NCBI RefSeq assembly: GCF_003003795.1
Contig: NZ_PVWK01000140.1
Coordinates: forward strand, 1-64,000
Source: Stenomitos frigidus ULC18
GTDB taxonomy: Bacteria > Cyanobacteriota > Cyanobacteriia > Leptolyngbyales > Leptolyngbyaceae
Direction of reading: 5' to 3'
Length of the DNA stretch: 64,000 nt
In this document: piece by piece, positions 1-64,000 of the stretch
How positions within the stretch are numbered: position 1 is the stretch's first letter
Layout of the letters: every line of letters starts with the position of its first letter
Program-made: the position numbers and the translations under genes
Notes under the pieces: model-generated
Database searches by the model: none
Told to the model about the DNA's origin: nothing
Seen by the model: only the letters and a program-made list of their open reading frames with translations

Positions 1-104
1 CTGCTAAGGGCGGCATCCGTGCCAAGCGCCTCAAGGCGGGTTGGGATGACCACTATCTGCTCAAGGTATTGTCTCAGTCTTCTAGTCAGGCTTCTAAAAG
101 ATGA
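1..104 (+). CDS. ISAs1-family transposase, C-terminal fragment
   Basis: The reading frame is in codon phase from base 3 and ends with TGA at 102-104. It encodes the last 33 residues of an ISAs1-type transposase, including the segment RAKRLKAGWDDHYLLKVLSQ, which matches the C-terminus of the transposase at 49.7 kb almost residue for residue. It catalyses transposition of its own element. Whether the upstream part is intact cannot be seen because it lies before the window. Confidence 0.85.
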   Translation, partial: AKGGIRAKRLKAGWDDHYLLKVLSQSSSQASKR

Positions 105-124
105 AGAAACGTGTGCGTTTGCCC
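1..124 (+). mobile_element. Right end of an ISAs1-family insertion sequence (cut by window edge)
   Basis: This is the last part of an insertion sequence related to the complete copy at 49669-50931. The two copies match through the transposase C-terminus and on to a shared terminal inverted repeat, after which they diverge. The inward-read repeat here is GGGCAAACGCACACG. It differs at two of the first 14 positions from the repeat at the ends of the other copy (GGGCGAACGCATAC). The last base of the element is therefore placed at 124. The other end lies outside the window. Confidence 0.8.
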
Positions 125-180
125 TATTGTTATCCCGCCTGTGCTTGCCAAGCTGGGCTCATGGTGCAACCCGTTGCAGC

Positions 181-855
181 CTAGAGTTTGCGTGCCCAAT
201 CGCTGCTTTTCCAGAGAATAAAGAAGAGGCTGCTGGCAAGCAAGGCACCCAGATTCCATTTAATCGAGTTCTTGAAAAGAGTTTGCTTTTGCGCGGCGCG
301 ATTCTCTTCAATCTGCGCCTGCACTTTTGACCGCACGGTGGTCAATCGCGATAAAAATTCGGTTTTGAGCGCCTGCGGTTCTTTCGTTGGGTCGATCGGA
401 ATACCGGCTTTTGCCGCCAGTGCCTGAATATCACTGGGGGTGCTTTGACTGAGCTGGCTTTCAATTTTGTTGAATTGAGAAAGTTGCTGTTCGGCCTGGC
501 GATTGACCTGTTGATCGTTCTGAAAATCCAAACGAGCCGTACCAAACACGCCAAGTGGAATCACCAGCAAACAGACGATCGATAGCACTAAGCAGACCCA
601 CGACAGCACTCTGAGTAGAATTTTTTCGAAGCGGTTGCGATCGTAAAATTCACCAAAAAAGACGAGCGCCATACCCAGTAGAGGCACAATCACGCGCTCG
701 ATCAAGCTCCCGATCGTCTGCACCTCCCAAGCCGGGTTGAAAAACTTCGGCGGGTATAAAAGCTGCACTACATCCATGAAGGCATACCCAAGCAAGCCAT
801 AGCCAATCCAACGGAATCTGTGTATGGATCGATTTTCAGTCGTTGATTCAGCCAT
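181..855 (-). CDS. HpsJ-like membrane protein of the cyanoexosortase locus
   Basis: This is a membrane protein of about 224 residues. It has hydrophobic segments near residues 15-35, 45-70 and 80-105, a glutamine-rich soluble loop (about 110-195), and a last hydrophobic segment near the C-terminus. The layout and sequence resemble HpsJ-like proteins, which occur next to cyanobacterial exosortases and are linked to hormogonium polysaccharide export and gliding. ATG at 855 is chosen because AAGGAA lies upstream; an earlier ATG at 888 would add 11 residues. It is the third gene of a minus-strand group after the exosortase (1650-2525) and its EpsI-like partner. The family call is good; the exact role in protein sorting is unknown. 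Confidence 0.7.
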   Translation of the reverse strand: MAESTTENRSIHRFRWIGYGLLGYAFMDVVQLLYPPKFFNPAWEVQTIGSLIERVIVPLLGMALVFFGEFYDRNRFEKILLRVLSWVCLVLSIVCLLVIPLGVFGTARLDFQNDQQVNRQAEQQLSQFNKIESQLSQSTPSDIQALAAKAGIPIDPTKEPQALKTEFLSRLTTVRSKVQAQIEENRAAQKQTLFKNSIKWNLGALLASSLFFILWKSSDWARKL

Positions 856-991
856 GACGCTGGGGTTCCTTTGACACAATAGGGGCAAAATTGACAGTAC
901 ACCAACAAACGGGTTCGCTCCGCAAAGAAGCCCAAATGGTTACCTTTTCCACCCTACATGTAGGCAAGGTAAATTGGTCGTGCGGAGGGCT

Positions 992-1657
992 CTAAGTCGG
1001 TGGAAAGTTGGGTTGCCACCAACGGTACCAGGAGAACCAGGCCGTTTCTAGTGTTTTGTAAGCCTTGTTTAGCGTCGCCGAGTCAGCCTGGGTAACAGGC
1101 ACAGACATTAGAGTCCAGAGGCAGCGGCGATCGAGCAGCGGCTGTTGCCCGGTGAGCCAGGGTAAGAGGCGAGCAGGTATGAGATCGTGAGTGCGCAGAT
1201 TTTGCACAAACTGCTGCGCTGTAACGGTGCTTTCGCCACGTGGATTCATGCAAGCACTTAGATAGGCACGGCCTTGATATGGCAGGACACCATAGAATCC
1301 GATCGACGGTTGATACTTTAAGACAAGGCGATTATTTTCCTGTCGAATGGGAGTGTGCACAAACAAAAAGCGGTTCACATCGCCATCGCCAGTCATGTAG
1401 CGTAGCTCAACCTTAAGAGACTGATCGCTGTGGCGGTACTGGTACGCTTGCCCAGCGATCGCCTCTGGCATGGGCTGAAGCGATTCACTCGACGCAGTTT
1501 GCCAGTCAGACAGCGGTACTGTTGCTGGTAAGGCATAAGACGGCTGCGTTTCTGCCGCTTTAGGAACCACGATCGCCTTACCCAAAACAAGCAGTGCACC
1601 ACTAAAGCTCAGCACCAGCACAGCCATCCGGGCGGGTTGCCGAATCGTGTTAACCAT
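992..1657 (-). CDS. Cyanoexosortase-associated EpsI-like protein
   Basis: The protein has one N-terminal membrane segment (about residues 10-30), followed by a roughly 190-residue extracytoplasmic domain of the EpsI/exosortase-partner type. The domain carries a cysteine in LSACMNPRG and an aromatic C-terminus (WFSWYRWWQPNF). Such proteins are found directly after exosortases and are thought to help process or export their substrates. ATG at 1657 is chosen because it overlaps the exosortase stop by 8 bases (ATGGTTAA), which implies translational coupling. An upstream ATG at 1675 is possible. The family is divergent, so the assignment rests largely on position. Confidence 0.7.
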   Translation of the reverse strand: MVNTIRQPARMAVLVLSFSGALLVLGKAIVVPKAAETQPSYALPATVPLSDWQTASSESLQPMPEAIAGQAYQYRHSDQSLKVELRYMTGDGDVNRFLFVHTPIRQENNRLVLKYQPSIGFYGVLPYQGRAYLSACMNPRGESTVTAQQFVQNLRTHDLIPARLLPWLTGQQPLLDRRCLWTLMSVPVTQADSATLNKAYKTLETAWFSWYRWWQPNFPPT

Positions 1658-2525
1658 TGGACGGGTTACCTGCATCTGAAACGGCTGGAGGCGTGCGCAA
1701 GAAGGCAAGCCAGCAAAAAACACCGAAAAGCCCCACGGCGATCGCGGCAAAAATCAGCGAACCGTCACCCGTATGCCAGTAGTCGAACGCGTTTTTTTGC
1801 GAGAAGGCTACGAGCACCGCCATCAGCGCCACTCGTGCGGCGTTCACTAGAAACCCAATCAAAACAGCCAGCAGCACAGCCAATGCTTGTTGCACCACTG
1901 AGCGTAGCGAAAACATCATCACAAACAGCACGGCGATGTAGAGCATTTGCAACATGCTGCTGACACCAGAACAGGCTCCATACACATCAACACGCCCCGT
2001 TGGCAACAGCAGCGATAGCCCGTCCAATCGCACATCAAACCCGGTATACCAGAGCATAAAGGCTGCAGCATTAGCCGTTAGCTTAGGCAGATTAATCAAG
2101 TCCAAGCCTAATTTCAGCAGTGGATTGAATGTCAGCAAGCCGAAGATGCACAGCTCTTTCCAATATTGATGCAGCCCACGCACGCCAGAAGCCAGTAAGC
2201 CCAACCCTAGTACCATCACGACTGGAAAGCCTCTCAGGAAGGAGCCAGACGTGGGCAGAGCCGAGCTGAGCCATAGTAGCCCTAGCAGCAAACCGCCACC
2301 GATCGCGCCACCGATCGCACCACTTTCAAGCACCAAGGTGTGCCGCCGCTCCCACACTAAAAACCCAACCGCAAACCACAGCAAAATGTACGTTGCAAAT
2401 AGCTCTTGCGCCAATTCGGGATCACCGGTACGACTCAGCAACGTTAAATGGAGTGCCATCATGGCAGCCATCGTGCCGAGCAACCAAGAAGCTGGCTTGT
2501 GGAGACGCTTGATTAAGTCCATCAT
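1650..2525 (-). CDS. Cyanoexosortase (exosortase A-type, transpeptidase-like membrane protease)
   Basis: This integral membrane protein of 291 residues has about eight hydrophobic helices. It shows the exosortase catalytic set: Cys in GACSGVSS (about residue 187), Arg in NAARVALM (about residue 230) and His in YWHTGDG (about residue 250). Exosortases recognise a C-terminal PEP-CTERM-type tail on secreted proteins, cleave it and probably transfer the protein to a surface acceptor. It heads a minus-strand operon with an EpsI-like and an HpsJ-like gene, matching the cyanoexosortase A arrangement. No substrate with a PEP-type tail was recognised in this window, so the substrates are probably encoded elsewhere. 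Confidence 0.88.
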   Translation of the reverse strand: MMDLIKRLHKPASWLLGTMAAMMALHLTLLSRTGDPELAQELFATYILLWFAVGFLVWERRHTLVLESGAIGGAIGGGLLLGLLWLSSALPTSGSFLRGFPVVMVLGLGLLASGVRGLHQYWKELCIFGLLTFNPLLKLGLDLINLPKLTANAAAFMLWYTGFDVRLDGLSLLLPTGRVDVYGACSGVSSMLQMLYIAVLFVMMFSLRSVVQQALAVLLAVLIGFLVNAARVALMAVLVAFSQKNAFDYWHTGDGSLIFAAIAVGLFGVFCWLAFLRTPPAVSDAGNPSNG

Positions 2526-3111
2526 GAGTACTCGCTAACAACCGTCTTGAGCTAAAAAGAAAGCCGTAGGAACACAGCTTAAATTAAGGTCGAACGTCTC
2601 GCGTAGAGGCATGGCAATGCCATGCCTCTACAGGATGCCAGATTTACAGATTATTTAATTCGCGTTCCTTAAAAAACAAGAGTTGATCGAGCTTTTAAGC
2701 CCCATGTGCGTCAGCCTTAATTCAGTTCGAGCCTTTATCACTGTTACAGCAAGACACATAACTCTTAAAGTTTCGGTCAACACGATGGGTAAAGTGATAG
2801 CTTCATAAAAATTTCATGCACAGGAACACCAAAAAGATCAGCGGCAAGAAGTGAGGTGACACCCTTGTTTTATGTGAGCAGGTATCGTTGCATTACAGAA
2901 TCGCTGCATGCGGCTGAATCGTGCTATAAAGCTGAAAATCTTTGATGCTAACTGTTCGGACAGTAGAGGTTTTCGCATCAGCCCAAATCGCAGCAAAATA
3001 GGCAAACCCGTCGCTCAACTTTGAATGCTGAAGATATAATGACAAGCGTCGTAGCCGTGACGTGCCAGAGACCTCCCGTCCTCAGGATGAGCCAACTTTA
3101 GGATTAGAGCC
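2526..3111. other. Intergenic region between divergent exosortase and coiled-coil genes
   Basis: About 590 bases without a convincing reading frame. It holds a 29-base palindromic repeat (2603-2631) and must contain the two divergent promoters, for the exosortase operon (minus strand) and the gene at 3112 (plus strand). No clear -35/-10 pair, operator or riboswitch fold could be identified by eye. Confidence 0.5.
2603..2631. repeat. Perfect 13-bp inverted repeat (dispersed hairpin type)
   Basis: The arms GTAGAGGCATGGC and GCCATGCCTCTAC are exact reverse complements separated by AAT. Stems of this GTAGAGGC type are common dispersed elements in cyanobacterial genomes. There is no T-run, so a role as a rho-independent terminator is not supported. 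Confidence 0.8.
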
Positions 3112-5181
3112 ATGAGTGAAGCTGATAGCCCAAACGAGCAAGCTGATAGCCCAAACGAGCAAGCTGGTTCGCCCGCACCGACTGAACCAGTCGAGTTAAC
3201 TGTTGTCCTTGATTCAGCCACTTCTGAGATGTCGAGACCAGGCAACCATGAAGGTTGGCAAACCGTTGATTTTCCTGGGGCGATGAGTGTCGATGCGATT
3301 CCATATCATGCTGCAAAGTCTATAGAGCCCAGCTCTACAGATGGGTCAAACACATCAATTTCTCAGGGAATCATTCACTATAGCGGCGCTGAAATTGACC
3401 CAGCGGCAGCCACTTTTGCAGTTTCTGCCGAAACACCTGACGAAATCACATTACGACAGCAGCTGCAGAATGAGAATGCCGCATTGCGCGATCGCCTTGC
3501 CCAAATAGAGCTAGACCTGGTGCAGCAGCAAATTGAATGGCAGTTGGAGTCAACACTTACACAGAGCCACACAGAGTCAGCAGGCACGGTCAGTACGGCA
3601 GAGTCGGCAGGTACAATCCAGCCGTCCATCGCTGAGTCAACAGATGAACGCCTGAATCAGCTTTTACAAGCCTTGGAACGATCGCGCCAGACCGCGCAAC
3701 GGCAGCAGATTTTGGTCGAAACGCTGACCGAACAGCTAGAGAGCAGCCAGGAACGGATCGCCCAATTAGAACGAGACTGTGCGTTGACCCAGCAGCGCCA
3801 TAACGAGCAGGTGCAGCAAGTACTGCAAGCAGAGGGTGCCTGTCGTGATTTGCGCTTGCGCTTGCATCGCCAGCAACAGCAGACACTTCAATTCAAAGCA
3901 GCGCTCGAAAAATGCCTTGAGATGCCAACGGCTTATGGGCAACAGGTCATGCCCGACCTTGCGATCGATGACAATGCAGCCACCCCAGAGACGCTTGCTT
4001 CCCTGCTCACGCCTAAAAATCAACCCGTGAAGCCCTGGTCGTCACCGCAACGAGCTGCACATGAAGCAGAGAGTGATTCAGCAGAGCTACCGAAACCACT
4101 ATTCAAGCTTTTGAATGGGCTGCCAGGTCAGGGTCATGAAAGCAACGAACTTCAAGGAATCGACGCTTTAGCAGGGGAGTTTGACACGCCATTCGTTAGA
4201 GAAGACCAGGGAAGCAGGCTGCCTGCCCCTGCCGATCCGTCTGCCCTGATCGACTCCGACGATCCAGAGTTCGTCACCCAGTTGATGCAGTTGATCTTTC
4301 CCGCGACCGCTGAGCAAGAAGTCTACACGACAACTGACGCGCCTCCAGCAGAGCCATTGTTTGATTTGAGTCCCTTAGGGAAGGCAAACGCCACGCCACC
4401 CATCCCGGTTTCTCAGCAGAGTGAGGTCGTCGATGGATCGACAGACTGCCCTTTTGCCCCCCTGCAAAGCAGCGAGGCAAAAGGGCAGCAACAGGACGAT
4501 CCGCCGTCGAGCGCGATCGACCACAACCCCTTGCCTGCACCGTCCGATGATCGCTCTACCGATCCACTGTGGGATGACCTGACCGCCTTAATCAATCCCC
4601 CCCAAACCGTTGAACAGACGACGGCTATCTTTGTCGTAGAGACTGAGGCTTCTTCTGGTCTACTGGAACTACCTCAGGCCAGCACTGACAGTGCTCACGA
4701 CACCGTTAGCTCAGTGCTAGTGGAAAAGCACTCTGTGCCAGCGGGCTCTCCTAAGCGCCCAGGCATTCCACCCTTTTTTGCAGCGACAGCCGTAGAACGA
4801 TCGCAGCTGGATGACACAGCCGAGCCAGACAGCAAAGCTGACAGCACCAAAAAAGCGATCGCGGCCTGGACATGGCGCGATCGCTTAGCAACCGCCAGTA
4901 CAACACCGCAATCAACTGAACCTGATGCACCTGAAAAAGCAGATCAGAAACCAGCTAAACTCTTTGCGCTCAACTCTGTGAGTCGGCAAGCTGCGGTCGA
5001 GCAGCCGTCTGTGAGCCAAGCAACAGTCAGTCAAGCAGCAGTCAGCGTTGCCAGCCATGCTGAACGAACGCCAACATCCTTCTCGACCATAGCCCCCTCG
5101 CCGATCGTGTATCCGCTTCGCTCGACCAAAAAGCTAGCCTCACTTGCAGCTGTCGATTTACCAACCTTTCCCAGGCGCTAG
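3112..5181 (+). CDS. Large coiled-coil, proline/serine-rich protein of unknown function
   Basis: The 689-residue protein has no recognised enzymatic domain. It starts with a duplicated SPNEQAD/G segment encoded by two near-identical 21-base units. Residues about 110-300 are rich in Gln, Leu and Glu with heptad character (coiled coil). From about 300 to the end it is an acidic, Ser/Thr/Pro-rich, probably disordered region. No signal peptide or membrane helix is seen. ATG at 3112 follows AGGA. It lies alone on the plus strand, divergent from the exosortase operon and convergent with the flavoprotein gene at 5354. A scaffold-like role would fit, but this is only inference from composition. Confidence 0.7.
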   Translation: MSEADSPNEQADSPNEQAGSPAPTEPVELTVVLDSATSEMSRPGNHEGWQTVDFPGAMSVDAIPYHAAKSIEPSSTDGSNTSISQGIIHYSGAEIDPAAATFAVSAETPDEITLRQQLQNENAALRDRLAQIELDLVQQQIEWQLESTLTQSHTESAGTVSTAESAGTIQPSIAESTDERLNQLLQALERSRQTAQRQQILVETLTEQLESSQERIAQLERDCALTQQRHNEQVQQVLQAEGACRDLRLRLHRQQQQTLQFKAALEKCLEMPTAYGQQVMPDLAIDDNAATPETLASLLTPKNQPVKPWSSPQRAAHEAESDSAELPKPLFKLLNGLPGQGHESNELQGIDALAGEFDTPFVREDQGSRLPAPADPSALIDSDDPEFVTQLMQLIFPATAEQEVYTTTDAPPAEPLFDLSPLGKANATPPIPVSQQSEVVDGSTDCPFAPLQSSEAKGQQQDDPPSSAIDHNPLPAPSDDRSTDPLWDDLTALINPPQTVEQTTAIFVVETEASSGLLELPQASTDSAHDTVSSVLVEKHSVPAGSPKRPGIPPFFAATAVERSQLDDTAEPDSKADSTKKAIAAWTWRDRLATASTTPQSTEPDAPEKADQKPAKLFALNSVSRQAAVEQPSVSQATVSQAAVSVASHAERTPTSFSTIAPSPIVYPLRSTKKLASLAAVDLPTFPRR

Positions 5182-5353
5182 GCAGCCGATCGGTTGAGTA
5201 CAAAGCAGAGTCCAGTCAAGAAGCGATGGCTCAAGGCAGTAACCGATTGACCGATCGTGTCACGCCGCTGATGGCTATAACGTTAAACCCGCTCAGTCAA
5301 ACTCACCCAGTCAAACCCGTCCATACGATTTGCGGCAGTATTGCATCCAGATC

Positions 5354-7552
<2,199 letters not shown>

Positions 7553-7709
7553 TTAGGGGAGCCAAACTTTAATGAACTACTAAAAAAGGCGGGGATAAGC
7601 ATTGCTAAAGTGCGCTAAACTGCAAGTCACACATTTGACTTAATAAACTTTACAAGTCTCTCATAAATCTTCTAGAGCCGCTTGCATTCATTACATCATT
7701 CAATCCGTC

Positions 7710-7946
7710 ATGAACTATCCTATTTCAGCACACACACCAAAAGGGGATGTCCTCCGGCAGAAATTTGTCGATGAGGAGCTGATTGCAGCAGCGATCGTGG
7801 GTGTGGTTGATGTGGCGCGATTGAATGGTCAGTCGCTTGAAGAGTTAATGGCAGAAGTGTTAGCAGATGACGCTCTACTCGACTCTAAACAGCGCCATTG
7901 GTTAAGCGAAGTAGTTGCCGTGGCATGGGAACAGTTGCCCTCATAG
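7710..7946 (+). CDS. Small hypothetical protein, 78 residues
   Basis: A small acidic protein (DEELIAAAIVGVVDVARLNG near residue 22) with predicted helices and no cysteine, signal peptide or membrane segment. The ATG at 7710 is preceded by an AT-rich leader of about 150 bases that could hold a promoter. The family was not recognised. Codon use and the HIP1-like site inside (GCGATCG) match neighbouring genes, which supports it being real. Confidence 0.55.
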   Translation: MNYPISAHTPKGDVLRQKFVDEELIAAAIVGVVDVARLNGQSLEELMAEVLADDALLDSKQRHWLSEVVAVAWEQLPS

Positions 7947-8226
7947 AGACCTTGGCAGCAGGGAAGCATCGGTTAAGAGTCTGTGAATTTGGATCGATGG
8001 AATTTACAGTGGTGGCTAAGGGGTCATTTGGAGGACTGTTTGGTGGGGAAGGACAACCCCTCAAAACAGTCTTACAGAACATAAGCGACGATCGATCACA
8101 ACAGACTTTAGTTTAAAGCGTGATAACGTCGCTCTTTGCTGATATTCCACGCATTTCAAACGCCAGCTCGATAGACTGGTAACAATGTCCATTGTCTATG
8201 AAAAGGTAGAGCCACCTTGAACTCTA

Positions 8227-8982
8227 ATGCATGAGCTAAGTCAGAGAATTCTTCGTGTCTGGAGAGAGAATGTTGGCCCGCGAATTCTACCGTTACTCAC
8301 AACGGTTCGCTTCATTGGTCTCATGATTGCTGCGTTTGCCCTTTGGGGCTTTTACGAGATTGCAGAGGGGGTTTTAGAGCAAGAAACGCAGTCGCTCGAC
8401 ACCCGCATCTTAATGGCGATTCGACAATGGCACACGCCTTTCCTCGATCGCCTCATGGTGGTCATTACCAATCTTGGCAATCCCTCAGTGCTATTGGTGG
8501 CAAGTTTGTTGCTGGCAGCCTTTCTGCTTTGGCGCAAGCGACGAGCCGAAACCGTCACGCTGGCGATCGCGGCGATCGGCGCACTCGGCCTCAATGTTGT
8601 GCTAAAAGACCTGTTTGCGCGTTCCCGCCCAGAACTTTGGCAACGCACGGTTGACGTCAACTTCTACAGCTTTCCCAGCGGTCATGCCATGATGTCTGTC
8701 GTGGTGTTTGGCATCATTGGTTACTTGCTAGCAGCCCATCTGCCACGCTGGCGGCTCGTGATCGCCACGCTGACAGTGTTACTGGTGTGTGCGATCGGCT
8801 TTAGTCGCCTTTACTTCGGCGTGCACTGGCCAACCGATATTGTTGCTGGTTATGCCGCTGGCACCGTCTGGCTTGTTGCCTGCATCCTGAGCCTCGAAAT
8901 CTGGAAACGACGTTACCGTCGAGTTCCTAGTGAACGGCAGCGATCGCTCACTTCAGCGCCAAAAGTAAAGGCTAAAGGCTAA
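8227..8982 (+). CDS. PAP2-family membrane phosphatase
   Basis: An integral membrane phosphatase of the phosphatidic acid phosphatase type 2 family, which removes phosphate from lipid phosphates such as phosphatidate or undecaprenyl pyrophosphate on the outer face of the membrane. All three signature motifs are present: KDLFARSRP (K-x6-RP), PSGH, and SRLYFGVHWPTD (SR-x5-H-x3-D). Several membrane helices surround them. The substrate cannot be told from sequence. It is followed after 52 bases by an ABC ATPase gene, separated by heptanucleotide repeats. Confidence 0.9.
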   Translation: MHELSQRILRVWRENVGPRILPLLTTVRFIGLMIAAFALWGFYEIAEGVLEQETQSLDTRILMAIRQWHTPFLDRLMVVITNLGNPSVLLVASLLLAAFLLWRKRRAETVTLAIAAIGALGLNVVLKDLFARSRPELWQRTVDVNFYSFPSGHAMMSVVVFGIIGYLLAAHLPRWRLVIATLTVLLVCAIGFSRLYFGVHWPTDIVAGYAAGTVWLVACILSLEIWKRRYRRVPSERQRSLTSAPKVKAKG

Positions 8983-9029
8983 GGGCTGAAGGCTAAACTC
9001 AAAACTCAAAACTCAAAACTCAAAACTTT
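8966..9029. repeat. Heptanucleotide repeats (AAGGCTA and CTCAAAA units)
   Basis: Short tandem repeats fill the gap between the PAP2 gene and the next gene. The last units of one series overlap the end of the PAP2 gene, and four CTCAAAA units follow. The same CTCAAAA unit recurs at 63.8 kb and, reversed as GAGTTTT, at 6.9 and 24.6 kb. Confidence 0.85.
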
Positions 9030-9034
9030 TCCCC

Positions 9035-9886
9035 ATGACCGCTGCTGTTTCACTCCAGAACGTTTACAAAGTCTTTGACAAAGCCCTTGTTGTTAACGAT
9101 CTCTCTTTTGAGCTTCAACCCGGTGAGATGTTTGGCTTACTAGGGCCGAATGGCGCGGGTAAATCCACCACCATTCGGATGCTGACAACGTTGACCAAAC
9201 CCTCGGAAGGGCACATTGAGGTGGCAGGGTATGACGTTGTCAGACAGCGATCGCAGGTCAAGCAGCAGATCGGCGTTGTGCTTCAGCAGATTAGCGTTGA
9301 TAGCGATCTCTCCGTTTGGGAGAACATGGAATTTCACGGACGACTGCACCACATTCCCAACCCCCAACGGCAGCAAGATATCGATCGCTGGTTGGAGTAC
9401 GTGGAATTGAGCGATCGGCGAGATGACCTTGCCAAAACCCTTTCTGGTGGTATGAAACGGCGCTTACAAATTGCCCGTGCCCTGCTGCACCATCCAGATA
9501 TTTTGTTTCTGGATGAACCCACTGTCGGGCTCGATCCTCAAACCCGTCGTCGTCTTTGGGAAATCATCCGCGATCTGAACAAGCAAGGCATGACAATTCT
9601 ACTCACCACTCATTACATGGACGAGGTCGAGTATCTCTGCGATCGCATTGGCATTATGGATGCAGGTAAGCTCATTGAGCTTGGTACGCTTCAGGAGTTC
9701 CGTCAAAAACACGGCGAAGGCTTGGTGATGAAGCAAACCGACGATCGGTGGGACTACAAATTCTTTCCCACGGTTGAGGCCGCCAATGCCTATCTCGACC
9801 AGCAACCTAATAAAACTGGCATGATGGTGAGACCCTCAAACTTGGAAGACATTTTTGTAGAGTTGACGGGACGGAATTTGGATTGA
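9035..9886 (+). CDS. ABC transporter ATP-binding protein (DrrA-like)
   Basis: This ATPase of 283 residues has a Walker A motif GPNGAGKST (about residue 36), an ABC signature LSGGMKRR, a Walker B ILFLDEPT and an H-loop TTHYMDE. The C-terminal extension ends with an IFVELTGR motif typical of the daunorubicin-resistance/Nod-factor exporter group. It would energise export of a drug-like or lipid substrate with a separate permease. No permease gene lies next to it here, so the partner is elsewhere. The substrate is unknown. Confidence 0.88.
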   Translation: MTAAVSLQNVYKVFDKALVVNDLSFELQPGEMFGLLGPNGAGKSTTIRMLTTLTKPSEGHIEVAGYDVVRQRSQVKQQIGVVLQQISVDSDLSVWENMEFHGRLHHIPNPQRQQDIDRWLEYVELSDRRDDLAKTLSGGMKRRLQIARALLHHPDILFLDEPTVGLDPQTRRRLWEIIRDLNKQGMTILLTTHYMDEVEYLCDRIGIMDAGKLIELGTLQEFRQKHGEGLVMKQTDDRWDYKFFPTVEAANAYLDQQPNKTGMMVRPSNLEDIFVELTGRNLD

Positions 9887-9991
9887 AGGATAAAGGATAA
9901 AGTATGAAGGATAAAAAACGAAGCATAGAATTTATAGCCGTTCGACAACCAGCCAATCATAATCCTTTAGCCTTTAGCCTTTCTTCTTTCG
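9885..9991. repeat. Short repeats of AAGGATA and CTTTAGC type
   Basis: The gap between the ABC ATPase and scpB contains repeats of AAGGATAAAGG and, near its end, CTTTAGCCTTTAGCC. They belong to the heptanucleotide repeat class seen throughout the window. The ribosome site of scpB is not obvious in this region. Confidence 0.7.
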
Positions 9992-9994
9992 CCC

Positions 9995-10492
9995 ATGCCT
10001 CGTCTTGCTAGTAAAATTGAAGCCATTTTGTACTTAAAAGCGCAGCCGCTCACCGTTGCCGAAATTGCCGAGTTTGCAGAGTGCGATCGCGAGACAGCGG
10101 CAGAAGGCTTGCTTGAACTCATGACCGATTACGCCCATCGCGACAGTGCGTTGGAAGTAGCGGAAACACCCAATGGGTATACCTTACAGCTACGCGAAAC
10201 GTTTCACCACCTGGTTCAAACATTAGTGCCTGCCGATCTAGGCTTAGGTGCGCTGCGAACACTTGCCGCGATCGCGCTAAGAGGTCCTATTTCGCAAACC
10301 GAACTGGTCGAACTGCGAGGTTCCGGTGCCTATCAACACGTACCAGAGCTGGTCGAACTAGGTTTTGTCCGTAAACGTAGACAATCAGATGGGCGTTCCT
10401 ATTGGCTACAGGTCACCAATAAGTTTCATCAATACTTTCAAATGAATCAGTTGCCACAAGAGTTTGATCAGCACGTAAAAGCAAAGCCTTAA
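9995..10492 (+). CDS. scpB: Segregation and condensation protein B
   Basis: ScpB is the winged-helix subunit of the SMC-ScpA-ScpB complex that compacts and segregates the chromosome. The 165-residue protein shows the typical start RLASKIEAILYLKAQPL and the motif LRTLAAIALRGPISQTELVELRG, followed by HVPELVELGFV. The length is normal for the family. ScpA is not in the window. The gene follows the ABC ATPase on the same strand but is separated by repeats, so co-transcription is uncertain. Confidence 0.92.
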   Translation: MPRLASKIEAILYLKAQPLTVAEIAEFAECDRETAAEGLLELMTDYAHRDSALEVAETPNGYTLQLRETFHHLVQTLVPADLGLGALRTLAAIALRGPISQTELVELRGSGAYQHVPELVELGFVRKRRQSDGRSYWLQVTNKFHQYFQMNQLPQEFDQHVKAKP

Positions 10493-10520
10493 GCGGTGCG
10501 CGTTTTATTGATCGCGTCGT

Positions 10521-11153
10521 TTATTTGGCTGGGGTTGAGGTCTGTTTCAACTCCGTGCCAGGAGGCAATATCGTCTCATCAGACACTTTCTGAAAGATTG
10601 TCGCGTTATCGGTTAAGGCTTTAGGGCGAGGCTTGCCGGGACGAGTACCCAGCATTTGCAAGCGCAGGTCACCGTTAGCAGTGAACTCAAATAGGGTCTC
10701 GACGGTAACATCAGCGATCAAAACAATATCCAGGTGCATGGGTTGAGGTTTAGCATCCAGGCGATATTGGAATTGGCTGGCGATCGCGTTCCCCGACGCA
10801 GACGTGCCCGTCAGGATGAACGCTTTACCGTCTGGCGCAAAGACAAACATCACCGTATCGCCTTCTAGCGGTTCTTTCGCTAACCACTGCCCCAAAATTT
10901 GCTTGGCAGCGGGAACCGGAGCAGGCGTTTCAGGTTTAACCGCAGGTGATGGTGCAGTCGGAACAGGCGTTGGTTCGGCACTCAGCAACCGATCGGGAAG
11001 AAAGATCGTGGCAACACCCGCCAGCGTGAAGCATCCGATGAGCAAACGTCCGATCGCCAAACGCGATACCAGGCCAGCGCGATCGCCCTGCGCCCTTTTT
11101 CCCAAACAGACAGGGCAGTTTGTAGAAGGGTGTTTTCGAGTGAGTTGGGTCAT
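10521..11153 (-). CDS. Hypothetical protein with CxxC and one membrane segment
   Basis: The N-terminus carries a CPVC pair (about residues 14-17), followed by one hydrophobic segment (about 30-55). A proline/alanine-rich linker then leads to a soluble domain that begins ILGQWLAKEP and contains the strand-rich VMFVFAPDGKAFILTG. The overall plan is an anchored extracytoplasmic domain. The C-terminal domain resembles small barrel-like domains that read as ILGxW...FxxDGK, but no named family is claimed. It is convergent with scpB and divergent from the permease at 11264. Confidence 0.65.
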   Translation of the reverse strand: MTQLTRKHPSTNCPVCLGKRAQGDRAGLVSRLAIGRLLIGCFTLAGVATIFLPDRLLSAEPTPVPTAPSPAVKPETPAPVPAAKQILGQWLAKEPLEGDTVMFVFAPDGKAFILTGTSASGNAIASQFQYRLDAKPQPMHLDIVLIADVTVETLFEFTANGDLRLQMLGTRPGKPRPKALTDNATIFQKVSDETILPPGTELKQTSTPAK

Positions 11154-11263
11154 GAACCTACTGCCAACGGATTACCAGCATCTTAACAGCGGAAGCGTCG
11201 ATCACCCGACTGCTAAAATGCAAACTGCGCTCTAGTCGTTTCTTAATTTGCTGTCCACTCAAA

Positions 11264-12163
11264 GTGTCACCTGGAAAAACACCCCGCACGCTCATCGATT
11301 TTGACAATGATGCGGTTGCTGCCTGGATTTTTTTAGCCCCCGCTCTCCTTTTGCTGGGCGTTTTCGTGCTGTACCCGATCGCGTACCTGTTCTATCTGAG
11401 CTTTACAACTGGCAGCTTTACGAGGGTTGGCGTGCACTGGATCGGCCTCAAAAACTACTGGCGCTTGTTGTTGAATCCTGATTTTTGGCAGGTGCTCGGC
11501 AATACCATCTACTTCACGCTGGCAACCGTGATGCCGAGCTTAGTGCTGCCGTTAGGTTTGGCTGTGATGCTCGATCGGGCGATCGCATTCCGTGACCTAC
11601 TCCGAGCGGCTTACTTTCTGCCATCCATTACATCACTGGTTGCCGTTGGATTAGGGTGGCGCTGGCTCTTTCAAACCGAAGGCCCGCTCAATCAGTGGCT
11701 AGAAGCGGTGGGTATGGAACCGATTCCCTGGCTGAGTAGCACCGTCTGGGCAATGCCTGTCCTGATTTTGTTAAGCATCTGGAAGCAACTGGGTTTCAAC
11801 CTGGTAGTCTTCCTCGCCGGACTTCAAACCATTCCCCTCAGCCGCTACGAAGCTGCCGCCTTGGATGGAGCTAACCCCTGGCAGCAGTTCTGGTACATTA
11901 CGCTGCCGGGATTGAGACCCACACTGCTTTTTGCTGCAGTGACAACGGCGATCTTTACGTTGCGGAGCTTCGAGCAGGTTTATATCATTACAGGCGGTGG
12001 GCCGCTCAACACCACTAATCTGCTGGTGTACTACATCTATGAACAAGCGTTTGCTCAGTTTGACTTTGGTTATGCGGCAGCCGCTGCCACGTTACTACTT
12101 GCAGCAACGCTGGTACTGGTATACATCCAGCTCAGAGCAACGCAAGAGGAAAGCGAACGGTAG
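11264..12163 (+). CDS. Sugar-type ABC transporter permease (MalF/UgpA family)
   Basis: A six-helix inner-membrane permease of the carbohydrate uptake type-1 family. The cytoplasmic EAA loop is visible as YEAAALDGANPWQQFWYITL (about residue 197), where the ATPase docks. The start is GTG at 11264, placed so that the protein begins MSPGKTPRTL ahead of the first helix. The usual partners (second permease, binding protein, ATPase) are not adjacent, a common situation in cyanobacteria. The sugar cannot be inferred. Confidence 0.9.
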   Translation: MSPGKTPRTLIDFDNDAVAAWIFLAPALLLLGVFVLYPIAYLFYLSFTTGSFTRVGVHWIGLKNYWRLLLNPDFWQVLGNTIYFTLATVMPSLVLPLGLAVMLDRAIAFRDLLRAAYFLPSITSLVAVGLGWRWLFQTEGPLNQWLEAVGMEPIPWLSSTVWAMPVLILLSIWKQLGFNLVVFLAGLQTIPLSRYEAAALDGANPWQQFWYITLPGLRPTLLFAAVTTAIFTLRSFEQVYIITGGGPLNTTNLLVYYIYEQAFAQFDFGYAAAAATLLLAATLVLVYIQLRATQEESER

Positions 12164-12214
12164 CAACACGCAGTCGCACCGTCTAAACATTCGCGTCGGT
12201 GCCTCGACTCAGGG

Positions 12215-12667
12215 TTAGTGAGATGCCATTCTCTGCTGGTCGATCGCAGTAAAATCGACGCGCTCTGCATGCCCCCAGAAGGCTTCCAAATTATAGAATT
12301 CGCGCTCTTGCGGCATGAGAATATGGACAATCACATCACCGTAATCCTGGAGCGTCCAGCTTCCTTCTGATTGCCCTTCAGTACGAATGGGAGTACGCTG
12401 CAATTCCTCTTCAACCTTATCTTTGATAGAACCCGCGATCGCCCGCACCTGAGCCTTAGAGAAGCCCGTCACGATCACAAAGTAATCTGCCAGTGTAGAA
12501 ATATCGGCAACCCGCAGGAGTGTAATATCAGCAGCTTTGCGATCATCCGCAGCGTTGGCAGCCGCGATCGCCAGTTGCAGGCTCGAATCCTGTTCAGTGT
12601 GCAGTGTACCTTCGCCAGCAGTAACTAAGACAGAAGACAGAGAGGATTCTTGGGCGTTGTTTGGCAT
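12215..12667 (-). CDS. rsfS: Ribosome silencing factor RsfS
   Basis: RsfS (Iojap family) binds ribosomal protein L14 and blocks joining of the subunits when nutrients are scarce. The core contains IAAANAADDRKAADITLLRV, DYFVIVTGFSKAQVRAIA and DYGDVIVHILMPQEREFYNLE. The 150 residues include an N-terminal extension of about 30. It lies 152 bases downstream of yqeK on the same strand, a conserved bacterial pairing. Confidence 0.93.
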   Translation of the reverse strand: MPNNAQESSLSSVLVTAGEGTLHTEQDSSLQLAIAAANAADDRKAADITLLRVADISTLADYFVIVTGFSKAQVRAIAGSIKDKVEEELQRTPIRTEGQSEGSWTLQDYGDVIVHILMPQEREFYNLEAFWGHAERVDFTAIDQQRMASH

Positions 12668-12819
12668 TCAATCTCCAGTTTTGTAAATTGGTTAAACAGT
12701 CGTGGCTAAGTAAGAGGCTAGGAAAGCGGTCGTTTCAAGTTCTATGGGCGGTTTATCAAGGCAACATCGTTTGGTCTTAAGCATCTTTGATTGAGAATGA
12801 CTAGAGCTTGAGGCTGATC

Positions 12820-13650
12820 TTAATGAGAGCGAGACGTTGGCGTTTTTTTGTGGGTTAAGCCCAATGCCCAATTACGAGTTAACACCATGCGGGGATGTAT
12901 TTGCTGCGCGCGGGCTATCAAGTAACGCAACGACTCATCACAGGTGAGCCAAACAGCTCGATAGAGGTCTTGTTGGCTACTTTGACGTAAGGCAACTAGT
13001 TCCGGCGTGTCGCCACGACCAGGCTCCAGGCTGTCAGCTAGAAAGACGACACAACTCAACGCGCTCATGCCAGGGCAGCCCAACGTATGGTTACGAATGG
13101 CGTCTAGCACCGCTTCGTCTTGAATGCCAAACTCGTCTCTAGCAACGATCGCGCCCACCGCAGCATGAAGCAAATGCGGATTTGCCACATCCACTGGGTC
13201 AAGTACAACCCCTTCTGCCTGAGCCACTTGAAGCAGGCGTTGCGGCTTAAAGAACTTCGCCAGGTCATGCATGAGACCAGCCTGCGCGGCCTGCTCTGGA
13301 TCAAGATGATAACGTTGAGCCAATTCGACTGAGAATTGCTCTACACGCAAAATGTGCTGCAAGCGGCTAATCGGAACATGCCTTCGGAGCCAGCGGATGA
13401 CACGATCGCGCAGCTCTGGCGACATAAATGAGGCAGACGAGCTGGCATAAAGATGATCAAAAGACAGGTTCGTTGAAACGCCTCGACGATCGTGAGACCG
13501 ATCGCCGTTTGAAGACCGAGCGGTTGGAGACTGAAAATGTGTGGCAGGCGCTTCTTCGGCAGGAACCCAGTCTACAGGCTGCTTGACAGGCTTCAGATGT
13601 CTTGCATCTGCGGTGTCATAAGCATCCAGGTTGCTGTCGGATTCACGCAT
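12820..13650 (-). CDS. yqeK: HD-domain nucleotide hydrolase YqeK
   Basis: YqeK proteins are symmetrical diadenosine tetraphosphatases with an HD fold. The protein has a variable, polar N-terminus of about 80 residues and then the HD domain, with metal ligands in RLQHILRVEQF (His), LMHDLAKFF (His-Asp) and NPHLLHAAVGA. The usual order is yqeK then rsfS, as here. The long N-terminal extension is unusual compared with the typical length of about 190; a later start inside it cannot be excluded. Confidence 0.88.
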   Translation of the reverse strand: MRESDSNLDAYDTADARHLKPVKQPVDWVPAEEAPATHFQSPTARSSNGDRSHDRRGVSTNLSFDHLYASSSASFMSPELRDRVIRWLRRHVPISRLQHILRVEQFSVELAQRYHLDPEQAAQAGLMHDLAKFFKPQRLLQVAQAEGVVLDPVDVANPHLLHAAVGAIVARDEFGIQDEAVLDAIRNHTLGCPGMSALSCVVFLADSLEPGRGDTPELVALRQSSQQDLYRAVWLTCDESLRYLIARAQQIHPRMVLTRNWALGLTHKKTPTSRSH

Positions 13651-14080
13651 TCAGACAAGGACTCCTAGTTTGCACTGATAGGGGTCAAGCTGAGAGAGTA
13701 AGTCGCCGTGAGGGGTTGTAAACGAAATCAAAAATTTGGCTGGGGATCGGAGTGCTCCTATTCTAGCTCACCCGTTTCAGTTGATTGGGCTTGAAGGTAG
13801 AATTCAACATTCGCAACATTCACACCCATTCTCAGAATTACAGCCATTTTCATTTGGATTAACCACACCCCACACCCCAGCCCCCACATCCCACGTCACA
13901 AGACTGTGGCTTACTGATCTGAAAACTGCTGTAGGTTCTGCGGACTAAACAGCAATGAGCTTCGGTTTCACGCACAGTTTGAAAGAAACCAGGTCTCTGG
14001 ACACAACCTGGAGGCTTCAACAACCTCTGCTCGTGAAGAAACGCGGTTTCTCTAGCCTACGGATTGCTGCAACAGCCTTG
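13651..14080. other. Intergenic region between alaS and yqeK
   Basis: About 430 bases. It includes a short run of CACACCC-type repeats (13862-13895) and the sequence CTGAAAACTGCTGTA (13919-13933), which resembles the ends of the palindromic element at 31.5 kb. It holds the promoter of yqeK (minus strand) on its left side. A long antisense frame running on into alaS is not considered real. Confidence 0.5.
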
Positions 14081-16708
14081 CTAGCTCAAACCAGATTGGA
14101 GCTGTTTTTTGGCTTCTGCAAGCGCTTCAGGCAGTTTGCTGGCATCACGACCGCCTGCCTGAGCGAGGTTAGGCCGTCCGCCACCACCACCACCAGTAAG
14201 TTTGGCGATCGCGCCCACCAACTTACCAGCCTGCAACCCTTTTTGAATCACGGCAGGGCTGAAAGCAGCGACCAGGCTAACCTTATCGGCTTCAGGAACG
14301 GAGCCAAGGACAACCGCGCCATTGGCGAGCTTTTGCTGGAGCTGTTCAGCAGCCGTTTTGAGGGATTCGGGGTCAACGCCATCCAGTTGAGCAATCAGGA
14401 TATGGAACTCACCGACGGCTTCAGCCTGTGCCAGAAGATTATCGGCTTTGGCGAGGGCAAGCTGACCTTTAGCGGTTTCGAGCTGTTTTTGGGTGGTTTT
14501 GAGTTCGGTTTGCAGGGTCGTGATGCGATCGCTGATCTCTTCGGGCTTAACCTTAAAGCGATCGCTCAGATCACGGACGATCGCATCACGTACATTCAGG
14601 TATTCCAGCACAGCAGGACCTGCAATCGCTTCAATACGACGGATGCCAGCAGCAACACCGGCTTCGGAAACGATTTTGAACAGACCGATTTCAGCCGTGT
14701 TGCTCACGTGAGTGCCGCCACACAATTCCATCGACACGCCTGCAACATCCAGTACGCGAACTTCACTGCCGTATTTTTCGCCAAACATCGCGATCGCGCC
14801 TTTTGCTTTGGCTTCTGCGATCGGCAGAATCGACGTCTGAGCCTTGTGAGCTTCGGCAATCCAGGTATTGACCTGATCTTCAACCTGCTGGAGTTCGTCT
14901 GGCGTGAGGGGACGAGGGCAGTGGAAGTCAAACCGGAGACGATCGAAGGACACCAGCGACCCTGCCTGAGAAATGTTGTCATCCACCAGCTTTTTCAGCG
15001 CTGATTGCAACAGATGGGTCGCGGTGTGGTGCGCCTGGGCACGACGACGACAAGCAAGGTCAATCTGTGCAGTGACGGAATCACCCGTATGCAAGGTGCC
15101 CCGCTCCACACGACCGTAGTGGACGAAGAAGGCAGATTCTTTTTGCACATCTTCAATCCGCACCAGAACGTCATCCCCAGAGAGGTAGCCACGATCGCCA
15201 ATTTGCCCACCAGACTCGGCATAAAACGGCGTCTGATCGAGCACAACCTGTACAGCCGTGCCCGCTTCTACCAGTTGTTTAGGTTTACCATTCACCATCA
15301 AGACCTGCACGATCGCATTGGTTGCTGGCTGGGTATACCCCAAAAACTCAGTCTGCTCAATGTGGTTCGCCAGGTGATCCAGGGTGCCTTGAGCGGTGAG
15401 GTCAATGGTTGTATGTGCCAGTTGAGAGCGTCGTCGCTGCTGCTCCATTTCGGTCTCAAACCCAACGGTATCGATCGTTAAGCCTTTCTCAGCCGCAATT
15501 TCTTCGGTCAGCTCTAGCGGGAAGCCATAGGTGTCGTAAAGCGTGAACGCATCGGTGCCAGAAATTTGTCCACCCGCACCCACTTGCTCGGTGATGTCTG
15601 CTAGCAGCTTTTCACCGCGATCGAGGGTTTTCAGGAAGCCAATTTCTTCTCGTTGCAGCGCGACTTTGATCGTCCGCTCCATAATGCGCACGTCGGGATA
15701 GGCAGACTCAGATAGGGCGATCGCGGCTTCAGCAACTTTGGGTGTAAACTCGCGATCGATGCCAATCAAGCGACCGTAGCGGATGACGCGACGAATCAAC
15801 CGGCGCAGCACATAGCCACGACCTTCGTTGGAAGCCACAATGCCATCGGCAATCATGTGAACAACGGCACGAACGTGATCGCCAATGACCTTGAGAGCGA
15901 TTTTGGTCGTCTCATCAACGGTGGCGTAGTCAAGGTTGGCGATCGCTGCCGCGCTTTGAATAATGGGGAAAATCAGGTCAGTTTCATAGTTGTTGGGCAC
16001 TTTCTGGAGGATTTGCGCCATCCGTTCCAGTCCCAACCCCGTGTCGATGTTCTTGTTTGCCAGCGGTGTCAGGTTGCCTGCGGTATCCCGGTTGTACTGC
16101 ATGAACACCAGGTTATAGAACTCGATAAACCGGGTGTCGTCTTCTAAGTCAATATGCTCATCACCTTTTTCGGGATGAAAGTCGTAGTACATCTCAGAAC
16201 AGGGGCCACAGGGACCCGTTGGACCAGACACCCAGAAGTTATCCTTTTCACCCATGCGCTGAATCCGATGGGCAGGAATGCCAATTTCGTCGCGCCACAG
16301 AGCGAAGGCTTCATCGTCATCCTCAAAGACACTCACAACCAAACGCTCTGGCGGCAGACCGTAGACCTTGGTAGACAGTTCCCATGCCCACGCGATCGCC
16401 TGCGACTTGAAGTAATCCCCAAAGCTGAAGTTGCCCAGCATTTCAAAGAACGTATGGTGTCGCGCCGTACGCCCCACGTTCTCGATGTCGTTGGTGCGAA
16501 TGCATTTCTGCGACGTAGTGGCGCGGGGAAACTCAGCCGGACGCTGTCCCAAAAAGATAGGCTTGAACGGCAACATCCCGGCGATCGTCAGCAGCACGGT
16601 GGGATCTTCTGGCACCAGGGAGGCACTGGGCAAGATCTGGTGCCCTCTGGCTGCATAGAAGTTGAGAAAGGTTTGCCGAATTTGAGTGCCGCTGAAGGGA
16701 GTAGCCAT
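14081..16708 (-). CDS. alaS: Alanine-tRNA ligase
   Basis: AlaRS charges tRNA-Ala with alanine and edits misacylated tRNA. The order of domains is complete: class II catalytic core ([19 protein letters not shown] near the start), tRNA-recognition helices, an editing domain with HHTATH and CGGTH zinc-binding motifs, and the C-Ala domain with a glycine run followed by [12 protein letters not shown] at 16708 begins [15 protein letters not shown], as in other cyanobacteria, giving 875 residues; an upstream in-frame ATG at 16807 would add an unlikely 33. The antisense frame at 13955-15004 is a shadow. Confidence 0.95.
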
Positions 16709-16878
16709 GAAACGTGGTGGGGTTCTGCTAAGAAAGTATTCGCTGATCTTAATGATGCCGTATGATTCTGCCATTTCACCCGATGTCGTGACAAACTGCC
16801 CCGACAAATTGGAGCGGAAACCGCAAGATTCCTCAACGGCTGAGAAACAGGAGTGCGGGTTTATACGCAGGAAGAACG

Positions 16879-17247
16879 ATGGCTTACCTGAGCGTACTTA
16901 ACGGTAACTTCACCATTAGTAACCACAGCTTCACCGTTAGTCACCACAGCTTCATCACTACTAACGACAACTTGTGTGGAAGTAAGGACGATTTATGTGG
17001 AAGTCATCACAGCTTGAACGGAAGTAACGATCGCTCTAGCGGAAGTAAGGACGACTTCATCGCTGATAAGGACAGCTTGCGCGGAAGTAACGCTTGCTTG
17101 AATGGCAGTAACAACGCATTGAGCGGAAGCAATGATCGCCCCTCCTACATCAACATCAGCAAAAGGCTTTACGCCTCAAGCGTTCAGATCCCCGACTTCT
17201 TAAACATTGCTCTGCTTAGAAGTCGGGGATCTTTGCGTCCCTTCTAA
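16879..17247 (+). CDS. Doubtful 122-residue frame made of heptapeptide repeats
   Basis: The frame runs across an array of 21-base repeats and would encode eleven or so repeats of a seven-residue unit like (N/K)-D-x-L-x-G-S, followed by a non-repetitive tail. No ribosome site is clear before ATG 16879, and the tail runs into a dispersed hairpin. It may be a translated repeat protein or simply repeat DNA that happens to stay open because the period is a multiple of three. A functional product is not supported. Confidence 0.3.
16918..17148. repeat. 21-bp tandem array, eleven degenerate units starting AGTAA
   Basis: Units begin at 16918 and repeat with an exact 21-base spacing (16939, 16960, 16981, 17002, 17023, 17044, 17065, 17086, 17107, 17128). 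Most begin AGT followed by AA or CA, and the rest diverges between units. The same period and the same AGTAA start are found at 31274-31399. Confidence 0.85.
17186..17232. repeat. 15-bp inverted repeat around a 17-base loop
   Basis: The arms AGATCCCCGACTTCT (17186-17200) and AGAAGTCGGGGATCT (17218-17232) are exact reverse complements. This GATCCCCGACTTCT hairpin is of the dispersed type found in many cyanobacteria. It overlaps the end of the doubtful repeat frame. Confidence 0.85.
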
Positions 17248-17274
17248 CCTCACACCTACCATACAGGTAGAGGG

Positions 17275-17445
17275 AGTGGCGACGGTGAAGTCGTAAAAGA
17301 CTATTATGACGTTTACAAAGGTTCGCCTCTGGACGGTTGAAGAATCACGGTTTCTGGCAAGGATGGAGCAGACGCAAAACGCTACCAGGAGAAGGAAATG
17401 CAGGCGGCAATTGAGAGTGTCAAGGAGCAAGAGCAGTATGAATAA
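17275..17445 (+). pseudogene. Small frame with internal TGA, overlapping hicB
   Basis: One reading frame stays open from about 17248 to 17445 except for a single TGA at 17338-17340. It reads ...DYYDVYKGSPLDG, stop, then RITVSGKDGADAKRYQEKE and on to a TAA at 17443. The composition is protein-like on both sides of the stop, and the end overlaps the hicB start (TATGAATAA), as in translationally coupled pairs. It may be the remains of a partner gene of hicB. It does not resemble the usual HicA toxin, and no ATG was found for the first part. Confidence 0.4.
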
Positions 17446-17656
17446 GCTCAAATACCAAATGGTCATCCAGTGGTCTGATGAAGATGATTGCTTTTTGGTC
17501 AGCTTTCCTGATTTTCCTGGGCAGCAATGGCGGACGCATCGAGACACTTATGCGTTAGCCGTCACTAACGGTATTGAGGCATTAGAGTCACTCATGCTGG
17601 CTTATGAAGCTACGGGCGAAGCATTGCCAGAACCAACCGTTTGCAGCGCTGCATAG
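17438..17656 (+). CDS. HicB-like antitoxin
   Basis: The 72-residue protein has the HicB partial RNase-H-like fold: YQMVIQWSDEDDCFLVSFPDFPG, then THRDTYALAVTNGIEALESL. HicB proteins neutralise the HicA mRNA-cleaving toxin. ATG at 17438 is preceded by AAGGAG at a good distance; a longer frame from 17306 is rejected because its extra residues are basic and atypical. No intact hicA is adjacent. It may be a solitary antitoxin or part of a decayed pair. Confidence 0.75.
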   Translation: MNKLKYQMVIQWSDEDDCFLVSFPDFPGQQWRTHRDTYALAVTNGIEALESLMLAYEATGEALPEPTVCSAA

Positions 17657-18081
17657 AAGTTGAATTTGCGATCGATCCGCTCAAAAAAACATCGAAATCG
17701 CCTCAGTATAGCTAGTTCAGGTGCGATCGCTCACTGGCAATATAGCCACGATCGCTCACTGATAAACCTCCTGAACCATTTGATCAGTATTGGGTAGCTC
17801 CATACCCTCCTAACTTGAATTTTAGCCTGAGGAGTCGATCGCCCACTTCAGCACGTTGGTGAGGTTTCGCGATGATCACCCCAACTGCGAGATCAGCAAA
17901 GGTAACTGCTTAATGCTATCCGATCGCCCGATCGAGCAAGCACCTGTTTCGGTCGATCGACTAGACGCCCACAACCTGCGAGATTGGCGGCAACGGCATA
18001 GCACAGCTTGACAGACAGTTCTCATTTTGAGAGCATAGAGATGCCTTTAAACGGGAGTAGTTAGATGAAACGTACATTCTT
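17657..18081. other. Intergenic region between hicB and higB
   Basis: About 425 bases, rich in HIP1-type GATCGC sequences. Around 17834-17878 it carries a partial third copy (CGATCGCCCACTTCAGCACG...) of the hairpin repeat found at 18807 and 19102. No reading frame is supported. Confidence 0.5.
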
Positions 18082-18375
18082 ATGCACCTTATCAGCACTC
18101 GAAAGTTAATCGTTGCTGCTGCCAGGTATCCTGATGTAAGTTCTCAAATGCGCTCTTGGTGCAAGACGATCGAGTCCTCATCATGGCAAAATTTGCTTGA
18201 AGTTCGGCAAGTTTATGCAACGGCTGAAGCCGTGGGCAACTTTACTGTCTTCAACATCAAAAGCTATCGTTTAATTGTTGGTATTAATTATCGTGTCCAA
18301 CGAGTCTCTTACAAGTACTTTCTAACTCATGCCGAGTATGACAAGGGGAAGTGGAAAGATGACCCTTACTTTTGA
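18082..18375 (+). CDS. higB: HigB-family toxin
   Basis: A 97-residue ribosome-dependent mRNA interferase of the HigB type. Characteristic parts are MRSWCKTIESSSWQNLLEV and the C-terminal RVSYKYFLTHAEYDKGKWK, with the conserved His/Tyr-rich end. The toxin gene comes first and overlaps the antitoxin gene (18359) by 17 bases, the usual order for higBA. Expression is probably repressed by the antitoxin's DNA-binding domain acting on the region upstream of 18082. Confidence 0.9.
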   Translation: MHLISTRKLIVAAARYPDVSSQMRSWCKTIESSSWQNLLEVRQVYATAEAVGNFTVFNIKSYRLIVGINYRVQRVSYKYFLTHAEYDKGKWKDDPYF

Positions 18376-18757
18376 CAATGCTGCTTATGGTCACCTGTTA
18401 AGTGAGTTTCAGCCAAAGGTTATTGCAACTGAGGCTGAGTACGATCGCCTGCTTTTAGCCGTTGAAGCATTGATGTTCTGTCAAGATCCCACTCCAGAAC
18501 AAACGGCTTTATTGGAACTGTTAGCAACCCTGGTGGAGAACTATGAGAGCGAACACTACCCAATGCCAAACGCATCCCCTCACGAAGTATTAGCGCACTT
18601 AATGGAAGCTAGAAAGCTCAAACAGATTGATCTAGTGGGAATTCTTGGTTCTAAAGGGGTCGTTTCAGAAGTGGTGAATGGGAAACGAGGCATCAGCAAA
18701 GCACAGGCAAAAGCGCTAGGAGAGTTTTTTCACGTTTCGCCTGAACTGTTCATTTAA
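18359..18757 (+). CDS. higA: HigA-family antitoxin with HTH domain
   Basis: ATG at 18359 gives a 132-residue protein that begins MTLTFDNAAYGHLLSEF. The N-terminal helical part neutralises HigB. The C-terminal part (from SPHEVLAHLMEARKLKQIDL) is a helix-turn-helix of the Cro/C1 type, with LKQIDLVGILGSKGVVSEVV as the core. It is coupled to higB by overlap. Toxin and antitoxin both appear intact, so the module is likely functional. Confidence 0.9.
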   Translation: MTLTFDNAAYGHLLSEFQPKVIATEAEYDRLLLAVEALMFCQDPTPEQTALLELLATLVENYESEHYPMPNASPHEVLAHLMEARKLKQIDLVGILGSKGVVSEVVNGKRGISKAQAKALGEFFHVSPELFI

Positions 18758-18806
18758 GGAAGCGTATTTGGTCGGTAGAACTGAACAGCAGTCAAATTGG
18801 GAAATC

Positions 18807-18872
18807 GATCGCCCCCTTCAGAGCATATGATGGGTTTTGCGATGCTTAATTGGATTTGGAAGCGGGGCGATC
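18807..18872. repeat. Hairpin repeat, copy A
   Basis: The ends GATCGCCCC and GGGGCGATC are reverse complements, and the interior AGCAT and ATGCT also pair. The sequence CTTCAGAGCAT...GCGATGCTT matches the element at 19102-19168 over most of its length and lies in the same orientation. Confidence 0.75.
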
Positions 18873-18884
18873 TTCCATCGCTGA

Positions 18885-19085
18885 TTAAGCAGTAGTTTCC
18901 AGGAAGATTTGCTGCCAGGAGTTAGGGCTTCTCTGACTAATATACAGAACCTCAATGCCAACGACTTTACCCTCAGCGTTGTAATCCAAAATGATCCCAT
19001 CACTCACTTCTTCGGAGTCGATAATGGGAGTTTCATCTAACCGTAAGTACAAGGCATCATCGTCTTTATGAACCACTAATTTCAT
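18885..19085 (-). CDS. DUF2283 domain protein
   Basis: A 66-residue protein of the DUF2283 family. The pattern DDDALYLRLDETPI ... EEVSDGIILDYNAEGKVVGI is typical. Members often sit beside a DUF4258-type gene and have been considered possible toxin-antitoxin parts. No such partner is present here. Instead the gene is bracketed by two copies of a hairpin repeat (18807-18872 and 19102-19168), so it may have moved as a small cassette. A ribosome site GGAG lies just before its ATG. Confidence 0.88.
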   Translation of the reverse strand: MKLVVHKDDDALYLRLDETPIIDSEEVSDGIILDYNAEGKVVGIEVLYISQRSPNSWQQIFLETTA

Positions 19086-19101
19086 TTCACTCTCCTGCTA
19101 A

Positions 19102-19168
19102 AATCGCCTACTTCAGAGCATGGGTTTGGGCTTTGCGATGCTTTAAGGGGTTTAGGAGAAGGGCGATT
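19102..19168. repeat. Hairpin repeat, copy B
   Basis: The ends AATCGCC and GGCGATT are reverse complements. The core CTTCAGAGCAT...GCGATGCTT matches copy A (18807-18872) in the same orientation. The two copies lie about 295 bases apart and bracket the DUF2283 gene. Confidence 0.75.
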
Positions 19169-19212
19169 ATATTGCATCTGCCTTCAAAGAAAACAAAGAA
19201 TTAGATTTCATT

Positions 19213-19890
19213 TTAAAACTCAGATTCGACTTGCTTCGGAAGAATGTAGACATCTTTGAGTAGGTGTTCAACAATATCCATCGCGAGAGCAAGCTGTTTC
19301 TCATTATGAGGCTTTACTTCGTGTGCTGCTGCGTTTCCCAAAGTGCGTATTTTGTGAAGGATGGCTGCACTAGCAGGTGTCAGAATTCCTTTACTTACAA
19401 GACTGTCAATCTTTTTGAGAAGGTCATTTCCGACAGCCTCTTTTTCTTTGCATACAGTCTCTAGCAAGGCACGCAAGCCTATACCAGCAAGAACTGATGC
19501 TTGGCATGACAAGGCAATTAGGTTCTCATTGTAGATTCTGTATACATTAGATGGCAAGTAATGTGTTTCTCTGCCAAGTCCTTTGATCCCTTCGATACGA
19601 GGAGGATACAATCTTTCATCTACATTGTATTCATAAGCATCGTGACTGATAGGATAGTACTCCTCATCATTTGAGCTTGCCTCCCGAAACGATACTGTTT
19701 TACAACCGAGACATTGAACGATTTGATTGTCTATCCACCATGAAAGCGAGTAGGTGCCTTCCTCTTTCGTGCCGCGGATGTCCACGGATACAAGTACTTT
19801 ATGCGTAGTCTTGCCTGTGCATTGAATACATTGTAGCGAGTACTCTTCGCCCTGCGTCTTATTAGTGTAGTAATTGATAGTACCCGGCAT
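19213..19890 (-). CDS. DUF4145 domain protein
   Basis: The 225-residue protein has two CxxC pairs near the N-terminus (LQCIQCTG and VQCLGCKT), probably a zinc site. A helical DUF4145 domain follows, with ASVLAGIGLRALLETVCKEK and the end region HKIRTLGNAAAHEVKP (RNxxAHE-like). DUF4145 occurs alone and in restriction-modification enzymes, and is often found in defence neighbourhoods. The DNA is richer in A and T than the surrounding core genes. Function is not known. Confidence 0.85.
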   Translation of the reverse strand: MPGTINYYTNKTQGEEYSLQCIQCTGKTTHKVLVSVDIRGTKEEGTYSLSWWIDNQIVQCLGCKTVSFREASSNDEEYYPISHDAYEYNVDERLYPPRIEGIKGLGRETHYLPSNVYRIYNENLIALSCQASVLAGIGLRALLETVCKEKEAVGNDLLKKIDSLVSKGILTPASAAILHKIRTLGNAAAHEVKPHNEKQLALAMDIVEHLLKDVYILPKQVESEF

Positions 19891-20046
19891 AAGTTCCCCA
19901 ATTTATTGATGTTTTCGCTCACCCTGTAGAGATAGCATTTACACTTCATTGAGAACTTTACAACTTTAATCTATTTCGATTCACAGGCTTTTTATATGGA
20001 TTAAAGACAAAAAATAAGTTCAGTATGTTTCAACTAAAGCAGAGAG

Positions 20047-20805
20047 CTATTGTAGAAAATCAACTTTCAAAATACTCTCGACAGGAACTTCTAATCCTTC
20101 TCCATCAAAGCAAGCGTCTGACTCAATTTCCAATGGCTCTCCTTTAGCAGTTAGAAATAGATAATACAAGATTGGTTTAAACAACTCATTTCCAATGTAT
20201 TTATTACTAACGAATTTGACTATGCAAGGTTGTAGCGATCCAACAACTGTATCGTGTAAACGAAAGTTGAAGACTTTTGAGTACCCATTACAGATATCTT
20301 CTATTATTTCTGGTAGTCGTAAGTAGTCATGATTACCAACCTCGTTTGCACGAAAGGCTTCTTCTCTAATTAGCATTGCAAATGGTCCCCAGTGACAGTG
20401 ATCTGATACCTTCAGATTGTAAAGGTGATCTGCTACACCGCAATCTCTAAGCTGGAGTAAGTTATCGTAATGATCAGTACCTTCAAAGATTTCCAGTAGA
20501 GTGTTCCATATTTCTTTGATAGCTGAACCTAACGGAAGAATTCCTGCTTGAAATTTTGAGTCTAACCGAGTACGTGTTAGGTGAAACCAACAAACTTCAT
20601 CAATGCCAATTACTGGTTCACCAAACTCTTGATTAAAAATTCCTCTCAGTGCTTCATCGAAATAGCAGAATTGTAAAGAGCTTTCATGAATCTCAGATAT
20701 ATCAGTTGCTAACAGGAACTGGTCAACCTTTAGTGGCGCTAGGTTGTAGAAATATGCAAGTGTATGCAATGCAGATTCTCGCGTTTCACAATCAATTCTA
20801 GTCAC
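20047..20805 (-). CDS. Unrecognised 252-residue protein in AT-rich DNA
   Basis: No family was recognised. The protein is soluble, acidic, aromatic-rich and contains scattered cysteines (for example DCGVAD, SDHCHWGP). It has no signal peptide or membrane helix. The base composition is clearly AT-rich compared with the core genes on either side, and no HIP1 site is seen inside it, both signs of recent arrival. It lies 157 bases upstream of the DUF4145 gene on the same strand; a shared function is possible but unproven. Confidence 0.65.
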   Translation of the reverse strand: MTRIDCETRESALHTLAYFYNLAPLKVDQFLLATDISEIHESSLQFCYFDEALRGIFNQEFGEPVIGIDEVCWFHLTRTRLDSKFQAGILPLGSAIKEIWNTLLEIFEGTDHYDNLLQLRDCGVADHLYNLKVSDHCHWGPFAMLIREEAFRANEVGNHDYLRLPEIIEDICNGYSKVFNFRLHDTVVGSLQPCIVKFVSNKYIGNELFKPILYYLFLTAKGEPLEIESDACFDGEGLEVPVESILKVDFLQ

Positions 20806-20860
20806 AAAAGTTTTATCCTAATCAATAAAATCTGGCACGATGAGTAGATGTTGCCTATGT

Positions 20861-22780
20861 CTAACCGACTGACAGGCCGCGATCGGCTTGACGTTCGCGG
20901 ATCCGTTCCAAGCTACTCACAGGAATCGCTGAAATGAGTTGGCGCGTGTAGTCTTTTTGGGGTTCGCGGTAGATACTTTCGGAAGGGCCGATTTCTTCGA
21001 TTTCGCCTTTGTTCATAACCATAATGCGATCGCTCATGAACTTCACCACACTTAGATCATGGGAGATGAAAATGTAAGTGAGGTTGAACTCACTTTGGAG
21101 TTCTTTCAACAGGTTCAAGACTTGCGCCTGTACCGAAACATCCAGGGCCGAAACCGATTCGTCACAGATGATGAATTTAGGGTTGAGGGCAAGCGATCGG
21201 GCGATGCAAATCCGCTGGCGCTGTCCACCCGAAAACTCATGAGGGTAGCGGTTCAGGGCATCGGCGCTCAACCCCACTCGTTCCAATAGATAGACCGCAC
21301 GTTTCCGCTGTTCCTGCCGTTCTCTGGGCTTCGCGTGAATCACCATCGGTTCCATCACGGCTTTGCCCACCGTCATGCGAGAATCCAGCGAACCAAACGG
21401 ATTTTGGAAAATGATTTGCATCTCGCGTCGCAACCGTCGCATTTCGTTCGGCAAGAGAGTCGTGACTTCCAGGTTCTCAAAGCGCACGGTGCCGCTGGCA
21501 GGCTTAATGAGTTGCAGAATGGCGCGCGCCAGCGTCGATTTACCGCAGCCAGATTCACCCACCAAACCCAGCGTTTCACCGGGATAGACATCAAAGGAGA
21601 CATCCTTCACCGCCACAAAATAGCGCCGGGTTTGCCCAAATGCACCCCGTATAGGAAACTGGACGCGCAGTTTTTGCACAGACAGCAATGGTTCTGCTTG
21701 TTGCAGCGTCGCTAACCGCTGGTCGAGTTCGTCCTGGCTGACTTCGCGTGCAAGCTGGAGGGCGCGATCGACATCCGTTTCGCGCTCTTCAATCAGCAGT
21801 TCGCCCGATGGTGACGTGCTGACCTGCATAAAGTCTGAAACCGTGGGTAGAAGATGCAGGCGACGATCGAGTCTGGGTCGGCAGGTCAATAAGCCTTTGG
21901 TATAGGGATGCTGCGGATTCGAGTAGATCTGCAAAACGGGACCTGCTTCGACGATCTTGCCCCGATACATCACAGCAACATCATCGGCAATTTCAGCAAT
22001 CAGCCCCAGGTCGTGGGTGATGAACATCATGGACATACCGCGTCGATCGCGCAGATCCCGCAGCAGATCCAAAATGGTTGCCTGTACGGTCACATCCAGC
22101 GCTGTAGTGGGTTCGTCGGCAATCAGGAGTGCCGGGTCGCAGGCGATCGCCATCGCAATCATCACCCGCTGCATCTGTCCGCCGGATAGCTCATGCGGAT
22201 AGCGATTCAGGAAGGCCTCTTTTTGACGGAACACCTGATGCTCTACTTCTGCTGCCGGTGGCAATGGTACGCCAGGACTGTTGCGCTGGAGGTCTTCCAC
22301 GTAGCGCCGTTTCATTTCCTCATCGTCTGGTAGCAAGCGCACTTCCTGGAGACGAGCGATCGCGTCCCGTTCGGCTTCTTTCTGCGTGACGCGTTTGTGC
22401 AGACGGATGGCTTCTACGAGCTGAAACCCGATCGTATAGACCGGATTCAGCGAACTCATCGGCTCCTGAAAGATCATTGAGATCTCCCCGCCGCGATAGT
22501 CTTCAAGCTGGCGTTTGGGTAGTTTGGTGAGGTCGATCGCCTGTGCCCCGTTCTCGGCACCCCAAAACAAAATTTCGCCGTTCGTCACCTTGCCCGGAGA
22601 CGGCACCAGCCCCATCACTGCCAGCGATGTCACCGATTTCCCAGACCCTGACTCGCCCACAATCCCTAACGTCTGCCCTCGTTTGACCGCAAACGAAATG
22701 CCATTCACTGCCTTGATCAGCCGTCCATCGGGTTGAAACTGAACTTCAAGGTTGTTGACTTGCAGGACTGTGTCGCTCAT
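20861..22780 (-). CDS. Fused double ATPase of an oligopeptide-type ABC transporter
   Basis: Two ATPase domains of the DppD and DppF types are joined in one 639-residue chain. The first domain has GESGSGKS, LSGGQMQRV and DEPTTALD; the second has GESGCGKS, FSGGQRQRI and DESVSALD. An oligopeptide-type C-terminal extension follows each domain, as in GsiA. The protein would power uptake of peptides or of glutathione-like compounds. Permeases and binding protein are not adjacent. The fusion occurs widely in cyanobacteria. Confidence 0.92.
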   Translation of the reverse strand: MSDTVLQVNNLEVQFQPDGRLIKAVNGISFAVKRGQTLGIVGESGSGKSVTSLAVMGLVPSPGKVTNGEILFWGAENGAQAIDLTKLPKRQLEDYRGGEISMIFQEPMSSLNPVYTIGFQLVEAIRLHKRVTQKEAERDAIARLQEVRLLPDDEEMKRRYVEDLQRNSPGVPLPPAAEVEHQVFRQKEAFLNRYPHELSGGQMQRVMIAMAIACDPALLIADEPTTALDVTVQATILDLLRDLRDRRGMSMMFITHDLGLIAEIADDVAVMYRGKIVEAGPVLQIYSNPQHPYTKGLLTCRPRLDRRLHLLPTVSDFMQVSTSPSGELLIEERETDVDRALQLAREVSQDELDQRLATLQQAEPLLSVQKLRVQFPIRGAFGQTRRYFVAVKDVSFDVYPGETLGLVGESGCGKSTLARAILQLIKPASGTVRFENLEVTTLLPNEMRRLRREMQIIFQNPFGSLDSRMTVGKAVMEPMVIHAKPRERQEQRKRAVYLLERVGLSADALNRYPHEFSGGQRQRICIARSLALNPKFIICDESVSALDVSVQAQVLNLLKELQSEFNLTYIFISHDLSVVKFMSDRIMVMNKGEIEEIGPSESIYREPQKDYTRQLISAIPVSSLERIRERQADRGLSVG

Positions 22781-22929
22781 GAGGTACCGGGAGAACTTTC
22801 CTGGATTTTAACAGCCTCTCTGGATGGATTGCGTTTAGCCTCCCATTGTTCCAGTGTCATCCCATCGAGTAGCCGTTATTCACGCTCGGAAGCCGCTATT
22901 GTTGAGGTGGTCGCGATCGCTCAGCCGCT

Positions 22930-23589
22930 ATGGTTCAACTGCAACCGAAACTGCTCACTGACACCTGGGTTACTGCCACCTGGAACGAATACTTACGGCT
23001 AATCGAAGATCCTGCCTACGCCAAAGCTAAAGGGTATTACTTCAACGGTCAAATGAGAGTGGAGACAATGGGGGTAGGACCGGATCATGCTAGCGACAAT
23101 GGAATTATTCACGTCGCAATCACGCTATTCTGCGCCCTCAAAGGCATTCCTCTTAAGGGGCTCATTAACTGTAGCTATCGCAAAACGGGTGTCCGTGAAG
23201 CGCAGCCAGATGTTTCCTACTACGTGGGCGATGCTGCTTTGCAGCCGTTGCACGATCGCGCCATACTCGCACCGCAGGGGAGCAGCATTACAAACCTGGA
23301 TGAAAGTCCCGCGCCCGATCTGGCGATCGAAATCGCTGACTCGTCACTTGACGCTGATTTGGGCAAGAAACGGTTGTTGTATGAAGAGATGGCGATCGCT
23401 GAATATTGGGTGGTCGATGTTGAAAACGCGCAAATTTTGGCGTTTCAAATCATCAACAACGGCAGCCAGCGCATTGCTCAGTCTCAAGTCTTACCAGGGC
23501 TAGAAATGACAGTACTGTCTGAGGCGATCGCCCTGCGACGTCAAATGGATGACAGTCAGGTAGTTGCTCGGCTCATGTCCAGCTTTTAA
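22930..23589 (+). CDS. Uma2 family (DUF820) endonuclease-like protein
   Basis: Uma2 proteins are restriction-endonuclease-fold proteins that are greatly expanded in cyanobacteria and of uncertain function. The core residues appear in VREAQPDVSYYVG, PAPDLAIEIADSSLDADLGKK and the strand AEYWVVDV, consistent with a PD-(D/E)xK site. The protein has 219 residues, normal for the family. It stands divergent from the ABC ATPase gene and convergent with the asparaginase gene. A second Uma2 protein lies at 57716. Confidence 0.9.
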   Translation: MVQLQPKLLTDTWVTATWNEYLRLIEDPAYAKAKGYYFNGQMRVETMGVGPDHASDNGIIHVAITLFCALKGIPLKGLINCSYRKTGVREAQPDVSYYVGDAALQPLHDRAILAPQGSSITNLDESPAPDLAIEIADSSLDADLGKKRLLYEEMAIAEYWVVDVENAQILAFQIINNGSQRIAQSQVLPGLEMTVLSEAIALRRQMDDSQVVARLMSSF

Positions 23590-23611
23590 AGCTAACACTC
23601 AGACCGAACAC

Positions 23612-24565
23612 TCACAGCATCGACAGTTCACCAGCGACTTCCAGACGGGTGACACCGCTGAGCGTCATAAAGCTTTCCGACAGGGTTTCAGAAACCGATG
23701 GACTGATCCAGCCCATTTGTTTCAGTAAATGAATGGCAACGGCGTATTTGGCTCGCTTCGAACCATCCATTACCTTGATGGCTAACCCCATCCCTTCACC
23801 CAGTCGCCCAACGCACTGAATGCCCTCTGCTCCCGCTTTACTGACCAATTCGCCTTCTGTCAGGCGCATCAGCTCCGTATCGAACTCACCGTCGCCTGCT
23901 ACCATCGCGGGGTGATGCGTCATGGCACGAACGATCCGCTCCATATCCAAACTGTCACCAGAGGCAAGACGGGCGTACAGCGAGGCAATCTGCCCCAACT
24001 GCATGAAGTAAGTCGGTGCGCCACAGTCATCCCGCGCGCTGATAAACTCTTCGGCTGGCATCCGTAATTGCTCGGCGACTTTTTGCAGAATTAACTGCTG
24101 TACGGGATGGCTGCGCTGGAGGTAGCTGCTGAGCGGAAAGTTACGCTGTTGGCAAACCGCCAGCATCCCTGCGTGCTTGCCAGAGCAATTGTGCTCCAGT
24201 CGACTGCGCTTGCCTGGTGGCACAGGGCACTGAAGCACGGTGGGATCAACATCTGCACGCCAAAGAATGTTGAACGCTTGCCGGACTTGCTCGATCCTGC
24301 CCTTGTGCGAACTACAGATAATCGCCAGGTCGCGATCGCTCAAGCCATAGCGCTCAAGCGTGCCCGTTGTTGTCACCGCTAGTGCCTGAAACGGCTTGAG
24401 TGCAGATCGCACGAAGGTTGCGGTCTCTGCACTGCCAGCCACCAGTAAATTTCGTCCTCGGTTGTCGCAAATGACTGCCTGGACGTAATGTCTGGATTCG
24501 ATAATACCTTCACGCAGTAGCCTGACTTCCAGCTCTGCGGATTGTGTGCGTCTTCCCCTTGTCAT
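23612..24565 (-). CDS. Asparaginase (Rhizobium-type II family)
   Basis: The protein belongs to the asparaginase group related to the Rhizobium etli thermolabile enzyme, unrelated to E. coli asparaginases. It hydrolyses L-asparagine to aspartate and ammonia. Typical parts are LKPFQALAV, IICSSHKG, EHNCSGKHAGMLA and RDDCGAPTY. Length 317 fits the family. It is a single gene with no partner in the neighbourhood. Confidence 0.9.
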   Translation of the reverse strand: MTRGRRTQSAELEVRLLREGIIESRHYVQAVICDNRGRNLLVAGSAETATFVRSALKPFQALAVTTTGTLERYGLSDRDLAIICSSHKGRIEQVRQAFNILWRADVDPTVLQCPVPPGKRSRLEHNCSGKHAGMLAVCQQRNFPLSSYLQRSHPVQQLILQKVAEQLRMPAEEFISARDDCGAPTYFMQLGQIASLYARLASGDSLDMERIVRAMTHHPAMVAGDGEFDTELMRLTEGELVSKAGAEGIQCVGRLGEGMGLAIKVMDGSKRAKYAVAIHLLKQMGWISPSVSETLSESFMTLSGVTRLEVAGELSML

Positions 24566-24599
24566 GCCTATGACTCTAGCATTTGACGGGGACGGAAGG

Positions 24600-24728
24600 G
24601 GAAAAAAGATTTGAGGAGGAGGAGGATGAAGTATGAGGCTAAAGGATAAAAGTTTTGAGTTTTGAGTTTTGAGTTAACTCTGAATACTGACCTAGCTTTC
24701 TAGCCTTCATACTTCAGACTTCAGACTT
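24600..24728. repeat. Heptanucleotide and CTTCAGA-type repeats
   Basis: The region between the asparaginase gene and the CGLD27 gene contains GAGTTTT repeated three times and ACTTCAGACTTCAGACTTT. These are the same repeat classes as at 6.9 and 9.0 kb. Confidence 0.75.
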
Positions 24729-25226
24729 TCACAATAGCTTCCACGCCAGACTACCTGCTAGCAGCCCGATCGCCAAAACGCCAAAGGTCTGTGTGAGGCG
24801 TTTGAGAATGGGTTGAATCTGGTATGTCACAACCAGTCGGTCTTGGGCGAGCATTTCGGGTGGTTTTTCCCAAAGCTGACCATCGTACCAACCTGACTCT
24901 TCGTAAAAAACGGTGGCATCGAACAACCGCGATCGGATGTACGTCCAGCCCAAATACAAGCGCAACAGCACCAGCGATAAAAACAAGGTGGCTCCTGCCA
25001 TGCCCATCAGGGCAAACTGAGCCGGATACTTGGCGATCGGAAAACTGGCAGCCGCGATCGGTCCTGCAATGATCCAACTCCAAAACCAAATCCAGAGTAG
25101 CTTCCGAAGATATTGCGGGAAGGCAAATGTTCCCCATCGAAAATACCAGGACTCTTTAAGCTCCTGGTATTCATTAAGAGGTTGCTGCTCGAAAGGAACC
25201 GGGCAGGAAGAGACAGAAGACTTCAT
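24729..25226 (-). CDS. CGLD27 family protein (DUF1230)
   Basis: CGLD27 proteins are found in cyanobacteria, algae and plants (Conserved in Green Lineage and Diatoms), with an unclear role related to photosynthetic cells. The signature VPFEQQPLNEYQELKESWYF begins near residue 9, and two or three membrane helices follow. The conserved LRLYLGWTYIRSRLF and VFYEESGWYDGQLWEKP are present. ATG at 25226 (MKSSVSSCPVPFEQ) is preferred over 25250. Confidence 0.92.
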   Translation of the reverse strand: MKSSVSSCPVPFEQQPLNEYQELKESWYFRWGTFAFPQYLRKLLWIWFWSWIIAGPIAAASFPIAKYPAQFALMGMAGATLFLSLVLLRLYLGWTYIRSRLFDATVFYEESGWYDGQLWEKPPEMLAQDRLVVTYQIQPILKRLTQTFGVLAIGLLAGSLAWKLL

Positions 25227-25478
25227 GGCTAAGCCATCCCAAGCTGGCACACTCTACACTATAGAACGACTTGCGCCCGGTAGACGAGTCAGCAAACAGG
25301 TGATTGTTTTGCCTGGGGCTGATTGAGAAACCATACGTCGAGCACAGCTTAATAGCTAGAGCGCTTGGGGCTCCCACAAAAAATCCCCTACCTCTTGCAT
25401 CAGCAGAAATAGGGGAAATCAACACGTTAGACCAAGCGAAACGTCTAATCTTTGAGGTCAGAGGCTTGTCATAATTGC

Positions 25479-25796
25479 TTAAAAAGTGTCATCTTCCATC
25501 CGCGCCATCACAACGGCACAAAAGGCAAACGCTGCTACCAAGGGCATTGGGGACGCAAAGAAATAGGCAAACGCTCCAGCAGTGACAGCGCTTAGTCCAG
25601 CCGCTGCACACCACACCTTTTCTTCAAAGCACAAACCACGATTTGCCTTGATCGCCCTTAACACCTGGGTTGGGATTGGCACTGGCATCACTGCATTGGG
25701 AGGAAACGCCCAGTAATCAGTGCGTTCCTGAAATAAATCAGTCCAGCCATTTTCGGAACACCAATCTTCAATCCATTGGACAGCGTAATGTTTCAT
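25479..25796 (-). CDS. Small conserved-looking protein with a C-terminal membrane segment
   Basis: The 105-residue protein begins MKHYAVQWIEDWCSENGWTD, has a soluble N-terminal half, and ends with one or two hydrophobic helices (AAAGLSAVTAGAFAYFFASP and PLVAAFAFCAVVMA). It looks like a real protein from composition and codon use, and short proteins of this plan are known from cyanobacteria. No function is known. It is alone, on the minus strand. Confidence 0.65.
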   Translation of the reverse strand: MKHYAVQWIEDWCSENGWTDLFQERTDYWAFPPNAVMPVPIPTQVLRAIKANRGLCFEEKVWCAAAGLSAVTAGAFAYFFASPMPLVAAFAFCAVVMARMEDDTF

Positions 25797-26344
25797 ATCT
25801 CAACGCATCGGTGACTTTAGCGTGGGTAAACAAAGGCGAAAAGCTAGCTGTTACAGCGGCAGCCGAGATCAAAAGGAGTGATCAAATTCGCTAATCACGT
25901 TGATAAGCTTCCCTTCTCTTTTGAGACTACCAGAGGGATTCTTTGATCAACAGCCAAAGAAATCAAAGTTTACGTGTTCAAACTAACTTGAAACGATTTG
26001 TTAAATGCAGCTTTTGTCGCGCATAAATCGTCACGACTAAAAATCCATAGCTTCTGCCCTGTAGGCGTTGTAGGCATTTATAGTCGCATCGTTGGCACTC
26101 ATTTATGGCACGACATATTTCTTCAAAAAACGACGTGATCGTTGCGTATTCGACGGTTGAATCAGCCTTAAGTGAGAGACTAATCTGCACGATCGCGTTA
26201 CACAATTGCCTGTTTTGTTGCGAACCCTTAATATTCGGGCAGCAGTGTAGCAGGGGCAAAATATGGTGAAATAAAAGCGGCAGCATTGCAGCGCCTGTAT
26301 CTGCTTGTTAAAAAATGCTAAAAACGCACCAACATTGAACCGCT
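25797..26344. other. Intergenic region upstream of the amino-acid binding protein gene
   Basis: About 550 bases. A 102-residue frame on the minus strand (25978-26286) was considered but rejected. The region presumably holds promoters for the genes at 25796 (minus) and 26345 (plus), but no recognised box or operator was found. Confidence 0.5.
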
Positions 26345-27574
26345 ATGAAAGCAACGATTGATTGCCCATTGTTAATGACTGCCGTCACGATCGCGTTGGC
26401 TGCCTGTAGTCCCAATCCTGGCCCTACCACGACTGCATCACCTCAGGCAGGAACATCGAGTGCTCCAACTAGCGGTGCGAGCGGGATTGCGATCGGCATT
26501 GGCGTTGCTCAAACCAGCAACGTGGCTTTGCTGGGGCAGGAACAAGTTGCAGGCGCAAAAATCGCCGAGAAGTACTTCAACGACAACGGCGGCATTAACG
26601 GTACGCCAATCAAGCTGGTCTTTCAGGATACGGGGGGCGATGAGCCAGGAGCGATTAATGCCTTTCAAGCGCTGATTACGAAAGACAAAGTGGTGGGCAT
26701 TGTTGGCCCCACACTCTCGCAGCAAGCGTTTGGTGCAGACCCGATCGCCGACCGAGCCAAAGTGCCCGTCCTTGGTCCCTCCAACACCGCTAAAGGCATT
26801 CCGCAGATTGGAGACTTTATCGCCCGTGTTTCTGCGCCTGTGTCGGTGGTGGCTCCCAACTCGGTGAAAGCAGCACTCAAGATCAATCCCAGCATCAAGA
26901 AGGTAGCCGTCTTTTACGCTCAAAACGATGCGTTTAACAAATCTGAAACCGAGATTTTTCAGCAAACGGTGAAAGATCAGAAACTTGATCTGGTCACGGT
27001 GCAGAAATTTCAAACCACTGATACCGATTTTCAAAGTCAGGCAACCGCTGCTATCAATCTGAAGCCCGATCTAGTCATCATTTCTGGACTGGCTGCCGAT
27101 GGTGGCAACCTGGTGCGGCAACTGCGGGAATTGGGCTACAAAGGGTTGATCATTGGCGGCAATGGACTCAATACCTCTAATGTCTTCTCTGTCTGTAAAG
27201 CACTCTGTGACGGGGTGCTAATCGCTCAGGCGTACAGTCCTGAACAGCCTGGTGATATTAATGCTGCCTTTCGTGAAGCGTACCGCAGTCAGTTCAAAAA
27301 AGAACCGCCCCAGTTTAGTGCTCAAGCCTTTACTGGCGTGCAGGTGTTTGTAGACGCGTTGAAGGCTGTAGACAAACAAGCAAAGATCAGTCAGCAGCCC
27401 TTAGCTGACCTCCGTGTGGCGTTGAATAAACAAATCCTGGCTGGTAAGTACAACACGCCCTTGGGTGAACTTTCGTTCACGCCTGACGGTGAGATTGTAC
27501 AAAAAGAGTTCTACGTTGCCCAAATCAAAATGGATGCAAATGGCAATAGCGGCAAGTTTACTTACTTGAAGTGA
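26345..27574 (+). CDS. Branched-chain amino-acid ABC transporter binding lipoprotein
   Basis: A periplasmic-binding protein of the LivJ type, anchored as a lipoprotein. The signal peptide ends in the lipobox IALAACS (Cys about residue 20). A Ser/Thr-rich linker follows, and then the two-lobed domain with GIAIGIGVAQTSNVALLGQ and FNDNGGINGTPIKLVFQD. In cyanobacteria this class (NatB) serves neutral amino-acid uptake. It is followed after a short gap by a membrane-protein gene and then a LivH-type permease. Confidence 0.9.
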   Translation: MKATIDCPLLMTAVTIALAACSPNPGPTTTASPQAGTSSAPTSGASGIAIGIGVAQTSNVALLGQEQVAGAKIAEKYFNDNGGINGTPIKLVFQDTGGDEPGAINAFQALITKDKVVGIVGPTLSQQAFGADPIADRAKVPVLGPSNTAKGIPQIGDFIARVSAPVSVVAPNSVKAALKINPSIKKVAVFYAQNDAFNKSETEIFQQTVKDQKLDLVTVQKFQTTDTDFQSQATAAINLKPDLVIISGLAADGGNLVRQLRELGYKGLIIGGNGLNTSNVFSVCKALCDGVLIAQAYSPEQPGDINAAFREAYRSQFKKEPPQFSAQAFTGVQVFVDALKAVDKQAKISQQPLADLRVALNKQILAGKYNTPLGELSFTPDGEIVQKEFYVAQIKMDANGNSGKFTYLK

Positions 27575-27621
27575 GGATGGGTGTAGGGTGTAGGGTGTAG
27601 CGCGTCGGGAAGAAGTCGCTC

Positions 27622-28761
27622 ATGTTCTGCATTCCCGGACTGAAGGGACGGAAGCAAGGCTGGTTGCTATGTGCGCGATCGCTCTATCCCTTTCTGTCGG
27701 GATTCTGGGCGATCGCACTGAGTCTTTTCTTGGCGACGATCGCCTATGCCAACGCACCCGCACCACCTGCCTACGCCTGGTTTACCTTCACCGATACTGC
27801 TGCCAAACCGATGGTGGTTCAAGGCGCTCAGTTGGCGGAATGTCAAACTGCAACGTGTGATAAGCCAGTCCTCTTGCTGCAAACGGGCACTTGTAATGCG
27901 TCAGGCTGTTTGCGATCGACTCCACTACTCAAAAGCCCGCCCGATCGCTTTGACTGTGCTGAGAATCGATGTCTTTACGTTGAAAAGGTGGTCAGCGATC
28001 GCAAAACGGGACCCTACTTTAAGTTGATTGCTCAGTTTACCGATGGTTTACGAACCAGCAAAGGCTTCCGTTTGAGCCTAAAAAGTCCACTTGACTCGAA
28101 TGCTTTAGAGCATTTGCGCGTGACGGTTGGTGAAGCAGATCTGGCGATCGCTCCTGATACCAGTCCCAACCAGCCTACGCGCCTGGACTTGTTTTGGCTC
28201 GCTTTTGGACTGACGCAGGTGACAGAGTTAGCGGTAGCAGCTGTGTTTCTGTGGCGATTGAAGGTCGATCGACCGCTTCTCATCAAACTGTTAGTAGCGA
28301 TAGCTTTCATTAATCTGCTGACGTTTCCAGTCGTCTGGTTTTTCTTCCCATCGCTGCAACCCTTTCAGTATCGATCGTTGCGCGTAGTGGGAGCGTTGAG
28401 TTTGGCCTTGGCGATCGGCTTCGGTGTGCTGTTATCCCGCCTCTCCAATGTGACGCTCAAGACGCTAGGCAAGGTGTTTGGAGGGTGGCTGCTCTCACTG
28501 CCGATCGTCTTTATTCTTGGCTTTGTCGGCATGTTGTTCTTCGCTTACGGCGAATGGCTACCCGCTGCCGATGGCTTGACTGCGAATATTACACTTCCTG
28601 CGTCTGAGCTTTTCGCCGTCATTGTCGAAGCCTGGCTCATCCACCGAGTTAGTCAACGTGTGCTGTCATTGCCAAAAGCAGGGCTTTTAAGCGTCTTGAT
28701 GAATGCAGCCAGCCTCTGTCTAGGGCTTCTCTTTTTACCTGCCGTTCAACACGTAGGATAA
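27622..28761 (+). CDS. Unknown membrane protein between the LivJ and LivH genes
   Basis: The protein has 379 residues. An N-terminal signal or membrane segment (about 15-45) is followed by a cysteine-rich extracytoplasmic domain with CQTATCDKP, GTCNASGC and DCAENRCLYVEK (six cysteines in three pairs, probably disulfides). Five or so membrane helices make up the C-terminal half. No family was recognised. Its place between the binding protein and the permease, on the same strand with small gaps, suggests co-transcription and perhaps a role linked to this transporter. Confidence 0.7.
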   Translation: MFCIPGLKGRKQGWLLCARSLYPFLSGFWAIALSLFLATIAYANAPAPPAYAWFTFTDTAAKPMVVQGAQLAECQTATCDKPVLLLQTGTCNASGCLRSTPLLKSPPDRFDCAENRCLYVEKVVSDRKTGPYFKLIAQFTDGLRTSKGFRLSLKSPLDSNALEHLRVTVGEADLAIAPDTSPNQPTRLDLFWLAFGLTQVTELAVAAVFLWRLKVDRPLLIKLLVAIAFINLLTFPVVWFFFPSLQPFQYRSLRVVGALSLALAIGFGVLLSRLSNVTLKTLGKVFGGWLLSLPIVFILGFVGMLFFAYGEWLPAADGLTANITLPASELFAVIVEAWLIHRVSQRVLSLPKAGLLSVLMNAASLCLGLLFLPAVQHVG

Positions 28762-28810
28762 TGAGGTCGCTAAGGAATGCGAATTTCATCACATTATTCT
28801 TTAGTTGTAT

Positions 28811-28872
28811 GGGCTTAGCATTTGGGCAACGGCTGCCAGAGCGGCAAGATTTATCTGCCAAATGCTAAGCCC
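28811..28872. repeat. 15-bp inverted repeat (GGGCTTAGCATTTGG type)
   Basis: The arms GGGCTTAGCATTTGG (28811-28825) and CCAAATGCTAAGCCC (28858-28872) are exact reverse complements around a 32-base loop. The sequence is of the dispersed palindromic type of cyanobacteria. It lies in the leader of the permease gene. Confidence 0.85.
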
Positions 28873-28891
28873 CTACCGTATTTGTTCTCAT

Positions 28892-28922
28892 TCCCTACTC
28901 CCTACTCCCTACTCCCTACTCC
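28892..28922. repeat. CCCTACT tandem repeats
   Basis: Four copies of the heptamer CCCTACT (the first preceded by TT) lie 12 bases ahead of the permease start codon. It is another member of the heptanucleotide class in this window. Confidence 0.85.
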
Positions 28923-28933
28923 CCAGCTCTTGC

Positions 28934-29884
28934 ATGTCCCTCACTATCTTTCTGCAAAACGTTTTGAATGGACTGTCGATCGGGAGCGTTTACGCCATCT
29001 TTGCGTTGGGTTATACGCTCATCTTCTCGATTCTGGGCATCATCAACTTTGCACATGGCGCAATTTTCACGCTAGGAGCATATTTCACCTATGTGCTGAT
29101 TGGTGGCGCGTTTGGGTTTAATGGCTTGCTGGCAAATGCGATGTTGCCGGTGAAGATGCCGTTTGCGGCGGCGATCGTCCTCAGTGGCATTCTCTGTGGG
29201 TTGGTGAGTGTCGTGGTGGAACGACTGGCGTTTCGCCCTTTGCGACGACGAGGTGCAGATCCGTTGCTCACTGTTGTGTCGAGCCTGGGTGTGGCGTTGG
29301 TGATTGTGAATGTGATTCAGTATCTGGTCGGTGCGGAGAGCTATACGTTCCCAGCAGATACGTACGGCAACTTGCCACCTGCGATCAATTTTGGAACAGT
29401 TGACAACCCTATTCCCATCCGCAGTGTGCAGATTGTTATTTTTGCCGTCTCTGCCGTCATTCTGACCGTTCTCACGTATCTGATTAACGCGACTAAATAC
29501 GGCAAGGCGATGCGGGCAGTGGCAGAAGATGCCACGACAGCCAGTTTGTTGGGCATTGATACCGATCGCTTCATCGTCCTCACTTTTTTCGTCAGCGGCT
29601 TTCTGGGCAGTCTCGCGGGGACGTTGGTGGGCTCTAGCGTTAGCATTGCTGGCCCCTACTTTGGCATCGGGTTTGGGCTCAAAGGGTTGGCAGTGATTGT
29701 GCTGGGGGGCTTGGGCAGCATTCCCGGTGCTGTCGCTGGAGGGTTGGTCATTGGCCTCATCGAAGCCTTCGTGCCCGGAGACTATTCTGCCTATAAGGAC
29801 GCGATCGCCTTTGGGCTGTTGTTCATCATGCTTATGGTGCGACCGCAGGGATTACTGGGACGATCGTTTGTGCAGAAAGTTTAG
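28934..29884 (+). CDS. livH: Branched-chain amino-acid ABC transporter permease, LivH type
   Basis: An integral membrane permease with about eight helices. The start motif NGLSIGSVYAIFALGYTLIF followed by NFAHGAIF is typical of LivH, and the EAA-like loop is ATTASLLGIDTDRF. ATG at 28934 is chosen because it puts the first helix at the N-terminus; a longer frame from 28805 reads through repeats. LivM and the two ATPases (LivG, LivF) are not in the window. Confidence 0.9.
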   Translation: MSLTIFLQNVLNGLSIGSVYAIFALGYTLIFSILGIINFAHGAIFTLGAYFTYVLIGGAFGFNGLLANAMLPVKMPFAAAIVLSGILCGLVSVVVERLAFRPLRRRGADPLLTVVSSLGVALVIVNVIQYLVGAESYTFPADTYGNLPPAINFGTVDNPIPIRSVQIVIFAVSAVILTVLTYLINATKYGKAMRAVAEDATTASLLGIDTDRFIVLTFFVSGFLGSLAGTLVGSSVSIAGPYFGIGFGLKGLAVIVLGGLGSIPGAVAGGLVIGLIEAFVPGDYSAYKDAIAFGLLFIMLMVRPQGLLGRSFVQKV

Positions 29885-30128
29885 ACCGATCGCTGCGGTC
29901 GTTAAAAACTTCGCTATCAATCGCTTTAGGCGATCGCTTGGTTTCACCCACCTTCCCAAACCTGACGCTAACCGTTGATCAGATTTTTGCGGCAGGGCAG
30001 TAAAGCGCGATCCCTCTTTCACTGATTTCCATATCGCAGGCAACTGTGTCTCCCTTCCCTCAATCGCTCAATTTCATTCCAGGCTACACTGAAACTACTG
30101 TGAAATATGGCACTATGAGGCTTCGATC

Positions 30129-30419
30129 ATGTTAAGTGGCATGAAACAACAAGTGGTTGTTGGTAAGGATGGCGAAATCGAGATCCAAACCTCTGAACCA
30201 GCAGAAGGAACTGTTGTTGAAGTGATTGTCTTAGTTGAACAAGATGGTGCTGAGACAAAGGCTACTCAGTCTGTTCCACAAGACGCAACAGAGTATTTGC
30301 TGTCTACTGAAGCCAATCGTTTTCACTTAATGACCGCTATACAAAACATCCAAGCAAAAAACAAGCTGGTCAATTTTACGCCTGAAGAGTGGAATGAAGA
30401 ATATAACCTTCGCTCCTGA
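30129..30419 (+). CDS. Antitoxin of a YoeB-type pair
   Basis: A 96-residue acidic protein with an N-terminal strand-rich part (KQQVVVGKDGEIEIQTSEP) and a C-terminal helix (TPEEWNEEYNLRS). It overlaps the following yoeB frame by 26 bases, the usual plan of an antitoxin-toxin operon. A GAGG ribosome site precedes ATG 30129. The sequence is intact although its partner toxin is broken. The exact antitoxin family is not certain. Confidence 0.7.
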   Translation: MLSGMKQQVVVGKDGEIEIQTSEPAEGTVVEVIVLVEQDGAETKATQSVPQDATEYLLSTEANRFHLMTAIQNIQAKNKLVNFTPEEWNEEYNLRS

Positions 30420-30657
30420 GGCCTTTGAGTAATTCAACAACTGCGCAACGCAAGATAGGAAAATTTATCGCAAGGTTATCGCCCTGATTAACAATATTCT
30501 TCGTCAACCATTTTCTGGACTTGGCAAACCTGAACCGCTAAAGCATGCATTGAGTGGATATTGGTCACGACGCATTACAGATGAGCATCGTTTAGTCTAT
30601 GCAGTAACTGACGTTGAAATCATCATTTTGAGTTGTCGCTTTCACTATGATGACTGA
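30394..30657 (+). pseudogene. yoeB: YoeB-type toxin gene broken by a TAA stop codon
   Basis: The frame from ATG 30394 reads MKNITFAPEAFE, then TAA at 30430-30432, then [19 protein letters not shown], and continues as a full YoeB toxin with the C-terminal motif [17 protein letters not shown] and CRFHYDD. YoeB is a ribosome-dependent RNase. The stop replaces one residue in the expected helix, so a single point change would restore the gene. The neighbouring antitoxin is intact. As it stands no full toxin can be made unless the stop is read through. Confidence 0.85.
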
Positions 30658-30715
30658 ATCGGCTTGCGATCGCTTTCCCTGTTCATGAAAGCGCGATCGC
30701 CATTTCCCGATTTCC

Positions 30716-30847
30716 TCAAAGGCGATCGATCGGCATTATCTTGCCATGATTGCCTTCTTCGACTTGAGGACGCACCTGAGTTTCATAAATCTCATCACCA
30801 CGTCGAGCAAATTCCGCTTTGCTGTAGCAGGGTTGTCGAACTGTCAT
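30716..30847 (-). pseudogene. Truncated small cyanobacterial gene remnant
   Basis: The 43-residue frame begins MTVRQPCYSKAEFARRG and contains DEIYETQVRPQVEEGNHGKI. It resembles the N-terminus of a roughly 80-residue cyanobacterial protein of unknown function. Homology appears to stop around the sequence that should continue after GKI-ID, where a stop codon follows. A frameshift there could explain the loss. Start ATG at 30847 is preceded by GAGGTC. Confidence 0.5.
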
Positions 30848-30871
30848 AGGTCTGACCTCGTTTCAACTTTG

Positions 30872-30902
30872 CCCCTACATTGTAACCTGAGCAATGTAGG
30901 GG
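30872..30902. repeat. 11-bp inverted repeat
   Basis: CCCCTACATTG (30872-30882) and CAATGTAGGGG (30892-30902) are exact reverse complements around nine bases. It lies in the leader of the remnant gene at 30716-30847. About 45 bases on, a second short pair TTGGGTT/AACCCAA (near 30944-30966) is of the same dispersed style. Confidence 0.75.
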
Positions 30903-31273
30903 AAGAATGCTGAAGCAACGGAGGTGATCAAACGAGAAGTTGTTGGGTTGACGCAGGAAACCCAACCTAAGTCTGAGTGTCACCTGCAATGTATCGATTG
31001 GGCTGGTGCAGCGACCTGAGAGAAATTGAGGAAATTGGGTGGCGTTGGGTGGCGTGCTTTTCCGTAGATGTTCCCTTCTCGATCGCCCTGCCGGAGCGTT
31101 AAGACTTAACGGACTGCACCCACTGGTCTCGTTTGTGCGTAGTACCCCTCATTTTGAGGCTTTGGGGCGTGATGAGCCAGCCAATCACTGGCTGCACAGA
31201 TGTTGATCTAAGAAAAATCAATGCTTAATTTAGATCAACACAAGTGTTTATTATGAATGGGACGACGTTAGTG

Positions 31274-31399
31274 AGTAATGTCGTGATCAGATCGAGTAAC
31301 GTCACGATGTTGCTTAGTAACACGTCGATCGCATCAAGTAAGGCGACGATGTTTCCTAGTAACATACCGATCGCATCGAGTAACGGGGCGATGTTGTGC
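31274..31399. repeat. 21-bp tandem array, six units starting AGTAA
   Basis: AGTAA recurs at 31274, 31295, 31316, 31337, 31358 and 31379 with an exact 21-base period. The remaining bases vary, although alternate units share GATGTT or GATCGCATC. Period and start match the array at 16918-17148. Both strands are open across the array, so a protein role cannot be read from openness alone. Confidence 0.85.
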
Positions 31400-31506
31400 G
31401 ATCGGGATCTTGATTTTGTAACGGACAAGGCTTTTGAGGAGCAGGCGGATCGTACTTTATCGCGGTGCAATTGTCCGATCACGTCAGAAGATGGGATCGG
31501 GGTTGA

Positions 31507-31600
31507 TACAGCGGTTTCGACCTAGATGAGGTACGGCAAAGAACGCTATACAAAGGCTTCAGACATTATTTTGTACCTCACTCACCTGAAAACCGCTGTA
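31507..31600. mobile_element. 94-bp palindromic, MITE-like element
   Basis: The outer ends TACAGCGGTTT (31507-31517) and AAACCGCTGTA (31590-31600) are exact reverse complements. An inner pair TGAGGTAC (31527-31534) and GTACCTCA (31573-31580) also matches. The middle shows no reading frame. This looks like a small palindromic element spread by a transposase encoded elsewhere, and similar half sequences occur near 13.9 kb. No target duplication could be assigned with confidence. Confidence 0.6.
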
Positions 31601-31714
31601 CGTCTTTACGATCGCGGGAGCAAAGCCTATCGCTTTATCCAACTGATGGGAGTAAACTTCACATAGACCCATGAGTCAACCTCTTCTAAGCTAGAGGGAA
31701 ATTAGGAAATTTAT

Positions 31715-32377
31715 ATGGGCCAGCCCATTCGGATTTTCATTGTGGATGACCTTCGCCTGCTGCGGGAGGGGCTGGTTTCCCTACTGGCGGAACAGGAAGA
31801 CCTCACGGTGATTGGTGCGGCAGCCAGTGGCACCCAAGCCCTCGACCAAATCAAAGCCCTGTGTCCGCAGGTGGCGCTGATTGATATTGGCCTGCCGGAC
31901 AAGGATGGCATCGCGATGACACAGGTGCTGCGCCGAGAAATCCCACAAGTGAAGGTGATTATCCTCGGACTGCTTGACTTGACCCATGAAATCATGGCAT
32001 GTATTGAAGCGGGTGCGGCTGGTTATGTCTTGAAAGAAGCCTCTTTTGACTATCTGGTGGAAACGATTCGAGCGGTTCATGCGGGTGAATCGTTTTGTTC
32101 ATCTCGGATAGCAAACTCCCTTTTCTCTCGCATCGCTGAGTTTGCCGATGAACAAAAAGTAGAACTGTCGCTCAGCTCGATCAAGCTAACCACACGCGAA
32201 CTGGAGATCCTGAACGAGATCGCCCAGGGCTTATGTAACAAAGACATTGCTCAACGGCTGGGTATTGAACCGCAAACGGTTAAGAATCACATCCATAACA
32301 TTCTCGACAAGCTGCAATTGCACACCCGATTGGAGGCGGTGCAGTATGCCCGCGATCGCAATCTGTTGAAGGAATAA
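31715..32377 (+). CDS. NarL/FixJ-type response regulator
   Basis: The protein has 220 residues: a receiver domain (about 5-125) with acidic residues VDD at 10-12, the phosphoacceptor Asp57 in ALIDIGLPD and Lys in YVLKEAS, then a LuxR-type helix-turn-helix (about 150-215) with LTTRELEILNEIAQG and KDIAQRLGIEPQTVKNH. It would switch gene expression after phosphorylation by a histidine kinase. No kinase gene is adjacent, so it is an orphan regulator. Its 3' end is duplicated at 33107-33232. Confidence 0.92.
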   Translation: MGQPIRIFIVDDLRLLREGLVSLLAEQEDLTVIGAAASGTQALDQIKALCPQVALIDIGLPDKDGIAMTQVLRREIPQVKVIILGLLDLTHEIMACIEAGAAGYVLKEASFDYLVETIRAVHAGESFCSSRIANSLFSRIAEFADEQKVELSLSSIKLTTRELEILNEIAQGLCNKDIAQRLGIEPQTVKNHIHNILDKLQLHTRLEAVQYARDRNLLKE

Positions 32378-32503
32378 GAAAAGTTTCAAGGTCCCTCTTC
32401 CAGAGAGAAAGAGGGCTTAAAGCCTGCGGCATCCAAGAAAAGGGTGAGGGCTACAAGAGAGAGATCACCCGACAACTGCTTCAGCGTTGGCTGACAGATG
32501 TGC

Positions 32504-32839
32504 TCAGGCAATCAGGTAATCACTGAGTATTTTCAGCAAGCGTTGATGTCGCTCTGAAGAAATCGAACCGATGGAACCGATGATATTGCGACGGGGCAAG
32601 ACGGCTAGAAATCCCAGCCGAATTAAAGATTCTGCTTTCAAACCACTGGCAATAAAGTCTGGATCGGAAGGCGAGATAATTTCGTCGAAATCAGGCACTT
32701 GCTGATGCAACTGGGTACTGATGCCGCAGACCAAAAGATCTTTGTAGGGGGGCATTTCCCGCAAAATAATCGCTGGACGGTTCTTGATCACACCATCCGG
32801 TTGGGAAACAGGTGTTAGAACAACTTCAGCTTCCTGCAT
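32504..32839 (-). CDS. PemK/MazF-type toxin
   Basis: An endoribonuclease toxin of the MazF fold, 111 residues. Characteristic parts are AEVVLTPVSQPDGVIKNRPAIIL (the conserved KxRPxII motif) and the C-terminal SERHQRLLKIL. The start overlaps the antitoxin gene (32826) by 14 bases, showing a coupled operon with the antitoxin first. Both genes appear intact. Confidence 0.85.
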   Translation of the reverse strand: MQEAEVVLTPVSQPDGVIKNRPAIILREMPPYKDLLVCGISTQLHQQVPDFDEIISPSDPDFIASGLKAESLIRLGFLAVLPRRNIIGSIGSISSERHQRLLKILSDYLIA

Positions 32840-33062
32840 ACTCCGGATTCGCTTGTTTGATTAAATCGACGGGGTAATCTTCTTCGTCTTCACCATAGGC
32901 CGCTTCCAGCCTACTGCCCGATAAACTGAGCCAGGATTCGCGTTCAGCATCTTGTTTGGGCAAGATCGTTATGATCAGCCTCGTGTTTGGCTCCAGATTA
33001 AATGGCTCGTCTAAGACAATTCGTTCGCCATCAAAATGAGCGGATAGGGATACGGTGTCCAT
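32826..33062 (-). CDS. Antitoxin partner of the MazF-type toxin
   Basis: The 78-residue protein begins MDTVSLSAHFDGERIVLDEP, a beta-rich start common to small antitoxins of this class in cyanobacteria. It ends with an acidic tail (YGEDEEDYPVD). A GGAGG ribosome site lies just before the ATG. It precedes and overlaps the toxin gene. The pair sits between the response regulator and a duplicated regulator tail. Confidence 0.75.
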   Translation of the reverse strand: MDTVSLSAHFDGERIVLDEPFNLEPNTRLIITILPKQDAERESWLSLSGSRLEAAYGEDEEDYPVDLIKQANPEYAGS

Positions 33063-33106
33063 AGAATCTACCTCCTACAGTGATTGTATATGGCCTGCTA
33101 GAGGCT

Positions 33107-33232
33107 AAACAACTCGGCATTGAATCGCAAACAGTTAAGAATCACATCCATAACATTCTAGAAAAGCTGCAATTGCACAAGCGACTGGAAGCGGTGCAGT
33201 ATGCCAGAGAACGCAATCTGTTGAAGGAGTAA
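33107..33232 (+). pseudogene. Duplicated C-terminal tail of a NarL-type regulator
   Basis: The frame KQLGIESQTVKNHIHNILEK, continuing to a stop at 33230-33232, repeats the last 40 or so residues of the regulator at 31715-32377, including the end RNLLKE and several bases after the stop. Only the C-terminal half of the DNA-binding domain is present and no start exists. The toxin pair lies directly before it, so the front of this second copy has been lost or replaced. Confidence 0.85.
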
Positions 33233-33236
33233 GAAA

Positions 33237-33315
33237 AGTACTAGTACTCGTGCAGCAAAAGTACTAGTACTTTTCCCTCAAACGTTGGCGATCGATCCAG
33301 CAAAGTACTAGTACT
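33237..33315. promoter_or_regulatory. Three copies of the 12-bp palindrome AGTACTAGTACT
   Basis: Perfect palindromes AGTACTAGTACT occur at 33237-33248, 33260-33271 and 33304-33315. The centres are 23 and 44 bases apart, close to two and four helical turns. They lie between the regulator tail and the receiver-like gene at 33399 and could be binding sites for a dimeric regulator. They could equally be a short dispersed repeat. Function is inferred from spacing only. Confidence 0.45.
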
Positions 33316-33398
33316 GGGTACAGGACTTTTTTGAACCCTCGGGTCTATGGAATGCTGGAGTTGACTTACCTACGATCGGGATCAAGGCAAGGAGGTCA

Positions 33399-33755
33399 AT
33401 GCACCAGATTACCGTACTGTTAGCGATTCAACCGAGGATGCTATCGGCGGTAGTCGGAGGAATGGTGGAGCGACAGCCGGATATGGATGTGGTGGGTGAA
33501 GTGAGTGACCACAGTGAGCTTGGGGTTGCCATCCCGGCGACTGGGGCGCAGGTGGTGATTATGACATCCGGTGATGCAGAGAGGGAGCCAGGGATCTGCC
33601 GTGATTTGCTAGCAGAGTATCCGCAGCTCAAGATTATGGCGTTGTCAGCAGCGGGTGATACGGCGTTCCTTTACCAATTGGGGGCAAAACCGGAACGCAT
33701 GGATGACGTGGGCGAGGCAGCGATTCTAAGCGCCATCCGGGAGTTCATGCGATAA
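33399..33755 (+). CDS. Receiver-like protein without the phosphoacceptor aspartate
   Basis: The 118-residue protein has the CheY-like alternation of strands and helices (ITVLLAIQPRMLSAVVGGMV, DMDVVGEVSD, AQVVIMTSGD, LKIMALSAAGD). The acidic pair of the first strand is missing (LLAIQ), and the position of the phosphoacceptor is occupied by Met-Thr. It therefore cannot be phosphorylated in the normal way and may act as an adaptor or pseudo-receiver. A strong AAGGAGG site precedes ATG 33399. It follows the triple palindrome. Confidence 0.7.
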   Translation: MHQITVLLAIQPRMLSAVVGGMVERQPDMDVVGEVSDHSELGVAIPATGAQVVIMTSGDAEREPGICRDLLAEYPQLKIMALSAAGDTAFLYQLGAKPERMDDVGEAAILSAIREFMR

Positions 33756-34134
33756 AGCGTCATCGTTTGGATTCAGTGGCTGAACGCGATCGCCCTTGCC
33801 TCGTAGGTTGGCTTGACACTATCCAGATGCCGCTAAAGCCTATGAATGTTGGGTTTTATGCTTCAACCCAACCGACAAGAACGGCGAACGACTGTGCCCT
33901 TCAGGAAGCAAGCAACGTCGCGCGTCTCTGGGATGCCAAAGGCTTTAGCGCGATCGCACGTGTCTAACAAAGTTTCGGTATAACTCCGTCAAAGTGGGGT
34001 GTTATCCCGCAGATCTGCTGTTGAAGTCCATAGTTTGGCGGCAGAAGCTCAGAGCCTCGGATCCGTCGCCGCGAAAGACAGCTCGGACTCAGTTTAGCCA
34101 CAGCACAGCACTTGTACTTCTACAGGAGTTCTTC
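33756..34134. other. Intergenic region upstream of the peroxidase gene
   Basis: About 380 bases without a supported gene. It includes GTTGGGTTTTATGCTTCAAC (33848-33867), a small imperfect hairpin like the TTGGGTT pair near 30.95 kb. The right part, from about 34020, changes to the GC-rich composition of the peroxidase gene, so the foreign segment may begin there. Confidence 0.5.
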
Positions 34135-35715
34135 ATGCAGACGTCAAACCAACCGCCAATCCAGGACGCGCGAATGTTCCAGGACTCGCTCTACCGAAGC
34201 CACCGATCGACCGCCGTTGCGGGTATGGCCCTGGTCGATGATTTCAGCAAGATGTTCCCAAACCTACCGTCATTCGAGGACGGACAGAACACGGGTGACT
34301 TGCTCCAGCGCCTCCAGCAGCTAGCCCGCAAGGGTGGGCCAATGGACGCACTCGACCCGACCGTCACGATCACCAATCCGCTTGGAGGGAATGACGCCGA
34401 TCGGAACCCCAACAACCAGAACCCAGACATGACCGTCGGGTTCACCTTCCTCGGTCAGTTCCTTGATCACGACATCACGTTCGACCCGGCAGCCCTGAAA
34501 GATCCGCCCACCAGTCCGAACCTGCGGACACCCTTCTTCGACCTGGACAGCGTATACGGCCGGGGACCAGACCAGGACCGGGTGCTCTACGACCGGACGA
34601 GTGAACTCGATCGCCCAACCGCGGCCCGTTTCCTGATCGACTTCGATGCCGTCCGGGATCTGCCGCGGACTAGTCAGCAACGGGCTATCACTGCCGACCC
34701 GCGGAACGACGAGAACGTCATTATCAGCCAGCTCCATCTGGCGTTCCTGAAGTTCCACAACCGGGTTACTGATCAAGTGGAGGCGGAAATGACCACAGCC
34801 GCAGTCGCAGCCGGGCTACCCTTGCCGCCCCCGGGGGCGGTGTTTGAGGAGGCCCTCAAGAGGGTCCGGTGGCACTACCAGTGGATCATCGTCTGGCAGT
34901 TCTTGCCCGCGACCCTAGACAAGGACGTGTACAACCAGGTCCGGAACGACAGGCCGACCTTGTTCCTCCCATCCGCCCGCCCGAAGATTCCCCGTGAGTT
35001 CCAAGTCGCCGCCTACCGGTTCGGGCATAGCCAAGTCCGCCCCGGCTACAAGGTTAACGTCGGCTTTGGGGCACCGATCTTCGATGCCCGAATCGACCCC
35101 CGGGAGGGTGACCCGAACGACCTCCGGGGTGGTCGCCGCGCCCCCCGACGGTTCGTCGAATGGGACACGTTCTTCAACTTTGGGACGCAGGAGATCAACC
35201 CTGACACCGGAGCCGTCCGAGCGAAGGTGAAGCAGAATAAGCGGATTGACCCGTTCCTCTCGACCCCGCTGTTCGACCTGCCAGTCGGCCCAGGGCTGCC
35301 ATCCCCCGCAGACGACGTACGAACCCTGGCCGGACGGAACCTGGAACGACACATCCAACACCACCTCGCGTCCGGACAGGACATCGCCGCGGCCCTCGGT
35401 TATCCCGCGCTCCAAACGGCGGACTTTCCCGCGGACGTGCAGGCTCTCGGGTTCGACGTGAGCACGCCGCTCTGGTATTACATACTGCTTGAGGCATGGC
35501 GGCAGCCGGGTCGGCCACCGCAGCAGCAGGGACAGCGGCTTGGTCTGGTTGGCAGCCGGATCGTCGCTGAGGTTTTCCTCAGTCTGCTTCTCAGCGACCC
35601 CGATTCGTATCTGAGTCGGCAGCCTGAATGGACACCGACCCTGCCGCAGCGAGACGGGCGCGTCACTGGGTCCTTCACCATGACAGACCTATTGACGTTC
35701 GCTGGGGTCGCCTGA
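34135..35715 (+). CDS. Haem peroxidase of the animal-type (peroxidase-cyclooxygenase) family
   Basis: The 526-residue protein has the landmarks of the myeloperoxidase fold: a distal motif FLGQFLDHDITF with Gln108, Asp111 and His112, the catalytic Arg190 in ADPRNDEN with Glu193 nearby, FHNRV helix, and the proximal His298 in AYRFGHSQVRP. It should oxidise substrates with hydrogen peroxide using covalently bound haem. No signal peptide is seen. ATG at 34135 is preceded by CAGGAG. The gene is clearly richer in G and C than its neighbours, favours CGG, CCG and GAC codons and contains no complete HIP1 site, so recent acquisition is likely. Confidence 0.9.
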   Translation: MQTSNQPPIQDARMFQDSLYRSHRSTAVAGMALVDDFSKMFPNLPSFEDGQNTGDLLQRLQQLARKGGPMDALDPTVTITNPLGGNDADRNPNNQNPDMTVGFTFLGQFLDHDITFDPAALKDPPTSPNLRTPFFDLDSVYGRGPDQDRVLYDRTSELDRPTAARFLIDFDAVRDLPRTSQQRAITADPRNDENVIISQLHLAFLKFHNRVTDQVEAEMTTAAVAAGLPLPPPGAVFEEALKRVRWHYQWIIVWQFLPATLDKDVYNQVRNDRPTLFLPSARPKIPREFQVAAYRFGHSQVRPGYKVNVGFGAPIFDARIDPREGDPNDLRGGRRAPRRFVEWDTFFNFGTQEINPDTGAVRAKVKQNKRIDPFLSTPLFDLPVGPGLPSPADDVRTLAGRNLERHIQHHLASGQDIAAALGYPALQTADFPADVQALGFDVSTPLWYYILLEAWRQPGRPPQQQGQRLGLVGSRIVAEVFLSLLLSDPDSYLSRQPEWTPTLPQRDGRVTGSFTMTDLLTFAGVA

Positions 35716-35939
35716 CCAGACGCCACAGACGGCCTTGATCTGGCGGCAGTCGTGGGTAAAGGCGCGATCGCAACTCTGGTTGCAATTGACTTGAACATTA
35801 AGAGGGATGGGCGATCGCATGAGAGAGACAAAGTACCCCTATGAGTACGGTCGAAGGACATACTTTCTCTCATAATTGAAAGATAAGTCCATCGATCAAA
35901 TAAGGGGCGCTGCAAACTCTGGTGTACCACGATGTCACC

Positions 35940-36219
35940 CAAGCGCTGATTTTAAGGATGCTGAAATCCGTACCGTAGATTCTGCAATTGGCACACTGGT
36001 GACCGTAACGCTCCGAATGACCGTAGAATCCGGCTCCACTTCATTCACCCTGCTGGTCCGACAGTGAACCTTCCGGGTCCGAAGCGCCACACCCACATCA
36101 CAATCGAGAGCTTTACAACCCTGCACCGGTTCTCGATTCTCCCGCAGCTAAATCAAGTTCAGACGGAGCTTTACACGGTTACCCGACTCACTGGTATGGC
36201 AGAGGCAATCCCATTTTGA
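35940..36219 (+). pseudogene. Frameshifted remnant of a small strand-rich protein
   Basis: One frame reads ADFKDAEIRTVDSAIGTLVT and on to TLLV, where it meets a TGA. A different frame then takes over with PTVNLPGPKRHTHITIESFT and runs to a TGA at 36217-36219. Joined, the two pieces look like one continuous beta-rich protein of about 90 residues, so a one-base change near 36055 probably broke it. No family was identified. It lies between the peroxidase and the caspase operon. Confidence 0.4.
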
Positions 36220-36348
36220 TCGGAGCGCGATCGCACCAACAAGCAACGATCTAGTTGGGTAGGCACTGCTCACAATTCCCGTTGAACGCGATTTCCCCTC
36301 GTCTCATAAGTTGGTGTGACACCAGAACCGAATATAGCAGCCCCAAAT

Positions 36349-36747
36349 ATGTCTAGCCCTCAATTTGATCCCGAAGCCATCCTAGAATGCGCCCGCTCCA
36401 TCCGCCCCGCTTTACCAGCTCTCCTGGGATCTGAAGCCGCTCTGGTCGATCGGCAACTGGCTGATCTACTGACACAAGCCAAGGCTGGACAACCTGTTGG
36501 CACCCAAATTTTAGAACTGCTCCAAAGCGACCCCAGAATCCGCAATTGGGCAGCGGAATTTCTTGCGCCACACCAAATTTCAAAGGGATTTGAACCACTG
36601 GCTGGCAGAAGTGGGGATGTCTCCGCTGCAAAATATGTTTGCCCTGATGGCGACTATGTCTGGTATCGCCGCACAACGGGTGAACAAATGCCCTCATGTC
36701 CAACGCACGGTGCCCTGGTTCGGGCTAATCGGGAGGACTCCATGTGA
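36349..36747 (+). CDS. Small cysteine-bearing protein, first gene of the caspase operon
   Basis: The 132-residue protein begins MSSPQFDPEAILECARS. It has an alpha-helical N-terminal part (about 1-85) and a C-terminal zinc-ribbon-like segment YVCPDGDYVWYRRTTGEQMP followed by SCPTHGAL. The motif C-P-x-G-D ... C-P-x-H-G suggests one metal or a small folded unit. Similar short tails occur in cyanobacterial conflict-type gene clusters with caspase-like proteins, but this is recalled from family knowledge and not proven here. The stop overlaps the next start (TGATG). Confidence 0.7.
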   Translation: MSSPQFDPEAILECARSIRPALPALLGSEAALVDRQLADLLTQAKAGQPVGTQILELLQSDPRIRNWAAEFLAPHQISKGFEPLAGRSGDVSAAKYVCPDGDYVWYRRTTGEQMPSCPTHGALVRANREDSM

Positions 36748-37685
36748 TGCCCACTAAATTTCTTGAAAGTCTGGGCGGTAAACTAGCCGAGCAATGGGCC
36801 GCCAATCTGCTCACCCCTGCCTTTATTTTCTGGAGTGGTGGGTTAGCCGCCTGGATTGACAAGTTTGGTTGGAATCGCTTACAGCAATGGTTTACCCAAC
36901 TTGATGAACCGCTCCAAATTGCTGTTCTGGTGAGTAGCTTGCTGCTGGTTGCAGCAACTGCCTTTGCCATCCAGCGGTTTGATCTGACAGTCCTGCGGTT
37001 TTTTGAAGGCTACTGGCCCACCTGGATGAATTTTCTGCGGCGGCGATTGCTGGCGCAACAACGACAACGGGTAAACCGGTTAAATACTCGTTGGCAGGCC
37101 CTCGCAGCACAGCGCGATCAGGAGGGTCTAACGGCAGAAGAGGTGGATGAGTTTGTGGCGATCGACTGGCGACTCCGGCAAGTCCCGGCTCAACCCGATC
37201 GCATGATGCCAACTAGTCTGGGAAATCTGCTGCGAGCCGCTGAGAGCCAACCCAGGGATAAGTATGGGTTAGATGCGATTATTTGCTGGCCTCGTCTGTG
37301 GTTGGTTTTGCCAGAGGCGATCAAGCAGAATTTGCAGGAAACCCGTGCCGAACTCAACACCGCCGCGCGGGTTTGGCTATGGGGAATCCTCTTTTTGATC
37401 TGGGCAGTTTGGGCATGGTGGGCGATTCCTGTTGCGTTACTGGTGGCGTGGTTTGCCTACGGTTGGATGCTGGGAGCCGCAGCTACCTATGGAGATCTGC
37501 TGGAGTCTGCTTTTGACCTGCATCGCCTCGATCTTTACCAGGCGCTTCACCTGCCACCGCCCTCCAGTCCGGCTGAGGAACGGCCACTCGGTCGGCAACT
37601 CACAGAGTATCTCTGGCGAGGGAGCGATCGCGAGAAACCGGGGTTTGTTTATCCCCAGGAGGGTGATCGCCATAAACCTAACTAA
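36747..37685 (+). CDS. Membrane protein, second gene of the caspase operon
   Basis: This 312-residue protein has an N-terminal hydrophobic stretch (TPAFIFWSGGLAAWI), a second (PLQIAVLVSSLLLVAATAFA), then a basic and Gln/Arg-rich soluble region of about 130 residues. Two adjacent helices near the C-terminus follow (VWLWGILFLIWAVWAWWAIP and PVALLVAWFAYGWMLGAA). No family was recognised. ATG at 36747 overlaps the previous stop by one base. It could anchor or regulate the caspase protein encoded next. Confidence 0.75.
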   Translation: MPTKFLESLGGKLAEQWAANLLTPAFIFWSGGLAAWIDKFGWNRLQQWFTQLDEPLQIAVLVSSLLLVAATAFAIQRFDLTVLRFFEGYWPTWMNFLRRRLLAQQRQRVNRLNTRWQALAAQRDQEGLTAEEVDEFVAIDWRLRQVPAQPDRMMPTSLGNLLRAAESQPRDKYGLDAIICWPRLWLVLPEAIKQNLQETRAELNTAARVWLWGILFLIWAVWAWWAIPVALLVAWFAYGWMLGAAATYGDLLESAFDLHRLDLYQALHLPPPSSPAEERPLGRQLTEYLWRGSDREKPGFVYPQEGDRHKPN

Positions 37686-37732
37686 GTTGAATTTTCCCCG
37701 GATATTCCCGCCTGTTTACAAAGGTGCTGGTT

Positions 37733-40690
37733 ATGAGTCGAGATGCGCTGGTTGTCGGTATTAATCTCTATCAACCGGGTGGCTTACAACAATTGCGATC
37801 GCCTGCCAATGATGCCGAAGCGATCGCCCAACGGTTAGAGCAGTATGGTCACTTTCGAGTCTGGCGACTGCCAGAATTCCTTGATCCCTTCGATCACAAT
37901 GCTCACCGGATTGCCCAAAACCAGACCGTCACCGCCACCCAGTTAGAAGAAGCACTGGTACGGCTCTTTAAGCCAGAGGGTGAGCATATTCCAGAGACGG
38001 CACTGTTTTACTTCTCCGGTCATGGCTTGCGGAAAAACCGGGGCATTCAGGAAGGCTTTCTTGCCACTAGTGAAGTCAATCCAGACACTGATCAGTGGGG
38101 GTTATCCCTCCAATGGTTGCGGCGACTCTTGCAAGCCAGTTCAGTGCGGCAGCAAATTGTTTGGCTGGACTGTTGCTACAGTGGCGAATTACTCAACTTT
38201 GAGGAAGCCGATCCAGGCGATCGGGGCAAAGGCCGCGATCGCTGTTTCATTGCCGCCTCGCGAGAGTTCGAGGTTGCTTATGCAGAGGCTGGCGGGCCAC
38301 ACAGTGTGCTAACAGAAGCCCTGATCCGAGCCTTAGATCCCACGGAGCGACCGAATGGGGTGGTCACTAATTTCACCATCACAGAGTTTCTGGAGTCTCA
38401 CCTGAGAACCGCCACCCAAAGCCCTCTGTTTGCCAACTCTGGCGGCAAAATTATGCTCACAGGGCGGCCTCAAGTCCCCGATCGCGTCGTCGCAGAAGAG
38501 AAATGTCCCTATAAAGCATTAAATTATTTTGATTGCAACGACGAAGATCCCAAATACTTTTTTGGCCGCACAGCACTCACGGATGCCCTGATTGAAAAAG
38601 TCCGCACCGGAGATTTTCTGGCTGTGGTCGGTGCTTCTGGCAGCGGGAAATCTTCCGTTGTGCGCGCCGGGCTGATGCATCAATTGAAATCGAGTTCCCG
38701 ACTTTCTGGCAGCAATCAATGGTCGATTCACCTTTTTCAACCGGGTGTCCATCCGCTCCAAAGTCTAACTAACGCCTTTTTAACGGCGGAAGCATCAACG
38801 GTAGATCAAGCGGCTCAGTTGCAAAAGCTGACTCACCTGATCAGCGCTGGTTCAACGGGCTTAGGGCATTTGGTCGATGCGACACCTCATCGGCTAGTGC
38901 TCGTCATCGACCAGTTTGAAGAATGCTTTACCCAGTGTCGAGATGAGGCCGAACGGCAAGAGTTTTTTGCCTGTTTACTGGGAGCCTTAGAGCGCTCTGA
39001 TCACAAATTGTGCCTTGTCCTGACGCTACGAGCAGACTTTTTGGGCAAATGCTTAGAGCAGGACTACTCCGGACTGGCGAAACAAATTCAGGATCATTTA
39101 GTGCCTGTCACCCCCATGACCCGGGAGGAACTCGAGCAAGCCATTGTTGAACCTGCCAAACAAGTGGGTCTGGAGATTGAACCCGATCTGGTGTCTCAAA
39201 TGATTATCGATGTGCAAGGTGCACCGGGTAGCCTGCCCTTGCTGCAATATACCCTAACGGAACTTTGGCAGCATCGAGCGGTCAATTGGCTGACTTTTGC
39301 CGCCTACACGAACCTGGGTGGCGTGCGCGGTACGCTCCAGCAAAGTGCAGAAGCGCTCTATGCTGCCCTAAACGCCCAAGAGCAAGATGTCGCCAAGCAC
39401 ATTTTTCTGGAACTGACTCAATTGGGTGATGGGGACGGGGTAGCCGATACTCGCAGACAAGTTCCGAAACGAGAGTTCATCTCAACTCAACAGTCAGCAG
39501 CAATGGTCGAAGCGGTACTTCTCCGCCTCTTAGAGGCACGACTGCTGGTTACAACAGAATTAATTGAGAAAAATCAAGCCGCTCGTCACGTCGAAGTCAT
39601 TGATGTGGCCCATGAAGCCCTGATCCGTTACTGGCCCAGACTTCATGGCTGGATTGAGGAAAATCGGGTGGCTTTGAGAAAGAAGCATGAGCTTGAGGCA
39701 GCGGCAGGAGTTTGGTTGGAAAACGGGAAAGCCACTGAACTGGCCTACCTTCTGCAAGGTTCAAAGTTGTCTGAAGCGCGGGCGTTCATTCAGGAGCATG
39801 GCGATCGCCTGCCGCTTTCCAGTACCGCTATCGCTTTTATCCACATCAGTCGCGTGCAAGAGCGCCAACGACAGCGCATGCGGTGGAGTATCATACTCGC
39901 CTTTCCAACGCTGATCATCCTCTTTCTGGGAGTGTTTGGCCTGCAACAGCAAACGTCAAAGCAAAGGATTCAACAAACGATTCAAGGGCTGTTCCTATCC
40001 GATGATCCTGCGACTGTTGCACAGGCTTTGCCACTGTCTTTTACCGCAGCTCAGCAACTGGAAAGGAATCCCACCAACGAAAATATTGATCTTGCCCTCT
40101 CTTATTACCGGCGAATCATGGTTGTTACTTCCAGATTGGCAAAGCAACCGCCAAATCCATTGAATAGCCCCTTTAGTCAAGCACACGCTCAAGCCGAAAG
40201 TGGAATGGCTGCCCTGATCAATCGATACAGAATGGGGGAATTGAAGAACGATCTTGAGCATCCACAATTTGGCAAACCGATTCCGAATGCAAAATTTACT
40301 CTATTTGAAAAGGCGTTTACCCATGGAGCCCTACAAACCACCTACAAAATTTTGATGCTTAATTTTGGTGCAGGAGCCGATCTCAATCGGGATGGTCAAC
40401 TCAGTGAAGATGAAGCACAATTAATGCCCTGTGAAACATTAAAGGAAATTGAAACACTATGGCAAGCCCAAAAATCAAATTGCAGCTGGGATGATACTAC
40501 CTGCATTGAGATGCCGATCGACAAAACACAAAAGCTTTCAAGTCAGTCTCTCGCAACAGCTATTTTTGACCCTGCCGGAGTCGAGTATGCCATCGATCGA
40601 ATTAAAGCTTGTCACCCAATCAAGAACAAAACGGCAGCTAGTTCCGTCAACCCATCATTAAACTCATCGAATGGACATCAGTCATCATGA
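37733..40690 (+). CDS. Caspase-like protease fused to an nSTAND ATPase, membrane helix and EF-hand
   Basis: The 985-residue protein begins with a caspase (p20-like) domain (about 1-245) with His97 in FYFSGHGLR and Cys148 in LDCCYSGE. The nSTAND1-type ATPase follows with a P-loop GASGSGKSS (300-308), Walker B LVLVIDQFEECF (about 389-399) and the nSTAND elements LRADFLG and GSLPLLQYTLTELW. A membrane helix lies at about 716-738. The last 245 residues are not WD40 or TPR repeats, as is usual, but a helical region with a textbook EF-hand loop DLNRDGQLSEDE (883-894). It is probably a membrane-anchored protease triggered by a ligand or by calcium. GTG 37724 is an alternative start. Confidence 0.88.
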   Translation: MSRDALVVGINLYQPGGLQQLRSPANDAEAIAQRLEQYGHFRVWRLPEFLDPFDHNAHRIAQNQTVTATQLEEALVRLFKPEGEHIPETALFYFSGHGLRKNRGIQEGFLATSEVNPDTDQWGLSLQWLRRLLQASSVRQQIVWLDCCYSGELLNFEEADPGDRGKGRDRCFIAASREFEVAYAEAGGPHSVLTEALIRALDPTERPNGVVTNFTITEFLESHLRTATQSPLFANSGGKIMLTGRPQVPDRVVAEEKCPYKALNYFDCNDEDPKYFFGRTALTDALIEKVRTGDFLAVVGASGSGKSSVVRAGLMHQLKSSSRLSGSNQWSIHLFQPGVHPLQSLTNAFLTAEASTVDQAAQLQKLTHLISAGSTGLGHLVDATPHRLVLVIDQFEECFTQCRDEAERQEFFACLLGALERSDHKLCLVLTLRADFLGKCLEQDYSGLAKQIQDHLVPVTPMTREELEQAIVEPAKQVGLEIEPDLVSQMIIDVQGAPGSLPLLQYTLTELWQHRAVNWLTFAAYTNLGGVRGTLQQSAEALYAALNAQEQDVAKHIFLELTQLGDGDGVADTRRQVPKREFISTQQSAAMVEAVLLRLLEARLLVTTELIEKNQAARHVEVIDVAHEALIRYWPRLHGWIEENRVALRKKHELEAAAGVWLENGKATELAYLLQGSKLSEARAFIQEHGDRLPLSSTAIAFIHISRVQERQRQRMRWSIILAFPTLIILFLGVFGLQQQTSKQRIQQTIQGLFLSDDPATVAQALPLSFTAAQQLERNPTNENIDLALSYYRRIMVVTSRLAKQPPNPLNSPFSQAHAQAESGMAALINRYRMGELKNDLEHPQFGKPIPNAKFTLFEKAFTHGALQTTYKILMLNFGAGADLNRDGQLSEDEAQLMPCETLKEIETLWQAQKSNCSWDDTTCIEMPIDKTQKLSSQSLATAIFDPAGVEYAIDRIKACHPIKNKTAASSVNPSLNSSNGHQSS

Positions 40691-42033
40691 AAACCCTCTA
40701 TGATTCATCCCAACCATCCGCATCTCAACATTCACAACGAAAGTTTTATCAGAGGCTACTAGCCCTGATCACACTCACTTTAATGCCTGTTAGTGTATTT
40801 GCAAATGCCCTTCAAGCCTTTGCCATTCCACAATCCGCCACCATTGCTGACTTGAAACCTGAATCAGGCAGTGGTGTTCCTGCCATTCGCATGGATCAGA
40901 AGCAACGCCCAGCGCCAGCCTCAAAAAATCAAACCATCAATTTGCAATTCCAAAATAGCATTCCAAGACAGTCTATCCTGGTGGTGGGTGGTCAACGCAG
41001 TCAGGTGCACGTCAGGTTCGACCATCCGGCTGATCCACTTTTGCAAATTGGTCCTGGTGATAGCGCTACAGAATACCTCTTTCCCTGTGCAATTCATGGC
41101 GCTGCAACGATCGGATGGAAAGCCATGAACCGGAATAGTAGGGGTTGCACTTCCGTCATTGCTAAATCGGGTCGAGGGCCCTCCGCAATGAACCTTCCCA
41201 AAGCAACTGGGTATCAACTGGGTCTGGCCAGCGACAAAAGCTTACAGGCAAAAAATCCTGCGGGTTCTTTTCAATATTGTAGTGTTTTGGAAGAGGCTGG
41301 CTCAGGGTGGGGATTTAGCGATTCGACCGATGGCACAACGAACCCCTGTCAAAAAGCAATTGAAGAGTGCAAGAGTAACGGGGTTGCTGGTTCCTGCGAG
41401 GTGGCGACCCTGGGTGAAGAACCACTGGAGACGCAAGAACTAATGGCCTTCGTTCAATGTTCTGGAAATATCGTCTTCCCAGCTAAAGGCAGTGGTCAAA
41501 GCATGGTGGACTCAGAACTCAAGACATTACACCAAGAGGCTCGCTACATAAATGGTAAGTCATGTTTTATTAATGTCTATCACCCAGGGGATGTGGCGAT
41601 TTCTCCTGCCAGTGATGACGTCACGCTAATCCAACTCCAACCGCTCAACTCTGGCAGCATCGAAGTGTCGGTATTAGTGGGATCAGTAGACATCGTATCA
41701 GTAGACAGGCAGCATAGTCTGAGGCTGCAAAAAGGCAATAAGTATCAATCGGGTGAAAATATCATTAAGCCTATAGACTGCCCCAAAACTTTAGGTTCGG
41801 GATCCATGCAATCTTTTCTAAATCCTGCACTTTGGGCGGGTGCGCCAGGAATCTCAAGCCAATTAGCAGAATACAAACAAAAATTTTGTGCAACGGGGGG
41901 ATCGCCTGAGCGACCAACAGAACCTCCCACCGGAATTAATATTCCCTTTCCTTTGCCCCGACCAATACATAGAGGAAACGATGGTAGAGGAAATAATGGT
42001 GGGGGAAACAATCTATTGATTCCTCTACGGTAG
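40687..42033 (+). CDS. Secreted FecR-like protein, fourth gene of the caspase operon
   Basis: The 448-residue protein has a signal peptide (RLLALITLTLMPVSVFANA, about residues 24-42). An N-terminal domain contains cysteines and strands (NLQFQN, QVHVRFDHPADPLLQIGPGD). A later region resembles the FecR fold (PGDVAISPASDDVTLIQLQP and IEVSVLVGSVDIVSVDR), and the tail is Pro/Gly-rich (PTEPPTGINIPFPLPRP, NDGRGNNGGGNN). ATGA overlap with the caspase gene shows translational coupling. It is exported and may be a sensor or a substrate of the system. The family call is tentative. Confidence 0.7.
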   Translation: MKTLYDSSQPSASQHSQRKFYQRLLALITLTLMPVSVFANALQAFAIPQSATIADLKPESGSGVPAIRMDQKQRPAPASKNQTINLQFQNSIPRQSILVVGGQRSQVHVRFDHPADPLLQIGPGDSATEYLFPCAIHGAATIGWKAMNRNSRGCTSVIAKSGRGPSAMNLPKATGYQLGLASDKSLQAKNPAGSFQYCSVLEEAGSGWGFSDSTDGTTNPCQKAIEECKSNGVAGSCEVATLGEEPLETQELMAFVQCSGNIVFPAKGSGQSMVDSELKTLHQEARYINGKSCFINVYHPGDVAISPASDDVTLIQLQPLNSGSIEVSVLVGSVDIVSVDRQHSLRLQKGNKYQSGENIIKPIDCPKTLGSGSMQSFLNPALWAGAPGISSQLAEYKQKFCATGGSPERPTEPPTGINIPFPLPRPIHRGNDGRGNNGGGNNLLIPLR

Positions 42034-42627
42034 AGGAATCAATGGCAGGAGCCAAGGGGGCAGTAGATGATTAAACAGAGTTCCATTGCATAGGCGAGTT
42101 CCTTGGTAAGATTCGCGCCTGCGCGATCGCCTTCACCTTCTAGTTTAGGCTTCCTGGTGTCAACCCACTATTTCTGCCCTCAAAATCACCCATTTTGATT
42201 TGAGTGCGATCGCTTTCCTTTATAACGCGATCGCCGATCGCCCGTAGGATCGGTGAAAGAACACAGCCCATCATTGCTGAATGAGGGTATGAACCGTCTG
42301 ATCGCGATATCGGCTGGGGGGCGACACGGCTGTTCGCCTCTACGAAATTCATACCTTTGATCAGCAATGCCCTGCTGCAAGGTTGGCTTACAACTCTGCA
42401 AAAACTTCTGGGAAAGGAATGGGACTGGATGGAGTAGTCGATGATCTGTCGCTGCAATTTAGCCGCAAAACTCGCAAAGCTCAAGCGGTAGCAGAGTAGT
42501 CTAGATTTTCACTGAAGAGTCATAGGTGGCGGTTGTAATTACCCATGACTGATTACTAAGCGGTCATGGGCAAATGTAGTTTGACCGCTCCTCCGTTTTT
42601 GGAGCGGCAACAGCTAGTTTTTTCGCA
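42034..42627. other. Intergenic region downstream of the caspase operon
   Basis: About 595 bases. It contains HIP1 sites near 42210-42235 and two short palindromes: CCCATGAC...GTCATGGG (42542-42570) and CCGCTCC...GGAGCGG (42585-42607). The second lies just past the 3' end of trhO and might end its transcription, although no T-run follows. A 114-residue minus-strand frame here was judged unreliable. Confidence 0.5.
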
Positions 42628-43488
42628 CTACCGTTGTCGTGCTTGTTGGCGCAATCGCTTCTCCTCGGTCAAGCTGTCAATGCAGTAGGGACAGGCGATG
42701 CCATCTTCGTAATCAGGAGACGCTTTGTCCTCGTCTGAAATGGGATGTCCACAACTGCGGCACATATCATGGGTTCCCGGCTCCAAGCCGTGCTGCACCG
42801 CAACGCGTTGATCGAAGACGAAACATTCGCCTTCCCATAAGCTTTCGTCGGTCGGCACCGCTTCCAAATACTTCAGAATGCCGCCTTTGAGGTGATAAAC
42901 ATTCTCGAACCCTTGAGCCAGCATAAACGCAGACGCTTTTTCGCAGCGAATACCACCTGTGCAGAAGAGCGCGACTTTTTTCTGCTTTGCGGGATCGAGA
43001 TGTGTGCGAACGTACTCAGGAAACTGGCGGAACGATCGAGTCTCTGGATTCTCTGCCCCCTGAAAGCTACCAATGCTGACTTCGTAGTTGTTGCGGGTAT
43101 CAATGACGGTGACATCAGGGTCAGCAATGAGCGCATTCCAGTCGTTTGCCTCAACGTATGTGCCCACTTGGACATTGGGGTCAGCGTCGGGAACGCCGAT
43201 CGTGACAATTTCTGACTTGAGGCGCACTTTCAGGCGAGCGAACGGCTGCACGGCTGCAAGCGATTCCTTGTGCTCCAGATCAGCGAAACGGGGATCAGCA
43301 CGCAGAAAGGATAGCACCGCATCGATCGCCGCTCGCGAACCCGCGATCGTGCCATTGATCCCCTCTTCTGCCAACAAAAGCGTCCCTTTAATGCCTTGCT
43401 GCTGGCATAACGACAAGAGAGGCTGTTGCTGCTCAGCAAAATCAAGCAGCCTCACAAATTTGTAGAGCGTCGCAACCACCAACGTCAT
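42628..43488 (-). CDS. trhO: tRNA uridine(34) hydroxylase, rhodanese-like
   Basis: TrhO hydroxylates uridine at the wobble position of some tRNAs using molecular oxygen, giving 5-hydroxyuridine. The N-terminal half contains [19 protein letters not shown]. The rhodanese domain has [16 protein letters not shown] and the active loop [12 protein letters not shown]. The C-terminal tail carries four cysteines (CRSCGHP, CPYC), likely a zinc site. At 286 residues the size is normal. It is divergent from the gene at 43896. Confidence 0.93.
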
Positions 43489-43895
43489 GATTCAGGCAAC
43501 CGCAGTGCGGGAAATAACAAAGGTATTACCTCTTTACCTTAGTAGACAACAGCCTGTACAGATTAATACGCTGCGGTCGAGTTGACTCTCATCTGCGTGA
43601 GGCTTCTACCTTATGATGGGGAATCTTTGGAAGAGGTTTCGGTATTCTAAGGATAACGATCGTAGCGTGTAGTCTCTAGAACTCAGGTTGGCTCATTGAT
43701 CGGACTATATATAGATCCGTAAGCAACCTATTCTATAAGCCACTCATAGAGCTGAGGTTGATGCCTGATACGCTGGAATTCTTGCCGCAGCAGCACTTAC
43801 AAAAGTAGCATCGACCAGAAGCAGCATCGACGCTTATAACTAATATCAGGTATCAGGAAACGAGGGGACTATCAGGGAATGAGGAGAATTTTTAG
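43489..43895. other. Intergenic region between trhO and the gene at 43896
   Basis: About 400 bases between divergent genes. It has no frame worth calling. The leader of the gene at 43896 contains GAGGAG (43879-43884) before its ATG. Promoter boxes could not be assigned with confidence. Confidence 0.5.
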
Positions 43896-44396
43896 ATGAA
43901 CAATCAAATTCAAACGCAAGCTGCTAAGGTCTGGCAACTCGTCAAAGACCCAGACACCGGGGCAACCTATACCAAAACGGTTTCCACAACCTGGGCTCTT
44001 CTGAAAGAAACAGGCTATCTACTCTGGTTGGTTGTTTGTTTAACACTAGTCTTTGGCGACTGGATCTGGCGAACGGGCTACCGTACTGGCTGGAGCACCC
44101 GCGAATGGATCAACAATTTTGAAAAGCCAAACACCGATCGCGTTGCTCAAGATGCGGGTCAAGGGCTACTGGAAGCCAGTAAGTCAGCCGTTACAAGCGC
44201 GATCGCCACAGCCAAAAATCAGCTAGGCATTGAAGCTAAGCCCGAACCGCTGTTGACAAGCACACCACCTGCAACGCCAGCCCCAAAGGCGACGCCAGCA
44301 CCGACCCCGACACCAACACCGACACCAACACCGGCACCACCACTCAAACCCTCCACACCACCTTCACCGAACACGGAGGAATTGGATTCTGAATAG
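43896..44396 (+). CDS. Membrane-anchored protein with a Pro/Thr-rich tail
   Basis: A 166-residue protein with one hydrophobic segment (about 42-58, GYLLWLVVCLTLVFGDWIW). The soluble tail is helical in its first part and ends in a repeat-rich Pro/Thr/Ala stretch encoded by CCGACACCAACA-type repeats. No family was recognised. A good GAGG site precedes the start. It is 84 bases upstream of speA on the same strand. Confidence 0.65.
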   Translation: MNNQIQTQAAKVWQLVKDPDTGATYTKTVSTTWALLKETGYLLWLVVCLTLVFGDWIWRTGYRTGWSTREWINNFEKPNTDRVAQDAGQGLLEASKSAVTSAIATAKNQLGIEAKPEPLLTSTPPATPAPKATPAPTPTPTPTPTPAPPLKPSTPPSPNTEELDSE

Positions 44397-44480
44397 CCGT
44401 TGGGTGCCGTGCCTTACCTACAGCATCAGGATGGATGCGATAGACTAGCACTTCAGAAATGATTGCGAGGTCAAGAGAGA

Positions 44481-46565
44481 ATGGGGGCACGGTCAACTTC
44501 TGCAAAGGCTGATTCAGGCATGGAATCGGTGGTATCAACCGAACAACAAACGGTGAAAGCACAGCTTCAGGCTACTAGTGGATCGAAGTCTGATGTCAAT
44601 CGCTCACACAACGCCTGGTCGATCGAAAAAAGCGAGGAACTCTACCGCATTACTGGTTGGGGCGAACCCTACTTTTCGATCAATGCAGCAGGACACGTCA
44701 CGGTTTCTCCAGAAGGCGATCGCGGTGGCTCTCTTGACCTTTTTGACCTCGTTAATGCCCTCAAGCAGCGGAACCTCGGCTTGCCACTCCTGATCCGCTT
44801 CTCCGACATTCTCGAAGACCGGATTGAGCGGTTAAACGCAGCGTTTGCCAAAGCGATCGCACGGTACAACTATCCCGGTGTATATCGCGGTGTGTTTCCC
44901 GTCAAGTGCAACCAGCAGCGGCATTTAGTTGAAGCACTCGTCCGGTTTGGTAAACCGCATCAGTTCGGTTTAGAAGCGGGTTCAAAACCCGAACTGATGA
45001 TTGCACTGGCAACATTAAAAACTCCCGGCGCACTGCTGATCTGTAACGGCTACAAAGACCGTGAGTACATTGAGATGGCCATTCTGGCACAGCAGTTGGG
45101 GCAGACCCCCATTATTGTGCTGGAGCAAATTGAAGAAGTGCCGCTGGTGATTGAAGCGGGTCGCAAGTTAGGCATTCGTCCCATTCTGGGTGTGCGTGCC
45201 AAGTTGAGCAGCAAAGGCGTGGGACGTTGGGGCACCTCGGCCGGCGATCGCGCCAAATTTGGCCTCACCGTGCCCGAAATTCTCAGCACGGTTGAGCAAC
45301 TGAGCGCTGCTAATATGCTGGACTCGCTGCAGCTCTTGCATTACCACATCGGTTCTCAGATCTCGTCAATCGCCGTGGTCAAAACTGCTATTCAGGAAGC
45401 CAGCCAGATTTATGTAGAACTGGCGAAACTGGGCGCAGACATGAAGTATCTGGATGTCGGTGGTGGGTTAGGCGTAGATTATGACGGTTCCAAAACCAAC
45501 TTCTATGCTTCCAAAAACTACAACATTCAGAATTACGCCAATGATGTGGTTGCTGAGGTAAAGGAAGCCTGCGATGAGCGTAAGTTACCAGTACCAACCC
45601 TGGTGAGCGAAAGCGGTCGGGCGATCGCCTCGCACCAATCCGTCCTCGTATTCGATGTGCTCAGCACCAGCGAAGTGCCTTCTGGTGTGCCCGAACCTGT
45701 CCAGGAAACGGAACACCTGATCATCCGCAACCTCTACGAAACCTACGAATCCATCACGGTCGAGAACTATCAAGAGGCATACCACGACGCCACCCAGTTT
45801 AAAGAAGAAGCCATCAGCTTATTCAACTTCGGCTACGTCAGCTTGCCCGAACGTGCGCGCGCCGAACGTCTCTACTGGGTCTGCTGCGAAAAGATTTTGG
45901 CGATCGCCCGTCAGCAAGAATATGTCCCCGATGACCTGGAAGATCTCGAAAAGATCATGGCGTCGATCTATTACATCAATCTGTCCGTCTTTCAATCGGC
46001 ACCGGATAGTTGGGCGATCGATCAGCTGTTCCCCATCATGCCTATCCATCGCCTCGACGAAGAACCCACCAAGCGTGCGACTCTCGCCGACCTTACCTGC
46101 GATAGCGACGGCAAAATTGACCAGTTTATTGACTTGAAGGATGTGAAGCCCGTGTTGGAGTTGCACCCACTTCAAAAGGCCGAAGGCAAAAGTATTAAGG
46201 ATGAATCCGGAACTCATCCCTCATCCCTTATCCCTCATCCCTCTCCCGAACCCTACTACCTTGCGATGTTCCTTGGCGGCGCGTACCAGGAAATCATGGG
46301 CAACCTGCACAACCTGTTTGGTGACACCAACGCGGTTCATATTCACCTCACGCCCAAAGGATACGAGATCGAGCATGTGGTTAAAGGCGACACAATGACG
46401 GAAGTCCTCGGCTATGTGCAGTACGACTCTGAAGACCTGATCGAAAGCATTCGTCAACAAACCGAACTGGCACTGCGAGAAAAACGCATCACGCTGCAAG
46501 AATCCCAACTGTTGCTGCAAAACTACGAGCGTAGCTTGAGCCGCTATACCTACTTGTCTGCCTGA
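44481..46565 (+). CDS. speA: Biosynthetic arginine decarboxylase
   Basis: SpeA converts arginine to agmatine, the first step of plant-like polyamine synthesis, using pyridoxal phosphate. The PLP lysine lies in VFPVKCNQQRHLVEALVRFG. Other family parts are RFSDILEDRIERLN, YLDVGGGLGVDYDGS and MFLGGAYQEIMGNLHNLFG. ATG at 44481 is chosen (MGARSTSAKA); TTG 44463 and ATG 44520 are alternatives. Near residues 568-590 an in-frame polar stretch (KDESGTHPSSLIPHPS) is encoded by TCATCCC-type repeats. Confidence 0.95.
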   Translation: MGARSTSAKADSGMESVVSTEQQTVKAQLQATSGSKSDVNRSHNAWSIEKSEELYRITGWGEPYFSINAAGHVTVSPEGDRGGSLDLFDLVNALKQRNLGLPLLIRFSDILEDRIERLNAAFAKAIARYNYPGVYRGVFPVKCNQQRHLVEALVRFGKPHQFGLEAGSKPELMIALATLKTPGALLICNGYKDREYIEMAILAQQLGQTPIIVLEQIEEVPLVIEAGRKLGIRPILGVRAKLSSKGVGRWGTSAGDRAKFGLTVPEILSTVEQLSAANMLDSLQLLHYHIGSQISSIAVVKTAIQEASQIYVELAKLGADMKYLDVGGGLGVDYDGSKTNFYASKNYNIQNYANDVVAEVKEACDERKLPVPTLVSESGRAIASHQSVLVFDVLSTSEVPSGVPEPVQETEHLIIRNLYETYESITVENYQEAYHDATQFKEEAISLFNFGYVSLPERARAERLYWVCCEKILAIARQQEYVPDDLEDLEKIMASIYYINLSVFQSAPDSWAIDQLFPIMPIHRLDEEPTKRATLADLTCDSDGKIDQFIDLKDVKPVLELHPLQKAEGKSIKDESGTHPSSLIPHPSPEPYYLAMFLGGAYQEIMGNLHNLFGDTNAVHIHLTPKGYEIEHVVKGDTMTEVLGYVQYDSEDLIESIRQQTELALREKRITLQESQLLLQNYERSLSRYTYLSA
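46185..46250. repeat. TCATCCC / TTATCCC heptamers inside speA
   Basis: A run of degenerate seven-base repeats (TCATCCC, TTATCCC, TCATCCC) lies inside the speA coding sequence. It keeps the frame and adds a Ser/His/Pro-rich loop between conserved parts of the enzyme. It is the second gene in this window with such an insertion. Confidence 0.85.
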
Positions 46566-46638
46566 CATAGCTGCGTGAGTCGTGTAGACTTTTGAGAAAT
46601 GATTGCGGCGAATAGTACTCTTCAAAGCCCTGAATGCC

Positions 46639-47010
46639 ATGACCAGCAGCGGACAACCTCATTCACCTGACAAGCTCGATATCCTGATTGACCAGGTTGG
46701 ACACTTTACTAAGGGTTTAACCGAATTCAAATTACTGGTACACGAACAGGCAGAAACAGCCAAGCAACAGGCAGTGGCAGCTCAGCAACAGGCAGAAACA
46801 GCCAAGCAACAATTAGCTGCGATTGAGAAGCAGGGCGATCGCTTTGACCACATAGACGAACGCCTTGATCGAGTGGTTAAAACCGCTGAGCAGCAAAGCC
46901 AGAACATCGATCGTATTACTGCCGCAATGGAGGCAAGTAACCGCAGTCAAGCAGAAGCCATTAACCGCTTGGTGAGTGTTGTTGATCGGCTGGTGCCACC
47001 GTTGCCCTGA
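46639..47010 (+). CDS. Small coiled-coil protein
   Basis: The 123-residue protein is mainly a coiled coil with Gln/Ala-rich heptads (AETAKQQAVAAQQQAETAKQ) followed by DERLDRVVKTAEQQSQNIDR. The gene contains internal repeats of the GCAACAGGCAG type. No family function is known; similar short coiled-coil proteins are frequent in filamentous cyanobacteria. ATG 46639 is preferred over an upstream start at 46603. Confidence 0.6.
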   Translation: MTSSGQPHSPDKLDILIDQVGHFTKGLTEFKLLVHEQAETAKQQAVAAQQQAETAKQQLAAIEKQGDRFDHIDERLDRVVKTAEQQSQNIDRITAAMEASNRSQAEAINRLVSVVDRLVPPLP

Positions 47011-47169
47011 GTGCAGCATTCCGGTTAGATGGAGCGATCGCGCTAGCCATTGGGTCACCACCAGAAAGTACCCAGAAGGTGAAATAATAGCAAACGGATA
47101 CCCAACGTTACATTGCGTTTGATCGCGACCAGTTGACCCTCTTTTAGCCATTCAGCCTTCACCAAAACC

Positions 47170-47811
47170 TTGGGTATAGACCTCCGCAGCTACGTTTATA
47201 TCGATCGCTTGCAAGCCCAACACGCGGCTTACATGGGAACCGTCTCCATTGGGTTCTTGCCCCTTCCTGGCGATGCATCCCTCTGGATCGAGATTTCGCC
47301 TGGCATCGAAATCAATCGCATTACCGATGTCGCGCTTAAATCAGCCGTCGTTCGTCCTGGTGTGTTGGTCGTCGAGCGGTTATATGGCTTGCTCGAAGTG
47401 CATTCCAGCAATCAGGGTGAAATTCAGGAGGCGGGCAGAGCCATCCTGGAGGCGTTAGGTGTACAGCGGAATGACTGCCTCAAGCCGCGTGTGCTCTCTA
47501 GCCAGATTATTCGCAACATCGATCCGCACCATACGCAGCTCATCAACCGCAACCGACGTGGACAGATGATTCTGGCAGGGCAAACGCTCTATGTGCTGGA
47601 AGTGGAACCTGCTGCCTATGCCGCTCTCGCTGCCAACGAAGCCGAAAAAGCAGCCCTGATCAATATTCTGCAAATTTCGGCAGTGGGTAGCTTTGGACGG
47701 CTCTATCTAGGTGGCGAAGAACGCAATATTATGGCGGCAGCGCAGGCAGTCATCGAGTCGATGAAAAATGTGACTGGACGGAATCACCCCGACGATCGCC
47801 GCACAGAGTAG
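47170..47811 (+). CDS. ccmP: Carboxysome shell protein CcmP (tandem BMC domain)
   Basis: CcmP forms stacked trimers in the shell of the beta-carboxysome and may gate metabolite flow. The 213 residues contain two fused BMC domains, the usual CcmP length. Typical parts are [60 protein letters not shown] and [15 protein letters not shown]. The start codon is TTG at 47170, as no ATG gives the conserved MG-LRSYVY start. The main ccm cluster is not in the window, so this is a satellite locus. Confidence 0.93.
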
Positions 47812-47892
47812 GCTGAATCAACCTTGATTCGTTGTCGCATCCGCTATGAATGAATCTGTTTGAATGAATTCGATCGTGCAAAGGACGCAAGT

Positions 47893-48801
47893 ATGGCAAA
47901 CCCAGAGCATCTTGCACTGCTAGAACGCGGTGTCGCTGCGTGGCAGGAGTGGCGGTTGCGATCGCCCCAAATGGTACCCGATCTCAGCAACGCTAATTTG
48001 AGCGGCAAGCAGTTTGCAGATATCGACTTAAGCGGTGCCAACCTCAATGGAACGCTCCTTTGCAATACCAATTTGAATGGCGCTGATTGCACGAAAGCCA
48101 CCTTCAACAATGCCAATCTCATGCGAGTCAGCCTGGTGAAGGCAACCCTGAAGGAAGCAGAGTTCGTCAATGCCACGCTGAGTGTTGCTAACCTTAACGG
48201 TGCCAATCTGTCTCACGCCATCCTCATCGGTGCCGATTTGAAGGTGGCATTGATGCGTCATGCTGATCTGAGCCATGCCGATCTCAGTGCAACGGAACTC
48301 TATGGAGCGGATCTGCGCAATGCTGATCTGGATGAGGCAAACTTGAGCCGCGCGAATTTGAGCACTGCCATGCTCATTGCCGCGAACCTCAGCATGGCAA
48401 CACTCACTCGTGCCAACCTCGATCGTGCTGAATGTGGACAAGCAACCTTCTACCGCACCAACTTGCACGCTGCAACGTTAACCGATGCACATTTTGCTGG
48501 AGCGTTGTTGCTGGGAGCTGACTTGAGCCATGCCAACCTGTCAGGAGTCAATTTCTCCTGGTCGAACCTCAGTCGAGCCAATCTGGCTAAAGCAGATGGT
48601 CGCAAAGCGAATCTACGCGGTGCAAACTTGAGCCGCGCGAACTTGAGCCACGCCAATCTTACAGAGGCAAATTTGCGAGGAGCCAATCTGAGCGAAGCAA
48701 TCCTTACAGACACAGAGTTAGTCGGTGCTGATTTGATTGATGTGAAGGGCGATCGTACCCAGTTCAACAGCGCGACTATGCCCAACAGTAGCCGATATTA
48801 G
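47893..48801 (+). CDS. Pentapeptide-repeat protein
   Basis: After a short N-terminal start (MANPEHLALLERGVAAWQEW) the 302-residue protein consists of A(D/N)LxX repeats from about residue 35 to near the end. These fold into a right-handed quadrilateral beta-helix. Function is unknown for most cyanobacterial members; some bind proteins or mimic DNA. ATG 47893 is chosen from the typical start of such proteins. It lies 81 bases downstream of ccmP on the same strand, but a link is not shown. Confidence 0.85.
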   Translation: MANPEHLALLERGVAAWQEWRLRSPQMVPDLSNANLSGKQFADIDLSGANLNGTLLCNTNLNGADCTKATFNNANLMRVSLVKATLKEAEFVNATLSVANLNGANLSHAILIGADLKVALMRHADLSHADLSATELYGADLRNADLDEANLSRANLSTAMLIAANLSMATLTRANLDRAECGQATFYRTNLHAATLTDAHFAGALLLGADLSHANLSGVNFSWSNLSRANLAKADGRKANLRGANLSRANLSHANLTEANLRGANLSEAILTDTELVGADLIDVKGDRTQFNSATMPNSSRY

Positions 48802-49316
48802 CACTAGCATACGAAATGAGCTTGTATACAAAAGAAGCTAATCTAATGACTCAGTAGTGTATCGCATAGAAACGGTCTGTCTATCCACCGTAAACGGCGT
48901 ACTATACAGAAAGATTCTGCCGATCTGTTTGAGGTGATCTGGGGAAACTGTCTGCTGATCCCCTGTTTTGGGGTGAATCTGCGGAAAGATTCCGTCTAAT
49001 AACAAGTTAAACATCCAAATCAGGTTTCAAAAAGCGATCGCAGATAGCCTTGGTTGCATTGAGCATCCTAACTTCATCTATTGAAGAATGCTCAGCTTCA
49101 TGCCAGGTGATGTTTCATATAGAGGGATCAACGGGACAAGTACGATCGCCCAAATTCTTGCCTCGTAAGGAAAATGATAGGTACGTAGCTGATGCTCAGA
49201 GGCTAGCATATTCAATTGAGGAGACCAGATCGCGCGAACGATCGCCGATTTAAGACTTTCTTTCTCAGCCTTCGTCACTTCGGCTGGTTCAACGATCGCC
49301 GCCTTTAAAGCTGGTG

Positions 49317-49668
49317 GGGCGATCGCGTTGAGGGTGCGTTGGAAGCGCGATCGCTTTTGGGCTTTCCGCTTGCGATAGTTGTGTTTCTCCAGCAGTTGGT
49401 CTACCACTGTCACACTGACGCTCATCCCTTCTGCCCGCAACAATCTGGCAAACTCGTGCCGCGTCAGCTTCGTCCACTTGATGGTTTCAGCCATCGGTGA
49501 ACCCGCCGTATGCTTGGCAAGCACGCTCAAAAAGGCCTCATTGAGTCCCGCTATCGTTGCGAGGGCCGCTTTGCGTCCGCCTCCAGTGCGCCGCACTCGA
49601 CTCTGGTGCCACGCCTCGGGTTGCTCTAATTCCCGTTTCCCCCATGGCATCGCTTCATCGTCACACTG
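49317..49668 (-). pseudogene. ISAzo13-type transposase remnant
   Basis: On the minus strand the frame reads GKRELEQPEAWHQSRVRRTG then GGRKAALA, and goes on with SPMAETIKWTKLTRHEFARL and LLEKHNYRKRKAQK. This resembles the N-terminal and linker part of ISAzo13-family transposases. The rest of the catalytic domain is missing; the frame drifts on to 49078 without likeness to the family. The left edge of the ISAs1 element at 49669 cuts it off on the other side. Confidence 0.7.
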
Positions 49669-50931
49669 GGGCGAACGCATACGTTTCTTCATCTTTTAGA
49701 AACCGAACGAGAGGACTGAGACAACACTTTCAACAGATAGTGGTCATCCCAGCCTGCCTTGAGACGCTTGGCGCGAGTCCCGCCTTTAGCCGATTTTTCT
49801 TGAGTGAGGAGATTCACTGCGAGATGGCGGATTACGGCTAAATTTTCGCCACTATGACCCAACGTCGAGCGTGCTTGGTCTTCTCGGAATGCGACATCCA
49901 GAATCCAGTGCAGTTGATTTTCAATGCCCCAGTGACCCCGTACCGACTGAGCAAATCGCTTTGCATCCAACGGTAGACTGAGCAGGTAATAGCGAGTTGC
50001 ACAGGTCGTTTTCTCGCCGCTTTGTCGCTGCGATTCGACACAACCAATCGTGGTCAACTTTGCCCAGTGCTCAGCACCAACGAGATATTGGGTTTGACCC
50101 ATCACCCAATAGCGACGAATTTCTGTTCGTCCATGCCCCCGTTCCTGAGTTGCATAGTCATCGTGTGCAATGCCGCGAAACGGCTGCTGACGAGCCTGGT
50201 CAAATAACTGCACCACATCCTGATGGAGATTGCCTTGGTTGCCTTTGAGCGCCAGCACATAGTCTCCTTGCTGTGCGACAATTTGCTCAGCAATGGCGGT
50301 TTGGCAGCCCATGGCATCAATGCTGGCCACAGCCCCAGCCAGATCTAACACCCTCAGTAATCCTGGAAGGGGGTGATTTCATTCGCTTGCTCATGCACCT
50401 TGCGTTGTCCCAACACAATCTGATTTTGCGTTGCCCAAGCACTCACCATATGAATCATGCCTTGCTTGCTGCCGCGCTCATAGCTACCCCGCAGCGTTTT
50501 CCCATCCAGCGCAATTAATTGCCCCCCACTGATCTCAAACACAGCCTGCACCCAGTTCAAAAAGCACTGTTGCAAAGGCTCTGGTCTGAGTCGAGCAAAC
50601 ACACGCTCGATTGTGTCGTGGGACGCCATGCCGTTCGGCAGTTCAAGAAAGGTTTCTAACCACTCCCGTTTCGCAAGCCCATAGTGCTCGATCTCCACCC
50701 AACTCTCTGCCCCACAGATCACCGCACAAATCGTGAGCATCACAATATCCATCAGCAAATGCTCAATGCTGTGTTGGGCACGCGGATCGGGCAGTTCTCT
50801 GAAATGGGCTTTGAGACTTGTAATCGCTGATGCAGGCATGAGAAACCTCGACTCAGATCTATAACTGTTTTGAATCTTCAGTCTGCTCAATTCTTCATGC
50901 AGGCATTGTTAAGATATGTATGCGTTCGCCC
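49669..50931 (-). mobile_element. ISAs1-family insertion sequence, about 1.26 kb
   Basis: Both ends carry the inverted repeat GGGCGAACGCATAC (49669-49682 and, reversed, 50918-50931), with imperfect likeness over about 21 bases. The size and the transposase type fit ISAs1. The flanks (CGTCACACTG on the left, TGCCTGAGAG on the right) show no target duplication, which suggests rearrangement after insertion. The right end lies inside the L,D-transpeptidase gene; the left end abuts an ISAzo13-type remnant. Confidence 0.88.
49689..50839 (-). pseudogene. ISAs1-family transposase, frameshifted
   Basis: The first part (50839 down to about 50355) has the N-terminus MPASAITSLKAHFRELPDPR and the first catalytic Asp in LIALDGKTLRGS. 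The second part (50351 down to 49689) has DAMGCQ (second Asp) and HWGIENQLHWILDVAFRED (Glu). The two parts lie in different frames. In-frame joining needs one more base in a run of five C bases near 50366, where ITP-LPGLLRVLDLAG would then be restored. The stop TGA at 49689-49691 ends the protein near the left terminal repeat. The enzyme is probably inactive unless frameshifting occurs. Confidence 0.88.
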
Positions 50932-51492
50932 TGCCTGAGAGCCTAAGCTGACTTGTGAGAAGAGGTCTTTCAAGTCGCTGTCATACATGTGAATACACCC
51001 ATGGGAGGTTGCTTGACCCACTGTGCCAGCCTCTAACGTGCCGTGAAAGCCAATCCAATTCGTGCCGTTCGTCCAAAAGCCAATCCAGTATCCCCCCAAC
51101 GGGTTTCTCGGATCGTTGGCAGCAATGCGTTCATTCGTGAAAGGACTAATCCATGTGGGATGACGCTTCATCTGCATCACCTTGAATGTGCCGACTGGCG
51201 TTTCCCAACCGCGTCGTCCAGTGCCGATCGGGTAGCGTTTTACTGGTCTATCACCCTGATAGAGCACAGCCTGACCACGGCTCAAGTGAATTTCGAGGCG
51301 AGTGCTGCTGTTGGATAAGGTTGTGCTTTGCAGGATGGGTTGAGGAGCAATTGCTTGGGCGGAACTTGCCGTATTGACTGTAAAGACCGTGGCAGCGATC
51401 GACATGCCCGCCATTATGCCTGTACAACGGACGATCGTCTTGATCCATCTGGGTTTTCTTGCTAACGCGCTGAACGTGGATTGCCTGTACAT
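50887..51492 (-). CDS. L,D-transpeptidase with C-terminus replaced by IS sequence
   Basis: A YkuD-type periplasmic enzyme that forms 3-3 peptidoglycan links. A signal or anchor segment spans about residues 18-45. The catalytic domain has TPVGTFKVMQMKRHPTW and SHGCIHMYDSDL with the active Cys. The usual SHGCIRM is here SHGCIHM. From SQA onward the last 14 residues (GRTHTYLNNACMKN) come from the right end of the insertion sequence at 49669-50931, so the original C-terminus is lost. Whether the enzyme still works is unclear, since the catalytic motif is kept. Confidence 0.88.
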   Translation of the reverse strand: MYRQSTFSALARKPRWIKTIVRCTGIMAGMSIAATVFTVNTASSAQAIAPQPILQSTTLSNSSTRLEIHLSRGQAVLYQGDRPVKRYPIGTGRRGWETPVGTFKVMQMKRHPTWISPFTNERIAANDPRNPLGGYWIGFWTNGTNWIGFHGTLEAGTVGQATSHGCIHMYDSDLKDLFSQVSLGSQAGRTHTYLNNACMKN

Positions 51493-51720
51493 CTTGCGCT
51501 GCTCCAGAGCATAAGGTGCTGCAAACGTTGATTCAGAAGAAACGTGTTCCTAAGAAAACCGTCCTTCACAACGTACCCACTTTCTACCTTGTGATAGATG
51601 ACCATTTGAAAATGTTTGCTCAAGACATTGTGAAGCGATGAGGCGATCGCGTGTACTTACGGCATCGATCCAACGAAAGACGGTTGTACAATAGAGCCGT
51701 TGTGCTGTGCGACACGAACC

Positions 51721-53016
51721 TTGATTGAGCGTTATACCCTGCCCGAAATGGGCCATTTGTGGACTGATACTTACAAGCTAAAGACCTGGTTGCAAGTCGA
51801 AATTGCTGTTTGTGAGGCGCAGGCAGAACTCGGCTCTATTCCGGCAGAAGCGGTGGCAGAGATTAAGGCAAAGGCAAACTTTGACCCGAAACGAGTGCTG
51901 GAAATTGAGGCGGAAGTGCGCCACGACATGATTGCCTTTCTCACGAATGTCAACGAGTATGTCGGCGACGCAGGGCGTTATATTCACCTCGGGCTGACCA
52001 GTTCTGATGTGCTCGACACTGCTCTGGCGCTACAACTGGTTGCCAGTCTGGATGTTTTGATGGCACAGCTAGAGTCCCTCATTCAAGCCATTCGCTACCA
52101 GGCACAGCAGCATCGCAACACAATCATGATTGGTCGATCGCACGGTATTCACGCCGAACCGATTACCTTTGGTTTCAAGCTGGCTGGTTGGCTGGCTGAA
52201 GTCTTGCGCCATCGCGATCGCCTCTGCCAGCAAACACGCAGCATTGCGGTGGGCAAAATCTCTGGTGCGGTCGGCACCTACGCCAATATCGATCCGCAAG
52301 TGGAAGCGATCGCCTGTCAGAACCTTGGCTTAGAACCTGATACCGCTTCGACACAGGTGGTATCGCGCGATCGACATGCTGCCTTTGTACAAACGTTGGC
52401 GCTACTTGCTGCGTCGATCGAGCGCTTTGCCGTTGAAATCCGCAACCTTCAGCGTACCGATGTCCTGGAAGTAGAAGAATATTTTGCCAAAGGTCAGAAG
52501 GGCTCTTCGGCAATGCCGCACAAGCGCAACCCCATTCGATCGGAGCGCTTGACGGGGATGGCACGAGTGGTTCGTAGTCATGCCAGTACGGCTCTAGAAA
52601 ACGTAGCGCTTTGGCATGAACGCGATATTTCTCATAGTGCCGCAGAGCGCGTGATCTTGCCGGATGCCTGCATCTTGACGCATTTCATGCTGGTCGAAAT
52701 CACTGATCTAGTCAAAAACCTGCTGGTCTATCCCGAAAATATGACGCGCAATATGAACCTCTACGGTGGCGTTGTCTTCAGTCAACGGGTGCTGCTGACG
52801 CTGGTCGAAAAGGGCATGAGTCGCGAAGAGGCTTATACGGTTGTGCAAGGTTGCGCCCATCAAGCCTGGAACAAGCCGGATGGTGATTTTCACGCTTTGA
52901 TCAGCCAGGACGATCGTGTGGCTAAACATCTCTCTGCCGAAGAGGTAGAAGGGTGTTTTGACCCGCAGCACCATCTCAAGCACCTTGACCAAATCTATCA
53001 ACGCCTAGGCATTTAG
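51721..53016 (+). CDS. purB: Adenylosuccinate lyase
   Basis: PurB acts twice in purine synthesis, splitting SAICAR and adenylosuccinate to release fumarate. The protein begins with (M)IERYTLPEMGHLWTD and carries the signature SSAMPHKRNP. Length 431 is usual. The start codon is TTG at 51721, matching the N-terminus of other cyanobacterial PurB proteins. It stands alone on the plus strand. Confidence 0.94.
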   Translation: MIERYTLPEMGHLWTDTYKLKTWLQVEIAVCEAQAELGSIPAEAVAEIKAKANFDPKRVLEIEAEVRHDMIAFLTNVNEYVGDAGRYIHLGLTSSDVLDTALALQLVASLDVLMAQLESLIQAIRYQAQQHRNTIMIGRSHGIHAEPITFGFKLAGWLAEVLRHRDRLCQQTRSIAVGKISGAVGTYANIDPQVEAIACQNLGLEPDTASTQVVSRDRHAAFVQTLALLAASIERFAVEIRNLQRTDVLEVEEYFAKGQKGSSAMPHKRNPIRSERLTGMARVVRSHASTALENVALWHERDISHSAAERVILPDACILTHFMLVEITDLVKNLLVYPENMTRNMNLYGGVVFSQRVLLTLVEKGMSREEAYTVVQGCAHQAWNKPDGDFHALISQDDRVAKHLSAEEVEGCFDPQHHLKHLDQIYQRLGI

Positions 53017-53060
53017 CGGTCAGCGGTCAGCAGTCAGCTTTTGGCTGCTAAGTCGTTGGG
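53017..53060. repeat. CGGTCAG heptamer repeats
   Basis: Three degenerate units of CGGTCAG / CAGTCAG follow directly after the purB stop codon. The same unit appears after the PfkB kinase gene (63829-63840) and, in reverse orientation (GACCGCT), inside the CruA/CruP-type gene. Confidence 0.75.
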
Positions 53061-53159
53061 TGTAATTAATAGATAGATGATCGTAGTATGAGGTCTCGCT
53101 CGCGGACAAGATGCACCCTGTTCTACATTTAATTAGCTCGGACTACTAGCTGATAGCTC

Positions 53160-54488
53160 TTAGCTCTTCTGCTTAAACCGCTCTTTTGCCGCTGCAAAGG
53201 ATTCGTTCATCGCCTGCTGAATCCGTTTGGGGTCGGGTTTTTTACCGCCCATCAGATCGCCAAAGTAGACACAGGCCGCTTCACCCAAGGCCCAGGTGTA
53301 CGCGGTTGCCCATGAAGCCGCGACCACACTCCCAAAGACAGGGATAAATTTAATCAATTCTCGCCCGATCGCCTGCGCTAGAAACCCACCCCCGATCGCG
53401 CTGACGATTCCCCCTGCCTGTGACGGCGACAGCGTTTGTCCATAGAGTTGGCCTAGAAGCCCGACCAATGATACCTGTAGTGCGGTGAGAACCGGCATGG
53501 TGGCGAAGGGTAACGGCACCGCAGCAAGAGTTGCCGCCATAATGGCAAACGGCAAAATGTAACGGCGACCCGTATCGCGGTAAAGATCGCCAAGCTTGTC
53601 CCCAGCACCTTCATTGAGGAGTTGATGCATGGCGCGGGCTTCGGCTTCAGGTAAAAGATCTGCTAACGCATTGACCAGAGCGTCTAACCCGTAGAACGTG
53701 GGCGTAAACTCGTCTTCTTCTAACGTGAAGTCGATGAGAATGGCGCGATCGTACAAACCCTTAAAGGATTCCTGCACGGCTGCAAACGCTCTGTTAACCG
53801 CTTCAACGTCTGGTGGATAGGCAGGATGGTCACTGAGATCGGCTGGATACAGCTCATGAAGTGATGTCACAGCCAGCAAACAAGGTACTTCTGGGTGCTG
53901 TTTGCGGATTTGGCTGGCAATCTGACGTAGTGTATCGGTCGCGAAATCATTAATTTTGACCGTCAAAATGAGGACTCTGGCGCAGCGATTCTCATTTGGC
54001 TGGAGTTCGCTGATGAGTTCCTGTGCGATCGCCCCTGTCTCCTGAGCACCATCGCCCAAACCAACCGTGTCGGTGAACACGAGCAGCGGCAAATCGCTGG
54101 TGGGATAGCTGTAGCGCTGTGTGTGCTGCGTATGGGGACGAAAGCCCTGCCCCACAATGTCTGCTGAAACTCCAGTTAAACCGCGCACGATCGAGCTTTT
54201 CCCGGCTTGGGGCTTGCCAACCATCAACGCTTCGGTGGTAGGCAACTGTCCCCGCACCTGTTCCAGAATCTCGACAACCTCTGCTTCGCTGACACTAAAC
54301 CATGAGGTCAGCGTACTGGTGAGCCACTGTAGAGGAGCAAAGCGCTTCCAGTCGCTTAACTGTTCGGTGATGTCGTACCAGACTTTCACTGGCTGGGTTT
54401 CCAGGTTTGGCTCTGCAGAGACGATCGCGGTTTCCTCATGTAGCGATTGGGAAACGTCTGAAGGCTTTACTTCAGATGGCTCAGGCAT
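53160..54488 (-). CDS. GTPase with a C-terminal DUF697-type membrane domain
   Basis: After a polar N-terminal region of about 30 residues comes a GTPase domain with G1 GKPQAGKSS, G3 DTVGLGDG and a degenerate G4 TSLHE. The C-terminal part (about 300-420) has hydrophobic helices and glycine-rich turns of the DUF697/YcjF type. Such proteins are thought to act in membrane remodelling or stress, with function unproven. It is 442 residues long and monocistronic. Confidence 0.85.
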   Translation of the reverse strand: MPEPSEVKPSDVSQSLHEETAIVSAEPNLETQPVKVWYDITEQLSDWKRFAPLQWLTSTLTSWFSVSEAEVVEILEQVRGQLPTTEALMVGKPQAGKSSIVRGLTGVSADIVGQGFRPHTQHTQRYSYPTSDLPLLVFTDTVGLGDGAQETGAIAQELISELQPNENRCARVLILTVKINDFATDTLRQIASQIRKQHPEVPCLLAVTSLHELYPADLSDHPAYPPDVEAVNRAFAAVQESFKGLYDRAILIDFTLEEDEFTPTFYGLDALVNALADLLPEAEARAMHQLLNEGAGDKLGDLYRDTGRRYILPFAIMAATLAAVPLPFATMPVLTALQVSLVGLLGQLYGQTLSPSQAGGIVSAIGGGFLAQAIGRELIKFIPVFGSVVAASWATAYTWALGEAACVYFGDLMGGKKPDPKRIQQAMNESFAAAKERFKQKS

Positions 54489-54692
54489 AATCGTTTAAGA
54501 ATGAGTGAGTACATGCCTTTAGTTTATGTCGTCACAATCATCCTGAATCATGCGTAAGGAGCACTTCTCTGCGCTGCCTCAATTGACCTTGTAATAAACG
54601 TTAAACTCATAAAACAAAGGCACGTTGGCTGATGGTCAACGTACCTTTGCGTTTGCCACAATAGGCAACGGCATTCTGGGGACTAGACGCGA

Positions 54693-55025
54693 TTAAACAT
54701 CTTCACGCCGATCGCTGGAGCCCGATGCGTTCGCCCCTGGTGACGATTCATAAAGCGCATCCAACTGTTCACGTGCGTCTTCAACGCTCATCGATCGCAT
54801 GACTAACAGCGGTTCGTTAATAACATTCCCAGCGGTATCTAAAAATTCTGGGTGAGGCACCATCCGTAACCGTGAAGTTGATTTCGGTTCGCCCATGGCC
54901 CAGTTTCTTGGAGCTTGACTGCGCTGCGATTCAACACCCAGAGTCATCAAATTTCGAATCAAATTGCCAACGGCAAGGAAGGCGAGAGTCGTAAACGCAA
55001 TGATATAAAGCAGGTGTAATAGCAT
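54693..55025 (-). CDS. DUF2973 family protein
   Basis: A 110-residue cyanobacterial protein. It starts with a membrane segment (MLLHLLYIIAFTTLAFLAVG) and contains the family part MVPHPEFLDTAGNVINEPLL. The DUF2605 gene lies 180 bases upstream on the same strand; the two families are neighbours in many cyanobacteria. Function is unknown. Confidence 0.88.
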   Translation of the reverse strand: MLLHLLYIIAFTTLAFLAVGNLIRNLMTLGVESQRSQAPRNWAMGEPKSTSRLRMVPHPEFLDTAGNVINEPLLVMRSMSVEDAREQLDALYESSPGANASGSSDRREDV

Positions 55026-55204
55026 AAAGGTTTCCTCAGGGTTAGCAGCCTTAAAAAGGGGCTACGACAGTGTATTTTTATGGATGCTTAAATTTTCAGG
55101 CACTCAACGCTCGTTTAACCAAACAAACCGAGAATACAGATATAGACTAAGGCCCTATGAAAATGAGGCTGTGTGTCAGCTCGGGTGTTGCTCTGCCTCC
55201 ACAA

Positions 55205-55537
55205 TCAGTCACAGTTATTTTTTCCAGACTCCTGCAAACGAAGGCGCACAGCTACCTGCCAACATTCTCCCACCAAATCATGCCAGGGTTTCATAACAGA
55301 CGTCTCAATGCCAACCTGACCGTCTGTTACTTTAAGGAGCATTTGTGCAGTACTTACCTCTTGCTGCGCCGTGCTGACTCGCGCTAACAGGTCTGCACGC
55401 TTTTCAGCGCTTAAGAAGGGGAGCGTTTCGGTCTCTAAGAGCAAACGCGATCGCCCAAACCAGTATTGGAAATCTTCTAACAGTGGTCCTAGTATTGATC
55501 GGAGTAAGTCTGAGTTGGGTGAATTGGAATCAAACAT
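55205..55537 (-). CDS. DUF2605 family protein
   Basis: A 110-residue soluble cyanobacterial protein with LRSILGPLLEDFQYWFGRSR near the N-terminus and KPWHDLVGECWQVAVRLR near the end. It is helical throughout. It is paired with DUF2973 downstream and divergent from thrS. Function is unknown. Confidence 0.88.
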   Translation of the reverse strand: MFDSNSPNSDLLRSILGPLLEDFQYWFGRSRLLLETETLPFLSAEKRADLLARVSTAQQEVSTAQMLLKVTDGQVGIETSVMKPWHDLVGECWQVAVRLRLQESGKNNCD

Positions 55538-55750
55538 TACTAAAGCTGACTTATTGTATCCATCCTTTTATCTTAGCGCCTTCTCAGGTTCGCAAACCTT
55601 CTTTACATATATTTAAGTAACTCAAAATCGTCACCATCAAGAGGGGGATCAAGAAGATTCAGTAAGATAGAAAGTGTCTTCCTGCACTCTCCATGTTGGA
55701 CTTGTGGTGCCAGACTCTAGACTGGATCTATCTAGAGCTGGTTTCAATGA

Positions 55751-55770
55751 GCGTCATGTTTTGATGACGC
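55751..55770 (+). other. Small hairpin in the thrS leader
   Basis: GCGTCAT (55751-55757) and ATGACGC (55764-55770) pair around GTTTTG, with TTT directly after. It lies 55 bases before the chosen thrS start. It might act as an attenuator or as a terminator of a small upstream transcript. No T-box elements were recognised. Confidence 0.4.
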
Positions 55771-55825
55771 TTTGGTGATTCGATCGCTCACTGCCCCTTG
55801 CTCGCCTCTAGTGTCTGTTGTATTG

Positions 55826-57661
55826 ATGCCATCTCCTATGCCTGTCTCCGCCTCCCCCGACGACGATCAACCAGAAAAATTTTATTTGCCTCGCACCAGT
55901 GAATCAGTACCGTTGCAAAAGATTCGCCATACGACATCACACGTCATGGCAATGGCAGTGCAGAAGCTGTTTCCGAAAGCGCAGGTGACGATCGGTCCCT
56001 GGATTGAAAACGGCTTTTACTACGACTTTGATAGCCCAGAACCGTTTACTGACAAGGATCTAAAGGCGATCAAGAAGGAGATGACGAAGATCATCAACCG
56101 TAAGCTGCCTGTGATTCGGGAAGAAGTGAGCCGAGAGGAAGCGAAGCAGCGTATTCAGGCGATTAACGAACCCTACAAGCTCGAAATTCTGGAAGGATTG
56201 GAAGAGCCGATTACGCTGTATCACCTGGGCGACCAGTGGTGGGATTTGTGCGCGGGGCCGCATCTGGAAAATACTGCTGACCTGAAGCCAGACGCGATCG
56301 AGCTAGAAAGCGTGGCGGGTGCCTACTGGCGCGGCGATGAAACCAAAGCCCAACTCCAGCGCATTTACGGCACTGCTTGGGAAACACCTGAGCAATTGGT
56401 GGAGTACAAACGGCGCAAAGAAGAGGCACTGAAGCGTGATCACCGGAAGCTAGGCAAAGAATTAGGGCTGTTCATCTTTTCTGATTCGGTCGGGCCCGGT
56501 TTGCCGCTTTGGACACCGAAAGGCACGGTGTTGCGATCGATCCTCCAGGATTTTCTGCAAAAAGAACAACTTAAACGGGGCTATCTGCCCGTTGTAACTC
56601 CCCACATCTCTCGTGTGGATCTGTTCAAAACCTCCGGGCATTGGCAGAAATATAAGGAAGATATGTTTCCGCTGATGGCGGAGGATGCAGAGTCAGCAGC
56701 GCTGGAGCAAGGCTTTGTCCTCAAGCCGATGAACTGTCCGTTCCACATTCAAATCTATAAAAGTGAACTGCGCTCGTATCGGGAGTTGCCCATGCGGTTG
56801 GCAGAATTTGGTACCGTCTACCGCTACGAGCAATCCGGTGAACTCGGTGGCTTGACCAGAGTGCGTGGCTTTACGGTCGATGATTCGCACCTGTTTGTTA
56901 CACCGGAACAGTTGGATGCTGAATTTCTAAGCGTCGTGGACTTGATCCTGTCCGTGTTCAAAAGTCTGCAACTGAAAAACTTCAAAGCCCGCCTCAGCTT
57001 CCGTGATCCCGATTCCGATAAATACATCGGCTCGGATGATTCCTGGGATAAGGCTCAAGGGGCTATTCGCCGTGCGGTGCAAACACTGGGTATGGATCAC
57101 TTCGAAGGCATTGGTGAGGCCGCATTTTACGGTCCGAAATTGGACTTTATTTTTCAGGACGCGCTCGATCGCGAATGGCAGTTGGGCACCGTTCAGGTGG
57201 ATTACAACTTACCCGAACGCTTTGACCTGGAATATGTGGCGGAAGACGGCACTCGCAAGCGTCCTGTGATGATCCATCGCGCTCCTTTCGGCTCTCTAGA
57301 ACGCCTGATCGGTATTCTCATTGAAGAATACGCGGGCGATTTTCCGGTGTGGTTGGCTCCAATCCAGGTGCGGCTGCTGGCTGTGAGTGAAGACCAGCTA
57401 CCGTTTGCGAAACAGGTCGTGAGCCAACTGCTGGCGATCGGTGTGCGGGCAGAGGTCGATACCAGTGGCGATCGTCTCGGCAAACTCATCCGTAACGCTG
57501 AAAAAGACAAGATTCCAGTCATGGCAGTCGTGGGTGCTAAAGAGGTGGAAGCCAACGCCCTCAGCATTCGCACCCGTGCTTCTGGCGAACTTGGCCCGAC
57601 CCCGGTGGCTGAAGTGTTGGAGCGGTTGAACGTGGCGAATCAAAACCATACCACCTTTTAA
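55826..57661 (+). CDS. thrS: Threonine-tRNA ligase
   Basis: ThrRS charges tRNA-Thr. The editing domain (HTTSHVMAMAV, and LCAGPHL with the third ligand set) is at the N-terminus, followed by the class II core with the zinc site in KPMNCPFHI and motif 2 in YRYEQSGELGGLTRVRGF. The anticodon-binding domain closes the protein (LAPIQVRLLAVSEDQLPFA). It has 611 residues and lacks the N-terminal TGS domain, which fits short cyanobacterial forms. ATG 55826 is preferred over an upstream frame from 55772. Confidence 0.94.
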   Translation: MPSPMPVSASPDDDQPEKFYLPRTSESVPLQKIRHTTSHVMAMAVQKLFPKAQVTIGPWIENGFYYDFDSPEPFTDKDLKAIKKEMTKIINRKLPVIREEVSREEAKQRIQAINEPYKLEILEGLEEPITLYHLGDQWWDLCAGPHLENTADLKPDAIELESVAGAYWRGDETKAQLQRIYGTAWETPEQLVEYKRRKEEALKRDHRKLGKELGLFIFSDSVGPGLPLWTPKGTVLRSILQDFLQKEQLKRGYLPVVTPHISRVDLFKTSGHWQKYKEDMFPLMAEDAESAALEQGFVLKPMNCPFHIQIYKSELRSYRELPMRLAEFGTVYRYEQSGELGGLTRVRGFTVDDSHLFVTPEQLDAEFLSVVDLILSVFKSLQLKNFKARLSFRDPDSDKYIGSDDSWDKAQGAIRRAVQTLGMDHFEGIGEAAFYGPKLDFIFQDALDREWQLGTVQVDYNLPERFDLEYVAEDGTRKRPVMIHRAPFGSLERLIGILIEEYAGDFPVWLAPIQVRLLAVSEDQLPFAKQVVSQLLAIGVRAEVDTSGDRLGKLIRNAEKDKIPVMAVVGAKEVEANALSIRTRASGELGPTPVAEVLERLNVANQNHTTF

Positions 57662-57715
57662 TTCTGTGCTTCGGTCGTTAGGATAAAACGAAAGTAATCC
57701 CTCAGGCGTTTACGT

Positions 57716-58315
57716 ATGGCTTACCTGATCGAACCGCCGATTCAGCAAACTGATCAACAAGTAGTTTTGTTTGGCGTTAGCTGGCAGCAATATGAAAATC
57801 TCCTGGCAACGCTAGGAGATTTTCCAGGGTTACGCATGACCTATCTTGAAGGCGGATTAGAGATACTAATGCCCTCCTCTGAACACGAAATGCTCAAGAA
57901 GGTCATTGCTCGATTGCTAGAGCGATATGCTGAAGAATTAGATATTCCTCTGCACGGCTATGGCTCGACTACGTTTCGTAAAGAGGCAAAAGCCAGCGGT
58001 CTAGAACCCGATGAATGCTACTGCGTTAGTACGTTGAAAGATATTCCCGATCTTGCGATCGAAGTCATTCTGACCAGTGGCGGCTTGGATAAGCTAGATG
58101 TCTATAAAGGATTAGAGATTCCAGAGGTTTTGCTCTGGCAAAACAATCAGCTTATTCTTTATGACTTGAGAGGAGAAAGCCGCTCTGTAGCCAGTCGTAG
58201 CCAATTTTTTCCAGATTTAGATCTTGCTTTACTTGCTCAATACGTTAACCCTAAAGAGCAACCCCAAGCCGTCAAACGGTTTATTGCGATGCTGCGTCAA
58301 GCTCAGAATGACTAA
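57716..58315 (+). CDS. Uma2 family (DUF820) endonuclease-like protein
   Basis: The second Uma2 protein in the window, 199 residues. It has MTYLEGGLEILMPSSEHE, DLAIEVILTSGGLDKLDVYK and the strand PEVLLWQNNQLILY, consistent with the PD-(D/E)xK fold. Unlike the protein at 22930, it has the PSSEHE form of the active-site neighbourhood. Function remains unknown. It stands 55 bases downstream of thrS. Confidence 0.9.
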   Translation: MAYLIEPPIQQTDQQVVLFGVSWQQYENLLATLGDFPGLRMTYLEGGLEILMPSSEHEMLKKVIARLLERYAEELDIPLHGYGSTTFRKEAKASGLEPDECYCVSTLKDIPDLAIEVILTSGGLDKLDVYKGLEIPEVLLWQNNQLILYDLRGESRSVASRSQFFPDLDLALLAQYVNPKEQPQAVKRFIAMLRQAQND

Positions 58316-58335
58316 TCAGTATTGCTCATTCGCTC

Positions 58336-58794
58336 TTACTGTTTCGGGACCTTATGTTTTGGGAAGTGGCTGAATAAGTACCAGAAGACAACGATATTCA
58401 CTACAAAGACGATCGCTTTAATGAGCGTGACGCCATGAATTAATTCATACACTTCGGGTGGAATGCTGAGACCAACCAGCACCAAGACGAGGACATGTGC
58501 CCAGCGTTTTTCGTGCCAGAGTCCAATCGCTTCGATCGCGGTTAAAAGAGCATAAACACCGGCTCCAATACCGCTAAATTCCAGCGTTCTTGGATTTAGA
58601 TTCAAGATTTTGTCCAGAACCCAATCAATGAGCTGAGTTTTGCCTTCGATGGTGTACGACTCAGAAAAGTCTGCCAGAGAGTCATAGTTTCGTAACGCCA
58701 ATAACAGCGCCACGGACGTAACGGCAAGGAGTGATGCGACAAAGGACTTGTAAAATACGATCGCAAGCAAGCCAAAGGAGCGCTTCGTCAGCAT
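58336..58794 (-). CDS. DUF2127 membrane protein
   Basis: The 152-residue protein has four hydrophobic helices and the family features LLAIVFYKSF near the N-terminus, GAGVYALLTAIEAIGLWHEK, WAHVLVLV and SIPPEVYELIHG. DUF2127 proteins are predicted integral membrane proteins of unknown role. It is convergent with the Uma2 gene, only 20 bases away. Confidence 0.88.
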   Translation of the reverse strand: MLTKRSFGLLAIVFYKSFVASLLAVTSVALLLALRNYDSLADFSESYTIEGKTQLIDWVLDKILNLNPRTLEFSGIGAGVYALLTAIEAIGLWHEKRWAHVLVLVLVGLSIPPEVYELIHGVTLIKAIVFVVNIVVFWYLFSHFPKHKVPKQ

Positions 58795-58880
58795 CTCTGT
58801 TCTCGTTAGTGAAAAGTAAGGGTCTAGATTAATGATACCCAGCCAACTGAGGCGATTACGGTAAGGATACCTACATGACC

Positions 58881-59216
58881 CTACTGCACAGGCGTTTCTG
58901 GCTGATCAGATGGTGATTGGTTTGTGAGTCGCTCAATCAGACCAGGAGGGGTAGCCTGACGGTATGCACCGCAGTAGTGCATCGTTAGAACTGCTTTGAA
59001 TGCCCAATGATTCATAGGCACGTCAATAAACGGATTGGGCAACGTTTCGGCTCGATTCTGCACGCAGGCTTCGATGATCTGTCTCGCTGTCGGCTCAGTC
59101 TGGGCTTGAGCGATCGCGTGGTTTGGCTGAGTTGGTTGAGCGGCGATCGCAGTTAACGGAGTGGCGAGGCTGGCGATCGCAAGCACTGTCAGTGTCATCA
59201 AAGTCTTAACTTTCAT
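58881..59216 (-). CDS. Small exported protein with one SLH-like motif
   Basis: The 111-residue protein has a signal peptide (MKVKTLMTLTVLAIASLATP, cleavage near AIAAQ). The mature part contains NPFIDVPMNHWAFKAVLTMH, which resembles the start of an S-layer homology motif. A short disordered tail follows. It has two cysteines (EACVQ and HYCGAY) that could form a disulfide. The function is unknown; small SLH-like proteins are common in cyanobacteria. Confidence 0.7.
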   Translation of the reverse strand: MKVKTLMTLTVLAIASLATPLTAIAAQPTQPNHAIAQAQTEPTARQIIEACVQNRAETLPNPFIDVPMNHWAFKAVLTMHYCGAYRQATPPGLIERLTNQSPSDQPETPVQ

Positions 59217-59299
59217 CGGGAAATGCGTGAAGGGATTGCGTAAAACCGAATGTAGAAAACCAGTAGTCCTATCGCCAGTTTAACTACAGAGTCATCAAG

Positions 59300-59637
59300 A
59301 TGGGAGTCTGCATCCGGCGGCGGGGATGCTGGCGATCGAGAAGCACCTCGGAAGGACTTTCAGCCCGTACGGCTGTCCGTGTCCAACTGCGTAAGCGCGC
59401 ATGGAGGGCTTTCCAGGTACCGTCTTTGCGCCAGTTGCGGCAGTCGGTAGACACCGTTTACCAGGCGGGAAAGTCAGCCGGGATAGCGCGCCATTTACAG
59501 CCTTGGGTCACCACATAAAAGATGGCGTTGAGGACAGCCCACAGACTCGTACTGCGGGGGCGTCCGCCGGGTTTGGCAGCGGGCAGAAGGGGTTGGAGTA
59601 AGGCAAATTGGGCGTACTGAGTAGACTTTAACCATGG
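59300..59637 (-). pseudogene. IS5-type transposase remnant with internal stop
   Basis: On the minus strand the frame reads [40 protein letters not shown], then PADFPAW followed by TAA, and on to NWRKDGTWKALHARLR. This is the N-terminal third of an IS5-family transposase. A stop codon replaces the Gln expected after PAW, and the catalytic part is missing. The remnant is not functional. No terminal repeats were found. Confidence 0.85.
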
Positions 59638-59802
59638 CTCTCACGGTGCTTGAGTTCAGTACTTAAAGCGTCTGCCGTGTGAGCTTTCTTACGCTCGATC
59701 CGGCTTTTCAAACACCCTCTTAACTCCTGATCCCTTCTTTCGCAGAGGCTTTTATAATGAGATGCTTGTATCAGCCGTTTGACTGAGTGAGGCGTTGCCC
59801 GA

Positions 59803-60387
59803 TTGACTGAAAGCCGTTTTGATGTTGCCTCGATCGTCCAGGGTTATGCTCAGGGCTATTTTTTAATGGCAGACGATTCTGGAGCGTCACTGGGCTGGTA
59901 CTCCAGTCGTGAGCGGACGTTGATTCCTCTGGATGAGCGGTTTCGCTATCCGCGATCGCTTCAGCGATTGCTCAATCAAGAGCGCTTCACGGTTGCGGTC
60001 GATCGGGCGTTTGAGGCCGTCATTGACGGCTGTGCCGATCGCGAAACGACCTGGATTTCAGAGGAATTAAAGGATATCTATCGATCGCTGCATGAGGCTG
60101 GATGGGCACACAGCTTTGAAACCTGGCAGGGCGATGAACTGGCTGGGGGGATTTTGGGGCTAACGATCGGCGGTGCGTTTATTGGTGAATCGATGTTCTT
60201 TCGGATTCCCGATGGTTCGAAGGTCGCAATGGTGAAATTGGTGGAACGTTTGCGCGATCGGCAGTTTGTGCTCTTCGACGCCCAGATGATGAATCCCCAT
60301 TTGGAGCGATTTGGAGCCCACATTATTGGCAGCAAACAATATAACGCGTTGTTAAAGCAGGCACTAGCACGCCAATGTTCGTTGTAG
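59803..60387 (+). CDS. aat: Leucyl/phenylalanyl-tRNA-protein transferase
   Basis: Aat attaches Leu or Phe to the N-terminus of proteins with basic start residues and marks them for degradation. Family parts are [52 protein letters not shown] and GESMFFRI. The start is TTG at 59803, because a stop codon lies only a few codons upstream and no ATG is available. Length 194 is normal for cyanobacterial forms. Confidence 0.9.
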
Positions 60388-60400
60388 TGAGGAGAGCTTC

Positions 60401-60428
60401 GTAGGAGCGTTTCGCGAAACGCCCCTAT
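60401..60428. repeat. Imperfect palindrome GTAGGAGCGTTTCGCGAAACG
   Basis: The arms TAGGAGCGTTTCG and CGAAACGCCCCTA pair with one mismatch. It is of the GTAGGGGCGTTTCGCG dispersed type, found 14 bases after the aat stop codon. Confidence 0.75.
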
Positions 60429-60514
60429 CCCAGAATCCTTCAGACCATCGATCGCAAGCTGGTGTCTTTCTCAGAAGAACCTGACCCCTTTGAGCAAGGC
60501 CTAAATTCAGGTGG

Positions 60515-61210
60515 TTACACAAGATACGGTGTCCAACGTTCCAGCAGTCCGGGCGATCCGTACCAGACGCGATTGCCTCTGGGAGAATGCATCGCGTCTT
60601 CAATCACAAGATTTTCGGCACCTTTGAGATGGGCTGCTTCGATCGGCGTAATGCCATCGCCCCACGTATTGCCCTTTCCACAGGTAAGCTTGTAGCTGCT
60701 ATATGCCAGCCAGTTGCGCCAACGGTCTCCGTAAACCGCTTTCCCTGCCACGCACACGTAGCGCACATCCGAGTAGAATGCACCCGGATAGCTCAGGTTC
60801 ACAAAGTCGAGATTTTTGCGCGTCCAACGCTCCAGGCTGGTGTGAGGTGTACCGAGCGTGATGAGTGTCGCTACCCGATCGCGGGCAGACCAGAGACAAT
60901 CATCCGTCTCGTTGGGATGGATACAGTAAGGCTTTTCTCCTAAGTAGATGCGCGACAGCCAACCACCTGCCGAATGCCCGACCAGCGTGACGTGAGACAC
61001 ACCCTGCTGCTGAAGTACTTGCTTTACCGTGGTATCCAACACCCGCAAAATGGGCGCCACTGAACGACCACCGATTGTTGGCACCCAGTCTTGCCAGCGG
61101 AGCGGCACGGTGACAGTTGGAAACCCCAGCGCTTGTAACGTCTGTTCTAAAACGCGGTATTCAACAGCACCAGCGAGGTAACCCGGCAAAATGACGATCG
61201 GTCGTGGCAT
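60515..61210 (-). CDS. Alpha/beta hydrolase, lipase-like
   Basis: The 231-residue protein begins MPRPIVILPGYLAG with the first strand and oxyanion region. The nucleophile elbow is GHSAGG (Ser about residue 86). Other family parts are LITLGTPHTS and GDGITPIEAAHL. A cytoplasmic esterase or lipase is likely, with unknown substrate. ATG 61210 is preferred to TTG 61216. Confidence 0.85.
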   Translation of the reverse strand: MPRPIVILPGYLAGAVEYRVLEQTLQALGFPTVTVPLRWQDWVPTIGGRSVAPILRVLDTTVKQVLQQQGVSHVTLVGHSAGGWLSRIYLGEKPYCIHPNETDDCLWSARDRVATLITLGTPHTSLERWTRKNLDFVNLSYPGAFYSDVRYVCVAGKAVYGDRWRNWLAYSSYKLTCGKGNTWGDGITPIEAAHLKGAENLVIEDAMHSPRGNRVWYGSPGLLERWTPYLV

Positions 61211-61380
61211 GAGCAACAGCGTTTAAATGGAGCGTACAGATTCAAGCGTAACGATTCTTTTCAGATCTAAAGACTCTCACAGTGTTGCAGGATCTGAATT
61301 TTGCTCAAACCGCGATCGAGACAACAATCAAGCTCAGTTACTGACTGATCGTACCAAGGCAGAGCGTAAATATTGTTCAG

Positions 61381-61440
61381 TCCCCTTTGCTCTCCCGCTT
61401 GCCTTCTCCCGCTTGCCTCCTCCCGCCTGCCTTCTTCTAA
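61381..61440. repeat. CTCCCGCTTGCCTT-type repeats
   Basis: Three degenerate 14-base units (two heptamers each) lie in the leader region between the hydrolase and the TonB-like gene. No gene is supported here. Confidence 0.7.
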
Positions 61441-61581
61441 AACTTCTGTAGGCAATCGGGTCTCACAGTTCTTAAACTGGACATGCGGACTCTAACGAGT
61501 GCAACGGTGAGCGCTAAGATTTGAGCAAGGCGTTTCTCGCGATCGCATGCGTCCATTCCCCCACGACTGAGCTTGCCTGCT

Positions 61582-62634
61582 ATGTCTAACTCCCTGTTGC
61601 CTAAAAACACGTCAAACGTCTTTACACAGGAGACGCTAGAGAAAGTACTAGTGGCGCTGCGCCAACCGTTCTCGATCGCTGTTTTAGCGTCTGTAGGCGT
61701 ACATGGTTTGCTGTGGGCAGCGCTGCCTAACTTTCTGGCAGAAACAGAAAAGATTCCAGACACAAAGCAGCGCGTTCAGACCGTGGAACTGTCTCCTGCT
61801 GAACAAAGCCAACTACCGCAATTTGGCATCAATCCAATACCTCAAACCCTGACGCCTGCAAAACCCTCCAAACCAGCACAGTCAGCCACAAAGCTGCCAG
61901 ACCCCAAGCTCTATAACGATCCGTCCCTCTACAATTTCCCCATCCTAGAGCCGCCACCGCCGATCGTGTTCCCTCTTTTAGGGCTACCTCCTGGGCTCGA
62001 CTTCAAACTGCCACCAATTAAAAAAACACCTTCAAAACCACCGGCTGACCAGGCTATAAAACCGCCCAAGTCCCCTGAGAAAACAGAGCCAAAAAAGACA
62101 GATGCAGACACGCCGAAAACGCCTGTCGATCCAACTGCGCCTGCACGGCTTGACAAACTATCACCTGAGCAACTTACTGCGTTGCGGCAACAAGGAGAGC
62201 GATTGGGTCAGTTACGAACTTTATACACGTTTAATGGTCCAGATACAAAGGAAAAGGCGGGTGGGGTCTTTCAGGCGAATGCAACCACCTTCATAGACTT
62301 GGCGAAAAAGATTACTGGTGGGAATGCTGACGACAGTCGCCTTAAAACGCCAGAAAGAGTGACTGGTGTCTTTCCCAAAGAGGCGTGTCCGTTCGTGAGA
62401 GGATTTCGGAATGCGTCTTTTGCTGCGATCGTGAAACCTGATGGCACTTTGGCAGAACCGCCAACAGTGCTGCTAACGACTGGGTTTAAGGGTTTAGATA
62501 ATGCTGCGATCGACGACATTACGAGCTCAGTCAAAAACAAGAAATTTGGTGACGGTAGCAAATTTCAACTCATCCGGTTCGATTTTATTTTTGATCCCAA
62601 AACATCCTGTTCGGCTTCTGATAAACGTGCTTAA
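61582..62634 (+). CDS. TonB-like proline-rich energy-transducer-type protein
   Basis: A 350-residue protein with an N-terminal membrane anchor (about 33-50, AVLASVGVHGLLWAALPNFL). A long Pro/Lys-rich region follows (LEPPPPIVFPLLGLPPGLDF, KPPADQAIKPPKSPEK). The C-terminal domain (about 250-345) resembles TonB-type C-terminal domains (FAAIVKPDGTLAEPPTVLLT, GLDNAAIDDITSSV). It may span the periplasm to couple to an outer-membrane component. The TonB call is tentative because the partners ExbB/ExbD are not next to it. Confidence 0.65.
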   Translation: MSNSLLPKNTSNVFTQETLEKVLVALRQPFSIAVLASVGVHGLLWAALPNFLAETEKIPDTKQRVQTVELSPAEQSQLPQFGINPIPQTLTPAKPSKPAQSATKLPDPKLYNDPSLYNFPILEPPPPIVFPLLGLPPGLDFKLPPIKKTPSKPPADQAIKPPKSPEKTEPKKTDADTPKTPVDPTAPARLDKLSPEQLTALRQQGERLGQLRTLYTFNGPDTKEKAGGVFQANATTFIDLAKKITGGNADDSRLKTPERVTGVFPKEACPFVRGFRNASFAAIVKPDGTLAEPPTVLLTTGFKGLDNAAIDDITSSVKNKKFGDGSKFQLIRFDFIFDPKTSCSASDKRA

Positions 62635-62763
62635 GCGTTTGACTGATGGCAAACCTTGCAGTCAGATAGCGTTTTTCGCCTTGAGTGCATGTGTGAATGC
62701 CCGAATGCGCTACTCTGGCTGAGGTGAAGTTGTTGGCGTACGTTGAGCAACGTACGATCGTCT

Positions 62764-63822
62764 ATGGCTCTTGATGCGTCTTTTGCAGTCCAGCTGATCG
62801 CTTCGGCTGAGCGGTTGTTTGACCTCATCGATCGCTTCCACGAAGCGAAGGTGCTAATTGTTGGTGACTTGACGCTCGATGAGTTTCTCACAGGGCAGGT
62901 CGAACGGCTGTCGCGTGAAGCGCCTGTGCTGATTATTCGCCATGAAACCACACAGCAGGTACCGGGTGGTGGCGCAAATGCAGTCTATAACTTTGCGAAA
63001 CTGGGCGCACAAGTAAAAGCCGTTGGGCTGCTGGGTCAAGATGACCAGGGCAAGACACTGCGGGGTATTTTTGAGGCAGCCGACATCGACACACACGGCA
63101 TTTTGCTGGATGCCGATCGCCCCACTGTGACCAAAACCCGCATTTCTGGTCATGCCCGTCAGTCTGTGACGCAGCAAATTGTGCGGATCGATCGCAAGTC
63201 AGATAACCTGCCTGATGAATCACTTCAACTTCAGCTTGCCGACTACATCCAGCAGCACATTGGTTCAGTGGATGCCGTTATTTGCTCCGACTACGGCGAT
63301 GGTACGCTAACTCAGCCTGTGATTGCAGCGGCATTGGCTCACCCGCTCAGCATTGTGGATGCTCAAACCAAGCTCGATCGCTACAAAGGGGCAACCGTCT
63401 TCACGCCCAACTTGCCCGAAGCCGAGCAAGCGGTTGGCTATTCTCTCGTCAGCCCATCGGGCAATCCCTCTGATTTGACTCAGCTGCAGCAGGGTGGGCA
63501 CGATCTGCTGCAATTGACGCAGGCAAAACAGGCATTGATTACCCGTGGCGAAGAGGGCATGAGTTTGTTCGATCGCGATGGCACTGAACATCACATTCCT
63601 GCGTTCAATCGCACAGATGTTTTTGATGTCACGGGGGCAGGCGATACCGTGGTTGCTGCGTTTACCCTGGGGCTCATCGCTGGGGCAACTCCGTGGGAGG
63701 CAACGGTCTTAGGCAACCTGGCAGCCAGTATCGTTGTCCGGCAGTTCGGCACCACACCGACAACCCCAACCGAGATGAAAGCGTCGCTCCAGGCGCTTTT
63801 GGATGAGTTTCAACATGAGTGA
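62764..63822 (+). CDS. PfkB-family kinase, RfaE domain I type
   Basis: A sugar kinase of the ribokinase fold, similar to the kinase half of RfaE/HldE (heptose-7-phosphate kinase). Key parts are VPGGGANAVYNFAKLGAQV near the N-terminus and the PfkB signature DVTGAGDTVVAAF with the catalytic Asp. ATG 62764 is chosen (MALDASFAVQL); TTG 62743 would add seven residues. The length of 352 suits a single domain without the adenylyltransferase half. Confidence 0.85.
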   Translation: MALDASFAVQLIASAERLFDLIDRFHEAKVLIVGDLTLDEFLTGQVERLSREAPVLIIRHETTQQVPGGGANAVYNFAKLGAQVKAVGLLGQDDQGKTLRGIFEAADIDTHGILLDADRPTVTKTRISGHARQSVTQQIVRIDRKSDNLPDESLQLQLADYIQQHIGSVDAVICSDYGDGTLTQPVIAAALAHPLSIVDAQTKLDRYKGATVFTPNLPEAEQAVGYSLVSPSGNPSDLTQLQQGGHDLLQLTQAKQALITRGEEGMSLFDRDGTEHHIPAFNRTDVFDVTGAGDTVVAAFTLGLIAGATPWEATVLGNLAASIVVRQFGTTPTTPTEMKASLQALLDEFQHE

Positions 63823-63824
63823 GG

Positions 63825-63870
63825 AATAGCGGTCAGCGGTTGGGAATAACTCAAAACTCAAAACTTTCTC
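63825..63870. repeat. CGGTCAG and CTCAAAA repeats after the kinase gene
   Basis: Short CGGTCAGCGGT and CTCAAAACTCAAAAC units lie between the kinase gene and the last partial gene. They belong to the classes found at 9.0 and 53.0 kb. Confidence 0.75.
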
Positions 63871-63970
63871 GCTACCTACCGAAGCTAAATGTCATAACAT
63901 CTAAATTAAATAGTACAAATATACTGATTTGTGTGTAGAATACTTAGAGCAGAACGTTGAGGAACTCCCT

Positions 63971-64000
63971 ATGCAACCAGCGCTCAAATTCTCGCTCGAA
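63971..64000 (+). CDS. Start of an unidentified gene, cut by window edge
   Basis: ATG at 63971 is preceded by GAGGAA at a suitable distance, and the frame (MQPALKFSLE) is open to the window end. Ten residues are too few for identification. The AT-rich stretch just before it (about 63885-63945) probably contains its promoter. Confidence 0.5.
   Translation, partial: MQPALKFSLE

What the first reader, a model, noticed from the sequence alone, without database searches (positions are those of the whole stretch)
36349..42033. Four-gene operon built around a caspase-nSTAND protein with an EF-hand and a secreted partner
Four genes run on one strand with overlaps TGATG and ATGA and only one short gap (37685-37733). 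They encode a small CP-x-GD / CP-x-HG protein, a four-helix membrane protein, a caspase-nSTAND-membrane-helix-EF-hand protein, and an exported FecR-like protein. Seen directly: caspase His97/Cys148, P-loop, Walker B, one membrane helix, EF-hand loop, signal peptide. Known: cyanobacterial caspase-nSTAND proteins usually end in WD40 or TPR repeats and are tied to cell death or defence. Inferred: this version puts the protease at the membrane, with a calcium-binding tail and a periplasmic partner, which would be an unusual signalling design.
Basis: partly seen in the sequence, partly recalled or inferred. Interest (0 to 1): 0.85.

Follow-up and report, generated by a model that had tools for sequence, protein, structure and literature searches.

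The report
Cyanobacterial membrane protease-switch with secreted partner
Some cyanobacteria carry a gene cluster for what looks like a membrane receptor, with a protease and a switch inside the cell, a calcium-loop sensor outside, and a dedicated secreted partner; it has the parts of a cell-death or defence alarm, but that role is untested.

Summary
The four-gene run is real, but it is two modules rather than one fixed operon. Module B is genes 3 and 4: caspase–nSTAND1–one membrane helix–tail, plus a secreted protein. Strong tail matches occur in 8 of 386 cyanobacterial genomes and 10 of 42 of the window's family. A gene-4 relative sits directly beside the tail gene in 19 of 21 loci. The "EF-hand tail" is not an EF-hand protein: it is a short TPR-like stretch, then a segment homologous to half of GUN4 with an inserted calcium-type loop (complete in 18 of 21 loci) and conserved cysteines. 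Caspase or CHAT is fused or adjacent in 13 of 21 loci; three seemingly whole receptors show no protease. Gene 4 has no FecR match; relatives end in CAP, SLH, TonB_C or Ig-like domains. Module A (genes 1 and 2) lies near caspase or CHAT genes in 14 of 16 loci examined, with gene 1's ribbon fused to a caspase in two. All four genes were found together in one other genome. Best reading: an envelope-sensing STAND-protease receptor of the known conflict-system class; ligand, calcium binding and output are untested.

The parts
36349..36747 (+). gene 1: 132 aa, helical N-terminus plus zinc-ribbon-like C-terminus; the second Cys of many relatives' C-x(2-4)-C is replaced in the window
   Evidence: relatives aligned; no Pfam match at E<=1
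36747..37685 (+). gene 2: 312 aa membrane protein, three to four hydrophobic segments, conserved FEGYW and MPT-LGN-LR-AE...KYGLDA--CW-RLW motifs
   Evidence: no Pfam match at E<=1; NCBIfam PspM only 17.3 bits against a cut-off of 80
37733..40690 (+). gene 3: 985 aa caspase-nSTAND1-membrane helix-tail protein
37745..38338 (+). caspase (Peptidase_C14) domain, residues 5-202, His97/Cys148
   Evidence: Pfam 48.3 bits; motifs
38507..39733 (+). nSTAND1 NTPase, residues 259-667
   Evidence: Pfam 414.6 bits
39887..39943 (+). membrane helix, residues 719-737, N-side inside by the positive-inside rule
   Evidence: K+R 99 against 34 in all; more on the N side in 19 of 19 proteins
40328..40462 (+). GUN4-related segment of the tail, residues 866-910
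40379..40414 (+). calcium-type loop DLNRDGQLSEDE, residues 883-894
40687..42033 (+). gene 4: 448 aa secreted partner; its signal peptide is probably 40687-40824 (by eye)

Best explanation
Gene 3 is a membrane-spanning signal receptor of the STAND class. Outside the cytoplasm (periplasm, or thylakoid lumen) sit a short TPR-like helical stretch and a GUN4-derived domain with conserved cysteines, whose helix-loop-helix was extended into a calcium-type loop. The secreted gene-4 protein works with that domain as co-receptor or ligand carrier, and its swappable envelope-type C-terminal part (CAP, SLH, Ig-like, TonB_C, Pro-rich) sets what is touched. Binding, release or loss of calcium would make the nSTAND1 NTPase oligomerise inside the cell and bring caspase (or CHAT) domains together, so that they become active. 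In the window the likely first clients are genes 1 and 2, a zinc-ribbon protein and a membrane protein that go with caspase/CHAT proteases in general; gene 2 may be the membrane effector. In relatives that carry a DUF1822 and a sigma-factor gene the output may be transcriptional. Shown by sequence: domains, dyads, topology signals, module conservation, GUN4 homology. Inferred: calcium binding, disulfides, the gene 3-gene 4 contact, oligomerisation, substrate, and the biological output (envelope-breach or phage alarm leading to cell death).
For: Gene 4 beside the tail gene in 19 of 21 loci. Single-sequence searches: within the 194-genome sample the window's tail is found in 5 genomes and its gene 4 in 6, the 5 among the 6 (2.8e-9); profiles in 386 genomes: 8 strong tail genomes, all among the 9 strong gene-4 genomes (8e-16). 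Both figures ignore shared ancestry, and the profiles were built partly from these same genomes. GUN4: Pfam matches 13 of 18 tails at E<=1, best 6.9e-7; hhalign E 6.6e-6, probability 84.8%; 8 of 22 weak-hit loci of the tail profile are GUN4-type proteins by motif. Topology: more K+R on the N side in 19 of 19; four tail cysteine columns 17-18 of 18, two gene-4 columns 18 of 18. Dyads: His and Cys aligned in all 8 caspase-type and all 4 CHAT-type receptors (by eye). Module swap: L068 and L100 pair an nSTAND1 76/74% identical to L065's with a tail and gene 4 closest to the L085/L071 type. Genes 1-2 near caspase/CHAT in 14 of 16 loci examined.
Against: No function test exists. Calcium binding rests on a motif; 2 of 21 loci have lost it and one is off by a residue; most loops are one residue longer than a canonical EF loop. 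In L070, L072 and L085, which look whole, Pfam shows nSTAND1 but no protease at E<=0.01, so the protease is not a constant part. The tail model is moderate (pLDDT 65.3) and Foldseek found nothing at E<=0.001; the gene-4 model is unusable (49.3). A PDB profile search returned no GUN4 among 48 hits. Tail/gene-4 distance correlation (0.70 in 14 loci) falls to 0.15 when two close pairs are removed and to zero in 7 caspase-type loci. Genes 1-2 were found next to this receptor in only two genomes; more often they stand with CHAT. Membrane helix: L065 and L070 score 1.54-1.55, just under the 1.6 threshold used, and L069 1.60. In G420 the gene-4 relative is about 3.5 kb away on the other strand; G118 has gene 4 without the tail.
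Confidence: 0.5

Rival explanations
1. Envelope-stress signalling rather than death or defence: the protease is activated by the outside sensor and cleaves a regulator (for example a sigma factor), giving a transcriptional response.
For: DUF1822 genes stand upstream of the receptor in five relatives (L039, L041, L042, L086, L087); in two of these loci a further gene matches sigma-70 region 4 (L087 over cut-off, L086 at 23.7 bits against 24.1). PMC8195603 section 9 (read) describes an ECF sigma factor plus DUF1822 beside EACC2-caspase proteins and proposes a transcriptional step.
Against: No DUF1822 or sigma gene was seen among the neighbours tested of L064, L065, L066, L067 and L068 (one or two neighbours each, not all); in the window none is apparent by eye. 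Genes 1-2 next to the window protease suggest a membrane output instead.
Confidence: 0.3
2. Cytoplasmic tail: the hydrophobic segment is only a membrane anchor or buried helix, the GUN4-like domain senses a tetrapyrrole or metal inside, and gene 4 is merely a frequent neighbour.
For: GUN4 domains fused to caspases are known and taken as internal sensors (PMC7159879 passages; PMC2853523 passages).
Against: Positive-inside bias in 19 of 19, four conserved cysteines, and the adjacent secreted protein; only about the first half of GUN4 is matched and its GRFGFSVQ stretch is not kept.
Confidence: 0.12
3. Genes 1-2 and genes 3-4 are two unrelated transcription units that happen to abut.
For: They occur apart in most genomes; the 47-base gap separates them.
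Against: They also abut in G194 in swapped order (L064). Genes 1-2 lie near caspase/CHAT genes in 14 of 16 loci examined, with gene 1's ribbon fused to a caspase in two. The own genome has 13 caspase and 24 CHAT matches over cut-off in 6.98 Mb, about one per 190 kb, so chance adjacency is small.
Confidence: 0.2

Closest known systems
EACC2-caspase systems with variable C-termini (Kaur et al. 2021, PMC8195603, sections 7 and 9 read)
   Same: caspase-like protease near the N-terminus, variable C-terminus that may be a STAND NTPase or an outside domain with membrane helix; DUF1822 and sigma-type genes upstream in part of our relatives
   Different: no DUF1822 or sigma gene is apparent beside the window's operon; STAND and outside domain are in one chain; a GUN4-derived tail and a secreted partner are not in the sections read
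EACC1-caspase two-gene systems (Kaur et al. 2020, PMC7159879, passages read)
   Same: membrane-linked caspase with exchangeable C-terminal parts, STAND among them; NCBIfam 'caspase, EACC1-associated type' matches gene 3 at 100.3 bits
   Different: below that model's cut-off of 140 bits; EACC1 has a single membrane helix, gene 1 has none and gene 2 has several
Cyanobacterial orthocaspases with extra domains (PMC2853523 and PMC8283722, passages read)
   Same: caspase joined to a switch or sensor: NACHT, WD40, GUN4, ANF-receptor, CHASE2 in PMC2853523; WD40, AAA_16, GUN4, Peripla_BP_6 in PMC8283722, where 67 of 473 have membrane helices
   Different: no caspase-STAND-helix-GUN4-like protein with secreted partner in the passages read
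GUN4
   Same: about 65-70 residues of sequence homology
   Different: second half not matched, calcium-type loop inserted, four conserved cysteines, predicted outside the cytoplasm
TPR-CHAT proteins with a partner (recalled: type III-E craspase)
   Same: clan CD protease with dedicated neighbours
   Different: the neighbours here are a zinc-ribbon and a membrane protein; no search for CRISPR genes was run

Membership tests
Peptidase_C14 (orthocaspase) | Pfam domain over cut-off with His/Cys dyad | tested here: met
   48.3 bits against 21.4; His97, Cys148
nSTAND1 NTPase | Pfam domain over cut-off with Walker A and B | tested here: met
   414.6 bits against 27.1; motifs
EF-hand | Pfam EF-hand match, usually paired helix-loop-helix | tested here: not met
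   no EF-hand among the 11 families at E<=1 for gene 3, nor among the 25 shown of 38 for 18 tails; single loop
EF-hand | calcium binding | not testable with these tools
   loop D-x-[ND]-x-[DN]-G complete in 18 of 21 loci (sequences)
GUN4 | Pfam GUN4 over cut-off 29.2 bits along the domain | tested here: not met
   four full-length relatives reach 14.5-27.6 bits (L041, L042, L086, L087), the window protein is not listed at E<=1; profile positions 17-86 of 141; best tail-only E 6.9e-7, bits not shown
GUN4 | homology of the core segment | tested here: met
GUN4 | tetrapyrrole binding | not testable with these tools
   GRFGFSVQ-type segment replaced by CGWYG-like sequence in most tails
FecR | Pfam FecR match | tested here: not met
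   none at E<=1 in 19 of 19 gene-4 proteins
EACC1-caspase system | NCBIfam NF047832 over cut-off and a 5' gene with one membrane helix | tested here: not met
   100.3 against 140 bits; gene 1 has no hydrophobic segment over threshold
EACC2-caspase system | EACC2 domain before the caspase | not tested
   no EACC2 model was looked for; in the window the caspase match starts at residue 5, which leaves no room for a domain before it
EACC2-caspase system | sigma factor plus DUF1822 neighbours | tested here: inconclusive
   DUF1822 in 5 relatives; none apparent by eye among ORFs beside the window's operon, Pfam not run on those
Known anti-phage defence systems (PADLOC) | models of a described system matched | tested here: not met
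   gene 3 matches a generic caspase model (E 2.4e-15) and two mads models weakly; nothing for genes 1, 2, 4 at E<=0.1

The most novel reading that the evidence does not exclude
A bacterial transmembrane inflammasome: a STAND-protease whose sensor lies outside the cytoplasm, built by turning GUN4's tetrapyrrole-binding core into a calcium-loaded periplasmic domain that reads, with a dedicated secreted co-receptor bearing interchangeable envelope-binding tips, whether the cell envelope or its calcium store is breached, and that fires a caspase or CHAT protease at a zinc-ribbon/membrane-protein pair.
Probability: 0.27. Interest if true: 0.82.

Novelty: new variant of a known kind. Interest (0 to 1): 0.6.

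Why it matters
Most characterised STAND immune proteins read signals inside the cell (recalled). A version with its sensor and a dedicated partner outside would give bacteria a receptor that reports envelope attack before anything enters, and would show how a pigment-pathway domain (GUN4) was reused as an outside sensor. The gene 1-gene 2 pair offers a testable candidate target or effector shared by caspase and CHAT proteases in cyanobacteria, where the natural substrates are mostly unknown (recalled).

Tried and rejected
FecR for gene 4: rejected, no Pfam match in 19 of 19. EF-hand family for the tail: rejected. EACC1 membership: rejected. Fold search with the tail model: no match at E<=0.001; the best hits were unspecific helical proteins such as 14-3-3. 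Gene-4 fold: confidence too low to search. PDB sequence search with the tail profile: TPR proteins at tail positions around 77-113 (best E 7.4e-5), dockerin calcium loops at 191-220 (E 1.1), no GUN4 among 48 hits. Tail/gene-4 co-variation: looked strong (0.59, none of 5000 permutations) but depends on two close pairs, so it is not used as evidence. Promoter and terminator scan: fewer sites than in shuffles, uninformative. Paper searches for GUN4+calcium+EF-hand+porphyrin, for STAND NTPase+transmembrane+periplasmic sensor+protease, and for TPR-CHAT+membrane protein+caspase+bacterial gasdermin: 0 papers each; caspase+STAND+FecR+cyanobacteria: 2 papers on metal toxicity (listing only). The library lacks most subscription papers, so this is no proof of absence in print.

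Rows dropped or limited: L073, L075 and L100 are not in alignment A1. L042, L064, L068 and L075 gene-4 proteins are not in A5 and so are independent hits; the other rows of A5 match by construction, and A1 and A5 hold proteins of the genomes they were then searched against. The list was cut ('more matches are not listed'), so the family count of tails is a lower bound. Fragment gene-2 loci G202:C115 and G200:C11 were looked at and show no protease; G199:C6, G203:C13 and G223:C104 were not fetched; gene 2 of G203:C19, counted among the 14, is itself broken. The gene-1-only locus G170 (L038) shows no caspase, CHAT or gene-2 hit. G390 has a broken fragment match to the tail (40.9 bits with stops), not followed. 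Genes in the neighbour loci were called by a simple longest-frame script, which hid some genes (for example the first gene-4 copy of L042 and gene 2 of L169).
Full report
WHAT IS THERE. Four same-strand genes at 36349-42033 are confirmed with the stated overlaps. Gene 3 (985 aa) has Pfam Peptidase_C14 at residues 5-202 and nSTAND1 at 259-667, both over cut-off, the His97/Cys148 dyad, Walker A and B and a hydrophobic segment at 719-737. Genes 1 and 2 have no Pfam match at E<=1, gene 4 only one at E 0.14, below cut-off.

TWO MODULES. Gene 2 was found in 6 of 194 cyanobacterial genomes and in 10 of 42 genomes of the window's family (fragments included); both sets contain the window's genome. I examined 16 gene-2 loci. 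In 14 a caspase or CHAT gene is near: caspase-nSTAND1 in the window, G194:C1 and G226:C100; a caspase that carries the gene-1 ribbon in G226:C22 and G229:C20; CHAT in G033, G045, G135, G066, G002, G216 (two loci), G194:C2 and G203:C19 (CHAT by Pfam in the five, by phmmer in the other four). In G033, G045, G194:C2 and G203:C19 one or two open frames lie between; in G203 gene 2 is broken. The two loci without a protease (G202:C115, G200:C11) hold fragments of gene 2; three more fragment loci were not fetched. In G226:C22 and G229:C20 the 423-aa protein has a caspase at residues 10-258 by Pfam and the ribbon at about 368-419; in G226 gene 2, two EAD10 proteins and an nSTAND1 protein follow. The own genome has 13 caspase and 24 CHAT matches over cut-off in 6.98 Mb, about one per 190 kb, so this association is well beyond chance, though the loci are related to each other.

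THE RECEPTOR MODULE. The window's tail alone finds 8 of 386 genomes; as a profile of 18 rows it gives the same 8 with 275 bits or more, and the next match has 41 bits. The window's gene 4 alone finds 6 of 194 genomes; its profile gives 196 bits or more in 9 of 386, and the 8 are among the 9. With the loci of the family search (10 of 42 genomes, 13 loci, a lower bound) and one new named locus (L100) there are 21 tail loci. A gene-4 relative lies directly beside the tail gene on the same strand in 19. Exceptions: L073, where the tail gene is broken and the contig ends about 600 bases later, and L087, where the relative is about 3.5 kb away on the other strand. In G194 the neighbour is a 627-aa protein with three SLH repeats; the gene-4 profile, built without it, finds it at E 3e-16. 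G118 has gene 4 without a tail, divergent from LRR and TPR-LRR-CHAT genes. All five loci from named genomes have the pair: Tolypothrix brevis, Phormidesmis priestleyi ULC007, Lyngbya sp. HA4199-MV5 and two Leptolyngbyaceae; four of these five are also among the unnamed-genome loci.

THE TAIL. Pfam GUN4 matches 13 of 18 tails at E<=1, best 6.9e-7. Profile-profile comparison with seven GUN4 domains of the same genome gives E 6.6e-6, probability 84.8%, over tail columns 190-259 and GUN4 17-80. Of 22 weak-hit loci of the tail-profile search, 8 show GUN4-type proteins by motif, 6 show WD40-type repeats and 8 were not classified. The shared segment reads ADxETYxxML...G...FPCxDLRTIDQLW in GUN4 and ALRTTYxILM...GAGADLNNDGxL...LPCExLKEIExLW in the tails: the tails carry an inserted calcium-type loop between the two stretches. 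The loop D-x-[ND]-x-[DN]-G is complete in 18 of 21 loci, one residue off in L041, lost in L073 and L074. In most loci it is one residue longer than a canonical EF loop; the window has the canonical 12 (by eye). Four cysteine columns are kept in 17-18 of 18 rows. Upstream of it, one TPR-like stretch matches TPR proteins (best E 7.4e-5). K+R beside the membrane helix total 99 on the N side and 34 on the C side, with more on the N side in 19 of 19, which places the tail outside; hydropathy is borderline in three of these (L065, L069, L070). Against: the AlphaFold2 model is moderate (65.3), Foldseek shows no match at E<=0.001, and the PDB profile search does not return GUN4.

THE SECRETED PARTNER. 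Gene-4 relatives share a core with two cysteines invariant in 18 of 18 rows; no FecR match occurs in 19 of 19. C-termini vary: CAP in 4 of 19, TonB_C in 1, Ig-like Big_9 in 1 (below its cut-off), Pro/Thr repeats in 1, and SLH in G194. These are domains usual in secreted or envelope proteins (recalled). The AlphaFold2 model is not usable (49.3).

THE PROTEASE POSITION. Eight of 21 loci have a caspase (window, L039, L064-L068, L087; in L068 in a separate overlapping frame), four have CHAT in the chain (L041, L042, L086, L088; Pfam), and in L071 a separate CHAT gene stands directly upstream. His and Cys are aligned in all eight caspases and all four fused CHAT domains (by eye). In the other eight no protease was seen: L070, L072 and L085 look whole and show none by Pfam, while L069, L073, L074, L075 and L100 are partial or broken. 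So the constant parts are nSTAND1, helix, tail and gene 4; the protease is common but not universal. In L068 and L100 an nSTAND1 74-76% identical to that of L065 carries a tail 53-60% identical to the L085/L071 type, and their gene 4 is also closest to that type (30-42%). So tail and gene 4 travel together in these two cases. A general test of co-variation did not hold without two close pairs.

MECHANISM. From established knowledge of STAND proteins and clan CD proteases (recalled), nucleotide-driven oligomerisation brings effector domains together. With the sensor outside, the most economical model is a membrane receptor that, with its secreted partner, reads an envelope signal and fires the protease inside. 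Steps shown: domains, dyads, topology signals, conserved partner. Steps inferred: calcium binding, contact, oligomerisation, substrates, outcome. Whether the outcome is cell death, defence or a transcriptional stress response is open: DUF1822 genes upstream of five relatives, with sigma-70 region 4 matches in two of these loci (one just under cut-off), point to transcription there. Some loci lie beside other parts named in the conflict-system papers: Trypco1 (L065, L068), FGE-sulfatase and TIR-FGE (L064).

KNOWN WORK. Kaur et al. 2021 (PMC8195603, sections 7 and 9 read) describe EACC2-caspase proteins with variable C-termini, including outside domains and STAND, often with sigma factor and DUF1822 genes; part of the relatives found here probably belong to that class. 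Kaur et al. 2020 (PMC7159879, passages) describe EACC1-caspase systems and GUN4 as an internal sensor; 'FecR' and 'EF-hand' do not occur in its main text. Orthocaspase surveys (passages): PMC2853523 lists NACHT, WD40, GUN4, ANF-receptor and CHASE2 fusions, PMC8283722 lists WD40, AAA_16, GUN4 and Peripla_BP_6. PMC10907252 (passages) predicts NACHT and lectin domains of one target to be periplasmic. [quoted passage not shown] In what I saw, none describes a GUN4-derived tail with a calcium-type loop, the secreted partner, or the gene 1-gene 2 pair; the library is partial.

VERDICT. Observation confirmed, interpretation partly right. It is a new variant of the known caspase/STAND conflict-system class with an unusual, now well-delimited outside sensor and partner, plus a second, protease-linked gene pair.

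Noticed in passing
L168 5782-13437 and L169 2438-9988: Caspase fused to the gene-1 zinc ribbon in both (Pfam); in L168 gene 2, two EAD10 proteins and an nSTAND1 protein follow. L169 has the same layout by size and phmmer; EAD10 was not tested there.
   Followed up: partly
L043 4924-10697 (G000:C54): Two caspase-nSTAND1 genes stand back to back, divergently transcribed, in the window's own genome.
   Followed up: no
L065 9737-10132, L068 4079-4486, L064 10739-12946: Trypco1 genes beside two tail loci, and FGE-sulfatase and TIR-FGE genes beside a third; parts named in the conflict-system papers.
   Followed up: no
G000 genome: 13 caspase matches, 24 CHAT matches and 9 GUN4 matches over cut-off in one genome.
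   Followed up: no
L086 8629-11485, L042 7554-10002, L088 7885-10269: Gene-4 relatives occur as tandem pairs downstream of CHAT-type receptors.
   Followed up: partly
L073 7341-9373, L074 133-1692: Tail genes that have lost the calcium-type loop; L073 is also split into two frames, so possibly decaying.
   Followed up: no
L040 8512-10158 (G118): Gene-4 relative without a tail gene, divergent from LRR/pentapeptide and TPR-LRR-CHAT genes.
   Followed up: partly
L070 7303-11620: Receptor without protease domain preceded by three small genes of unknown kind (165, 222, 160 aa), a layout repeated by size in L069.
   Followed up: partly
window 33994-35715: 573-aa protein that looks like a haem peroxidase by eye (recalled, no search run), upstream of the operon on the same strand.
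   Followed up: no
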